Below, piece after piece: positions 1-64,000 of a stretch of DNA of 64,000 bases; within the stretch, counting starts at the first letter, position 1, and each line of letters starts with the position of its first letter. Source of the DNA: Centroberyx gerrardi (lineage: Eukaryota; Chordata; Actinopteri; Beryciformes; Berycidae); contig NC_136012.1 in assembly GCF_048128805.1 (NCBI RefSeq), forward strand, positions 10,858,225 to 10,922,224, in the 5' to 3' direction. The translations under genes and the position numbers were made by a program. The notes below the pieces were generated by a model. It saw nothing but the letters and a program-made list of their open reading frames with translations, did no database searches and was not told where the DNA came from.

Positions 1-739
1 CTACACATCATAAATGGTTTATTTAAATATTTGCTCTGTGTACGAAATTCTTAAGTATTTTAGTCTACAGTGTGCCATGAGTTAACGAGGATCATATTAT
101 AGTTGTTACTACATTTTGCGTTGGTTTCTTTCTCTTTCTTTCTTTCTTTCTTTTGTTTGTGTTTTTAATCTGATTTCAGTTAACTTCAGTTTCAGTTAAT
201 ATTCAGAAAACGTTGGCTTTGATGATAGTGCACATTTTACGGTTTTCGTTTTGTTTGGCAAATCTGTGCTGAATGAGTACGCAGTAGCCATGCCCAAAGA
301 AGCGCAATAACACATTGTTAAGGAAATGCTTGAAAACTTCAGAGTATGTATACATTTATTATTGCCTTTAGATGAAGATTTTATTTCTGGACGGTTAAAT
401 CTCTATTTTCGGTTATTGTCATGCTTTGTTTTGATCAAAGTTTCAATTAACTATATTAACGTTATTGCAAACTAATTTGTACTGAGACACCAAATGCCTT
501 TGAGTAAATCAGAATTCATCAGCAGTATACATGGTCTTGTTTTATCTGTGAATTGTATGTTTATGTTTTTAATTGGGGACATTTAAGTTGGCGTGAAAAT
601 TATTATGAAAGAGGTTTATGAATGGGGTAGGCCTAATATTGGTATTTGGAGTAGGTCTATTTAAAAACAACCTCACCAAAATATACAGCAGAACCGGTGA
701 AAAAAAGGAAAAGGTGTTGAATGAAAAATTGAGTCTCAC

Positions 740-3142
740 CTGCAGAGTGGAGGCTGCTGAGTCGCTAGTCTCTGTCATTCCTGTGCTCCTTGGTAAACTG
801 GACACGATGTACCTGGAGCCCTTTGGCACAGGCTGTCTAACCACCAGCTTTCCTTTCCTGGTCTCCGCTAGAAACAGACTGTACCAGTAGGCATCGTTGG
901 AGACCAGAGTGGAATCTGCGATGGTGGAGTTCCTCTCACTGATCACACTGTTCCTACAAGGAGGAGCCGCTTTGCTGGGCTTGGGTTTCTGACACTTCAG
1001 CACAATGGTGACCAATATGGTGATCAAGAGGAGAAATGACACCGAGCCCAGACCGATGACCAAATACAGGTTTAAGTCTGAAAAGATGTCATATTCCAGA
1101 GGCACTTCTGTCATGTCAGAGTAGGCCTTAACGGCAGTCTCCACTGTGGACAGCTTGATGGTGACTGTAGCAGAGAGAGCAGGCTCCCCGTTGTCCTTGG
1201 CAATAACAACCAGTCGTTGGTGACGCGGATCTCTGTAACTGAACATTCTCATAGTCCGGATCTCTCCGTTGTATTGGTCCAGACTGAATAAGGTGGCGTC
1301 AGTCACCTGTAGAAACTGGTAGGTAATCCGAGAGTTCTGTACCGAGTCGGTGTCTATGGCTATCACCTTGGCAACCAGAGAGCCTTTATCGGTGGATCTG
1401 GGGATCTTTTCCTCCACCACCGAGCCGTGTGCGCGCCATGGAGAGACAATGACCGGGGTGTTATCGTTCTGGTCCACAATGATGATGTGGACGGTCACGT
1501 TACTGCTGAGTGGAGGAACACCAGAGTCTCTGGCCTCAACGTGGAAAAGGAACTCCTTCTCGATTTCATAGTCAAAGGTCTTTAGTGCGTAAAGATTACC
1601 GTTCTCTGGATTGATGGAGAACAGCATGGACATGGAGGTGTTGGCTATCTCCTTCTCTAGGATGAAATAAACTAGATACTGGTTTTCATGGAGGTCTGGG
1701 TCAAACGCAGTGAGTGAACTTAGCAAAGCCCCAGGTGCGTTATTCTCCACGACGCGTATAGTATAGAAGGACTGGGGGAACTGTGGAACGTTATCATTAA
1801 CATCCAGTAGTTCTAAAGTCATAGTTTCATTGTCAGACAACGGAGGAGAACCTCTGTCTGTAACAGTGAAAGTGATGTCATATTCTGGAACTTTCTCACG
1901 ATCTAATGGTTCTGAAACTACCAACTCAAAATAGTTATCAGAGGATTCTCTAAGTTTGAAAGGCATATTATCAGGAATATGAAGATCAACTACTCCGTTG
2001 TCACCTGAATCTTTATCACTGACACTAATGACTGCTATCACTGTGTCTAATTCTATATTCTCCTTTATGGGACTTTGAAATGATTTGACTGAAGTCTCAG
2101 GGTGATTATCATTCATGTCTGCAACCGCAATTGTTACTTTACACTGCTCTGATAAAGAGTTTGCTCCGTTATCTGTCGCGATGATTTCCATATCATAGAC
2201 CCTTAACTCCTCGTAATTAATCATTCCTTTGACCGTAATTTCACCAGTCTTTGGGTTTAAACTGAACGTATTTTGTGTTTTTTCTGATGTGTATAAACTA
2301 TACGAATATGTGATATCAGAATTTGACCCCTCGTCCAAGTCCGTAGCATTCATTTTAACCACCAGGCTTCCGACTGGGGAGTTTTCCATTACTTTAATAA
2401 TATAGCTGCCTTTGTCGAACTGAGGGGCGTTGTCATTAGTATCAAGCACACGTACAATGATGTTTGCTGTGCCAGTGCGCGTGGGTACCCCGCCATCAAC
2501 AGCAGTGAGTACTAGGTTGTGGACAGCCTGCTTTTCCCTGTCTAAAGCCCTTTTCAGTATTAGATCTGCGAATTTGGAGCCATCTCTTCCTGAGTGAATC
2601 TCAATGTCAAATAATTCACTTTCACTTACGTGGTATGTCTTAACTGAGTTTGTACCTACATCCGGGTCCACTGCATTACTTAATGATAACCGTTCCCCCA
2701 CTGCGGTTGATTCTGAAATATCTATGTTTATAAGGTCTCTTCTAAAATGAGGTGCATTATCATTTATGTCCATCACCTCCAGCTCAATGTTGAATATTCG
2801 TACTGGATCCTCTAAAACAACTTCCATTTTAATAAAGCACGTAGATTTGGACGCGCAGAGATATTCCCTGTCCATCTTTTCAACAATGAACAACTCTCCC
2901 GTGTCTTTATTCACGTCCAAGTATTTCTTATTAGCAATTAAATCTAGACGCATCCTCCGTTTAACCAACATTTTAACGTCAGTTCCCAAATCTGCGGCTA
3001 AATTGGCGACAACTGAGCCTTCCTCCATTTCCTCTGGGATTGAATAGTGGGTAACAGCTAATGCCGTGTTAAAAACTGCAGATAAAACAAAGAACAGCAA
3101 GACGTACCTTTTTGATCGCTCTAACCCAGCATGTGATTCCAT
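740..3142 (-). CDS. Gamma-type clustered protocadherin variable exon, unit 1
   Basis: Single open exon of 801 codons, from the ATG at 3142 to CAG at 742-740, followed directly by a GTGAGAC donor (phase 0). Seen: hydrophobic signal peptide at residues 1-29 before VTHYSIPEE; six cadherin repeats with DRE, DxNDNAP and XDXDXGxN calcium motifs; TM about 692-715 (LYLVIGLGSVSF); tail with KCQKPKPSK and YSLFLAETRKGK. The EC1 loop CASKSTC is the CX5C form typical of clustered protocadherins. Family role: homophilic cell-surface recognition in neurons, with the variable exon spliced to shared constant exons, which here must lie left of base 1. The open frame continues past the donor into intron to 569; I exclude that part. 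EC1 resembles unit 5 more than units 2-4, and its promoter element is also of the unit-5 subclass. Gamma rather than alpha is inferred from position downstream of alpha constant exons and from the tail sequence. Confidence 0.93.
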
Positions 3143-3367
3143 TGTTTGGATATCTTAAGTGTTCGGACAATCAAAATAAGACGCTGAATAACTCTTTGTG
3201 AACGCCACTACAATCATCACACGCAATTTATGTCTTTGTTAATTAAATCCAAATTGGGGTTTAGACGATGTATTGGTTTGAGAGCCAGTTCATGAGTAAT
3301 GCCCATCACGTTTCTCACTGACGAGTATCAAAAGCAGTATTACGTCAGCCTTGAGAGCTTTTTCTAC

Positions 3368-3388
3368 AGTGCACAGCGACACTAAGTG
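3368..3388 (-). promoter_or_regulatory. CSE/CGCT-box-like promoter element of unit 1 (divergent subclass)
   Basis: The minus strand reads GTGTCGCTGTGCAC about 236 nt upstream of the unit 1 ATG, at the place where other units carry GTGGCGCTGTTGAC. It shares the GTCGCTG core with the unit 5 element. Clustered-Pcdh CSEs are known CTCF-bound promoter cores; assignment here is by position and similarity. Confidence 0.6.
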
Positions 3389-3644
3389 CGTTTTCCTTGC
3401 CATTACGGATTGTACATTTTATGAACTAAAGAAATCGAAATAATATACTGAAATGAAGGTTGCAAAGATTGCTTTAGTTAAAATAAAGGTTACGACATTC
3501 ACATTTATCTTAAAATATTCACAAGGAACCAAACAACGTCTGATACATTTACCTCGACATTTACGCACAGCAAGAAAAACAGTAAAAAGCCTGGAGGAAA
3601 CCATTAGTTGGTTATATCATTAAAATATTAGCCTCGTCTCTTAC

Positions 3645-6053
3645 CTGCAGAGTGGAGGCTGCTGAGTCGCTAGTCTCTGTCATTCCTGTGCTCCTTGGTA
3701 AACTGGACACGATGTACCTGGAGCCCTTTGGCACAGGCTGTCTAACCACCAGCTTTCCTTTCCTGGTCTCCGCTAGAAACAGACTGTACCAGTAGGCATC
3801 GTTGGAGACCAGAGTGGAATCTGCGATGGTGGAGTTCCTCTCACTGATCACACTGTTCCTACAGGGAGGAGCCGCTTTGCTGGGTTTGGGTTTCTGACAC
3901 TTGAGCACGATGGTGACCAAAATGGTGATCAATAGCAGAAAGGACACCGAGCCCAGACCGATGACCAAATACAGGTTTAAGTCTGAAAAGATGTCATATT
4001 CCAGAGGCACTTCCGTCATGTCAGAGTAGGCCTTAACGGCAGTCTCCACTGTGGACAGCTTGATGGTGACTGTAGCAGAGAGAGCAGGCTCTCCGTTGTC
4101 CTTGGCAACAACAACCAGTCGTTGGTGACGCGGATCTCTGTAACTGAACATTCTCATAGTCCGGATCTCTCCGTTGTATTGGTCCAGACTGAATAAGGTG
4201 GCGTCAGTCACCTGTAGAAACTGGTAGGTAATCCGAGAGTTCTGTACCGAGTCGGTGTCTATGGCTATCACCTTGGCAATCAGAGAACCTTTATCGGTGG
4301 ATCTGGGGATTTTTTCCTCCACCAGCGAACCGTGCGCGCGCCATGGAGAGACAATGACAGGGGTGTTATCGTTCTGGTCCACAATGATGATGTGGACGGT
4401 CACGTTACTGCTGAGTGGAGGAACACCAGAGTCTCTGGCCTCAATGTGGAAAAGGAACTCCTTCTCGATCTCATAGTCAAAGGTCTTTAGTGCGTAAAGA
4501 TTACCGTTCTCTGGATTGATGGAGAACAGCATGGACATGGAGGTGTTGGCTATCTCCTTCTCTAGGATGAAATAAACTAGATACTGGTTTTCATGGAGGT
4601 CTGGGTCAAACGCAGTGAGTGAACTTAGCAAAGCCCCAGGTGCGTTATTCTCCACGACGCGGATAGTATAGAAGGACTGAGGGAACTGTGGAACATTGTC
4701 ATTAACATCCAGCAGTTCTAAAGTCATAGTTTCATTGTCAGACAACGGAGGAGAACCTCTGTCTGTAACAGTGAAAGTGATGTCATATTCTGGAACTTTC
4801 TCACGGTCTAATGGTTCAGAGACTACCAACTCAAAATAGTTATCAGAGGATTCTTTAAGTTTGAAAGGCATATTATCGGGAATATGGAGATCAACTACTC
4901 CATGATCACCTGAATCTTTATCATTGACACTAACCACTGCTATCACTGTGTCTAATTCGATGTTTTCCTTGACTGGACTCTGAAACGATTTAATAGATAT
5001 TTCTGGGTGATTGTCATTCATATCTTCAACTAGAATTGTTAGTTTACATTGCTCTGCTAAGCTATTGGCTCCTTTATCTGTTGCAATAACTTCCATGTCG
5101 TAGATCCTAAAATCTTCATAATTTAACATTCCCTTTACCGTTATCTCTCCGGTGCTGGGGTTAAGATGAAATGTCTCTTGCGTTTTCTCTGATGTATACA
5201 GACTATATGAGTATATTATATCAGAATTTGAACCCTCGTCTAAGTCTGTTGCATTTAGATGAACAACAAGGCTTCCAATGGGAGAATTTTCCATTATATT
5301 GATGTGGTAGTTGTCTTTGTCAAATGTAGGGGCGTTGTCATTAGTGTCTAAAACATGAACAATAACGCTGGCAGTACCAGAACGAGCAGGTGTACCGCCA
5401 TCTACAGCTGTGAGTATTAAATTATGAACAGCCTGCTGCTCTCGGTCCAAAGACTTCTTTAAAATCAAATCAGCAAACTTCGACCCATCTCTCCCAGTTT
5501 GAACTTCAATGGTAAAATGTTCACTTTCACTCAGATGGTACGTTTTTACTGAATTGCTTCCAACATCTGGATCAACGGCGTTGCTCAAAGAGAATCTCTC
5601 CCCAGCTGGCGTTGACTCAGATATATCTAAATGTATTGCGTCTCTTCGAAATTGTGGGGCGTTGTCGTTCATATCCAAAATTTCTAGCTCTATATTAGAT
5701 ATTCGTAAGGGATTTTCAAGGATTACCTCCAGCTTTAGATAGCACGATGTCGAAGACTTTGTAGTGCAAATATATTCCCTGTCAATCTTCTCCACAATAT
5801 AGAGTTCACCAGTCTCTTTGTTCACATCCAAATATTTTTTATTGGCGATGATATCAAGACGCATCTTTCTTTTACTCAGTGTTTTAACATCCAAGCTGAG
5901 ATCTGTAGCTAGATTGGCGACAACTGATCCTTCTTTCATTTCCTCGGGTATTGAATAATGAGTGACTGAAGACGATATGTGCTGAACGGTTGCAAAAAGA
6001 ATAACGACCGACACGTACCTTTTCCATGACAGCATTGTTACATACGACCCCAT
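3645..6053 (-). CDS. Gamma-type clustered protocadherin variable exon, unit 2
   Basis: 803 codons from the ATG at 6053 to CAG at 3647-3645, then a GTAAGAG donor, which is a different intron start from the GTGAGAC of most units. An in-frame ATG 14 codons upstream (6095) exists, but I chose 6053 because MGSYVTMLSWKRY begins a normal signal peptide (about 1-29) and is shared with unit 4. EC1-EC6, TM about 694-717 and the common tail are all present. The EC1 cysteine loop is lengthened to C-x7-C (CTTKSSTSC). The upstream 370 nt are nearly identical to those of unit 4, indicating recent duplication or conversion of the promoter and signal-peptide segment. The EC4-to-tail part is nearly identical to the other units. 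Role as for the family: one alternative ectodomain, chosen by promoter activity, spliced to a common tail. Confidence 0.93.
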
Positions 6054-6228
6054 TGTTGTGTATCTGCGCTCCGTACGAAGCACTTTAGTCGGCAAAATGC
6101 ATGGTCGCGATTACATGGAAATTTGGTATTGTTGTAATTTTGATCCAAGCGATATTTACTCGATCTTGATCCAATAGATATGTAGGCGATAAGAGGAAGG
6201 AAATTGTCTTAATTGTCCTGGGTCTGAG

Positions 6229-6250
6229 TTTCAGCACCAGGGAGCTGTCC
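6229..6250. promoter_or_regulatory. Conserved RE1/REST-half-site-like motif, unit 2 promoter
   Basis: The plus strand reads TTTCAGCACC followed at once by AGGGAGCTGTCC, about 180 nt upstream of the ATG. TTCAGCACC is a perfect left RE1 half-site; GGAGCTGTCC is the right half-site (GGACAGCTCC) in reverse orientation. The same sequence stands at the same place before units 3, 4, 6 and 7. REST binding is inference. Confidence 0.4.
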
Positions 6251-6318
6251 TCCTGTTTCAAGCTTTACCCCTCTGACTAGGATTTACTGTCATGGCGATC
6301 CTGGCCTCGTCTTTTTTC

Positions 6319-6343
6319 TAGTCAACAGCGCCACTCTATGCAT
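6319..6343 (-). promoter_or_regulatory. CSE/CGCT-box promoter element, unit 2
   Basis: The minus strand reads ATGCATAGAGTGGCGCTGTT, about 277 nt upstream of the ATG. The block is conserved in units 3, 4, 6 and 7 at the same distance. GTGGCGCT matches the CGCT box of the clustered-protocadherin conserved sequence element, a CTCF-binding promoter core in mammals. An AT-rich TTATAATATG stretch abuts it on the far side. Confidence 0.8.
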
Positions 6344-6486
6344 ATTATAAGACTCTGCAACTAGCACCATTCATGTTTTGTAGCTAAAATGCAACCGTAT
6401 TTAGATAATAGGTGAAAATTAAAAGTAAGCTTAAGCTTATTAACTGCTGCAGTTGTTCCTGAAAAGAATCATTAGGTTGATAAAAA

Positions 6487-7758
6487 TGGTCGCACTTTAT
6501 TTTACGGTACACTAATAAGACGTAACAAGCCGTACTTTGTATCAAATTAGACAAAAACTAGAAATAATATGTTCTTTATTAGACAGTTAATAAACACAGT
6601 TATACCCTAATTAGACAACATTCACCTAAATTATGCTGTAATTAGAAGCCGCATATAATACCGTATTAGACCCAAAATATACTATACTTAGACACTATTA
6701 TACCAAATTATACTCTAATTAGAAACCAAATAGGATATCTTAATACACTATTAGACACCATTTTACAAGATCATAGTCTCTACTTTAGTTTACAGTACAG
6801 TTCTGTTGTAATGTGTCCCAAATTACCCTCTAAGAAAGTCTAATAAGGGTCTAACAGTGGGAAATAATACACTTTAGTTTACGGTACAGTTCTGTTGTAA
6901 TGTGTCCCAAATTACCCTCTAAGAAACTCTAATAAGGGTCTAACAATAATAAATAAATAAAGATGCAATGTCCTGGCAGCTTCCATAGCCTAATGTTACT
7001 GGGGTCGGATAGTGACATGGCATTAAATGGTCTTAACTGGTATGGGAGTAGAGCGTCGAGGAAGCATGTATTATGTATTACGCTATGTATTACTACCTAC
7101 AAACTCCACGGGACTCCGGAGAACATCCAGGCTACGAGGGACGTGTGAAGTAGCGACCAGATGTGGTTTGACTTTATGGTACAGTTAGCTTCTAATGAGC
7201 AACAAATGACCCTGTAAGAAAGTGAAACTATGTTAAATAAAGGCTAAATAAATGTATTGTCCTCTGAGCTCTCAGTGTTTTGTCTATTATAAAGGCTATG
7301 TCCGATATAATATGGCATTACATTCGTCTAATTACAGCCTGTGTTGTCTAATTAAGCTATCATTGGTAGCATTAAATGTGGTGTCTAATTACAGCATAAT
7401 TTGGTAGTATAGCGTCTAACTAGAATATTTTGGATCTGATATGGCATTGTATTTGATTTCTAATTAGACTATGATCTTGTAAAATGGTGTCTAATAGTGT
7501 ATTAAGATCTCCTATTTGATTTCTAATTAGAGAATAATTTGGTATAATAGTGTCTAAGTATAGTATATTTTGGGTCTAATACGGTATTATATGCGGCTTC
7601 TAATTACAGCATAATTTAGGTGTATGGTGTCTAATTAGGGTATAACTGTGTTTGTTTACTGTCTAACAAATAACATATTATTTCTAGTTTTTGTCTCATT
7701 TGATACAAAGTACGGCTTGTTATGTCTTATTAGTGTACCGTGAAATAAAGAGCGACCA
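6487..7758. mobile_element. 1.27-kb foldback/MITE DNA transposon with long inverted arms
   Basis: Ends are TGGTCGC...GCGACCA, with inverted arms of about 290 bp (6487-6780 and 7466-7758) that pair with few mismatches. The insertion is flanked by the 6-bp direct repeat TAAAAA (6481-6486 and 7759-7764). Paralogous spacers near 10800 and 13845 show the uninterrupted sequence TTGATAAAA(A)CA, so empty sites exist inside this window. The centre carries a partial tandem duplication (about 6782-6858 and 6871-6945) and a decayed third copy near 7170. No transposase ORF is seen, so it is non-autonomous. Superfamily not assigned. Confidence 0.9.
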
Positions 7759-7967
7759 TAAAAACAACTATTACAGCGTAGTTTAATGACTTATGTTAAT
7801 CATTCTATGTTGGATAATGGAAACGTACACGATTCAAATTCGGATTTGTTTTTTGCTTCTTTTTTTTTTTAATTGTTTGTGGCTTGTGAAGAATATGCGA
7901 TTTTATACACAACATAGAAAACACCATATAAGACCTACAGAAACAAAGGTGGAAATTGACGTCTCAC

Positions 7968-10376
7968 CTGCAAAGTGGAGGCTGCTGACTCGCTAGTCTC
8001 TGTCATTCCTGTGCTCCTTGGTAAACTGGACACGATGTACCGGGAGCCCTTTGGCACAGGCTGTCTAACCACCAGCTTTCCTTTCCTGGTCTCCGCTAGA
8101 AACAGACTGTACCAGTAGGCATCGTTGGAGACCAGAGTGGAATCTGCGATGGTGGAGTTTCTCTCACTGATCACACTGTTCCTACAGGGAGGAGCCGCTT
8201 TGCTGGGTTTGGGTTTCTGACACTTGAGCACGATGGTGACCAATATGGTGATTAAGAGGAGAAATGACACCGAGCCCAGACCGATGACCAAATACAGGTT
8301 TAAGTCTGAAAAGATGTCATATTCCAGAGGCACTTCCGTCATGTCAGAGTAGGCCTTAACGGCAGTCTCCACTGTGGACAGTTTGATGGTGACTGTAGCA
8401 GAGAGAGCAGGCTCCCCGTTGTCCTTGGCAACAACGACCAGTCGTTGGTGACGGGGATCTCTGTAACTGAACATTCTCATAGTCCGGATCTCTCCGTTGT
8501 ATTGGTCCAGACTGAATAAGGTGGCGTCAGTCACCTGTAGAAACTGGTAGGAAATCCGAGAGTTCTGTACCGAGTCGGTGTCTATGGCTATCACCTTGGC
8601 AACCAGAGAGCCTTTATCGGTGGATCTGGGGATCTTTTCCTCCACGACCGAGCCGTGCGCGCGCCATGGAGAGACAATGACAGGGGTGTTGTCGTTCTGG
8701 TCCACAACAATGATGTGGACGGTCACGTTACTGCTGAGTGGAGGAACACCAGAGTCTCTGGCCTCAATGTGGAAAAGGAACTCCTTCTCGATCTCGTAGT
8801 CAAAGGTCTTTAGTGCGTAAAGATTACCGTTCTCTGGATTGATGGAGAACAGCATGGACATGGAGGTGTTGGCTATCTCCTTCTCTAGGATGAAATAAAC
8901 TAGATACTGGTTTTCATGGAGGTCTGGGTCGAAGGCAGTGAGGGAGCCCAGCAAGGCCCCGGGTGCATTATTTTCCATTACACGTATAGTGTAGAAGGAC
9001 TGGGGGAACTGTGGAACATTGTCATTAACATCCAGTAGTTCTAAAGTCATAGTTTCATTGTCAGACAACGGAGGAGAACCTCTGTCTGTAACAGTGAAAG
9101 TGATGTCATATTCTGGAACTTTCTCACGGTCTAATAGTTCGGAGACTACCAACTCAAAATAGTTATCAGAAGATTCTCTAAGTTTGAAAGGCATATTTTG
9201 GGGAATATGGAGATTAACCATTCCGTTATCACCTGAATCTTTATCACTGACACTTACCACTGCTATCACTGTGTCTAATTCGATGTTTTCCTTGACTGGA
9301 CTCTGAAATGATTTTATAGATACTTCTGGGTGATTATCATTCATATCTTCAACTAGAACTGTTAATTTACATTGCCCTGATAAGCTATTGGCTCCTTTAT
9401 CTGTTGCAATAACTTCCATATCGTAGATCCTAAAATCTTCATAATTTAACATTCCCTTTACCGTTATCTCACCGGTGCTGGGGTTAAGATGAAATGTCTC
9501 TTGCGTTTTCTCTGATGTATACAGACTATATGAGTATATTATATCAGAATTTGATCCCTCGTCTATATCAGTTGCATTTAGATGAACAACAAGGCTTCCA
9601 ATAGGAGAATTTTCCATTATATTGATGTGGTAGTTGTCTTTGTCAAATGTAGGGGCGTTGTCATTAGTGTCTAAAACATGAACAATAACGCTGGCAATCC
9701 CAGAACGTGTAGGTGTACCGCCATCTACAGCTGTGAGTATTAAATTATGAACAGCCTGCTGCTCTCGGTCTAAAGTCTTTTTCAAAATCAAATCAGCAAA
9801 CTTCGACCCATCTCTTCCAGTCTGAACTTCAATGGTAAAATGTTCACTTTCACTCAAATGGTACGTTTTTACTGAATTTGCTCCGACATCAGGGTCAACT
9901 GCGTTGCTCAGAGAGAATCTCTCTCCAGCTGGTGTTGACTCAGATAAATCTAAATGTATTGCGTCTCTTCGAAACTGTGGGGCGTTGTCGTTCATATCCA
10001 AAATTTCTAGTTCTATATTAAATATTCGCAATGGGTTTTCGATTATTACCTCAAGCTTTAGATAGCAGGATGTTGACGACTTTGTATTGCAGATATATTC
10101 CCTGTCAATCTTCTCTACAACATACAGCTCACCAGTCTCTTTGTTCACATCGAGATATTTTTTATTGGCGATGATATCAAGACGCATCTTCCTTTTACTC
10201 AGTGTCTTAACATCCAAGCTGAGATCTGTAGCTAGATTGGCAACAACTGATCCTTCTTTCATTTCCTCGGGTATTGAATAATGAGTGACTGAAGACGATA
10301 TGTGCTGAACGGTTGCAAAAAGAATAACGAGCGAAACGTACCTTTTCCATGAGAGCATTGTTACATACGATCCCAT
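7968..10376 (-). CDS. Gamma-type clustered protocadherin variable exon, unit 3
   Basis: 803 codons from the ATG at 10376 (MGSYVTMLSWKRY, same start as unit 2) to the CAG before the GTGAGAC donor. The open frame extends 32 codons further upstream with no signal-peptide logic, so the internal ATG is preferred. EC1-EC6, TM about 694-717 and the shared tail ending ASTLQ are visible. EC1 loop is C-x7-C (CNTKSSTSC). Local oddities: SELLDREK in EC4 where other units have SEPLDREK, and MVNLHIPQN where others read VVDLHIPDN. Its 3' flank (7765-7967) matches those of units 4 and 5. The spacing to unit 2 (4323 nt between ATGs) is long only because of the 1.27-kb transposon; without it the unit is 3045 nt. 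Confidence 0.93.
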
Positions 10377-10552
10377 TGTTGTGTATCTGTTCACCGTACA
10401 AAGCAGCCTCAGTCGGCAAAATGCATGGTCGCAGTTATATAGAAATGTGGTTTTGTTGTAGTTTTGATCCAAACGGTATTTACTCGATCTTGATCCAATA
10501 GATATGTCGGCGATAAGTAGAAGGAAATTGTCTTAATTGTTCCGGGTCTGAA

Positions 10553-10574
10553 TTTCAGCACCAGGGAGCTGTCC
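10553..10574. promoter_or_regulatory. RE1-half-site-like motif, unit 3 promoter
   Basis: Same TTTCAGCACC + AGGGAGCTGTCC block as in unit 2, about 180 nt upstream of the ATG. Conservation is seen directly; factor assignment is inferred. Confidence 0.4.
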
Positions 10575-10643
10575 GCTTGTTTCAATGCTTTACCCCTCTG
10601 ACTAGGATTTACTGTCATGGCGATCCTGGCCTCATCTTTTTTC

Positions 10644-10668
10644 TAGTCAACAGCGCCACTCTATGCAT
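10644..10668 (-). promoter_or_regulatory. CSE/CGCT-box promoter element, unit 3
   Basis: The minus strand carries GAGTGGCGCTGTTGACTA, identical to the unit 2 element, about 279 nt upstream of the ATG. Confidence 0.8.
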
Positions 10669-11012
10669 ATTATAACTCTGCAACTAACACCATCCATGTT
10701 TTGTCGCTAAAATGCAACCGTATTTAGATAATAGGTGAATTTTAAAGGTAAGCTTAAGCTTATTAGCTTCTGCAGTTGTTCCTAGATAGAATCATTAGGT
10801 TGATAAAACAGCTATTACAGCGTAGTTTAATGACTTATGTTAATCATTCTATGTTGGATAATGGAAACGTACACGATTCAAATTCGGATTTGTTTTTTGC
10901 TTCTTTTTTTTTTTTACTTGTTTGTGGTTTGTGAATAATATATCATTTTATACACAACATAAAAAACAACATGTAAGATCTAAAGAAACAAAGGTGGAAA
11001 TTGACGTATCAC

Positions 11013-13418
11013 CTGCAGAGTGGAGGCTGCTGAGTCGCTAGTCTCTGTCATTCCTGTGCTCCTTGGTAAACTGGACACGATGTACCTGGAGCCCTTTGGC
11101 ACAGGCTGTCTAACCACCAGCTTTCCTTTCCTGGTCTCCGCTAGAAACAGACTGTACCAGTAGGCATCGTTGGAGACCAGAGTGGAATCTGCGATGGTGG
11201 AGTTCCTCTCACTGATCACACTGTTCCTACAGGGAGGAGCCGCTTTGCTGGGTTTGGGTTTCTGACACTTCAGCACGATGGTGACCAATATGGTGATCAA
11301 GAGGAGAAATGACACCGAGCCCAGACCGATGACCAAATACAGGTTTAAGTCTGAAAAGATGTCATATTCCAGAGGCACTTCAGTCATGTCAGAGTAGGCC
11401 TTAACGGCAGTCTCCACTGTGGACAGCTTGATGGTGACTGTAGCAGAGAGAGCAGGCTCCCCGTTGTCCTTGGCAATAACAACCAGTCGTTGGTGACGCG
11501 GATCTCTGTAACTGAACATTCTCATAGTCCGGATCTCTCCGTTGTATTGGTCCAGACTGAATAAGGTGGCGTCAGTCACCTGTAGAAACTGGTAGGAAAT
11601 CCGAGAGTTCTGTACCGAGTCGGTGTCTATGGCTATCACCTTGGCAACCAGAGAGCCTTTATCGGTGGATCTGGGGATTTTTTCCTCCACCGCTGAGCCG
11701 TGCGCGCGCCATGGAGAGACAATGACCGGAGTGTTATCGTTCTGGTCCACAATGATTATGTGGACGGTCACGTTACTGCTGAGTGGAGGAACACCAGAGT
11801 CTCTGGCCTCAATGTGGAAAAGGAACTCCTTCTCGATTTCATAGTCAAAGGTCTTTAGTGCGTAAAGATTACCGTTCTCTGGATTGATGGAGAACAGCAT
11901 GGACATGGAGGTGTTGGCGATCTCCTTCTCTAGGATGAAATAAACTAGATACTGGTTTTCATGGAGGTCTGGGTCAAACGCAGTGAGTGAATTTAGCAAG
12001 GCCCCGGGTGCATTATTTTCCATTACACGTATAGTGTAGAAGGACTGGGGGAACTGTGGAACATTGTCATTAACATCCAGTAGCTCTAAAGTCATAGTTT
12101 CATTGTCAGACAACGGAGGAGAACCTCTGTCTGTAACAGTGAAAGTGATGTCATATTCTGGAACTTTCTCACGATCTAATGGTTCTGAAACTACCAACTC
12201 AAAATAGCTACCAGAGGATTCTCTAAGTTTGAAAGGCATATTATCGGGAATATGGAGATCAACCACTCCGTTATCACCTGAATCTTTATCACTGACACTA
12301 ACCACTGCTATCACTGTATCTAATTCGATGTTTTCCTTGACTGGACTCCGAAACGATTTAATAGATATTTCTGGGTGATTGTCATTCATATCTTCAACTT
12401 GAATTGTTAGTTTACATTGCCCTGATAAGCTATTGGCTCCTTTATCTGTTGCAATAACTTCCATATCGTAGATCCTAAAATCTTCATAATTTAACATTCC
12501 CTTTACCGTTATCTCTCCGGTGCTGGGGTTAAGATGAAATGTCTCTTGCGTTTTCTCTGATGTATACAGACTATATGAGTATATTATATCAGAATTTGAC
12601 CCCTCGTCTAAGTCTGTTGCATTTAGATGAACAACAAGACTTCCAATGGGAGAATTTTCCATTATATTGATGTGGTAGTTGTCTTTATCAAATGTAGGGG
12701 CGTTGTCATTAGTGTCTAAAACATGAACAATAACGCTGGCAATCCCAGAACGTGTAGGTGTACCACCATCTACAGCTGTGAGTATTAAATTATGAATAGC
12801 CTGCTGCTCTCGGTCTAAAGTCTTTTTCAAAATCAAATCAGCAAACTTCGACCCATCTCTCCCTGTCTGAACTTCAATGTTAAAATGTTCACTTTCAGTC
12901 AGATGGTACGTTTTTACTGAATTGCTTCCAACATCTGGATCAACGGCGTTGCTCAGAGAGAATCTCTCCCCAGCTGGCGTTGACTCAGATATATCTAAAT
13001 GTATTGCGTCTCTTCGAAACTGTGGGGCGTTGTCGTTCATATCCAAAATTTCTAATTCTATATTAAATATTCGTAAAGGATTTTCAAGTGTTGCTTCCAT
13101 TTTCAAGTAGCACGATGTTAACATTTTTGTACAAAGATATTCCCTGTCAATCTTCTCTACAACATACAGTTCACCAGTCTCTTTGTTCACATCCAGATAT
13201 TTTTTATTGGCGATGATATCAAGACGCATCTTCCTCTTACTCAGTGTCTTAACATCCAAGCTGAGATCTGTAGCTAGATTGGCGACAACTGATCCTTCTT
13301 TCATTTCCTCGGGTATTGAATAATGAGTGACTGAAGACGATATGTGCTGAACGGTTGCAAAAAGAATAACGACCGACACGTACCTTTTCCATGACAGCAT
13401 TGTTACATACGACCCCAT
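11013..13418 (-). CDS. Gamma-type clustered protocadherin variable exon, unit 4
   Basis: 802 codons from the ATG at 13418 to the terminal CAG, followed by donor GTGATAC. The GTGAT donor start is weaker than GTGAG or GTAAG in the sister units, so splicing strength may differ. Signal peptide 1-29, EC1-EC6, TM, and a shared tail ending SDSAASTLQ. The EC1 loop is C-x6-C (CTKMLTSC), one residue shorter than in units 2 and 3, so the hypervariable loop changes length between neighbours. Promoter and signal peptide are almost the same as unit 2 (including an upstream in-frame ATG at 13460), whereas the 3' flank matches unit 3, suggesting a recombinant of the two. EC4 has SSGSYFELV, as in unit 6, where most have SSDNYFELV. 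Confidence 0.93.
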
Positions 13419-13593
13419 TGTTGTGTATCTGCGCTCCGTACGAAGCACTTTAGTCGGCAAAATGCATGGTCGCGATTACATGGAAATTTGGTATTGTTGT
13501 AATTTTGATCCAAGCGATATTTACTCGATCTTGATCCAATAGATATGTAGGCGATAAGAGGAAGGAAATTGTCTTAATTGTCCTGGGTCTGAG

Positions 13594-13615
13594 TTTCAGC
13601 ACCAGGGAGCTGTCC
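13594..13615. promoter_or_regulatory. RE1-half-site-like motif, unit 4 promoter
   Basis: TTTCAGCACC + AGGGAGCTGTCC on the plus strand, at the same offset from the ATG as in unit 2. Confidence 0.4.
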
Positions 13616-13683
13616 TCCTGTTTCAAGCTTTACCCCTCTGACTAGGATTTACTGTCATGGCGATCCTGGCCTCGTCTTTTTTC

Positions 13684-13708
13684 TAGTCAACAGCGCCACT
13701 CTATGCAT
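13684..13708 (-). promoter_or_regulatory. CSE/CGCT-box promoter element, unit 4
   Basis: GAGTGGCGCTGTTGACTA on the minus strand, about 277 nt upstream of the ATG; identical to units 2 and 3. Confidence 0.8.
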
Positions 13709-14052
13709 ATTATAAGACTCTGCAACTAACTCCATTCATCCTTTGTAGCTAAAATGCAACCGTATTTAGATAATAGGTGAAATTTAAAGGTAAGCTTAAG
13801 CTTATTAACTGCGGCAGTTGTTCCTGAAAAGAATCATTAGGTTGATAAAAACAACTATTACAGACTAATTTAATGCCTTATGTTAATCATTCTATGTTGG
13901 ATAATGGAAACTTAAACGATTCAAATTAGGATTTGTTTTTTATTTTATTTTTTTAACTTGTTTGTGGCTTGTGAAGAATATGCGATTTTATACACAACAT
14001 AGAAAACACCATATAAGATCTACAGAAACAAAGGTGGAAATTGACGTCTCAC

Positions 14053-16467
14053 CTGCAAAGTGGAGGCTGCTGACTCGCTAGTCTCTGTCATTCCTGTGCT
14101 CCTTGGTAAACTGGACACGATGTACCGGGAGCCCTTTGGCACAGGCTGTCTAACCACCAGCTTGCCTTTCCTGGTCTCCGCTAGAAACAGACTGTACCAG
14201 TAGGCATCGTTGGAGACCAGAGTGGAATCTGCGATGGTGGAGTTCCTCTCACTGATCACACTGTTCCTACAGGGAGGAGCCGCTTTGCTGGGCTTGGGTT
14301 TCTGACACTTGAGCACGATGGTGACCAATATGGTGATCAATAGCAGAAAGGACACCGAGCCCAGACCGATGACCAAATACAGGTTTAAGTCTGAAAAGAT
14401 GTCATATTCCAGAGGCACTTCTGTCATGTCAGAGTAGGCCTTAACGGCAGTCTCCACTGTGGACAGCTTGATGGTGACTGTAGCAGAGAGAGCAGGCTCC
14501 CCGTTGTCCTTGGCAATAACAACCAGTCGTTGGTGACGCGGATCTCTGTAACTGAACATTCTCATAGTCCGGATCTCTCCGTTGTATTGGTCCAGACTGA
14601 ATAAGGTGGCGTCAGTCACCTGTAGAAACTGGTAGGTAATCCGAGAATTCTGTACCGAGTCGGTGTCTATGGCTATCACCTTGGCAACCAGAGAGCCTTT
14701 ATCGGTGGATTTGGGGATCTTTTCCTCCACGACCGAGCCGTGCGCGCGCCATGGAGAGACAATGACCGGAGTGTTATCGTTCTGGTCCACAATGATTATG
14801 TGGACGGTCACGTTACTGCTGAGTGGAGGAACACCAGAGTCTCTGGCCTCTATGTGGAAAAGGAACTCCTTCTCAATCTCAAAGTCAAAGGTCTTTAGTG
14901 CGTAAAGATTACCGTTCTCTGGATTGATGGAGAACAGCATGGACATGGAGGTGTTGGCGATCTCCTTCTCTAGGATGAAATAAACTAGATACTGGTTTTC
15001 ATGGAGGTCTGGGTCGAACGCAGTGAGTGAACTTAGCAAGGCCCCAGGTGCGTTATTCTCCGTGACACGTATAGTATAAAAGGATTGAGGGAACTGTGGA
15101 ACATTGTCATTAACATCCAGTAGTTCTAAAGTCATAGTTTCATTGTCAGACAACGGAAGAGAACCTCTGTCTGTAACAGTGAAAGTGATGTCATATTCTG
15201 GAACTTTCTCACGGTCTAATGGTTCTGAAACTACCAACTCAAAATAGTTATCAGAGGATTCCCTAAGTTTGAAAGGCATATTATCGGGAATGTGAAGATC
15301 AACCATTCCGTTATCACCCGAATCTTTATCAGTGACACTAACCACTGCTATAACTGTGTCTAATTCTGTGTCTTCCTTGACAGAATTTTGAAACGATTTT
15401 ATGGAAATCTGAGGATGATTGTCATTCATGTCTTCCACTAAAATTGATATCTTCGTTTGCCCTGATAAGACATTGGCTCCTTTATCTGTTGCTACAACTT
15501 CCATATCATATAGCCTGAAATCCTCATAATTCAGCACTCCTTTTACTGTTATCTCACCAGTGTTAGGGTTCAGATTGAATGTCTCTTGTGTCTTTTCAGA
15601 AGTGTACAAGCTATACGTATATGCTATCTCTGCATTGGATCCCTCATCTAAATCAGTAGCATTAAGATGAAGCACAAGGCTTCCAATCGGTGAGTTTTCC
15701 ATTATTTCAATTCTATAGTGTTCTTTGCCAAATTTGGGGGCATTGTCATTTGTGTCTAGGACTCGAACTGCAATGCTGGCTGTACCGGTGCGTGAAGGTG
15801 TGCCGCCATCTACAGCAGTGAGTACTAGTTTATGAACAGCCTGCTTTTCTCGGTCTAGCGCCTTCTTTAAAATTAGATCTGCAAACTTCGATCCATCCCT
15901 TCCTGTCTGAATTTCAATGTTAAAATGTTCACTTTCACTCAAATGGTACGTTTTTACTGAATTTGAGCCAACATCCGGATCAACCGCATTGTTGACAGAG
16001 AATCTTTCACCAGCTTGGGTTGCTTCCAAAATGTCCAAGTTTATGGTGTCCCTCCTAAAATGAGGGGCGTTATCATTTATATCCATGAGCTCTATTTCAA
16101 TATAGAATATCCGCTGTGGGTTCTCTACTATAGCTTCAATTTTCAGAAAACATGACGTAGATGTCTTAGATGTGCAAAGATATTCACGGTCGATCCTCTC
16201 TACGATATATAGCTCCCCTGTTTCTTTGTTCACATCCAGATATTTCTTGTTTGCTATGACTTCCAAGCGCATCTTCCGTTTAGAAAGCATTTTTACATCG
16301 AGGCCTAGATCAGCAGCTAAATTAGCGACCACAGACCCTTCCTCCATTTCCTCGGGAATAGAATAGTGAGTAACCGCATAATTAGATTTTAAGATTGCAG
16401 CGAAAAGAAGAAATATCGAGACATACCTCCTCCAGTGTTTGTAAAAGAAATGTGCATCCATTGTCAC
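14053..16467 (-). CDS. Gamma-type clustered protocadherin variable exon, unit 5 (divergent N-terminal half)
   Basis: 805 codons from the first ATG at 16467 (MTMDAHFF; a second ATG two codons later is equally possible) to CAG before GTGAGAC. Signal peptide about 1-31, then VTHYSIPEEMEEGS. EC1-EC3 differ clearly from units 2-4, 6 and 7 and share features with unit 1 (EEMEEGSVVANLAADLG). From EC4 onward, and through the 3' flank to about 13850, the sequence is nearly identical to units 3 and 4. Cysteine loop CTSKTSTSC (C-x7-C). It has a TATA box, and its CSE belongs to the unit 1 subclass. The pattern suggests an older unit-1-like exon whose 3' half was overwritten by conversion. Confidence 0.93.
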
Positions 16468-16605
16468 TTCAGACCTGTCTTCTTCAGTTTTGTGAAAAAA
16501 ATAAACCCTTGCACGTCGTTAAGATTCCGGACATTTTTTTTAGCCTATCAAAGCCATATTCACAAAAATACACAGACCGTAAAATGTTTTTGGCCTACAT
16601 ACAGA

Positions 16606-16625
16606 TTCAGTACCGGGAGCTGTCC
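16606..16625. promoter_or_regulatory. Decayed RE1-half-site-like motif, unit 5 promoter
   Basis: The plus strand reads TTCAGTACCGGGAGCTGTCC, a two-change relative of the block in units 2-4, 6 and 7, about 150 nt upstream of the ATG. Confidence 0.3.
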
Positions 16626-16690
16626 ATTTGCCCGATTCACGTCTCAGCTCGACGACACAGTGTAATGGCGTTGATGGTCCCACAACAGAA

Positions 16691-16722
16691 TTTATATAAC
16701 TGGACAACAGCGACGCTGTGTG
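16691..16722 (-). promoter_or_regulatory. CSE-like element plus TATA box, unit 5
   Basis: Minus strand, in the direction of transcription: CAGCGTCGCTGTTGTCC (16701-16722) and then TTATATAAA (16691-16699). It lies about 245 nt upstream of the ATG. The GTCGCTG core is shared with unit 1 rather than the GGCGCTG core of the others. This is the only unit with an evident TATA box just downstream of the CSE. Confidence 0.6.
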
Positions 16723-17576
16723 CAAGGAACAAAGACATGCTTCCTTACGCCTGACTCTTAAATAAATGTTATGCTTTAGCCCTCATCCTTAGTTTTTCCT
16801 TATGGCTAATTAGCTCCTTCATACCTTGAATTCAGTGTTTTATGATCCTGCACGTTTTGAATTAAGTAGTATTATTCAGTGTAGTGATAACTACATTGCT
16901 TTTTGGTTAAGATATGTTTTCCAGCTGTTTTAAGGTAGCTCGCACTTTATCTCTACAAAGTGTACTTTTGTAGTTTAAATATTTTTTTTGTTTTGTTTGT
17001 TTTTTCTATGTGGTCATAGCGTTCCATTGGTCAATCAAGATCGAAATTACTTTGTTATTGAATTAGTGTTCATTTATCGCTTTTTGTGTGGTTCATCAGA
17101 GTTGTGCAGCATGAGCAGTAGGCGTGTCAAAAAAGCATGATACAGCATTGTTAAGCATTTGCGCTAGGAAGTTAATGATATAAATGTATTGCCTTTAGAT
17201 GATAATTTTGTCTCTGCATACGTTAGTCTAGTCCACTCTCATTTTATATTTTTAATACCTAGCTCTAGTCGCTCTTTTAGTTAACTGTATTAACCTTATT
17301 GCAAAACATCAAATTTATGATGAGACAAGACATGCTTTTGGGTAAATGAGAAGTCAAAAGCAATTTAGTAAAATTTGTGCTGTTGGCCTCATTTAAACTG
17401 TGGATTGCACATTTGTTTTATGAAGAGAAAATTGAATGTGATTTGAAAAATAATGGGGAAGATGTTTATAAATTAGGTAAACTAGAATTTATAGTATGTC
17501 TATTTACAAACATGATCATCAAATTATACAGCATATTCAGTTACACAGACGTATTGGATCAGTAAAGAAATCTCAC

Positions 17577-19985
17577 CTGCAGAGTGGAGGCTGCTGAGTC
17601 GCTAGTCTCTGTCATTCCTGTGCTCCTTGGTAAACTGGACACGATGTACCGGGAGCCCTTTGGCACAGGCTGTCTAACCACCAGCTTTCCTTTCCTGGTC
17701 TCCGCTAGAAACAGACTGTACCAGTAGGCATCGTTGGAGACCAGAGTGGAATCTGCGATGGTGGAGTTTCTCTCACTGATCACACTGTTCCTACAGGGAG
17801 GAGCCGCTTTGCTGGGCTTGGGTTTCTGACACTTGAGCACGATGGTGACCAATATGGTGATCAAGAGGAGAAATGACACCGAGCCCAGACCGATGACCAA
17901 ATACAGGTTTAAGTCTGAAAAGATGTCATATTCCAGAGGCACTTCTGTCATGTCAGAGTAGGCCTTAACGGCAGTCTCCACTGTGGACAGCTTGATGGTG
18001 ACTGTAGCAGAGAGAGCAGGCTCCCCGTTGTCCTTGGCAATAACAACCAGTCGTTGGTGACGCGGATCTCTGTAACTGAACATTCTCATAGTCCGGATCT
18101 CTCCGTTGTATTGGTCAAGACTAAATAAGGTGGCGTCAGTCACCTGTAGAAACTGGTAGGTAATCCGAGAGTTCTGTACCGCGTCGGTGTCTATGGCTAT
18201 CACCTTGGCAACCAGAGAGCCTTTATCGGTGGATCTGGGGATCTTTTCCTCCACCACCGAGCCGTGCGCGCGCCATGGAGAGACTATGACCGGAGTGTTG
18301 TCGTTCTGGTCCACAATGATTATGTGGACGGTCACGTTACTGCTGAGTGGAGGAACACCAGAGTCTCTGGCCTCAATGTGGAAAAGGAACTCCTTCTCGA
18401 TTTCATAGTCAAAGGTCTTTAGTGCGTAAAGATTACCGTTCTCTGGATTGATGGAAAACAGCATGGACATGGAGGTGTTGGCGATCTCCTTCTCTAGGAT
18501 GAAATAAACTAGATACTGGTTTTCATGGAGGTCTGGGTCAAACGCAGTCACGGAACTTAGCAAGGCCCCAGGTGCGTTATTCTCCATGACGCGGATAGTA
18601 TAGAAGGACTGTGGGAACTGTGGAACATTGTCATTAACATCCAGTAGTTCTAAAGTCATAGTTTCATTGTCAGACAACGGAGGAGAACCTCTGTCTGTAA
18701 CAGTGAAAGTGATGTCATATTCTGGAACTTTCTCACGGTCTAATGGTTCTGAAACTACCAACTCAAAATAGCTACCAGAGGATTCTCTAAGTTTGAAAGG
18801 CATGTTATCGGGAATATGGAGATCAACTACTCCATTATTACCTGAATCTTTATCACTGACGCTAACCACTGCTATCACTGTGTCTAATTCGATGTTTTCC
18901 TTGACTGGACTCTGAAACGATTTTATAGATATTTCTGGGTGATTGTCATTCATATCTTCAACTAAAATTGTTAGTTTACATTGCCCTGATAAGCTATTGC
19001 CTCCTTTATCTGTTGCAATAACTTCCATATCGTAGATCCTAAAATCTTCATAATTTAACATTCCCTTTACCGTTATCTCACCGGTGCTGGGGTTAAGATG
19101 AAATGCCTCTTGCGTTTTCTCTGATGTATATAGACTATATGAGTATATAATATCAGAATTTGACCCCTCGTCTAAGTCTGTTGCATTTAGATGAACAACA
19201 AGGCTTCCAATGGGAGAATTTTCCATTATATTTATATGGTAGTTGTCTTTGTCAAATGTAGGGGCGTTGTCATTAGTGTCTAAAACATGAACAATAATGG
19301 TAGCAGTACCTGAACGAGCAGGCGTACCGCCATCTACAGCTGTGAGTATGAAATTATGAACAGCCTGCTGTTCTCGGTCTAAATTCTTTTTCAGGATCAA
19401 TTCAGCAAACTTCGACCCATCTCTCCCAGCCTGAACTTCAATGGTAAAATGTTCACTTTCAGTCAGATGGTACGTTTTTACTGAATTGCTTCCAACATCT
19501 GGATCAACGGCATTGCTCAGAGAGAATCTCTCCCCAGCTGGTGTTGACTCAGATATGTCTAAATGTATTGCGTCTCTTCGAAATTGTGGGGCGTTGTCGT
19601 TCATATCCAAAATTTCTAGCTCTATATTAGATATTCGTAAAGGATTTTCAAGGATTACCTCCAGCTTTAGATAGCACGATGCTGAGGACTTTGAAGGACA
19701 AATATATTCCCTGTCAATCTTCTCCACAATATAGAGTTCACCAGTCTCTTTGTTCACATCCAGATATTTTTTACTGGCGATGATATCAAGACGCATCTTC
19801 CTCTTACTCAGTGTTTTAACATCCAAGCTGAGATCTGTAGCTAGGTTGGCAACAACTGATCCTTCTTTCATTTCCTCAGGTATGGAATAATGAGTGACTG
19901 AAGACGATATGTGCTGAACGGTTGAAAAAAGAATAACGAGCGAGACGTACCTTTTCCATGACAGCATTGTTACATACGAGTCCAT
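17577..19985 (-). CDS. Gamma-type clustered protocadherin variable exon, unit 6
   Basis: 803 codons from the ATG at 19985 (MDSYVTMLSWKRY; an in-frame ATG 19 codons upstream is less plausible because it displaces the signal peptide) to CAG before GTGAGAT. EC1-EC6, TM and tail as in the sister exons; EC1 loop CPSKSSASC (C-x7-C). Differences include AELILKKNLDRE in EC2 and NNGVVDLHI in EC4. Its 3' flank (about 16900-17577) is not of the unit 3/4/5 type: the last 200 nt match the flank of unit 8, and the more distal part matches the unit 1 flank near 230-520. Coding part and flank therefore have different histories. Confidence 0.93.
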
Positions 19986-20160
19986 TGTTGTGTATCTGTT
20001 CACCGTACGAAACACCTCAGTCGGCAAAATGCATGGTCGCAATTATATGGAAATTTGGTTTTGTTGTAGTTTTGATCCAAACGGTATTGATTCGATCTTC
20101 ATCCAATAGATATGTAGGCGATAAGAGGAAAGAAATTGTCTTATTTTTTCTGGGTGTGAG

Positions 20161-20182
20161 TTTCAGCACCAGGGAGCTGTCC
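20161..20182. promoter_or_regulatory. RE1-half-site-like motif, unit 6 promoter
   Basis: TTTCAGCACC + AGGGAGCTGTCC on the plus strand, about 180 nt upstream of the ATG. Confidence 0.4.
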
Positions 20183-20250
20183 GCTTGTTTCATGCTGTAG
20201 CCCTCTGACTATGATTTACTGTCATGGCGATCATTGCCTCGTCTTTTTTC

Positions 20251-20275
20251 TAGTCAACAGCGCCACTCTATGCAT
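20251..20275 (-). promoter_or_regulatory. CSE/CGCT-box promoter element, unit 6
   Basis: GAGTGGCGCTGTTGACTA on the minus strand, about 275 nt upstream of the ATG; identical to units 2-4. Confidence 0.8.
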
Positions 20276-20586
20276 ATTATAAAACTCTGCAACTAACACC
20301 ATCCATGCTTTGTAGCTAAAATGCAACCGTATTTAGACGATATGTGAAATTCAAAGGAAAACGTAACTGCTGCAGATGTTGCTGAAATGAATCACTAGGT
20401 TTATTAAGCCACTACAGCCTAGTTTAATACGTTAATCATTCTATGTTGGATAATGGAAATGTACATATGATTCAAATTGGGATTGTTTTTAAACTTGTTT
20501 ATGCTTTGTTAAGAACATGCCACTTTACACAAAACAAACAAACATTAAAAGATCTGCAGAAACAAGGGTGGAAATTGACGTCTCAC

Positions 20587-22974
20587 CTGCAAAGTGGAGG
20601 CTGCTGAGTCGCTAGTCTCTGTCATTCCTGTGCTCCTTGGTAAACTGGACACGATGTACCTGGAGCCCTTTGGCACAGGCTGTCTAACCACCAGCTTGCC
20701 TTTCCTGGTCTCCGCTAGAAACAGACTGTACCAGTAGGCATCGTTGGAGACCAGAGTGGAATCTGCGATGGTGGAGTTCCTCTCACTGATCACACTGTTC
20801 CTACAGGGAGGAGCCGCTTTGCTGGGCTTGGGTTTCTGACACTTGAGCACGATGGTGACCAATATGGTGATCAAGAGGAGAAATGACACCGAGCCCAGAC
20901 CGATGACCAAATACAGGTTTAAGTCTGAAAAGATGTCATATTCCAGAGGCACTTCTGTCATGTCAGAGTAGGCCTTAACGGCAGTCTCCACTGTGGACAG
21001 CTTGATGGTGACTGTAGCAGAGAGAGCAGGCTCCCCGTTGTCCTTGGCAATAACAACCAGTCGTTGGTGACGCGGATCTCTGTAACTGAACATTCTCATA
21101 GTCCGGATCTCTCCGTTGTATTGGTCCAGACTGAATAAGGTGGCGTCAGTCACCTGTAGAAACTGGTAGGTAATCCGAGAGTTCTGTACCGAGTCGGTGT
21201 CTATGGCTATCACCTTGGCAACCAGAGAGCCTTTATCGGTGGATCTGGGGATTTTTTCCTCCACCACCGAGCCGTGCGCGCGCCACGGAGAGACAATGAC
21301 CGGGGTGTTGTCGTTCTGGTCCACAATGATTATGTGGACGGTCACGTTACTGCTGAGTGGAGGAACACCAGAGTCTCTGGCCTCAATGTGGAAAAGGAAC
21401 TCCTTCTCGATCTCATAGTCAAAGGTCTTTAGTGCGTAAAGATTACCGTTCTCTGGATTGGTGGAGAACAGCATGGACATGGAGGTGTTGGCTATCTCCT
21501 TCTCTAGGATGAAATAAACTAGATACTGGTTTTCATGGAGGTCTGGGTCAAACGCAGTGAGGGAGCTTAGCAAGGCCCCAGGTGCATTGTTCTCAATTAC
21601 ACGTATAGTATAGTAGGACTGAGGGAACTGTGGAACATTGTCATTAACATCCAGTAGTTCTAAAGTCATAGTTTCATTGTCAGACAACGGAGGAGAACCT
21701 CTGTCTGTAACACTGAAAGTGATGTCATATTCTGGAACTTTCTCACGGTCTAATGGTTCTGAAACTACCAACTCAAAATAGTTATCAGAGGATTCTTTAA
21801 GTTTGAAAGGCATATTATCGGGAATATGAACATCAACTACTCCATTATCACCTGAATCTTTATCACTGACACTAATTACTGCTATCACTGTGTCTAATTC
21901 GATGTCTTCCTTGACTGGACTCTGAAATGATTTAATAGATATTTCTGGGTGATTGTCATTCATATCTTCAACTAGAATTGTTAGTTTACATTGCTCTGAT
22001 AAGCTATTGGCTCCTTTATCTGTTGCAATAACTTCCATGTCGTAGATCCTAAAATCTTCGTAATTTAGCATTCCCTTTACCGTTATATCTCCGGTGCTGG
22101 GGTTAAGATGAAATGTCTCTTGCGTTTTCTCTGATGTATACAGACTATATGAGTATATAATATCAGAATTTGACCCCTCGTCTAAGTCTGTTGCATTTAG
22201 ATGAACAACAAGGCTTCCAATGGGAGAATTTTCCATTATATTGATGCGGTAGTTTTCTTTGTCAAATGTAGGGGCGTTGTCATTAGTGTCTAAAACATGA
22301 ACAATAACGCTGGCAGTACCAGAACGAGTAGGCGTACCGCCATCTACAGCTGTGAGTATTAAATTATGAACAGCCTGCTGCTCCCTGTCTAAAATATTTT
22401 TCAAAATCAAATCAGCAAACTTCGAGCCATCTCTCCCTGTATGAACCTCAATGCTAAAATGTTCACTTTCACTCAAATGGTACGTTTTTACTGAATTGCT
22501 TCCAACATCTGGATCAACGGCATTGCTCAGAGAGAATCTCTCCCCAGCTGGCGTTGACTCAGATATATCTAAATGTATTGCGTCTCTTCGAAATTGCGGG
22601 GCGTTATCGTTCATATCCAAAATTTCTAGTTCTATATTAAAGATTCGTAAGGGGTTTTCCAGTATCACCTCCAGTTTAAGATAGCACGAAGATGACAGCT
22701 TGGTAGGGCAATTTTCCCTGTCAATCTTCTCCACAATATACAGTTCACCAGTCTCTTTGTTCACATCGAGGTACTTTTTATTGGCGATGATATCAAGACG
22801 CATCTTCCTCTTACTCAATGTTTTAACATCCAAGCTGAGATCTGTAGCTAGATTGGCAACAACTGATCCTTCTTTCATTTCCTCAGGTATTGAATAATGA
22901 GTAACTGAAGACAATATGTGCTGAACGGTTGAAAAAAGAATAACGACCGACACGTACCTTTTCCACGACCCCAT
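20587..22974 (-). CDS. Gamma-type clustered protocadherin variable exon, unit 7
   Basis: 796 codons from the ATG at 22974 (MGSWKRYVSVV, a signal peptide of about 23 residues, shorter than in units 2-4 and 6) to CAG before GTGAGAC. EC1-EC6, TM and tail as in the family. Where other units read DREYxC, EC1 here reads DRENCPTKLSSSC, so the usual aromatic is lost and the segment is one residue shorter. Single differences in the otherwise frozen C-terminal half include FSTNPENG for FSINPENG and QSYYTIRVIENN for QSFYTIRVMENN, so conversion has not fully erased variation here. The 3' flank is a more diverged relative of units 3-5. Confidence 0.93.
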
Positions 22975-23148
22975 TGTTGTGTGTCTGTTCTCCGTATGTA
23001 GCAGTTTAGTCGATAGAATGCATGTTTCCAGTTACATGGCAGTTTACTATTGTTAAGGTCTTGATCCGAACATATTAATGCGATCCTCATCCAAAGGATA
23101 TTCAAGCGCAAAATATAGTGAAATTGTCTTATGTATCTGTGATGGGGG

Positions 23149-23170
23149 TTTCAGCACCAGGGAGCTGTCC
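23149..23170. promoter_or_regulatory. RE1-half-site-like motif, unit 7 promoter
   Basis: TTTCAGCACC + AGGGAGCTGTCC on the plus strand, about 175 nt upstream of the ATG. Confidence 0.4.
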
Positions 23171-23239
23171 GCTTGATTCAATGCTTTACCCTCCTGACTA
23201 TGATTTACTGTCATGGCGATCATGGCCCCGTCTTTTATC

Positions 23240-23264
23240 TAGTCAACAGCGCCACTGCATGCAT
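23240..23264 (-). promoter_or_regulatory. CSE/CGCT-box promoter element, unit 7
   Basis: The minus strand has GCAGTGGCGCTGTTGACTAG, about 276 nt upstream of the ATG. Core identical to units 2-4 and 6, with one change in the 5' flank. Confidence 0.8.
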
Positions 23265-23747
23265 ATTATGAGACTCTGCAACTGACACCATTTTTGTATA
23301 GAAGCTAAAATGCAACCATATCTGACGATAGATTAAATTTAAAGGTGAGTTTAAGCTGCAGAAGTTGCTGAAGGAAATCCTTATCTTTTTTAAACCAATA
23401 CCTTAGACTAATTGATGAAGAAAATGTAAACTGGCGGCTTTTTTTTTTTTTTTTTTTTTTTTACTTATCTGTGTTCTGCGAAGAATATCATATTTTATGC
23501 AAAACAGAAAAAAGAATCAAACATTAAGAAAATCTACAGAGACAATGGTATAAATTGCCTCATTTAAACTGTGGACTGCACATTTGTTTTATGATGAGGA
23601 AATTGAATGTGATTTGAAAAATAATGGGGAAGATGTTTATAAATTAGGTAAACTAGAATTTACAGTATGTCTATTTACAAACATGATCATCAAATTATAC
23701 AGCATATTCAGTAACACAAACGTATTGGATCAGTAAAGAAATCTCAC

Positions 23748-26138
23748 CTGCAGGGTGGAGGCTGCTGAGTCGCTAGTCTCTGTCATTCCTGTGCTCCTTG
23801 GTAAACTGGACACGATGTACCTGGAGCCCTTTGGCACAGGCTGTCTAACCACCAGCTTTCCTTTCCTGGTCTCCGCTAGAAACAGACTGTACCAGTAGGC
23901 ATCGTTGGAGACCAGAGTGGAATCTGCGATGGTGGAGTTTCTCTCACTGATCACACTGTTCCTACAGGGAGGAGCCGCTTTGCTGGGCTTGGGTTTCTGA
24001 CACTTCAGCACGATGGTGACCAATATGGTGATCAAGAGGAGAAATGACACCGAGCCCAGACCGATGACCAAATACAGGTTTAAGTCTGAAAAGATGTCAT
24101 ATTCCAGAGGTACTTCCGTCATGTCAGAGTAGGCCTTAACGGCAGTCTCCACTGTGGACAGCTTGATGGTGACTGTAGCAGAGAGAGCAGGCTCCCCGTT
24201 GTCCTTGGCAACAACGACCAGTCGTTGGTGACGCGGATCTCTGTAACTGAACATTCTCATAGTCCGGATCTCTCCGTTGTATTGGTCCAGACTGAATAAG
24301 GTGGCGTCAGTCACCTGTAGAAACTGGTAGGTAATCCGAGAGTTCTGTACCGCGTCGGTGTCTATGGCTATCACCTTGGCAACCAGAGAGCCTTTATCGG
24401 TGGATCTTGGGATCTTTTCTTCCACCACCGAGCCGTGCGCGCGCCATGGAGAGACTATGACCGGAGTGTTGTCGTTCTGGTCCACAATGATTATGTGGAC
24501 GGTCACGTTACTGCTGAGTGGAGGGACACCAGAGTCTCTGGCCTCAATGTGGAAAAGGAACTCCTTCTCGATTTCATAGTCAAAGGTCTTTAGTGCGTAA
24601 AGATTACCGTTCTCTGGATTGATGGAGAACAGCATGGACATGGAGGTGTTGGCGATCTCCTTCTCTAGGATGAAATAAACTAGATACTGGTTTTCATGGA
24701 GGTCTGGGTCGAACGCAGTGAGGGAACTTAGCAAGGATCCAGGTGCGTTATTCTCCATTACACGTATAGTGTAGAAGGACTGGGGGAACTGTGGCGCGTT
24801 GTCATTGACATCAAGTAGGTGCACAGTTATTGTTTCATTATCAGATAAGGGGGGCGTTCCTGCATCAGTCACAATGAATATGACGTCATATTCAGGTACT
24901 GCTTCACGATCCAAAGGTTCTGATACTATGAGCTTGTAATGGATGGGTCTATCTGATGACTTGTTCAGAATAAAGGGCATGGGTTGGTTTATGGATAAAC
25001 TTACTTTGCCATTATCCCCAGTGTCCCTGTCGCTTATTCCCACCAAAGCTATGACTGCTCCTATGGGAATGTTCTCATTAACTGTGCTCTTAACAGACTG
25101 TATTGTGATCTCCGGATAATTGTCATTCATATCCGTCACATGTATCACAACTTTGCATTGCCCCATTAAGGGATGCGCCCCCTTATCTTTAGCCTCAATG
25201 TGCATTTCATAAAATTTCACATCTTCATAGTCAATAGTACCCTTCACTGTTATCTCTCCTGTATTGGGATTCAATCCAAATACATCTTGTGTTTTCTCTG
25301 ACGTGTAAAGGGTGAAAGAGTAGACTATGTCTGCATTGGGACCCTCGTCAAGATCTGTGGCGTTAAGTTTCATCACTAGAGTACCTATCGCGGTATTCTC
25401 AGTCATGTTAAGTGTGTACATCTGCTTGTCGAACCGAGGGGCGTTGTCGTTTGTGTCCTGTACCCTAACAATGATATTGGCTGTGCCGGAGCGCACAGGG
25501 ACCCCACCGTCCAAGGCAGTCAATATTAAATTATGAACAGCATGCTCCTCTCGGTCTAAAGATTTGGTCAACACCAAGTCAACATATTTAGTTCCATCAC
25601 TGCCAGTCTGAATTTCTATAGTGAAATGTTCACTGACACTGAGTTTGTATGTTTTTATTGTATTTATGCCAAAATCTGGATCCACAGCATTAGGCAGAGA
25701 GAATCTCTCTCCTGGTGTTGCCGACTCTGACACGTCGAGTTCTACTCTGTCCCTTCGAAAATGGGGAGCGTTATCGTTAATGTCCGTTATACCTAGCTCA
25801 ATGTTGAATATACGTAAGGGACTTTCTATGATAACATCTAGCTTTAGAAAACAGGAGGTCGTGGTTTTCGTCGGACAAAGATATTCTCTGTCCATTGTTT
25901 CGACAATATACAGCTCTCCCGTCTTTTTATTAACATCTAAATATTTTTTGTTGTGGAAAATGTCAAGTTTTACCTCACGTTGAGATAAACCTCCAAGCTC
26001 AAGTCCCAAATCCGCAGCTAGATTTGCCACAACAGAGCCCCTTTCCAACTCCTCGGCTATGGAGTACCGCGTCACAGACAAAGCAGAGGGCAACATTGCA
26101 CTCAAGACAAAGACGGCGGAAAAAGCTTGCAAATTCAT
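23748..26138 (-). CDS. Gamma-type clustered protocadherin variable exon, unit 8 (most divergent ectodomain)
   Basis: 797 codons from the ATG at 26138 (MNLQAFSAVFVLSAM; signal peptide about 1-21, then VTRYSIAEELERGS) to CAG before GTGAGAT. EC1-EC4 are strongly divergent from the other seven (LGGLSQREVKLDIF in EC1, NMTENTAIGTLVMK in EC3, INQPMPFILNKSS in EC4). From about residue 449 (24794) to the 3' end it becomes almost base-for-base identical to its neighbours. EC1 loop CPTKTTTSC (C-x7-C). As the first unit of the array in transcriptional order it probably represents a separate ancestral variable exon whose 3' third has been homogenised. No canonical CSE is present; a decayed one may be at 26363-26378. 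Confidence 0.93.
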
Positions 26139-26362
26139 CCTTTTTCTTGTTGAAAATATATTACTCCAGTGTCCGAATGCCTTTAATGCGTTTTTATTAA
26201 CATCTATACAAATAAAAACATTTCTTAAGGCGGTATCTTTGTTAGTTTAAAAAAAAATATAAGCCTATCTGCTCTTCTAGAAGGCTGTGCGGATCTATCC
26301 ACAGCCTTAACAAATGGGTGTGTCATGAGAACCATAGGAGATATGCATTATGATTTAGTGGT

Positions 26363-26378
26363 GAACAGTGACACCATG
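26363..26378 (-). promoter_or_regulatory. Possible decayed CSE of unit 8
   Basis: The minus strand reads TGGTGTCACTGTTC, resembling GTGGCGCTGTT with the CG changed to CA. It lies about 232 nt upstream of the ATG, close to the offset in units 1 and 5. Weak match; position is the main support. Confidence 0.25.
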
Positions 26379-27330
26379 TGACTAAACCCTTTGAGGCTGA
26401 CACTGGTCTGGTGTGTGATGCACCGTCTATGACAGGCCTACACTTGATATAGTGAAAAGAATATGCGCTGATGAGTAAATGAGGATAAATATATTTGGAA
26501 CATTCCATGTCTGTCTATTAATTGTTACGTCAATGTGCTATAAAATGAAGAAGTTGATACCAGCTGCACCCAGTTCAACCAGTTATCCTACCATGTCAAG
26601 CTTCCCTCAAAGTTTAAAGTTCACAAAGCCTCAAACACAAACAGATACTAGACAACTTGGAAGGATGTCTACTATCCATTTTAACTTATATTAGTGTCTA
26701 ATTTGCTTCAAAAAGAAAATGTGTTTGTGTGTGTGTGTGTGTTTTCTTGTTTGTTTTACCATGTTTGGTAATGTTAGGGTTTTAGCTCTTCTGTTAATAT
26801 TTTCAAATTAAATGTATTATCAATATGATAGGCTTCACAGTTATTGCCTTATTGTTCAAATGAAATAAAACAATTTCAACTGAAATTACTGTGTTATAGC
26901 CAACCATTTTACTGGTCCATTTAAGTCGAACAGCAGGCACATTTTACTTAAACACAGTGTAATAGGTTGATAGGGGACCTCCTGATACTTCAACAGCTGT
27001 GAAGCCTTAACAATTATACTTTTTTTTTGCAATTTTTAAAAAACAGAAATATTAAAAAGGATATAAATATGTCATACATATATACCCTGTATGTATACTG
27101 TGTGTTTCAAAAGTAGGAATCCAATTTTTAATAATGGCCTAATAATGAAAAACAAAGATGTGTAATTTTAGTAATTTTTAACTTATTTAGTAATTTTAAC
27201 AAAAGAATTCAACATTCAATTGTCCGTAAATAATACCTTGATTTAAACTTACCTGGTAAATGGAAAACTATTTGATGATACAGTGAATATTAATGATGTA
27301 TAAAAATGTATGCCTAGTTTTGAAACACCA
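26379..27330. other. Intergenic spacer upstream of gamma unit 8
   Basis: AT-rich DNA with a short (GT)n run near 26725-26742. I see no coding exon or clear mobile-element end. Small ORFs here have no recognisable domain. Confidence 0.5.
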
Positions 27331-27356
27331 TATATATATATGTGTATATATATATG

Positions 27357-27438
<82 letters not shown>
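27331..27438. repeat. (TA)n microsatellite
   Basis: Nearly pure TA dinucleotides with a few TG/CA interruptions at the left end, followed by a poly-T tract. The YIYIYI-type ORFs across it are repeat artefacts. Confidence 0.95.
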
Positions 27439-27443
<5 letters not shown>

Positions 27444-27589
27444 TTTTTTTCTTCATAAGTGCCAAATTTTACGCTTTTATTTTGAAAGTAAAATCGCCTT
27501 GCTTCCGGTCTTTTTCTGGTTATATCTAGCAGTTTGACGCAGCTCCCCAAGAAAGCTCTTTAAGCCTTTAGTCAGTTCTGAGTGCATGT

Positions 27590-27880
27590 TAGTAGCCTTG
27601 TAGCAGCCAATAATGTAATAACTACCGTTAATGTAATAACTGCCAATAACGTAATAATTTTTCCGTTCTTAATGTAATAAAAGTTGATAATGTAATAACT
27701 TACCAATAATATAATAAAATTTCTGAACCAAAAACGTAATAACTTTTTGCGCATAATGTAATAAGTTATTAGATTATTGACTGGTTATTACATTATTAGC
27801 TGGGTTATAAAGAAAATCATTAAAAAGAAAATCATTAAAAATGTAATAATTGTAGCCGATAATGTAATAATATACTTACA
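27590..27880. repeat. Degenerate short tandem motif AATGTAATAACT
   Basis: The 10-12-nt motif AATGTAATAACT recurs about a dozen times with small changes, and in inverted form near 27768-27800 (GTTATTACATTATT). Could be a decayed transposon interior; no terminal repeats found. Confidence 0.6.
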
Positions 27881-27998
27881 TCACTATGTTTAAGTTTTAT
27901 TTATTATCATATCATATAAGTGTCAGACTTCCATAACACTTACCCTTACTGTTGCTTCTTTCAAATAGCTGCTCAAAAACTCCTAACTCCTAACTCTG

Positions 27999-28002
<4 letters not shown>

Positions 28003-28070
<68 letters not shown>

Positions 28071-29512
28071 CTCTCTCTCTCTAGGAATTAAGACTATTTA
28101 TTTGTTTGTGTAACTTGATGGTTAGACTTATCTCCGGCCCTGCCTTCTACTCCTTAGCCATTTGAATACCAAATGAAGTGGGAGCACACATGTTTGCAAA
28201 CACAGACAATTATCTTATGCTGTATAATATGAAATCTATAGCCTACCTCTTTGAAGGTGCTGTGTTCTCAAATAAAAAAGACCACCACTTCTTTCCATGA
28301 AAAATATAATCTTTAATCAAGTGTATTTAAATAACTTCTTCAACCAAACTAGCACTATTATCCCTTGTGCTCAACTTTCAACCTCTTAATGCTAAATTGT
28401 AAACTGTAAAATATAGTATATAACATGACCTACAAAGATAACTTTGGTAACACATCTTTCAGTTTTATAATGATAATAAAGGATGGTTTACGGTCCCTTT
28501 TTTAAAGAACTAAACATTCTCTTGATACTGTACTGTACATTTGACAAAATGGAGGTAAGGTGCTAGAGGTAAAGTTCAATCTCAAATGAAAAGTAACTTC
28601 CACTCATTTACAAATATAAAAAAGAACTCGAGAGAATCAAAATGAAATTATCTGCTGACCGAAAAAAAAAAAAAAAAACACCAACAAAAAAATGGTCATT
28701 AATTCTTCCAGTAGATGTCCTTAACTTTGTGCTGTCCGAAGGCTATGTGACTGAGCAGAATCCAGGCTTTCATCCAATTTCTATATTCTCTTGCACTAAA
28801 TATATAAGAAATGTTAATCTATGTGCATGAATCTCAACTAAATAAACTGTATTTACTAAATTAAATTAAATCACTAATTACCTTTCAACATGTGTGATAA
28901 GGAAGACAGAAGTTTGCAGACAAAGGAAGAAAGCCTAATGTCAGAGTCACATGACTGGATAACTTGTCAATCAACGGCCATCTAGTGGTCAATTATGGGG
29001 ACTGCCAAAGACAATACACGTCTTCAAGAATGAACTATAGATATCATTTGCTTCGGTTTTAGACTCTTTGCCGAGCTTGTCATGACTGTATTCAAATAGC
29101 CAGGGATGTAAATAGGGCAAGGATTCTGATTTGGTAATACATTTTCATGTAACCTTTCAGGAGTCAGGTTTGGTATATATACATAGAGAGAGAGAGGGTG
29201 CTGAATAGCTATAATAGTGTGGTTGAAACAGTTTGCTTGAAAAAGTGATTTAAATACGTTTAATTAAAGATTAAATTTTTCATGAAAAGAAATGGTGGTC
29301 TTTGTATTCGAGGACAAAGCATCTTCAAAGAGGTATAGATTTCGTATTATACAACATAAGAGTAATTGTCTGTGTTTGCAAACGTGTGCTCGCACTTCAT
29401 TTGGTATTCAAATGGTTAAGGAGTAGAAGGCAGGGCTGGAGATAAGTCTAACCATCAAGTACCACAAACAAATAAATAGTAATTATTCATCATTCATAAT
29501 CATTCATAATTC

Positions 29513-29562
<50 letters not shown>
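28003..29562. repeat. 1.6-kb inverted repeat with microsatellites at both outer edges
   Basis: The left arm (about 28068-28342) and right arm (about 29239-29515) are reverse complements over about 270 nt at high identity; for example TTGATGGTTAGACTTATCTC on the left matches GAGATAAGTCTAACCATCAA on the right. A (CA)n tract (28003-28067) lies outside the left arm and a (TG)n tract (29516-29562) outside the right, so the microsatellites are mirrored too. The 0.9-kb loop has no recognised gene. Best explained as an inverted duplication or foldback transposon. Confidence 0.85.
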
Positions 29563-29564
<2 letters not shown>

Positions 29565-30255
29565 AACAACACAGGCCATAATAATAAGGCTGGTTCTACT
29601 GGTTATAGAATCTACAATGATTTTCAATTAATGTAATATCCAAAAATGCTATTTCATAGTATAGGATATGTTTATAACAGGATTCTTTAACTTTGTTTCA
29701 TTTGTGCTTTCAAGTCTGAATGTCTATCAAAGTTATCTGTGTAGTGTGATGCAATGACACTGATATCAAAATAACTAAGTAAATCAAAGTGATGAATGCA
29801 TCCACCATTTTTACTGATGCTGGACAAGAATTAAACTGCAAAATTCAATGTAGTACCTACTTTTAGTTTTGATATCAAAATAAATCCTAGATGCACCTTT
29901 GTCATTTGGAAAATAAGTTTCTCCTGAGATTGTAGATAGTACAATTAGTATTTGTGGACATAAACAACTCCAGAGACTCCAGAAATGCAAGGTGGAATAT
30001 GTGATGTTACAATATCTCTACAATCAGCAACAATGTGATTGAAAACAACCATGATTAGAATGGAATCATGACCAATCACTGGCAGTGAAGTACAGTACAT
30101 TAGTAAACCAGTGAGTGATCTACGCTTACCAATCAGAGCTCACACCTTCCCCTTTTTTCAGATAGCATTTGTGGAAAATTGTTCTTCTCACTTTCTGATG
30201 AATTGCAATGCACCTGCAGCCAGGGAAAGGGGAAAATATTGAGATAACCCAAATA
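29563..30255. other. Spacer without recognised genes
   Basis: No ORF with a recognisable domain, no splice-bounded coding exon and no mobile-element termini seen on either strand. Confidence 0.4.
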
Positions 30256-31330
30256 AAAAAAAAAGTATATTTTCTGAAAGTATACTATATTTAGATGACT
30301 TTTTGTATTTACAATTAATATACAAATTTTGTGTTATTGAAACCAAGTTAGTGTGTTAGAAGTTGTACTTAAGATGTGCTTAAATGTATTGAAAATGTAC
30401 TTTTCATGTATTTCTTGAGTACTTTTGGCTACCAAAATACTATTTTTTTCAAATATACTAGTATCACAAGTGTGCTTTTGTATCTGTACTTCAAGTATAT
30501 TCATATTTTACTATTAGTGTATTCCATATAACATAAAAATATACATTAAATATACGTATATTTTATTATGCTTTTTATGTATACACAATATACTAAATTT
30601 GTGTTCAATTCAAACCACTACACTATACTAGCATGTTGGAAATTGTACTTGTGCTTAAATATATAGAAAATGTACTTTTCATGTATTTTTGAGTACTTTC
30701 GTTTTTTTTTTTTTTTTTATATACTTTAAGTATCAGAATTGTGCTTCAAGAATATTAATATTTTGCTGTTAGTGTATTCTACATAAAAATATACACTGTG
30801 TATACTATAAGTATATTTCAGTGCTTAAACATTGAAAACACATGTATCCATGTATTTTTGATTACTTTCGGCTACCAAAGTACATTATTTTTCCAAGTAT
30901 ACTTTAAGTATGCTATCATAAGTGTTCTTTTGTATGTAGTTAACATACCCATAACCCATTCATATTTTAATATTAGTGTATTCTAAAGAGTATAGATAAC
31001 ATACTGTGGAAACAAATAAAATATACTTTCATCACATTAAAAATATATTCCCTCTGTCCAGATTTACTACTGATTCTAAAGTATTAGAATGATATACAGA
31101 AGATACAAATATAGTACAATATCATTACATTAAAAATATATTCTTCCCATCCAGATGCACTGTGATCATATTTAATTTGTAATTAAAATATAATTTGAAG
31201 TCATACCCTGGTGAAAAAAAGTAGACTATAGTATACTAAATATTAGTACGCTACAGCACACTAAAGTGTGCTTGCAGTCAGACTAATTAGTAAACTTCAA
31301 GTGTGCTAAAATGGAACTATTTTTATACAT
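30256..31330. repeat. AT-rich internally repetitive element (AGTATACTT-type)
   Basis: The phrases GTACTTTTCATGTATTTTTG, AAGTATACTTTAAGTAT and ATTAGTGTATTC recur at roughly 150-250-nt intervals. Related phrases continue at 31717-31870 beyond the hAT insertion and in a second block at 40620-40940. It looks like a decayed satellite-rich mobile element; termini not identified. Confidence 0.55.
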
Positions 31331-31370
31331 ACATACATATTAAACTTTAATTGTGTTAAGTGCACTAGAC

Positions 31371-31708
31371 CAGTGGTTCTCAACGAGGGGTCCGGGGACC
31401 ACCAGGGGTCCTTGAGGGGGTTCCAGGGGGTCCCCAGCAAATTGATGAATTGTTAAACTTCAGCATTATTTCATTTACAAGAAGTTAACACAATTAGAGA
31501 ATGTAGAAGAATGACTGTTTTGATCATAGTTTCTCTGTTATCTCTCTACCTACAACACAGTCATGGAATTCTGGACAAAATCATATCTAGCAATAAAAGA
31601 TATCGTCAGATTTGGGTCCGAGAGACAAAATCTCATCAAATGAGGGTCCGTGGCCCTAATGTGGACTAAATTAGGGGTCCTTGATATGAAAAAGGTTGAG
31701 AATCAGTG
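31371..31708. mobile_element. hAT-type MITE with 8-bp target-site duplication
   Basis: 338 bp with termini CAGTGGTTCTCAAC... and ...GTTGAGAATCAGTG (imperfect inverted repeats), flanked by the exact 8-bp direct repeat CACTAGAC (31363-31370 and 31709-31716). Terminal sequence and TSD length are characteristic of non-autonomous hAT elements. It sits inside the AGTATACTT repeat, so it is the younger of the two. Confidence 0.93.
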
Positions 31709-32317
31709 CACTAGACCACGCTAAAATGGAACTATTTTATGTATACTTTGATACATGTGTGTACAATGTGTTTAAAGTGCACTAATTGAAGGCTGAATCA
31801 TGCAGGCCTACTTTCTATTTAGTGTATTCCATTTACAGATAAGTATATATTAAATTTACTTATTTACATTACAAATACAATTACACAATACATTTTAAGT
31901 GTTAAAATACCTTGTGTTGATGCCATCAGTACTTACGAAATTATTATTCACTGAATACTGTATATATCAGGTTTTATTATGCAATAAACAATCCTTTTTT
32001 TTAAAAATTACAGAGCATATAACTACAATTACAATTGCTTACCATGAATAAGAAAACAATGTTTTTTTTCTTTAAACATTACAATATATTGCAATTAAAA
32101 TTGCTTATCCTTAAAAAAAAAAATCCCCAAACAATGCTGTTCTTTAAATAATATAAATTTCTCGTTAACTCCCTAAAACAATACCAACAGTACTTTGAGG
32201 TACGGTGGTGGGGAGAAAGATTCAAACAACACAATGTCCATCTGGAAGTCCTACTCATCAAGATCAAATGAGTATTGAATCATAATTGGCATACTCAAAT
32301 CACAGATTGTGGCTTTA

Positions 32318-32642
32318 AAGGGATAGTTTGATGTTTTTTGGCATACAGTAGTATGAGTTATATTGGTAGTGATATCGATGCATGGACATCAGCTCAGGCA
32401 GAGTCCTGTGGTGGGAGATATATACCAAATATGGTGTATTCATGTTGTGGATGATTAAAATCTTGAGTGTTATGTTGTGGCTTAAAAAGGTTCTTTTTGG
32501 TAGCTGACCCTGTGTGTTGCTGATGAGCAGCGAGATCTCCAACCATAGGACTCACTAATGTCCATGCATCAATATCACTATCCACAAGTAACATCCACAA
32601 GTCATACCACCTCATTTAAAAAAAAAAATCAAACTATCCCTT
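32318..32642. mobile_element. Tc1/mariner-type MITE with TA target duplication
   Basis: 325 bp with inverted termini AAGGGATAGTTTGA... and ...TCAAACTATCCCTT flanked by TA on both sides (32316-32317, 32643-32644). Inner sequence is also partly palindromic (TAGTGATATCGATGCATGGACA pairs with sequence near 32558-32580, truncated in part). No transposase. It lies just downstream of the last BEN-domain exon, probably within its 3' UTR. Confidence 0.88.
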
Positions 32643-32662
32643 TATTTTAACTTCCACTAAGT

Positions 32663-32769
32663 TCAAACTTGCCCTTTCTTGTTAGCAAATTGATGATTAA
32701 TGCATTTTCGTCATAGCGCAGTCCGTACTTCTGAGGCTGATGTATTTGGGAATTCTTCCATAACAGCGT
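32663..32769 (-). pseudogene. Last exon of a BEN-domain gene, with in-frame TGA
   Basis: Acceptor TTTTCTCTAACAG precedes 32769. The reading frame set by the previous exon gives DAVMEEFPNTSASEVRTAL and then TGA (32713-32711). After that stop the same frame continues RKCINHQFANKKGQ to a second TGA at 32665-32663. BEN domains end with a helix of pattern E-x-R-x-A-[IL]-x-[QR]-K-C, so the first TGA falls on the variable x position inside the conserved helix. A CGA-to-TGA change would explain it. Either the copy is disabled or its BEN domain is clipped by about 15 residues. Confidence 0.6.
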
Positions 32770-33611
32770 CTGTTAGAGAAAACAGATGAGGAATAATTCA
32801 GCTCACAATGCATACTGATATGAGAAAGCATGTTCTTCTGTTTTGACCATAAAAAGAGGAAAACTTATGCTAGATACCATTTGTCTACCACAGTAATTTT
32901 TACAAAAGGTTTACCCTTAAGACTGAGAAGATACTGTCTAGCGTGTATTGCACCACAAAGCATTTCAGTCAGGACACTATCGTCAAGATATAAACCATTT
33001 ATTTTAGGTTGGCGGTGTGGCTCTGTTCATGTGATGCGCCAGAACAAATCTGCGCAAGCATGACACAGACTTGACTGAGCTCACAAACGCCCATAGCTGA
33101 GTCTGAGAGATACACATTATGAATATGACAATAGACAACCAGCCACATCAAATGAATAATCATACACAGCCTAAATGCAAATACAGGAGGAGGCTGGGGA
33201 GGAGGAGGGGATTAAATTGTGATGCTGCACTGATGGTAGCAGAAAACGGTGTAATGCTGAGCAAGAGTGAGCGCCAAAACTGTTTATATGCCTAGTTGTC
33301 CGACATTGGTCATGGACATATATGATTGGAGGGTGTATGAACCATGTGACTTTAAAACGACCTCCGTGCCTGCCTGAACTATCGCAATGCTGCATTACTA
33401 TAAGTTTTATCATTCCTGTCATAAGCTCTCCACACATAGTTGGTGAAAATTTGGCTGCCTATGCTAAAAATATCATGGATATCATCAAACAAGAGATGTT
33501 CATGATTATTTGATGATTGTTGTACCATGTGACCTTGCTAGTATTACAAGCATAGAATCTTTGTAAATAAGTGAGGAAAACATAGTTGTGAAGACAAATA
33601 TGTATGTATAC

Positions 33612-33744
33612 CTGTTATGGCTTGCACCTTGTCCATATCAAGCTGTCTTTTTAGTGGGGCTCCCTTTGCAGATTTCCCAGTGAGGGTGGATTCCTTAAAG
33701 GTTTCCTTGGTAAAGACCAAGATGGCCAGCTCCTGCACGGAGTG
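33612..33744 (-). CDS. BEN-domain gene, core BEN exon
   Basis: 133-nt exon with acceptor (...CTATTCATTCAG) and donor (GTATAC). It encodes HSVQELAILVFTKETFKEST, then LTGKSAKGAP and QLDMDKVQAIT. This fits the BEN domain pattern: a hydrophobic helix, x-F-x-x-E-x-x-x-x-S-x-L-T-G-K, then L-D-x-x-K-v-x-A-I. BEN domains bind DNA or bridge chromatin proteins. Enters in phase 0 and leaves in phase 1, matching the exon at 32769, whose first two bases complete an Asp codon. Lies on the minus strand, between the gamma array and alpha constant exons. Confidence 0.65.
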
Positions 33745-34027
33745 CTGAATGAATAGACAAAAAAGACACAATATTTATAAAAGTGAAGTTATGTGGTACA
33801 AACATGAGTATCAACACAAAACTTAAATCAGAGAACATGAAACAAGGATGGTGTGAGCTGAGAGGTATTTATCTAGAACATAAACAATATTACCCAAATT
33901 TCAGAAAAAGTCGCAACCAATACTCTCAGTTCACTTCATATAGCTACATCAAGGCAACCAAAAAAATAAGTCATTTGTGTAGACTAGGCCAGGGATTATT
34001 AAAAAACATTAGACTAAATAAAAAATA

Positions 34028-36140
34028 GGGTAACACTTTCTTTGAAGGGGGGTGAATAAGGCTGACATAACACTGTCATAACTATGTCATGACAACTGAC
34101 ATGAACATTAATTCAACTTTATGAATGTTTATGACTGTCATGAAGTGTCATTCGGTTGATAATGACACTTTCAATGCTTGATACTGTTCCAGATGTCTCT
34201 GTCATGACAACTTGACATTAACCAAAGGGACATAACCAGTCATAAACATATGTCATGACAGACTTCATTATCAAACACAAATAAACCCTTTGGTTGTAAG
34301 TATTACATTAAACTGTCGTATTTGACAATGGCTGTCATGAGACCGTCGTAACTGTGTCATGAGTGTTTACCCTGAACTCAAGTACAGTGGTAGAATTTTG
34401 ACATTTCATAAAAATATCGTAGTGTTATTTGACATACTGGGTTATTTTATCTACCCAAATGCTGGTTTGAGCCAGTTGGGCCATTTTTCTATGGTATTTC
34501 CAGGGAGTTGGGTAGTTTTTGTGTAACCCAGCTGCTGGTTTAGTGGCTGGGTCAGCCTCAGTGACAGTTGAAACATTGCAGACAGACCGCCCCTTCCCCG
34601 TCTTCACATATCTACCCAGCGCCCAGCTGCTGACTTGTCTGCAAAAAGTTTTGGTTTGTCAGCAAGCAGTCTTTTGGACTCCTCTTCTGCAAGGAAGCAG
34701 TCCTCCTCGTCCTCCTGTGCACTTCAGGGGCAAGAGTAAAAGGTTTGTGTCCACCTTTGTACCTATCTTAGTAACCTACAGCCAAAATTAGAATTCCGTA
34801 ACCAGAGTCAGAGGCGGATATGCACGAAGATGGTGAAATGATGCCAATTGCCAATTGTTAGCTAATGTTAGCGTTCGTTAGCGTTAGTGATCACGCTAAC
34901 CTTAGACTTTTCTTCATGTCCATGTTTCATTTAAGGGTCACACATAAAAATCAATTGTTTTGGAGCAAGCGGGGGATGTGTTACACCTAACAAAATTGAT
35001 CTAATGCTGCTTTATCACGATATATCATGCTAGTAGAGATGACAGCCAAGCTAATAGACGAACCACTGCATGTAAGCTACTAACCAGCACAATGTCAGCA
35101 ACCTGACTTGTTTCTAATCAAATGTTTCGCAGGTCTTGGAGAAATACCATAGCTGGTTAGCTAGATATAGATGTTACCAACTCAATTACTTATATGTGCG
35201 GCACATGTTTTTTGTTGAATAGCTAGCTGAACATCAGTATTGCTTCATACTTTATCACATTTGGAATGAAACGCAGTGCAGCCGCCATATTTAGCTGGCG
35301 CTCTACAGAGAGCAAAGAATAGTGTCCTGTACAGTCGTTTTAAGGTGCAGGGGCTTAGATTGGTGTGTGTGTGTGTGTGTGTGTGTGGGGGGGGGGGTAG
35401 TCTCTTTTTAATCAGTATGGTCATTTTCTCATGACTTCTGCATATGTGTGCTAGTTTGTTGAAACTGGGAAAGCAGACTGCCAACTCCTTGCTTTTTAAC
35501 TTTGTTTACATTATCTTCTCCTTTCTTTTTCTTTCTCTTCCTTTCTCTCCATCATAGGTTGGAACAAACATGGTGGAGTACCTCCAACAGGCTGAGGTGT
35601 CAAGGCCATTATGTTATGGGCTTTTTATAATGTTATTGTTATTGACTCCACTTAAATAGTGTCTGTTATGGAATTTAAAACTTGTAAAAAATAATTTAAA
35701 AAAGAGTTTAAAATGCAGTGTTTAAAAATAAATTAGCTATTGGTTATTATTATTGATTGTTATTGTTATTACTTTTTGAAAAATACATATTTTTCTAAAC
35801 GTTTCCAACATTGTGTTTAAAAATGTGTTTATTATTGCATGTATGTATGACTTGCATTACCAAAACTTGAATGTATTTTGAAGTAGGTCTGCAAGTAGGT
35901 GTGGTTGAAATCTACCCAGATTGGGTTGTTTTCAACCCTACAGTTTTTAGGGTGTAATAACACTTTATGATATCTTTATGAAACGTCCAAATTCTACCAC
36001 TGTACTTGAGGTCAGGGAAAACACTCATGACACAGTTATGACGGTCTCGTGACAGCCACTGTTAACGACAACCACATATGACAGTTTAATGTAATGTTAA
36101 CACATACAACCAAAGGTTTTATTTGTGTTTGATAACCAAA
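34028..36140. mobile_element. Foldback DNA element interrupted by a second, nested element
   Basis: The left arm starts GGTAACACTTTCTTTGAAGG (34029). The segments about 34256-34428 and 35950-36138 are inverted copies of each other (both contain TCAAGTACAGTGGTAGAATTT in opposite orientation). The outer 230 nt of the right arm are missing. Between the arms (about 34435-35948) lies another sequence with ends resembling an inverted pair: CTGGGTTATTTTATCTACCCA on the left (21-nt phrase shared in part) and TCTACCCAGATTGGGTTGTT on the right. A (TG)n/poly-G tract sits at 35362-35397. No transposase seen. Confidence 0.6.
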
Positions 36141-36556
36141 CCAGTCTGATTTGAGAAGTTCTTGAAGCTTCCCCATGTAACTTTTTCATTAAAAGGTATC
36201 AACTTTTTTCCAATTTAAATATCATAGTTTGTCAAAACTAGAGTAAATCCAGTAATTTCCACCACATGAGACTTACTGGATTTGTCCATATATATAATAT
36301 CCTCTGTGGTGTGGTAGGACAGATTGTGGGAAAAGTAAACTAATCACAAGTTCTTCATATGGAAAATATGTGACATGTCTAACTTGTTCTGTGAGTTCAT
36401 GATATCAATGTTTGACAATCTTTTTCTGTGAAAAACACCACGAGGGGCAGCCAAAGTGCAAAGTTATATGGTGCATGTTTAACAGCTCTACGTCCAAGAC
36501 CAAATATTGTCTACCAAGTCTTAAACAAATTATCTTAATATTGAGTTGTAGCATAC

Positions 36557-36672
36557 CATTTCTGATGATGAAGTTGATTCTCCAGATGTTGAAGGCAAAG
36601 ATGATGGGCTGCTCTCTGTGCCACGAATGGATTTGATGCATTGCTTTAAAGACTTGACCAACCCAGGCAGTT
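36557..36672 (-). CDS. BEN-domain gene, linker exon
   Basis: 116-nt exon bounded by acceptor TTAATTTCATGTAG and donor GTATGC. In the frame that joins the BEN exon in phase it reads ELPGLVKSLKQCIKSIRG and then a Ser-rich linker SSPSSLPSTSGESTSSSEM. The entry needs one carried base, which the neighbouring upstream exon (36753-36833, phase 0) does not supply, so the annotation of this join is incomplete. The opposite strand also stays open across this stretch (SDDEVDSPDVEG), but has no splice logic. Confidence 0.45.
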
Positions 36673-36752
36673 CTACATGAAATTAACAAAACAGAAAAAA
36701 ACTTACAGCAATATCAACTCATGAAAAGAGTATTACAGTCATAGATGTTTAC

Positions 36753-36833
36753 CAACAATGAACAATCATCAATTTCTAATGTGACTCTCTGTGGCTCTAG
36801 GAGGATTTCATCGTCACTGTCGTCATCGAACAA
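36753..36833 (-). CDS. Acidic exon, probably of the same BEN-domain gene
   Basis: 81-nt exon, acceptor TATAAATTACAG and donor GTAAAC, encoding LFDDDSDDEILLEPQRVTLE and then IDDCSLL. Open in one frame only (phase 0 in and out). Its composition resembles the exon at 37675-37785 (DD-S-DD ... EP-R), to which it joins in phase. Confidence 0.4.
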
Positions 36834-37674
36834 CTGTAATTTATAAGACTATTCATAGTATTTTATTACATCACCACATGGCAATCTTGGTAGGAAAATA
36901 ACAGGTGATTGTAATAAATTAACAGGTGATCACAATCAAATGACAAACACAGCCAATGAGCTGTGTGTATTGTAAAGCACCATATTGGTAGGAAATGCAT
37001 CACAACACCAAATTAACCCTTTTGTTCCAATACGCTAATGTATGCAAATGTAAATGCTTTATCAGAGAAGATAAAGCACAATCTGCTGTATTATCATCAA
37101 TTCTCTGCACATCTGTAGTATAAAATAACTTGCCCTTCTTGGCTCGACCAATTTCAAACTTGCCTCTTCAGCAGTCATCTTCCTTAAAGAAAAAACAAAC
37201 AAACAAACATGACAGAGTTGTGACATTATCAGTCACACAGTCACTTTGGCTATATTTCAAATATATGACTACTCTGACTTCAATTAACTTCATGCCACTC
37301 ATTGCCCTATTTCACCATTACATCAACATATAAATAACACCGAGAAAGAGAACTGCAGTTTTGAGAGAGGGAGGTAAATGCTTCTGTCACAGAAAACAAG
37401 AAGAATGAAAATTTGACTGATAATTTATTACTCCTCTATGACTAAAGAGTGGTGGATTTTCAGTGGGTCCAATAACCTAAATGCGGAAATAGATCTGGCC
37501 ATTTGAAACTTTCCTGAGTAATATCCTCATAAGGTGTGATAACACGTTGGAAATCCCATTTTCAATACCGTAGTTTATAAAAGCATAATGCCCACTTTCA
37601 CAATTTTAGGTAACAGTGTGCTAGTTAAGGATGAGTAGTCAAAAAATATGTATACATATTTGTGAACTACTCAC

Positions 37675-37785
37675 ATTGTCAAGAGCTTCTGGACTTCTTG
37701 GCTCAAACATGTCGATATCAGTGTCATCAGAATCATCTGGTGTGGATGTCAAGGGCCTTTTTTGACTGAGGACAGCATTTTTTGT
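37675..37785 (-). CDS. Acidic exon, probably of the same BEN-domain gene
   Basis: 111-nt exon with acceptor ATCTTTTCTTAG and donor GTGAGT. It encodes TKNAVLSQKRPLTSTPDDSD followed by DTDIDMFEPRSPEALDN. The other two frames are closed by stops. Phase 0 at both ends. The first coding exon of this gene was not found with confidence. Confidence 0.42.
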
Positions 37786-40700
37786 CTAAGAAAAGATGTG
37801 TATAAGGTAAAACATTGGTCTAGTTGGAGCAATGTCCTCTAAATGTGAAATTCAGGTTCACAAGCACACAGTTCTCTCAGCTATTAAAAACCTTTAGGAT
37901 AAACTTATAGCTGTCAAGGTGCGAAATGCAGATATGCCATAAGGCTCGTAGTTGCTACAAGAGCACTGATAGGCACAATCAACTTTTAAACTATAAAAAT
38001 TGAATATTTTGCATGAAAGCGTCCACAAAATCACACCCAACCATAATCATTGTTATAAGGGATTCTGTTTCATGATCCAAATAATCCAAATGGCCTTTAA
38101 CTTTGTTGTAAAATGAGTGGATTTGATGAGTGGGTTTAGGCACAATAGGCCTAGTTGTCTGTGACTTCCTTTGAGCCCAATGGCTTAAAGGAAAATACTT
38201 CAGATTCAATCAATTAGATTCTAAAATATGAATGGCAACTTTTTCCAAAGACTGATTGTGAAATGAAATGAGTTTGATGATACTACACTACTAATCCTTT
38301 CGTAGTCAATTGATTTCTTTCTGATAGTAATTCTGCCTTATAACGTAATGTTTCTCTATTTACGAAACACATTTCTGGAGAAGCTGAGCTATGCCAGTAG
38401 CGAATCATTTTCTTTCAGTCACACAAAGGTATGGCATAGCTTTCATGATAGGCAGCTTTAGCAGTGGGGATAGCCAGCAATTCTGAATTGAAGTAGAAGC
38501 TCCAAGCTTTTCATATGTCATTGTCTTTCCAACAAAGTATTAGTTCTAGTGTTAACTGTATATCCACCCACCGGTCTGTCGTGCGTTGACCCCACCGCAC
38601 CTGAATTGCACACTTGGGTGTCAGAAGGGGCCTCCCTCTTCTTCATTGTTACCCCTCTTTTCTCAGTTGTCTTTGCCCTTTAAGAAAGTCTTTATATACA
38701 TCTGGCAGTATGAAAAAAATGCAGATTAGCTTACAATGGTCCATCAGTGAAATGTTTGTTACGTTAGACTGACACCAAAACTCTTTCACCAGCTGAAGTT
38801 AATTTAATTGTTACACCAACTGCCTTTCACGTGTTAGAATGTGATTATAACGTTACAGTTAGCTAGCTAGCTAGCTACTTGGTTAGCTATGAAGGAGCAG
38901 CAATTTTACATAGCAAGTACTTAGCATTTTATTGTTAGTCTATTATTTCCTTCCTTAAGTCCTAACAACGACATTGATGCCAGCTAGTGATAAACATTCT
39001 AACATTGCACAAACCTCCAAATAGCAGTAACGTTAGGCTACTTTTGTCTTGTTCGGTTCTTTGCGACTGGGGCAACGATTTTCTATCATCCATCCTCGTC
39101 CTCACCGTCCAAGTCCGGACGAGACGTGATTTGTGCAAGTTTGCCTGCGCCTTGGTCTTTAATAATCATGGTGCTTTCAATTGCGTCATTCCATTTTGAA
39201 ATTAAAAAAAATGTCGAACTTGATTTTTTTTCATGGCATAAGAACCAACAGACACGGAGCCTGCGGAGTTGGGGGCGTACTTTAGAAAAAATGCAGTTGA
39301 TTAATCTCGTAGGCAAAGAGGCTCCGATTGGCTCAGGAAGCACGGCGCCCCAGTTGAAATTTTCCTGTCTTATTGAGAGTCAAACTTTGTCTCAAAGGAA
39401 AGACAGTTTATTTATATAACTTGATTTGGCCGCCGAGCATAAATTCAAGTCTCATTTGCATGAAGTTCAGCAATTCTCAACTTTTTGACTCTCTCAATTG
39501 CCGTCTCCGCTTCGCTGCCAATCCCATAATCCCCCGCGCAGGACTGCCGCCTGCTTCCACAGACGATGAATTTAGCCCTCCAAAATTTGCTTTGCTCCAC
39601 TTGCTTGTATACCAAATTCAGGATTGAGCATCTCACAAGATGTGCACAAGATGTGTGAGAAATTTCAGTCATTGGTATGTGCAGATGTCCTGAAATGGCC
39701 TGTGACATTTGCTGCGACCTTTGTGCCCCTTTCATTTCACTGAAGCATTGCACTCGCACGCTAGGAAGGGAGTCGCGTGACACCATAAGAATAAAATCCC
39801 TAGTAATGCTCATGTTGCTCTACATAGGTGAAAAATAATTTTGCTCGTAGGATAAACCAATCTTAAATGGTTAAGTTCGCCAGTTTTTGTCACAGGCATC
39901 CTATTGGGAAAACTTTGAGGTGTTAAACTAAATGACCCACCCAGTTAGGAAAACACAACGTCTCCTAAGTGTAGTTGCCCTCAGGCACGACTGCCGAAAA
40001 TGGCACATTTCTACGCCTCCAAATGGTTGCAGCACATCAAAAGTGGCTTATAACAAATCTAGCTCAGGCTTTCAGGCCTACTCACTTAAAGGACTGCTGC
40101 GCATATTGGAGCCCTGGCTCAGTGCGGTGCCCCTGTGGCCAGGGTTAGGGCTAGGAATGCATATTTACATGCAATGTAGCCTACCATGAAAATCCACATC
40201 ACTTAACATGTATTTCACATTTTCACACTAATTTCAATTTAAAAAATATTCTTCTTTAAAGTTGTGAAAAACCCCATAATTTTATAGGCTAGCTGTTACT
40301 TAATGACAAACTTATGTAAATAACAGAATACGTTTTTCATTTACTATTACTTTCCTTTACTTTTAAAAATGTTTAATCAATTATTTACAATATTCATCTG
40401 TATTTTAAAAGTCATATCTCTTTAAAAAAAAAAAAAGTGAACCTGTAAAATTACAGGACATGGAGCAGGCTTACAAAGCTTTACTTTAACCGTTTATTTT
40501 TGTGAAGGCCTACAGAAAAAAAATAAAATAATACAGTTAACTTTAAAATAACATTTAACTGTAAAATTACATATTTTTTTACACTGTAGTCTACTATAAT
40601 AGGCTACCCCATAAAATAGCTACACTGGGTGAAAACTTTTAAAAAAGTAGCCTAGTACTTAAGTTAAACTTTTAACTAGTAAAGGTTTAACACACTTTTG

Positions 40701-41400
40701 ATAAATATACTTTAGCATATTTAATATACTCAAAATAGTACACTTTTACACTAAGTGTAGCCTATACAGTTTACGTTAATGACTATCTTACTAAACCTGT
40801 ACTTTGAATTAGTACATGTAAATAAGAAGTACCAAAAAATACACTGCAAATAGTCTACTCTTAGAAAAGTACATAGCCTATAGGTAGAAATATACTCAGA
40901 CAAACTTTTAACACACTTTATATTCTAAAAAATATCACTTGGGAAGGTGAACATTAAATCTAGTTTGGCCTCATAATTGAACACCCATATTGTTCAAACC
41001 CACTGTAATGTTGGCTAATGTGCTTCTCTCACCAACTAATCATAGCACCAACTCTGTCACTGTCAATAGTGTCATTACTGACAAACTCTAGAGAACACGC
41101 ATTTCATAAACAGCACTCAGATTTCGAACATGGTTAGCAAACATAGCTAATGTTCTCTTAAATGTGTGTTGTTAGCCAAAATATTTTATATACCTGTAGA
41201 GCATACTTGCAGGATACCAAGTTAAGAAAATGGACACAGGTAATGTTATTAAAATACCTGTACTAATGTTACTCCATGATAAGAAGAATAGTTGATATAG
41301 GCCTAGCTAACAACATGATTAGCATGGCAAGGCTAACCACTTCAAGTCATCCAAATGCGAAATGTGAAACTCTAGTGGGATAGTTGAGCTATCCACAAGT
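37786..41400. other. Spacer without secure genes
   Basis: AT-rich with scattered short ORFs lacking domains. 39050-39550 is comparatively CG-richer and could hold the BEN gene's promoter, which is speculative. 40620-40940 repeats the AGTATACTT-type AT-rich element seen at 30.3-31.3 kb. Confidence 0.4.
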
Positions 41401-41437
41401 AAAACAATTCTGTGTCCCCTCTGTTTTATTTTGCTAA

Positions 41438-41558
<121 letters not shown>

Positions 41559-41559
41559 G

Positions 41560-42670
41560 TGTTAACAACCTGGCGGCATCCTGCCTGTGGCATCGATTGG
41601 CAGTTCTCAACCCTCCAGGAGGCTTCTTAGCCGAGGTCTGCAGGAAGCTAGTGGACGTTTTCTGGTCGGGACATCAATGGCTGAGGGCTACAGTTTTATA
41701 TCTGCCTGTCCAGGAGGGGGGGCAGGGCAGGGCTTGGTGGACTTGGAGAGCAGGGTGGCAGCTTTCTGACTCCAAGCAGCACAGAAACTGTTATATCACG
41801 CTGATGTCTGCTGGGGGGGGGGGGGGGATCAGCATGTGCACTGCTACAGAGGGCTGGTGGTCTACGGCTGGACCGCCAGCTGTTTCTAATGGAGCTGGAC
41901 GGACTCAACATCACAGGTCTTCCTCCCTTCTATGCTTCTGTCCTGAAGGCCTGGCGCCTACTGAAGACTACATGTGTGGGGGGGTTCCTGGGCCGTGGGT
42001 GTGGGAAGAGCCTCTGTTCCACAACCCACTCATCCTGTCGGAGGCTGTGCGCTCAGCCACTTTAAAACATCATCTGATGAGAGGAGACATCACCCCTGCC
42101 ACTGGTTAGTGGCAGGGGTGGCTAGGTGACCAGAGCACTGCAGGGTGCAGATGGAGGGTGCTGTATAAACACTCCCTAGAAGGTCAGGCGACCTACAGTG
42201 GAGGATAATTCACGGGGCCCTGGCGACCAACAGGAGTGGAGGGAGGGACCAGGAATGAATATCCTTTTTGTATGCCACCAGAAACTGTCACACATGTGTT
42301 TTATGAGTGTCACCATATCGCAACTGTTGTGTCTGTGTTAAATGTATTATGTGGTAAATTGGTGGAGGCTTTTAACATTGAAATGTTTGTTTTGGGCTCA
42401 GGGACTCAGGGTGGAATACGGGTACTATTCTTTGAGGAATGATATTGAGTCTTGCATGAGTGTCTGGTGGCTGGGAGGGGCCATATGTGATGTTGGGGAG
42501 GAGGGGCCTGTCTGTATCTGAATGTTTTCTGTGTGCTTATAGAGTTGTTAGGAGTGCATTATGTTCTGTGGTTGGTTTACTGTTCCTGTTGTTATCGTTG
42601 TGGTACCCTAACCCTGGCATGTGAGGTTTTAACTCTGTTTTTTAAGTAGATGTTTCATTAAAGAACATCA
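41560..42670 (+). mobile_element. LINE ORF2 3'-terminal relic (L1/Tx1-like), plus strand
   Basis: Decayed reading frames with stops and shifts include KLVDVFWSGHQWLRATVLYL, PVQEGGQG, WVWEEPLFHNPLILSEAVRS and, further on, the zinc-knuckle-like YPFCMPPETVTHVFYEC. These are hallmarks of the C-terminal third of L1/Tx1-clade retrotransposon ORF2 common in fish. A poly-G expansion near 41815-41828 breaks the frame. 5' truncated against the (CT)n tract; the 3' end lies near the ATTAAAGAACATC sequence. Not functional. Confidence 0.7.
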
Positions 42671-42699
42671 AAAGTCAAAATCTCTCTCTGTCTCTCCCT

Positions 42700-42741
<42 letters not shown>

Positions 42742-43670
42742 TTGTAAAATATCTCTTGCATATTTAAGTAAATTGTGCTGATTGTGTGCAGTGTTTAAGT
42801 CTTTGAAAGTGAGGTTGTGGATATGATGCGTCTTGTATACACGTTACCTTGGCAACAAGCCCCCAGCACAGCTTGCTAAGGGATGTCTTTCAAAATTACT
42901 CATTACACCAACACACCAGTAACTTACCACATCAATATACATTCTCCTCTTCAGTTACCAGTCTTTAATTAACAAAAAAACTAATATGCAAAGACAAGCA
43001 CATTACTCATGGTGTGGAAAAGTGTAAGTTAATATTGTGTTCACTAGCACTGGTAAAGTGTACATTTAGTATTTATTAGGACTATAAAGTATAATGTTGT
43101 GTTTATCTACGCTTTCAACAGAAAGATTTGCTGTAGGGAAATTTTATCCTCCAATCTATCACACACTCAGCAGCAACAATAAAAATGGCAACAAGTATTT
43201 TTATGGTATCACTATCAACGTCAAGGTAAAGTGCTCATCTTCAGTTGATACAGGGGAATAACATGCACACCACAGATGCGTTCTCCTTTGTGCAGTCCAT
43301 GAAGTGCATGAAGAGAAAAAAAGGTTTCTGCACACACATATATATCACCTCTGCATGTTTTATTCCACCAAATAAAATAAAAAAAAACAAACGACCTTCT
43401 CCTCCAATCAAATTACCAAACAGGTACCATGCCTGAAGTATCAGAATGCAAATCTGTATTCATTAACTGTTAAAGATGGAATAAAACCTCCTGATTTGAT
43501 TTCATTACCTTTTTTTTTTTTAAGATATTGCAGCTGCACAGTGCAGAACACACACATGTTTAACAACTGCTCTTGCTAGTGTTGTGTGGCTCTAATGACA
43601 TCAGTCAGGGAGGTTGCCATCTTTATTATTCATTTGTATTTACACATGTTTTAATAATAACTGAAACATT
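42671..43670. other. Spacer with (CA)n tract
   Basis: (CT)n/(CA)n at about 42684-42740. No coding exon or element termini identified in the rest. Confidence 0.5.
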
Positions 43671-43674
43671 TCAA

Positions 43675-44705
43675 CAGTCAACACTGGATCCAGACATCAC
43701 AGTCTCTGGAAAAAAACTACAGATCGTGTCTGAGTTTAAATACCTTGGCATCACTGTTGACCCAAATCTGTCTTTCACGGCACACGTAAAAAAAGTTGCA
43801 AGGAATGTTAGATTCAATCTGGCCAATTTCAAATTCACAAGGAACTGCATGTCCACTAATGCAGCCAAAATGTTCATGAATACAATGATCCTTCCACACA
43901 TCACGTACTGTCAGACAAGTTGGGGACACGTCAATAAAACCACACTAAGGCCAATAGAATCCCTGTATAAACAAACAATAAAAAACCTAGACAAGAAGCC
44001 ACAAGGATACCATCATTGCAATATTTTGAAAAAGCTGTTTACTAAGCTGGGAAAACATGATTAAATACAGTAGACTGTGTCTCGTTTTCAAGGTATTACA
44101 CAATATGGCTCCTCCACCACTCCGTACTTATGTCACATTAAAAACCAGCCGAACTACTAGAGCAACAACTAGAGGAGATTGTCTAACTCCTAGAAGACAA
44201 AGTAGTTTTGGCCAATCTGCTTTTTCTGTCAGAGCCTCTCAGGATTGGAACAATTTACTGCAACACATAAGAAACTGTGCCAATTACCATTCCTTCTCCA
44301 CAATATTAAGAGCCTGGTTTATTAGAAATCAAACTTGTAAACACTAGAACAGGGAAGTGTTTTCATGTTGTTTGTTGTCTTATTTGTCATTATTATGCTT
44401 AGTGTAAGAGCTGCTCTTGCTTAATCATAGGCTCTGTACATAATATCCACACTTCACCAGGACTAACATTGTGTTGTCATGGTATTTGTTGATTTGTTGA
44501 TTGTTGTCATGCTATTGTTGCTTTTGTGTGTTATAAGAGCTGTCTTTCTTGTCTCTATGTAGTGCAGGCTCTGTTTGTATCTGCATATTTTTCACTGTTT
44601 TTATCGTTGATTGTATTTCCAATGTTTTTATTCTTAACGTGGCATATTTTCTGAAATGTTATTAATATGCACTGTCCCTGTCAAATAAAGTAATAAAGTA
44701 AAGTA
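43675..44705 (+). mobile_element. 5'-truncated non-LTR retrotransposon, RT C-terminal part
   Basis: The first frame (to about 44060) encodes KLQIVSEFKYLGITVDPNLS, then FTAHVKKVARNVRFNL and ILPHITYCQTSWG. The second frame resumes with IKYSRLCLVFKVLHNMAPPP and ends at about 44345. The F-KYLG-I-D pattern and the ILPHITYC block are those of the post-catalytic region of reverse transcriptases of LINE type (Jockey/CR1/L2 superclade). A frameshift near 44055 splits it. About 350 nt of 3' UTR run to AATAAAGTAATAAAGTAAAG, a short-repeat tail typical of such elements. The catalytic core is missing. Confidence 0.8.
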
Positions 44706-45261
44706 AACAATCAGTCCCTCCACAAAAGTTTATGATTTGTGATGTGTGTACTTGTGAGTGAGTGAGTGAGTGAGTGAATGAGTGAGCAGTGTATGTATGT
44801 CCTTGAGTATTTCAGTGTTTCAGTGTTTTATATCTGTGTCTATCTTACCAGCCCAGGCATCCAGGGACATTTTTAAGTTCATTATCTGTGTCTAACTGAC
44901 TATTCTGATCACTCTATTCTATTTTTATTCTATTTATGCCATATTCCAGGGAGATCAGAGAACAGAACATTGATGATTACCAGTGATGATAACCAAGACT
45001 ACTGTCATGAGTAACTCCATTTTGTCTATCGGTGGATAAATAGAGGGGTTGTATGTTTTTTTGTTTGTTTGTTTTTTTGCAAATGCTTTTAGGCAATATC
45101 ACTGTCTTGTCTGAGGTTGTTTTGGTTTAGATCATTGCAATGCCCCCCCCCCCCCCCCATTCCCTTCCAAGTTCACAAGGTTAAAAAAAAAATGCAGTTC
45201 TAGACTTCCAAAATAAAGATTTATCAAAACTCTATAGTATGCAATGATTCTTACTCAATTA

Positions 45262-45274
45262 CACCCTCTGCTGG
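45262..45274 (-). promoter_or_regulatory. CTCF-like motif
   Basis: The minus strand reads CCAGCAGAGGGTG, one mismatch from the CCASYAGRKGGCRS consensus. About 2.4 kb downstream of the alpha constant stop codon. Confidence 0.45.
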
Positions 45275-45849
45275 CAATATTGTTTACCAAGCCAGTGTTA
45301 GAAGATGGTGCATATAGGCTCATCAGTCAAATGCAATTTTATTGTGATACAGAAATGAATGCATGGATAAATACAAATTTAATTGTGTATTTGATTGTCA
45401 TGTGTAATCACTGAAAACTAGTGTGGTTAGAATAGACTTTTTCACCTCAGAAGGCAGAAGCTTTTAATAAGTCTATTGTTAGAATGTGATTTGCTTGACA
45501 TTTATCTACCATTTCTAAGACAATGGCCCTGAACCCAAAATGGGTCACTAGCATGTTGCATGTGGGAGTGCACATGACAAGACTGATATGCTTTAATGAG
45601 CTTGGGTCCCAAGGGTGACACTTAATTGACTCATAGGGGACCAAGGAGGAAAAAACATAAGAAATCATTTTATTCTTATCATTTTCTATACCTGTTTGCT
45701 AACGTATTTGGTTTGTCTCTTACAATTGCTTTGAAATCAGAAGATAGTTGAAAGTGACGCAAAGACATGAGCATGTGGGTAAATAATGTGAAAACAGCCT
45801 CCAAAACATTACATCCCTTAAATACACAGTGTGTCTCACCGGTGCAGAC

Positions 45850-45863
45850 GCGCCCTCTGGTGG
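45850..45863 (-). promoter_or_regulatory. CTCF-like motif, perfect consensus
   Basis: The minus strand reads CCACCAGAGGGCGC, a full match to CCASYAGRKGGCRS. About 1.8 kb downstream of the alpha constant stop codon, 50 nt from an RE1-like site. Confidence 0.6.
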
Positions 45864-45914
45864 ATATTTGAAGAAACTGCAGCTGATCAGAAAAGGGCCG
45901 CTGGTCAAACTTAT

Positions 45915-45942
45915 TTCAGCACCACATGGATGGACAGCTCCC
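45915..45942 (+). promoter_or_regulatory. Split RE1/REST-like site
   Basis: TTCAGCACC (45915-45923), an 8-nt spacer, then GGACAGCTCC (45932-45941): both RE1 half-sites in canonical order and orientation, with spacing 6 nt wider than in the canonical site. Expanded-spacing RE1 sites are known to bind REST. Confidence 0.45.
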
Positions 45943-47342
45943 AGTGACTAACACGTTAGGTCAAAGGTTGTAAAAGGGCAGAGGTTTGTGTGTTCACTCT
46001 CATCGGGCTGAAATGGAAGAGACTGGAAGACTCTGAGCACGTTTTAACTATAATTTGACCAACAGCCCTACCACTGAATTTCAAAGAAACTGAAATTTGC
46101 GTGGGTCTATAAGTGAAAGTATATGTATTTATATTTACTCTCTGGATACATTTTTGCTTTATGGCCCTAAACTAATTCTCAGACTTGAAACTTGTTCTTG
46201 GAGCATAGGGTGAGAAAGATCCTAAACTTCTATTTTAAGAACAGAGCTCCATTCCTCACTCATCTGAAAGTAAGCCAAGCTGACCTAAATACTGCTGCCC
46301 CTTCCTCCACCCGTCCCCATGGATCACCTCAGCACGAAGAAGGTTAGCCTGCTCTCCAGAAGTGCCTCCATTCTCTCTGCGGGCACCCGTTTCCTTATTA
46401 ACGGAATTATTTTCAATCTGAGCCATGCGCCGACCTAATTACCCCACTCAATTCTGGCCAACTCTCATCTGTTGATGCTAGGAACTCATTCCCTGAGAAA
46501 TAAGATGTAAAAGGGCACAGAGAGAGGAGCCACAGGCCCTGTAGCTTACATCCAGGTGTGGCATTTGGAGCTGAGCCCCCCTCCCCCTGACGCTTGTATT
46601 CGTGTTCGTGGTCTTAATTAAAGTGATATTTCGAGAGAGGAGGTTCTGTTTGTTCAGTTAATGAACCCCAGAATTCTCTGCGGGCAAATGGAAATGCAAG
46701 CACTCCAATTAGCATATGTTAGCATTTTACTATGTTTATTCCTCACCATGGAAAACAGCTTACCGAGGCAAAAAGCTTACCGCCCTTGTAAGAGTAGCTG
46801 TGGAACTTTTTCACCCCAAAATAATTGACTCAAACTGATTAAACATTATACAGACCTAGTAAACATAAAGCCAAACCTAAATGCTTTATGCACAGATCGA
46901 GCACAAGCCATGTTTGAGTGTGAGTGTATGTGTCTGTATGTGTGTATGTGTGTATGTGTGTGTGTGTATGTGTGTGCGTGCATGCGTGGGTGGGTGGGTG
47001 GGTGGGGTGGGGTGGGGGACATTCATCACAGAGAGGATCATAAGAAAAAAATACTTTATTTCAGAAATGTATACAGTACATGTGTTGGGAAGATTCTCCT
47101 TCCATTCTTTAGAATTGTCTGCGTCAACTGCAGCTTGCATATTATACATTATCACGCTATTTCTTCATATTCACACAAGCTCTGCTAGCGAACAAACATA
47201 CAAAAAACATTTTGAGATTCTTTTTTTCATAAAAACTAAAAAATATAAATTCATAAGGATGTGCAAAATTATTGTCCACTATTTAATACCTTTTGTTAAT
47301 ACCTTTTGGATGTAACAACTGCTGCTCCAGTTTGATTGTCTA

Positions 47343-47374
<32 letters not shown>

Positions 47375-47693
47375 TAATAATAATAATAGGCAAAGACGCA
47401 TATGTTGACCATGTTGCAGTGACATGTCAAATGGATGGCCATGAGACTCCATTTCCCTCAGTATTTTCTGCAGAGTTGGATTGTTCATTCATTAATTCCA
47501 GAAATTGTCCAAAACATCATTTATTCTCTTGCTCATCCAGTCGCCCTTCCCTTCTATTTTTCAGACCATAGAGACTGGCAATCTATTTGTTCACTCATTC
47601 ATGTATTTAACAGTCTCTTTCTCAGTTTTCATCACAGGTTATCCATCCATCCAATCCAATCGTCCATTCAGGCAGTCAGTGTTTAAAAGTCAG

Positions 47694-47998
47694 TCAGTCA
47701 TTGTACAGGTCATTGTTGATAATGGCAGCCTCTCCCTGTGGGGACATCTGAAGACGTCGCTTCTTGCCAAAGGTGGAGAAGGAGTTGTGGACGTCCAGCT
47801 CACTGCGCTGCGCAGTGGGCCTCAGGGTGCAAAAACCCGAGGGGGTCCCGGGGATGTACACGTTGTGCTGGTAGTCTGGCGGAGGGTGTGGGTGGGGGTG
47901 AGGAGGGAGTGACGGCTGCTGCTGCTGGGGTGGAGGTGTGCACCGAGGAGTCCAGGAGCGAGGAGGGACCGCAGCGGCTGAAGGAGACATCTTGTAGT
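47694..47998 (-). CDS. Alpha-type clustered protocadherin constant exon 3 (C-terminus)
   Basis: Acceptor CTCCTACTACAG precedes 47998; stop TGA at 47696-47694. It encodes (D)YKMSPSAAAVPPRSW, a Gln/His/Pro-rich stretch (QQQQPSLPPHPHPHPPP), DYQHNVYIPGTPSGF, then LDVHNSFSTFGKKRR, ending NNDLYND. IPG-[ST]-P and F-x-TFGKK are the two landmarks of the mammalian alpha constant region; DYxxNVYIPG also recalls the gamma tail. Intracellular domain shared by all isoforms of the cluster. Lacks the Lys-rich run that ends the mammalian alpha tail. AATAAA on the minus strand at 47525-47520 is a possible poly(A) signal. Confidence 0.8.
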
Positions 47999-48479
47999 CT
48001 GTAGTAGGAGATGAGTGTCAGTATGGAGAAGACAAGCATCTAGTTATATGATTGCACATGTGAATACTGTTACAATATTAACTTATACTACTACTAATGA
48101 AATATTTTTATGTGCACACCACGTTTCCAAAACAAAGTTTATAAAGTGCTTCACAATCAAGGTAAAAAAAACAACAGAAACAAGGCAATACAAGAAAAGA
48201 AGAGGACAGCAGCAAAAACAAAGACATTGCTATAAGAGTGTTGGTGGGATACTGACCCTCTTTAGAGAAAGGGAAATATCATTATATTAAATTATGTCTG
48301 TATGCTATGTTATACTTCATCTCTTCATCTTCAAGGGCCTTTAAATCCATGCTCATAGGGGGTCCCTGTTTGTGTCCATTGGTGTTTGTGTGTACATAAC
48401 ATACTGTATATTCATACACATCCATAAATGTGTGTATGGTGGAACCAGTTTGTGGTGCAGCAGGTTTGGCCTCTCATAC

Positions 48480-48607
48480 CTTTCATCCCTCTCATATGAG
48501 TACCCCAGGTCCAGTACTGTCCAGGGGCCATAGAGGTGACATAGTTGTCTGGGTCTGCATGCATGGCCTTACGCATCAGGGTGCCATCCATGTTGATAGA
48601 GTTATAG
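48480..48607 (-). CDS. Alpha-type clustered protocadherin constant exon 2
   Basis: 128-nt exon with acceptor TAATCTCCTCTGCAG and donor GTATGAG. Joined to exon 1 it reads SYNSINMDGTLMRKAMHADP followed by DNYVTSMAPGQYW and THMRGMK. Phases (2 in, 1 out) fit exons 1 and 3 exactly. The MDGTLMR...DPDNYV core aligns with the second alpha constant exon of mammals (EEAGILR...GPDQQW) in pattern. Confidence 0.8.
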
Positions 48608-48885
48608 CTGCAGAGGAGATTAAAGAAAAGCTATCAGTCTCTCATTACGTCATGTTTTACTCATTTGTATGAGACTGCAATATGTGTAGATATCCATATG
48701 AACTTGTGTGTTTATTTTCAGATGATCTATATACTACAACTCATTTTGTACAGGCATGTTAAAAGGGCAATTGAGGCTTGAATACAGGTGAGCACACAAT
48801 AAATACTGAATGCAATGTTATATTATGATAGGTTGCTTGACATCAAGGTCAGAAAATGAAAAGGTAGGTCAAAGGTCAGCAGTAC

Positions 48886-48944
48886 CTTTTAATGGAGGAG
48901 TTCTGGTTCTTGGTGAGAGTCCAGTCTGTGTTTGGCTGCTTGAG
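48886..48944 (-). CDS. Alpha-type clustered protocadherin constant exon 1
   Basis: 59-nt exon with acceptor CATTATTTTCCTGCAG and donor GTACTG. It encodes LKQPNTDWTLTKNQNSSIK plus two bases of the next codon. QPN-DW is the universal start of clustered protocadherin constant regions (PRQPNPDW in mammalian alpha, APPNTDW in gamma). Enters in phase 0, matching the phase-0 donor of the large exon at 51626. Too short to be found by ORF length; recognised by motif and splice sites. Confidence 0.85.
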
Positions 48945-51625
48945 CTGCAGGAAAATAATGTGTTATTTAGTTGCAATTTATTCATAATTACAAGGTCCAT
49001 AAGTAAAGACACACAATCTGGGGGACTACTCAGGTCAATTTTGAGAAAATGTCCTCTCCAATAGGAAGTAATAATGAAGTCAGTTTTGATAACAAACAAT
49101 GGCTGTTGTGCCTCTCCGCATATATCAATAATAATCAGTGATAATTGATACAGGGAACAATTTCTCATTGTGTTTGCGCTGAAATGGAAACATGATTATT
49201 TTCAGGTGGATCGTGACTGCCGCCCTGTGGATGTGTAGCAGAATAGATTTTTAAAGAGCGTCGTCGGAGCGGAGGTGGTGCTCCATGCCTTGAGCAACGG
49301 CTCGCCTGTCACTTAATTTTGCTTTCATCCGCTGCGGCGCAGCGGGAGGGGCGAAGGAGAGCTCCCGAGTGATATTTATTCCGGGTCTAAGTCTCATAGT
49401 ATGGATTCCACGCTCTATTAATTCACTTAAAGTTGTTAACAAGGAGAATGCGACGTAAGCGTATTATTAGAATCGGTATTCAAAATACATTCCTCGCCAG
49501 CTACGCACAAAAACCAATTAGAACCCCACCGGGATGAAACGAAACATGATTTTAATCTTCAAAGGAAACCGTGCCAGGGAGGAAATTAAGAAAATTATAC
49601 ACGTAATTGTTTTGTGGATTTTATGCATCATTTTACATTAATATTTGCCTGATGCTCCTCGAGCAAGCTTTTTAATTAAAAGTCTCACCGAGGGCCCACA
49701 AAAGTTTGCGGCCCTTGCAGCTTTACACACAATGTAGGACAACTCAACGTGCATACAACTTTCCATACACCATCACACGCGCACAAGCACGCAAACACGC
49801 ACATACAGGTGCGCGCATCTGTCCTGCGTGCTCTGCGCGCTCGAATGTGTTTAATCTCTCCTTTAAGATTCAATTCATCCGCCTATATGGGCCTATATAC
49901 TTGTTTTCTTTAATGACCAAGTAGTTTCTATGGTTTGTCTTTGAGAGTTAATGTGTCACTTGACGACCTGATGTGCGCACATCTAATATGACTCATGTGG
50001 GGAAACTGAGGAAGACCACCGGGTGAATTAAGGAAGCCAATTAACGTCAGGAAGGACAGTCTCCCCTTGAAGGGCTATAGCTGCAAGCAGAACAATCACC
50101 GTGACCTCGAAATCTTTCTCTCTTTATGTGGCCAGAGGTGTATGTGCCAGTGACCGGACTGACATTTCTCAGTCTGCCTGGTGGATTCTGGTATCCCGAA
50201 TCTCAGTCACTGTCCCCCTGCGTTTTGCTGAAAACACTGAGATGACAATGAGCAATACGCACACATTTACGGTCTGCTGGACCCGTCTATTGGATTTAGG
50301 AAACAGTAGTGTCGACATCCTGCCTCCGTGAATTCCCTCTCTCCTTGTCTCCCTCCTTCCTCCCCCCTTCCATCCCACCCCTCCTCTTTCCCATCCTCGC
50401 TCGACAAATATGAAGCCACATCTCCCTCTCCTCGCATTCAGAGGACAACGCTGGGGCCGATCTACAGGCGCGCCACGTCCCAGCCAGGTCCTTGCCCCCT
50501 CCTCCTCCTTGCCCCACCTCCTCCTCCTTGCCCCCTCCCCTCGTCTCGATGTCCTCCCCTGTCTCCCCAAAAACGGCCCTTTGCCATTTTTCATCAATAA
50601 TGGACTGCCCCCCTTGCGTATACGCCACATTGTGTGCAGTATAATGGCTCGGTCGTGCCTGTGCCCTTGAGGCATAGTTAGTGAGGTTATCTGTCCTATA
50701 TTGTTAGTTTGAGCACAAGAAGACGTATCCTATTGTCGCAAACCCGACTGGTCGCAGATGAATAGCCTGGACCCAAGGCAGTTGAATTCAAACAACTGCC
50801 ATTCACCTTGCCTGCGATAACCTTGACTTTTTGTTCAAACTCAGGTAGAATGTGTTCACAATGCTGGGGTCAGGTTAATAAAACAGCTGCCTGTCTCCGC
50901 ATTGCATGAGGTGGGATAAGTCTATGTGGCAATGACACTGGATGATACAGATATGAATATACTGTATATCGCTCACAATCTTACAAACATCTTAAATGAA
51001 GTTCATGAATTGTTATGAAAATCTTTTGAAAACATGGAGAATGTCTGTAATAACGGGTCCCGAAGAGACCTGGAATTGTTAACAGGACTGCAGAGAGGAA
51101 TCAACTTGAACACCAGTACAGGGTTTGACTATCTCATCTCTGCCTTTCACCCAGAAACTGATATCTCACTTCATTCTGCAAAAGAGAAAAGATATGCGCG
51201 GAGCATATGCTCGTTGGAAGACACGGGCTATACACGCTTTCATTAACATGTAAATTCATCTGTGTTTTCATATCATCTCATTTATTTCCCTGGTGCAAAA
51301 CATTAACATACGCTATACAATTAGGATAAATTATTGCCATAATTATGAATCAGTGGAAACGAGATGGACATAGGCTATAACCCACTTCTTATCAAGACTA
51401 GGAAAGAGAGGGACAACCATCGTGCAGTTTTGTTCAGTATTTTGCTTAAGTTCAGTTTAAATCAGTCTCGCATGCGTGATTTGACCTTCATAAGGGAATG
51501 TCACGCTCTAAATCCTTATCAGATAAACTAATCGGAGATTGATTTCGCTGTGACAGTGGGGGGATTTGAATGATTAAAATGACCGATACGCTCTCACTTC
51601 TCGGTATAGACTGATTTCACTATAC
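48945..51625 (-). other. Intron between the alpha-type large exon and constant exon 1
   Basis: 2681-nt intron, GTATAG...CTGCAG. It contains CG-richer, repeat-poor blocks (49250-49700 and 50340-50640) without protein-coding support; the polypyrimidine-rich 50330-50600 tract yields Pro/Gly-rich ORFs on both strands that I regard as composition artefacts. Possible conserved non-coding DNA. Confidence 0.6.
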
Positions 51626-54148
51626 CTCATTGGGAGTGGTAGCTCCGTTGTTCACAGATGCGCTCCGGCTTTGCGCGTTCCACGAGTTATCTGCGCTCTT
51701 CGCCTCATTGTTCCTCGGTGTGCTGCTTGGGCTGCACGGCTTCAGGAACATAAAGTCACTTTTGGCCGATTCGGGGGTCAGGCACACTTTATAACAATAG
51801 GACTGGGAGAGGCTGCTATTGCCATTCACTTCCATGCAGTTCGTGGGCACTTTGGCCGCGGTTGAAATCTGCAGGTTGAGGTTGGATTTCTTGAACACCT
51901 CCGGGGGCGGCTCGGGCTGAAACCCCCCGCAACAGCAGCAGGCGAACGGGGGGAGGTTGTATCCGCTGAGGGTCTCCCTGTCCTTGTAGCACTTGACCGC
52001 AGCCAGCACGATAATAGCCACCAGGAATATTAGAGAGATTGTGCTCAGTGACACGATCAAGTAGAGAGCGAGGTTTGAGGGGGGCTGTGGGCTCAGAGTG
52101 AGGTCACCGAAATCTGACAGCGACTCGGGCACGCTGTCCACCACGGAGAGGAGGATGGAGACGGTAGCGGAGAGCGGAGGCTGCCCGTTGTCCTTCACTA
52201 ATATGACCAGTCTCTGCCTTGTTGCGTCTTTTTCCACTAACCGGCGAATAGTCCTGATTTCCCCCGTGTATAGAGCCACGCTAAACAGACCCGGATCCGT
52301 AGCCTGTAGCACCTGATAGGACAGGCGGGAGTTTTGCCCTGCGTCCGCGTCTAACGCCGTGATTTTGGCAACCAGATATCCAGCGTCTACCGACCGCGGG
52401 ACCACTTCTGTGGCCACGGTCCCGTTTTTGGGTAGCGGAGATACAACAACCGGAGCGTTATCATTCTGGTCCAAAACAAAGACGTTGACAGTGACGTTAC
52501 TGCTGAGAGGGGGGAAGCCGGCGTCCTGCGCCTGGACAAGGATCTGAAAGTTTCTAAGCTGCTCATAGTCAAAGGAGCGTAGAGCATAGATATTGCCGTT
52601 GTCAGAGTTGATGGAGACATAAGTGGACACGGGCATGCCCTGGATCTGACCGTCCAGAATAGAATAAGACAGATAGGCGTTCTGGTTAGAATCGGGGTCG
52701 AATGCAGTTACTGAGCAAATGGAAGCGCCCGGGGCATTATTCTCGGTCACATAAACTGTGTAGGAAGGTTGAGAGAACCGTGGGGGGTTGTCGTTAATGT
52801 CTGACACTTGAACGAGGATGGTTTTCCTCGTGGAGAGCGACGGAGATCCCAAGTCGCGCGCCGTAAGGGTGATGTTGTACTCGGACACCGCTTCCCTGTC
52901 CAAAAACTCGCTGGTCACCAGAGTATAATAGTTTTTAAAGGAGGAGTGGAGCTGAAAGGGGACGTTGCTGGGAATTTGACAATCAACGTTTCCATTCTCT
53001 CCCGAGTCCCGGTCCATGACACTGATGACGGCTATCACCGTGCCCGGTGGCGCGTCCTCCTGGACGGGAGTGGACACTGATGTGAGGATGACTTCGGGCG
53101 CGTTATCATTCACGTCCAGAATGTCTACCAGCACTTTACTATGCACGGCCACAGCCGAGGGACCCCTGTCTCTCGCCTGCACATACAGCTCATATACACT
53201 GGCTTTCTCATAGTCCACAACACCCTTCACTCGGATCTCACCCGTATACGGGTCCACACTGAACAGCTCACGCACCTTGAGTGGAGCGTGCCCGCTGAAC
53301 GCATAGGTCACCTCCCCGTTCGAGCCCTCGTCCAGATCGGTGGCATTCAGTTTCAGCACTAGCGTCCCCCTCGGTGCGTTCTCCACCAGACTCGCTCGGT
53401 AAACGGACCGATCAAATACGGGCACGTTGTCGTTTGCGTCTAACACCGTAATAGTTATCAATGCAGTCCCAGAGCGTTCCGGGGAGCCCCCGTCATAAGC
53501 AGTCAGCACCATCTCGTGCTTCTTCTGCTGCTCCCGGTCCAGCGGGGTGTCCAGCACGAGCTCAGCAAACTTGCTTCCATCGTTGCGCGTCTGGATATTC
53601 AGCACGAAGTGCTCGTTTGCGCTTAGCTGGTAGGAGCGGAGAGAGTTGGTGCCCACGTCCTGGTCCTGTGCGCTCTCTAATGGGAAACGGGAGCCGGGCG
53701 CAGCCGACTCGGTGATGTCAAGATTAAACTCGCTCCATGGGAAGCTGGGAGAGTTGTCGTTCACATCTAAAATCTCCACCTCCACTCTATACAGTTCTAA
53801 CGGGTTTTCAATGACCACTTGCAAGTGTAAAAAGCAGTTCGGGCTCCGTTCACACAGGTCCTCTCTGTCAATCTTTTCGTTGACAAATAAAATGCCATTC
53901 TCCAAGTTCACTTCTAAATACTGCTTCTTTGCGCCCGAGACTATACGGAACCGACGCGCTGACAGCTTGGCCACATCCAAGCCCAAGTCTTCGGCGATGT
54001 TCCCCACAAACGCTCCATGCTCTAGTTCTTCGGGAATGGAGTACCGAATTTGCGCAAGAACCAGATCCACTACACACGCACAGAATAGCAGACACACCAC
54101 CAGCCCAGTCACCGGTGCCCAACTGCCTCTCGAGAGCCTGTGGTCCAT
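51626..54148 (-). CDS. Alpha/C-type clustered protocadherin, large exon
   Basis: 841 codons from ATG at 54148 to GAG|GTATAG. Signal peptide 1-32 ([13 protein letters not shown]), then [22 protein letters not shown]1-EC6 with DxNDNxP linkers; CX5C loop CERSPNC in EC1; TM about 695-718 ([12 protein letters not shown]); tail with a cysteine cluster (ACCCCGG) and [22 protein letters not shown] and tail features are shared with C-type isoforms such as alphaC2 and gammaC5, and with delta-2 protocadherins (PCDH10-like). Followed in phase by three constant exons, giving a 1004-aa protein. Transcriptionally upstream of the gamma array, as the alpha cluster is in vertebrates. No other alpha variable exon lies within the 10 kb to the right. 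No CSE found upstream, as is usual for C-type promoters. A stand-alone delta-2-like gene remains the alternative. Confidence 0.85.
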
Positions 54149-54479
54149 TTCAGCGGCGCGCGTAAAAACCCCTCACCCTGACATCATTCAAAGGGATTTG
54201 CTTGTTTTTCATAAAGCACAGCTAAAAAGTAAATCTAGGAGCACAGTTTGCCCCAAATAAGATCTTTAGATATACTTTTGTAGAATCTATGTATATACAA
54301 AGTCAAGCATGGATAACTTCTCTGGATATAAACTGAGGAGACGAGAGAGGAGAGTGAAAGCGTCTCTCTCCCTCTCTGTTGTGCTCCCCGCGCGCAGCAC
54401 CGGTGGTGTGTGAACGGGGGAGGCTCGCTCTTTGATTTTCCAGTGTATTAGACACTCGGAGGAGCTGGTGGGGAGGTGT

Positions 54480-54495
54480 GCGTGTGCGTGTGCGT

Positions 54496-54561
<66 letters not shown>
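54480..54561. repeat. (TG)n(GA)n microsatellite upstream of the alpha-type exon
   Basis: CGTGTG repeats pass into pure TG and then GA, about 330-410 nt upstream of the ATG, so probably within or just beyond the promoter. Confidence 0.95.
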
Positions 54562-54562
<1 letters not shown>

Positions 54563-55600
54563 GAGGGGGTGGACGTGGCTTCTCGCTGCTTGGTATTGGA
54601 GGACGCCGACGCGAGAGGCGCGACTCTAATTACTGTAGATGTTTAACCCTTTCATATCCTCCTCCTGTCTAGCCTTGCCTCTGACCCATTAAAGCCGAGA
54701 AAACGTAACTTTGAGCCCAGACATCAGGGCCAGATTTGGATTAGGGGATAAATTGCTTTTCATCGAGGGTGTCGTTTTCTAGGCAGTATTGCGTCCAGCA
54801 TATAACGCTGGATAAGGATTTCTCTTGGTGACCACACTGCCTTACAGGCCTATAATGGCAATAGAAACATTACACAGTGCTACACAGAATACATTAAAAA
54901 TAACTAGGCCTATGCGCTCATTCGCTGTGCCTCAGTCGGGCCAGTGGCCAGTAGGCTCGTGGGATTCCAAAATGCTTTTTAATGAGAGTCCTTTGAAGAT
55001 GAATGCCCACATTGCACAAACAGCCCCATTCATTAATCATCAAACACAAATTTGGGTTTTACAAAAAGAATCCTTGATGGGTCAGGATATTCAATTTTAA
55101 TCGATATTTAAAAGAGTGTGAGCTATATTTTGGAGCTTAAAATGATTAGAGTGACAATCATGAGAGCGCGATACACTCATACAAATACGCATTACACGAC
55201 TTTAATTCGCATAAGTAGACCTGAACATGTATCAACATAATCAACATAAAAGCAATGTCATAAAACCATAATCATACTTGACATAATCAAGTATTATAGT
55301 TGGGATTAAATAGAAATCCCATAGGTGGTGTATTTACAGCTGTGATTATTACAGTTTCGTGGAGATGATGACATAAAAGGGCACGGTGAATGCTGGGAGC
55401 TGTTTGCGCAGACTCAATCTTTGAATGGACAAAGCGATTTGAATAGACGTAAGTACAAGCGAATGACTTTATTGGATCAGAGAGCACCAGTTATTGTTTT
55501 GATAAGACAAAGAGGACAACTTGGGCCTCTTAAGAGTGCGGCACATGTTTGTTCAGATCTAATCTTTTCCCTGTTAATCCTGGTCAGTTAGACAACCACT
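54562..55600. other. Upstream region of the alpha-type gene, no gene seen
   Basis: No ORF with a domain, no second protocadherin exon on either strand, no mobile-element termini identified. Confidence 0.5.
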
Positions 55601-55602
55601 GA

Positions 55603-55732
<130 letters not shown>

Positions 55733-55855
55733 AAAGGATCCCTCTGTGAATTCGGCTTCGTCTCTCGACAGACACGAGTGGCATCCTAATGTGACACTGT
55801 GGCTTGAGATCTGAAAGTCTCCTCTTGGGGCCGACGACACCGCCTTGGCCCCCGG

Positions 55856-56325
55856 GCAGTGTTGGGCTTGTTACTCAAAAAAGGAATGCATTTTTCATTA
55901 CTCGTTACTCATTTCAAAGGTGGTGTCACTTACTGCCTCCCGGGAGCAGCGGTTGGTTACACTGCACGTTACTTTAGGTTACTTTTCCATTACACCCTCC
56001 AAACTGGCGATGCGTCCTCTACACCTTGAAAAAAGTCCTGGGAATCCTTTCACTTTAAGAAAGTAGGCCTAAGTTATTTCTGCCATTTCTCGTCTAAGAT
56101 ATCTCAATTTGAGTGGACGACGACTAATTATGATGAAAATGAATGAGGTGATTTTTAGATAGTGCATCTTCAGTCTGGTATTTAGGCCTAGATGTGTGAT
56201 AACAAAAGCCAAGACTTCCTTATGATCGGTAACCGCACAATTACCACTGAAACTGAAATAGCAATTCGTTACAATGCTCGTTACTGTGAAAGTAATGGTA
56301 TTGCTGTAACGCGTTACTTGGTATT
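55856..56325. mobile_element. hAT-like MITE (CAGTGTTGGG family), degenerate right end
   Basis: The left end GCAGTGTTGGGCTTGTTACT and the interior (ATTACTCGTTAC, TAACGCGTTACT) are characteristic of a common fish MITE. It is flanked by the 8-bp direct repeat GCCCCCGG (55848-55855 and 56326-56333). The right terminus stops at CGTTACTTGGTATT instead of the expected CCCAACACTG, so the end may be eroded. Confidence 0.65.
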
Positions 56326-56868
56326 GCCCCCGGGGACCAAAAGTAGGCCTTAACTGTTCCCGACCTCTCCTCTCACGAGCATCCCCCGAAACGCAACACC
56401 CCACCCCCTTTTCAGGAAAAAAGTAAAATCCCCAGGTTTAAATAAGCAGAAAACACAATCTGCTCGCAGACTTAACCTCAAGCAGATGGTTAAGCTTCTC
56501 CAGAAATGATTACATTTCTGGAAAAAAAAAACACACACCACCACCAGTTCCATTGCTTTCCCCGTCTTTTTAATTAACGGAGTGAAGGATTAGTGTGCAG
56601 CTATCCGGGATCAACCGTTCTCCGCCGGAAGAATACAAATGTTTTGTGATAAATAATCCCAAAGCACTCCGTTGAATGTACCGTCCGGCGGTCCCCCGGT
56701 GCCTGTTACATTAACATGCATTACACGGAGCATTAAGCCGGTCTCATCCGCCCCTATCGCCTCGCTCACCCCATTGTCCGACAGTAAAACAACCATTACT
56801 TTCTGTGAACTACCGCTCAGTCTCACCAACAGTCACCTGACCGTGACCCGTCACACCACTCACTAAGG

Positions 56869-56870
<2 letters not shown>

Positions 56871-56934
<64 letters not shown>

Positions 56935-56957
56935 CTGTGTGTGTGTGTGTGTGTGTC
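56871..56957. repeat. (GT)n microsatellite
   Basis: Three GT runs separated by GTAG and GTCT interruptions. Confidence 0.97.
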
Positions 56958-57198
56958 ACAGGGTGACGAACAGGGTGGTGTTAAGTAGAGGACTTGTTGA
57001 AAACCTTTGAAGTATTCTTGAAGTATTTTCTGTAATTTTCACAACTGAAAACACATTGATTCCATGTAATTCAATGTAAATGGAATCAATGTGTTTTCAG
57101 TTGTGTCAGGTGAAAATTACAGAAAATTACATTAGATTTAATCCCATACTTGCAATGGACACAATATAGGAAATTTCTCTTTTCATTCGTGATCTTAT

Positions 57199-57213
57199 GG
57201 CGCCATCTACTGG
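57199..57213 (-). promoter_or_regulatory. CTCF-like motif
   Basis: The minus strand reads CCAGTAGATGGCGCC, a perfect CCASYAGRKGGCRS match. It lies in a 45-nt block that recurs at about 59565-59610, so it may be carried by a repeat. Confidence 0.5.
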
Positions 57214-58716
57214 GTACTGGGAGCTACTATAAAAACATGAGGGAGTGGAAATTGTCACACGTTTTAGTCTCAATGACATCTCTCAGCAACAGGATTGTTC
57301 AGTAATTGAAGGGTTTCATTCAAAAACTATAATTTGGGGAGAAAATGCCTGCTTCTCATTTCGTAACACTCAAACAGATGATTACATTGTCTGAAATGTC
57401 GCGAGTTGGAAAGCAAGGGACACTCATAACTTGATACATAGCCTATTTATTCTAAAATTGAATTGTATTTTCTAGCCAGCAATCATTTTGTTGGAGTAGG
57501 TGTCACCTTTGTAAATGGTGAGTATCTCATTTTGGAATGAAACTCCTTCCATTTTATTTCCAATAAGTATTAATAACCAAGAGTGTCATTGTTCACTCAT
57601 TGTTCAGACAGACATTTTGCTAAATAAGAGGTGTGCACTTGCAGCCATTGAGTGTGGGGTTTTTCATCTCACATTATCTGACCTGGAATTGAAAAATGCT
57701 GGCCATACTACAAGAACGTTTAATTGACAATTATGTTTTGTCAAAACCCTATGAGCCATTCCTCAGTCGGCTTCCTAACATTTGATCCTAACATGAATAA
57801 GAAAAAGGACAATTCCAGCATGATTAATAAATGGCTCTAATATTTAATAATAGAATTAATATATACATCATTATGTGATTATTTGTTTGATAATATATTG
57901 ATAGTTATCTGTTTGATTTAATTGGTTCAGTGTATGATGTAATCACCAACCCATGGATACTGGATACTAAACTTGCATTAATAGCTGAGAAACACATCCA
58001 AACATTGCTCTCTCTTTCTTTTAGTGTTGGCTGATAATCACTTGTTACTAATGTAGCCCAGCTACTCGAGCACTTAAGGGGACCCTCTCAAGTAACCTAA
58101 TCCCTCTGAGATAGAAAACTTCTCAATGCAGGTCAAGAGGGGCTTAGCTGTATAGACCAATCTGACTGCCCAAGAGGAAAACATTTAGTTCATTGTTTCA
58201 AATACTGGGAGATAACTAAGTAGCCTACTTCTACTCAAGTACAGTTTGACATACATTGTTCATAAAAATGTTGCACTTCTTGACTTTGAGTCTGCAAAAC
58301 TGGACCACCCGCAACTTTATGTTTTCTTCCTCTCCATAAAATCATAAGACATTTGCTTCCTTCTCTTATCCAATCTGTGAAGAAAAAATGTCTGGAGCTC
58401 CTTCTGATGAAAAACAACTGCCAAAATTCTGAGATACCAAACCTAGATCTGTTTCACTCATCTCAAATTTTTACACCATATTTTACACCGTATGATTACT
58501 TTGGGTCTGAAATGGGGCACATTTTTAAAATAGCATGGCAAACTATCAATAAAGTGATTCTCAAAATGCCTCTTCACTTTCAGCAGCCTAGTCCCATTTC
58601 ACATGCCATTGTACAAAACTCACCAGAAATGAATTTTTAAAAGCAGATTTACAAAATAATTCTCCCCGGGGGAGCATCTTGCCCCCGGACCCCTCCTAGT
58701 ATTTTTGGGAAGTGCT
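57214..58716. other. Spacer without recognised genes
   Basis: AT-rich, small ORFs without domains. No splice-bounded exon or element end identified. Confidence 0.4.
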
Positions 58717-58886
58717 GTTTTAAAGATTATTTTTATGGCATTGTTGCTTTATTAGACAGTTCACAGTGAAAAGAGACAGTAAACATGGGAGAAAGGGGAT
58801 GTTACAAAGCAACAAAGGCCGATTTAGAACCCAAGACGTTGCATGGTAGGAACTTTATAGTCAACTGAGCCACCGGGACAATCCAG
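58717..58886 (-). mobile_element. tRNA-derived SINE, teleost type
   Basis: The minus strand starts with a tRNA-like head: GTCCCGGTGGCTCAGTTGAC (A box TGGCTCAGTTG) and GGGTTCTAAATC (decayed B box). It continues CCTTTGTTGC...ACATCCCCTTTCTCC...CTGTC and ends AATAAAGCAACAATGCC followed by an A-rich tail. This head-body-tail order matches a widespread teleost SINE. Confidence 0.75.
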
Positions 58887-59250
58887 AAGTTGCCCTTTTA
58901 GAGTTTTTGCCCCTGCCCCTTTCAGAGTCTATGCGCCACTGATTTAATTTAGACCTGCATAACTGTCTACTGTAGGTAGAGATATAACAATGGGTAGAGT
59001 GAAACTTTAATCAAAATCGTCATTTGATACCTTTTCTTACGGTGCTAATTAAAAGATTTCACCTTTTTTCCAAACCTCATCAAAGACCCTTAGAAATCCA
59101 TGACGACATTATGACGAGCCATACTTAACCATAACGACAGTAATTTGAGTCACCCGCAAAATCATCAAAGGGAGCGCATTCCAAAAGTCGCAAACATAAA
59201 GACAAAATAGCCTACACGTCACAATAAAAAATAACAATGGGTTGAGAAAA

Positions 59251-59345
59251 GCACCAGGCAGCGCCCGTAGATTTGAACCTCCCTGCAGTGTTTCATACAT
59301 GGGAAGCCTGAGTCATGAGAAGTAGCCACTGAGCTAAACTGGTGC
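59251..59345 (-). ncRNA. tRNA-like Pol III unit, copy 1
   Basis: 95 nt on the minus strand. The ends GCACCAG and CTGGTGC pair perfectly (7 bp). Then TT, a D-arm-like hairpin TAGC-TCAGTG-GCTA (A box TAGCTCAGTGG), a non-canonical central part, B-box GGTTCAAATC, the shared block CGGGCGCTG, the 3' strand of the stem, and TTTT immediately after. No canonical anticodon arm is found, and the B-box-to-acceptor distance is about 7 nt longer than in a tRNA. Not an ordinary tRNA gene; function unknown. Confidence 0.55.
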
Positions 59346-59580
59346 AGAATCGAAGGGCATAAAACTACACAAAGTACCTCTTCCACTGTAAGAGGAGGCT
59401 TTGTTCTAGGCCAAGGGTTCACAAACCTTTCCATACCAAGGACCCAAGCAATGTGTCCAATCCAAGGTTCATAAGGTTCTGTTTGTAACACAATGTGCGA
59501 ATCAGAAGCCCTTCTAAACAAATACATTGTTTATGTACAAAGGGATTTAGTGTATTTTGCTTTTTCATGAGTGATCTTAG

Positions 59581-59595
59581 TGCGCCATCTACCGG
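59581..59595 (-). promoter_or_regulatory. CTCF-like motif in repeated block
   Basis: The minus strand reads CCGGTAGATGGCGCA, about two mismatches from consensus; its flanks resemble those of the site at 57199-57213 (GTGATCTTA upstream on the plus strand in both). Confidence 0.4.
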
Positions 59596-60060
59596 ATTTT
59601 GATGGGCTATAAGCATACGGTTACTATGGCCACAGTATGCGAACACAGTGTAGGTGCCTAAGCATTGGATAGTTAAATGTACTGTCTGATACATGTTAGG
59701 AAGAATAGATTCCGCATAGCCTATCGCTATTGTTGCTACAGAAACTTCATATATCTTAAAAAAAAAAAAGAAAAAGAAAAAAAAAGGTAAACCTGAATTG
59801 CCTCCCATTTTTCTCATTTTTTTAACATTTACAACAGACGTTGTTTCCTTAACTTCGTGTCATGGTGATAAAACATGTCTAGACTCATTTGGACTTTTTT
59901 TTAACAAACGGAAATTGAGGATTTGAGGTTTCTGCAGGACACTCGGAGTTGACACTTGAATATTATTCAAATTATACAAATAGCCTACTTCATAGGCCTA
60001 TATGCTATTTAGAATAATACCACAGAACAAAAAGATGAAAATAAGAACGAGGAAAAAAAG

Positions 60061-60161
60061 ACACTGGACAGCGCCCGTGGTTCGAACCCCTAGCCCGCGG
60101 ACCATTGGGGTTTGATATCCGGGTAAACTGATGAGAAGTAACCATTGAGCTAAACCAGCGC
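60061..60161 (-). ncRNA. tRNA-like Pol III unit, copy 2
   Basis: 101 nt on the minus strand. Ends GCGCTGG and CCAGTGT pair over 7 positions (two G-U). Then TT, D-arm-like TAGC-TCAATG-GTTA, B-box GGTTCGAACC (perfect), the shared block CGGGCGCTG, and a terminator CTTTTTTT directly after the stem. Shares TTTAGCTCAATGGTTACTTC and CCGCGGGCT with copy 3. Internal region has palindromes CCGCGG and GATATC but no anticodon stem that I can draw. Confidence 0.6.
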
Positions 60162-60348
60162 CGACACACTATGACACAGAAGTGCTTTATGTAGCTATCA
60201 CTCCCAACCTAGTACTACGTCACTGAGGGCAGAACCAAAGTGAGGAAGTGAAACTGAAGCATTGAAGGACTCACTTGGAGATTCCAGATCCTAGATTCCT
60301 ATATTCACCAGCTAATACTCTTTCTTTAACCCGTATTTTATGATAATT

Positions 60349-60350
60349 AA

Positions 60351-60391
<41 letters not shown>

Positions 60392-60660
60392 GTAGTAGTA
60401 GTAGTAGTAGGAGTAGGCCTAGTAGTAGGCTAGTGGTGGTAGTGGTAGTAGCAGCAGTAATAGTGATAGTAGCCTAGTAGCAGTAGTCTAGTAGTAATCC
60501 TAGCAGTAGTAGTAGCCTAGTAGTAGTAGTAGTAGTAGTTGTACTAGTTGTACTAGTTGGCCCAGTAGTAGAAGTAGTGGTAGCAGCAGTAGTACTTGTA
60601 GTGGTAGCCTAGTTGTTGTAGTAACCTAGTAGTAGTAGTAGTAGTAGTAGTAGCAGCAGT
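60349..60660. repeat. (ATT)n/(TAG)n trinucleotide repeat array
   Basis: ATT repeats pass into TAG/TAGTAG with AGCAG, CCTAG and GTGG interruptions over 300 nt; a second short block of the same kind is at 61320-61380. Confidence 0.9.
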
Positions 60661-60683
60661 ATTAGTGGTAGTAGCAGTAGGCT

Positions 60684-60850
60684 ATCAAGTCAAGTCAAGC
60701 AGATTTATTGTAATTCATATACAGTGCACAGTATATAGACGAACGAAATGTCGATACTTCGGGACCACAGCAACAGGACAATACAATGCAATACAATATA
60801 CAAGACTACAATACTCTACACAACATTTAAGTTACATTTATATTCATGAC
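60684..60850 (-). mobile_element. 3' fragment of a retroelement with (ACTTG)n tail
   Basis: The minus strand reads ...CATTTCGTTCGTCTATATAC...ATTACAATAAATCTGC followed by TTGACTTGACTTGAT, resembling the 3' end and short tandem tail of fish LINE/SINE families. No coding part remains. Confidence 0.4.
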
Positions 60851-60879
60851 CATGTAAACCTGGTATAATAATTACAATA

Positions 60880-61250
60880 TATTATATATGAATATATGTA
60901 TATATATATATACTGTATATATATTTCTATTCTATTCTATACTCTATATTATAGTATATATATTAGGCCTATATTACATTATCATTAATATTATATGATA
61001 TTTATTATATATGTATATATACTGTATATATAAATATAATATATTAATGTAGTAAATAGAATATATTATATAATGTCATGTAATATACTATAATATAGAG
61101 TATAATATATAATAGTGTATAATGTATAATGCAATATATAATGTGACATAATAAATATGGTATATTACATACAATACAATGTAATAGAATAGAATAGAAA
61201 TAATAGAATAGAAATAAATAATATAATATTCTGCTATGAAATAAATATAC
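60880..61250. repeat. TA-rich imperfect palindrome
   Basis: TTCTATTCTATTCTATACTC (60926 on) on the left is matched by inverted ACTATAATATAGAGTATAAT and AATAGAATAGAATAGAA on the right, with TATATA in between. Potential cruciform; expanded AT microsatellite is the simplest origin. Confidence 0.6.
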
Positions 61251-61596
61251 AACAGTATAGTGTATAAAGTGTAGGTTATGTGTGCTATAGCAGTAGGCCT
61301 ATTATAAGTTGTAGCACTAGTATTAGCAGCAGCAGCAGTAGTAGTAGTAGCAGTAAAAGTAGTAGCCTAAAGTAGTAAAAGAGAGGAAACGTACTCTCAC
61401 TGTTTTCCTATATGTCTCAGGTAATTTCTTGTTCAGCTGATTCGGAGCTATATATGGACATACCGTTTTGCCGTGATATTTGGTATCCTTCTAAAATGTA
61501 TTAAACGATTATTATAGGATAGCTCTTTTTCATTAGGGAGATCACCAGCCCCAGAGAAAGGGAAATAGTGGGATGACTACAACAATAAGAGAGAAA

Positions 61597-61689
61597 ACAT
61601 CGGACAGCGCCCAGGGTCGAACTCTACAGCCCGCGGTCCGCAGCGTGGAAACGTCAGTGTAAGAAGTAACCATTGAGCTAAGCCGATGT
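61597..61689 (-). ncRNA. tRNA-like Pol III unit, copy 3
   Basis: 93 nt on the minus strand. Ends ACATCGG and CCGATGT pair perfectly (7 bp) though neither matches the ends of copies 1 or 2. Then CT, D-arm-like TAGC-TCAATG-GTTA, central GGACCGCGGGCTGT, B-box-like AGTTCGACCC, the block GGGCGCTGT and TTTTC at the end. Same strand as copies 1 and 2. Confidence 0.58.
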
Positions 61690-61869
61690 GCAGATATCAT
61701 GCACATTACTGCTATATATACCTGACCGAGTTATTGCGACATCGTACCAAGAAGTGACTGGTCTGCACATCCCTCACAGTGATTAGACAGTTAAGTTCCC
61801 AACTGAAAAGTAATCCGTATATCTAGGTTGACGCGTGGGATAAGCTTAAACCTAATTTAAACATGCACA

Positions 61870-61950
61870 AAAAAGTGTTTGGTTTGATACCATACAGTCC
61901 GCCGTCCGGTGAAATCGCTACAGAGGAAGTAGGCTGAGCTGAAGCAGGCG
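61870..61950 (-). pseudogene. Decayed fourth copy of the tRNA-like unit
   Basis: The plus-strand segment ACAGTCCGCCGTCCGGTGAA and then GAAGTAGGCTGAGCTGAAG aligns with copy 3 (ACAGCCCGCGGTCCG...GAAGTAACCATTGAGCTAAG). The B-box is changed to GGTATCAAACC, the GGGCGCTG block is missing, and the ends no longer pair. Confidence 0.4.
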
Positions 61951-62353
61951 CAGGAAGGACAGGCGCTCTACTTCCTGACTGAAGTGGCTTATGTGGAGTT
62001 CTCCACTCTTACTCAGGTCGAATGCCAGACAGCAAACAAAAATCTATTCTACTCATAGAAAAGCGTTAATTTCCTCCTTTTTGCTTGATATAACTTACAT
62101 CAGTTTGATAATATTGACTATCGATGTAGGCCCTACCATACGTTTATCTTAAAATCATATTAATGTCAGTTTAAAAAGATAAACTATTCCGCAATTTCAA
62201 AAATGACTTTAGGTGAGTTTACCCCCCACTAAATACCCGGATTTAACAGGATTTAATATGTGCTTAGCAAAGTAATAGGTGTCTTGTGTTGACACTGATA
62301 ATCCACTAGGAGGGGATAAAGACCAAGAAAAGACAGGCAAGCCAGTAAACAAT

Positions 62354-62499
<146 letters not shown>

Positions 62500-62659
62500 T
62501 TCAGCAGTCTTATTTGGATGCCCTGGTGATTAAGGTAATGGACTTGAGTGGAGGTCTATATCTAATATGAAGTATGCATAAGGATCAGCGGCAACATCCA
62601 CTGGATATACATGTGCAGCGTTTTTAAGCAGCCTAGTATATGAACCGCCTGTGTCATTG

Positions 62660-62710
<51 letters not shown>

Positions 62711-62730
62711 GGGGTGGGGGTGGGGGGGGG
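62660..62730. repeat. (GT)n/poly-G microsatellite
   Basis: GT dinucleotides followed by GGGGTGGGGG; about 160 nt right of the (TC)n(CA)n tract. Confidence 0.95.
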
Positions 62731-63853
62731 GATTGAAGGCGTGTGCATGCATGGCCCCTATGGGGAGATAACTTTTGATTACTACAGCAGATGTTAGAGA
62801 GAGAGAGAGAAAGAGAGAGTCTATGATTAAGAGTTAGCCTGATAAAAAGAAAGCAAGGGGGAAGGAAAGGTAGAGGAGGGACAAAAAGAGCAACAACACA
62901 CAAAGACAGGGATGTAAAAAGAGTGATGGAAGGGAGGGAGGAGAGAGGAGGAGAGAGTTCCACCCATGTTGCTCTTCACCTCAACACCCCCTGCCGTTTC
63001 CATTATAACCTGCTGCACTGTAGCCACCATATCAATCAGTCAGAGAGTTGGGGTTGGAGGGGGGGGGGGGGGGTGAGAAAAGATAAAGGAAGACAAAGAA
63101 AGAAGAGGGAAAAGGTAAAAGACGCACAGTAGCAGAGCAAGTGGTGGAGAGATAGGAAAATGAAGAGGAGAGGGGGAAAGAGAGAGAGAGAGAGAGAAAG
63201 AATAGAAGGTTTGGTCCACATGCTCCTCAGCTGTGTAAACTGAAGTTCTGTGCTGTGTCTCGGATTCCCCCAAAGAAGGGGGATATTTATAGGAGGCTGG
63301 CAGTGGCAGCGAATGGACCCTTGCTCTGTCACACCCGCTAATATTATTATTATTACTTTATATGCGCAAAAATGGAAAATGTCAGCAACCTGAGAGGCCT
63401 GCAGAGACAGCGTGTGTGTGTGTGCGTCTCACTGCCTGTCAGTGTGTGTCTGCCGTTGGTGTGTGTGTGTGCGTGTGTGTGTATGTGTGTGTGTGTACCC
63501 TCATGTTCGTGAGAAAGTGTCTGTTGGTGAGACATAGCATTTATATGAAAGGGGCAAAAGAAAGGAGCGAGAGAACAGAATGAGAGAGAGAACAGAAAAA
63601 CGGGGAGAAGTTGGCATGTATCAAGGGGTGTAACCTGATCTACTGAACTTATTAGAGCTGTCAAAGAATGAGGGAGTGAGAGAAAAGAGAGCGAGTACGA
63701 GAAAAAGAGAGAGAGAGAGAGAGTGAGAGAGAGAGAGAGAGAGAGAGGGGTGGAGCAGGGCTAGACAGACACAGACATGAGCACATATTCCAGCTCCAGA
63801 TTATAAGATTCCCGCAAGTTGCAGACGTGTTGAAACAGACTACACACACACAT

Positions 63854-63897
<44 letters not shown>

Positions 63898-64000
63898 ACA
63901 CACACACACAGGTCCACGTCCACCTGGTAACAGATGCGAACTCAGGCACACATGCAGAAACACAAACAGTCTGATAGACATAACAGACGCGCACGCGCAT
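62731..64000. repeat. Purine-rich, microsatellite-dense tail of the window
   Basis: Contains GA-rich tracts (62797-62820, 63178-63197, 63704-63748), poly-G (63058-63073), (GT)n (63413-63497) and (CA)n (63843-63911). No gene recognised; the long Ser/Leu or His/Thr ORFs are repeat translations. Confidence 0.8.

What the first reader, a model, noticed from the sequence alone, without database searches (positions are those of the whole stretch)
59251..61950. Family of tRNA-like units with covarying end stems upstream of the protocadherin alpha exon
Three minus-strand units (59251-59345, 60061-60161, 61597-61689) share TTAGCTCA[AG]TGG, a B-box and the block GGGCGCTG, and each ends in a T-run. Their outer 7-nt ends differ between copies (GCACCAG/CTGGTGC, GCGCTGG/CCAGTGT, ACATCGG/CCGATGT) yet pair in every copy. 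That is compensatory change, unlike a SINE head, which drifts without pairing. The extra GGGCGCTG between B-box and 3' stem and the lack of a drawable anticodon arm argue against ordinary tRNAs. A decayed fourth copy lacks the block and the stem. This may be an undescribed structured Pol III RNA family.
Basis: partly seen in the sequence, partly recalled or inferred. Interest (0 to 1): 0.82.

Follow-up and report, generated by a model that had tools for sequence, protein, structure and literature searches.

The report
Vault RNA genes beside protocadherins

Summary
All three minus-strand units match the whole Rfam vault RNA model (RF00006; 60, 54.7, 49 bits, gathering score 34). The 'extra' block GGGCGCTG is part of the vault RNA consensus. 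They lie about 5.1 kb upstream of a protocadherin cluster's first large exon, on its strand; human VTRNA1 lies between ZMAT2 and the protocadherins (PMC7058938, passages). The outer stem pairs in 97.4% of cells over 11 genomic copies, with two-sided changes in 4 of 7 pairs. The decayed fourth copy (about 61868-61950) is supported. Genome-wide, 9 of 12 RF00006 rows pass the cut-off: three here, six on C6, C9 and C18 (a lower bound). DNA searches with each window copy found only itself, so a SINE is unlikely. The genome has major vault protein exons. Inferred mechanism: Pol III transcription from internal A and B boxes gives a panhandle RNA of about 100 nt, acting with the vault particle and outside it. 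Transcription and binding were not tested.

The parts
59247..59345 (-). vault RNA gene, copy 1 (nearest to the protocadherin exon)
   Evidence: RF00006 54.7 bits, model 1-99 of 99; own-genome DNA search finds only itself
60057..60161 (-). vault RNA gene, copy 2
   Evidence: RF00006 60 bits, model 1-99 of 99; own-genome DNA search finds only itself
61593..61689 (-). vault RNA gene, copy 3
   Evidence: RF00006 49 bits, model 1-99 of 99; own-genome DNA search finds only itself
61868..61950 (-). decayed vault RNA copy: A-box region and part of the centre kept, GGGCGCTG and the 3' stem lost
   Evidence: alignment score 37 to copy 3 and 28 to copy 2, 0 of 1000 shuffles each, 0 and 5 of 2442 other window stretches; copy 1 not significant. 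Against: not found by RF00006 at E<=10 nor by model R1 at E<=10; folds no better than shuffles
59359..59364 (-). loose TATA-like hexamer TTTTAT upstream of copy 1 (off the usual spacing)
   Evidence: begins at -19; no chance control
60186..60191 (-). TATA-like hexamer CATAAA upstream of copy 2
   Evidence: begins at -30; no chance control
61713..61720 (-). TATATATA upstream of copy 3
   Evidence: TATATA begins at -31 and -29; no chance control
51620..54148 (-). first (5'-most) large protocadherin exon of this cluster, downstream neighbour
   Evidence: 842-aa ORF, Pfam Cadherin, Cadherin_2 and Cadherin_C_2; highest-coordinate match on C16 among the 55 rows (54 of 483 candidates scored)

Best explanation
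A cluster of three vault RNA genes plus one decayed copy. Inferred mechanism: TFIIIC binds the internal A box (TTAGCTCA[AG]TGG) and B box (GTTCGA), helped by an upstream TATA-like element; Pol III makes an RNA of about 94-102 nt ending at the T-run. The ends close into a panhandle (7 outer pairs, then an inner helix that includes the GGGC of GGGCGCTG) around a variable centre. In the cell the RNA would partly join the vault particle (major vault protein, TEP1, vault PARP) and partly act outside it, as mammalian vtRNA1-1 does on p62/SQSTM1. Shown here: family membership by covariance model, covarying stems, promoter motifs, terminators, location, major vault protein exons in the same genome. 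Inferred: transcription, protein binding, function. The confidence below is for the family identity; whether the three copies are active is the nested question of the third rival.
For: RF00006 full-length matches over the gathering score, the only 3 rows in the window; no other row overlaps them in the permissive search of 50000-64000. Nine of 12 genome-wide RF00006 rows over cut-off. Stem covariation. Same strand and about 5.1 kb upstream of the first protocadherin exon. MVP_shoulder matches in three pieces on C7. Literature, passages only: human VTRNA1 lies between ZMAT2 and the protocadherin cluster, with box A and box B promoters (PMC7058938); mouse Vaultrc5 lies downstream of Zmat2, and mouse-human stem differences are compensated or of little impact (PMC11185573); [quoted passage not shown] 12 vault RNAs were annotated in the fish Nothobranchius furzeri (PMC5584509).
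Against: ZMAT2 is not next door: its exons match on C11 near 5.66 Mb, and the 40 kb beyond the window gives no significant match (best E 6.9). TEP1_N was not found (its control rang nowhere, so uninformative). Folding energies of the three copies are only mildly better than shuffles (z -1.63, -1.65, -0.88). Rfam marks 2, 2 and 3 non-standard pairs in copies 2, 1 and 3. The TATA-like hexamer of copy 1 sits at -19. One MVP_shoulder piece reads through one TAA. No expression data.
Confidence: 0.96

Rival explanations
1. An undescribed structured Pol III RNA family.
For: Covarying end stems and conserved blocks are real; ARAGORN calls no tRNA; DNA searches find each copy only once.
Against: All three match the described family RF00006 over its whole length, including the block thought to be extra.
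Confidence: 0.01
2. Heads of a tRNA-derived SINE.
For: A and B boxes resemble tRNA promoters; a SINE-head-like repeat lies close by at about 58795-58885 minus.
Against: Each window copy finds only itself by DNA search, while the same search finds the nearby SINE-head-like repeat in 13 places at 73-86% identity besides itself. Limits: the search did not link the window copies with one another or with the C6 set, so it sees near relatives only, and the tool skips very common words. Paired divergent ends; no common body in the 60 bases downstream (by eye).
Confidence: 0.01
3. True vault RNA homologues that are no longer transcribed, the working genes being those on C6, C9 and C18.
For: The one C6 and one C9 copy tested fold better (z -3.28, -4.52); four C6 copies carry TTTATAA at -31, though the C9 and C18 copies show no such hexamer there; a fourth window copy has decayed.
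Against: The three window copies keep A box, GGGCGCTG, terminators and fully paired outer stems through several two-sided changes, which neutral decay would not be expected to keep.
Confidence: 0.1

Closest known systems
Vault RNA, Rfam RF00006 (human VTRNA1-1/1-2/1-3, mouse Vaultrc5)
   Same: Full-length covariance model match with the GGGCGCTG block, closing stem and T tail; A and B boxes; beside the protocadherin cluster, as in the mammalian VTRNA1 locus.
   Different: ZMAT2 is not adjacent here. Central regions differ from the consensus; the literature passages say the centre varies between species.
Vault RNAs of the fish Nothobranchius furzeri (PMC5584509)
   Same: That annotation lists 12 vault RNAs (passages); RF00006 gave 12 rows here, 9 over the cut-off.
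   Different: Positions and sequences of those 12 were not compared.
tRNA-derived SINE heads and tRNA genes
   Same: A and B box promoter type.
   Different: No tRNA called; no anticodon arm in the matched model; each window copy finds only itself.

Membership tests
Vault RNA (RF00006) | Score above the curated gathering threshold over the whole model | tested here: met
   60, 54.7 and 49 bits against 34, model 1-99 of 99, 3 of 3 copies; the decayed fourth does not match
Vault RNA (RF00006) | Conserved closing stem of the two ends | tested here: met
   97.4% of cells paired over 11 copies; 4 of 7 pairs with two-sided changes
Vault RNA (RF00006) | Internal A and B boxes and T-run terminator | tested here: met
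   the B-box core of copy 1 is GTTCAA, one base off GTTCGA
Vault RNA (RF00006) | VTRNA1 synteny: protocadherin cluster on one side | tested here: met
Vault RNA (RF00006) | VTRNA1 synteny: ZMAT2 on the other side (a feature of the mammalian locus, not of the RNA family) | tested here: not met
   ZMAT2 exons on C11 near 5.66 Mb; no significant match in the 40 kb beyond the window
Vault RNA (RF00006) | Genome encodes major vault protein | tested here: met
   PF11978 in 3 pieces on C7 over the cut-off, one reading through a TAA
Vault RNA (RF00006) | Genome encodes TEP1 | tested here: inconclusive
   PF05386 found nothing and its control rang nowhere; the PF05731 search did not complete
Vault RNA (RF00006) | Pol III transcript; binding to the vault particle | not testable with these tools
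   Needs RNA sequencing, ChIP and co-purification
tRNA | Cloverleaf with anticodon arm | tested here: not met
   ARAGORN 0 genes in the window (bacterial code)
tRNA-derived SINE | Many dispersed copies with a shared body | tested here: not met
   One place each by DNA search; a nearby SINE-head-like repeat is found in 13 places by the same search

The most novel reading that the evidence does not exclude
This genome carries two lineages of vault RNA: the cluster at the protocadherin locus, and a second, more uniform set amplified on C6, C9 and C18 inside few duplicated blocks of about 1 kb, four of which hold a pair of vault RNAs. If both sets are transcribed they could be subfunctionalised, a parallel to the mammalian VTRNA1/VTRNA2 split.
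Probability: 0.25. Interest if true: 0.35.

Novelty: already known. Interest (0 to 1): 0.12.

Why it matters
The covariation argument made from raw sequence led to a genuine structured RNA, and the vault RNA-protocadherin linkage is recorded in this genome. [quoted passage not shown] A genome in which the protocadherin neighbour stays while ZMAT2 lies elsewhere helps to say which neighbour the linkage follows (inference).

Tried and rejected
Undescribed family: rejected by RF00006. Ordinary tRNA: ARAGORN found none. SINE: each copy finds only itself, with the limits told under that rival. Second protocadherin cluster as another vault RNA locus: the C11 cluster (first exon 77% identical) has no match in about 19 kb upstream with model R1, filters off (its only 3 rows, E 3.9-4.8, lie in L015 and L017), nor with Rfam.

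Transposon carriage of the C6/C9/C18 copies: a 502-base query gave 51 rows (40 of 131 candidates scored). The first 13 cover the vault RNA part or a long flank (rows 8 and 9 flank only or nearly so); the other 38 match only a short stretch within query positions 346-481 on many contigs. Block edges were inspected by eye without a clear element structure. Retroelement fragments lie in the same 10 kb as one block. Not settled.

My first alignments held three loci (L005, L006, L010) in the wrong orientation; they were redone, and only one search is used for counts. The block comparison printed was cut at 6000 characters by my own script. Alignment A2 holds 11 of 12 RF00006 rows: L013 was dropped because it equals L012 (read); two of the 11 are below the RF00006 cut-off (L011, L012). 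The structure counted leaves out the innermost five-pair helix of the Rfam model and adds one outer pair; the omitted helix was not tested. Model R1 was built from A2, so its matches to those copies are by construction; three weak rows there (in L025, L021, L023) were not in A2. Stadler et al. 2009 (Evolution of vault RNAs) is not held; I know it only from citing passages and recall. Library searches for vault RNA with protocadherin and teleost gave 0 papers and for vtRNA with teleost 1, unrelated by its title; I make no claim that this linkage in fish is unpublished.

Full report
What is there. On the minus strand at 59247-59345, 60057-60161 and 61593-61689 lie three units of 97-105 bases, tails included. 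They carry TTAGCTCA[AG]TGG, a B-box-like motif, GGGCGCTG and a T-run.

What it is. Rfam's vault RNA model RF00006 matches all three from first to last position at 54.7, 60 and 49 bits (in the order above), gathering score 34. In the permissive search of 50000-64000 no other row overlaps them. The model consensus itself reads gCggGCGCUgUCC at this place, so the block taken as a departure from tRNA is part of the vault RNA consensus, and the model has a long unpaired centre instead of an anticodon arm (alignments).

Covariation. I aligned 11 of the 12 RF00006 rows of the genome (the twelfth, L013, equals L012) and counted a 15-pair structure: the two outer helices of the Rfam structure line plus one more outer pair, without Rfam's innermost five pairs. 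Of 165 cells 95.2% pair; sliding the 3' partner by 1 to 3 columns gives 27.9-53.9%, with 0 to 2 pairs changed on both sides against 5 observed. 0 of 500 shuffles reach the observed cells paired, pairs or cells changed on both sides, or covariation score; the number of pair types is not unusual (119 of 500). The outer stem alone is 97.4% paired with two-sided changes in 4 of 7 pairs; among the three window copies these are pairs 4, 5 and 6 (read). The structure came from the Rfam model, which favours it over slid versions. Folding energies of the three window copies are unremarkable (z -1.63, -1.65, -0.88); those of the one C6 and one C9 copy tested are strong (-3.28, -4.52).

The fourth copy. 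The minus strand at about 61868-61950 aligns with copy 3 at score 37 (0 of 1000 shuffles, 0 of 2442 other stretches) and with copy 2 at 28 (0 of 1000, 5 of 2442), but not significantly with copy 1 (59 of 1000, 59 of 2442). It matches neither RF00006 at E<=10 nor R1 at E<=10, and folds no better than shuffles (z 0.05). I read it as a decayed relative.

Neighbourhood. The units lie on the strand of the protocadherin exons, about 5.1 kb upstream of the one at 51620-54148, the highest-coordinate match on C16 among 55 rows (54 of 483 candidates scored). A second cluster on C11 has a first exon 77% identical but no vault RNA match in about 19 kb upstream. In humans the VTRNA1 locus lies between ZMAT2 and the protocadherin cluster (PMC7058938, passages); mouse Vaultrc5 lies immediately downstream of Zmat2 (PMC11185573, passages). 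That fish vault RNAs sit next to protocadherins is my recollection of Stadler et al. 2009, which I could not read.

Genome-wide. RF00006 gave 12 rows at E<=10, 9 over the cut-off (49 of 35667 candidates scored, so a lower bound): three here; three on C6 at 2.055-2.059 Mb, one on C6 at 4.345 Mb, one on C9 at 30.56 Mb, one on C18 at 2.80 Mb; below cut-off, three more on C6. R1 adds three weaker relatives in L025, L021 and L023. The C6/C9/C18 copies sit in duplicated blocks of about 1 kb, 79-97% identical in the long matching pieces, few in number. Nothobranchius furzeri was annotated with 12 vault RNAs (PMC5584509, passages), so such a number is not odd for a fish.

Mechanism. Inferred from the family: a Pol III type 2 promoter with A and B boxes (PMC7058938 and PMC7904556, passages), an upstream TATA-like element (TATATA at -31 for copy 3, CATAAA at -30 for copy 2, TTTTAT at -19 for copy 1, no chance control) and termination at the T-run. 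The RNA would join the vault through TEP1, which in mice is needed for stable association (PMC7904556, passage); vtRNA1-1 also binds p62/SQSTM1 (PMC7058938, start of abstract in the listing). MVP_shoulder matches lie on C7 in three pieces, one reading through a TAA; TEP1 was not settled. No functional step was tested here.

Verdict. A correct and careful observation of a known RNA family. Interest is low; what stays open is why the protocadherin linkage persists and whether the second vault RNA set is expressed.

Noticed in passing
L021:7496-7597, 8509-8610, 8872-8972; L022:561-662, 924-1024, 7037-7126; L023:5056-5157; L024:4747-4848; L025:4700-4801: Second, more uniform set of vault RNA copies on C6, C9 and C18 in few duplicated blocks; on C6 two copies face each other, and the stretch L021:7381-8725 matches its own reverse complement at 81.3%.
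   Followed up: partly
window 58795-58885 (-): A separate tRNA-like repeat resembling a SINE head (TGGCTCAGTTGA ... GGGTTCTAAATC), 13 places in the genome by DNA search, 73-86% identical besides itself.
   Followed up: partly
G000:C11:5662609-5665981 and G000:C11:18247279-18280844: ZMAT2 and the second protocadherin cluster are on one contig but about 12.6 Mb apart; RF00006 gave no row on C11.
   Followed up: partly
window 60334-61377: Long simple-repeat tract (TAT, TAG, AT and TAATA arrays) between vault RNA copies 2 and 3.
   Followed up: no
window 569-26138 (-): Tandem array of eight large protocadherin exon ORFs whose C-terminal halves look nearly identical by eye, as after recent gene conversion or duplication.
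   Followed up: no
L021:2733-4463 (-): Retroelement polyprotein fragment (RNase H and integrase zinc-binding domains over cut-off, integrase core just below it) near the C6 vault RNA block; observed only.
   Followed up: no
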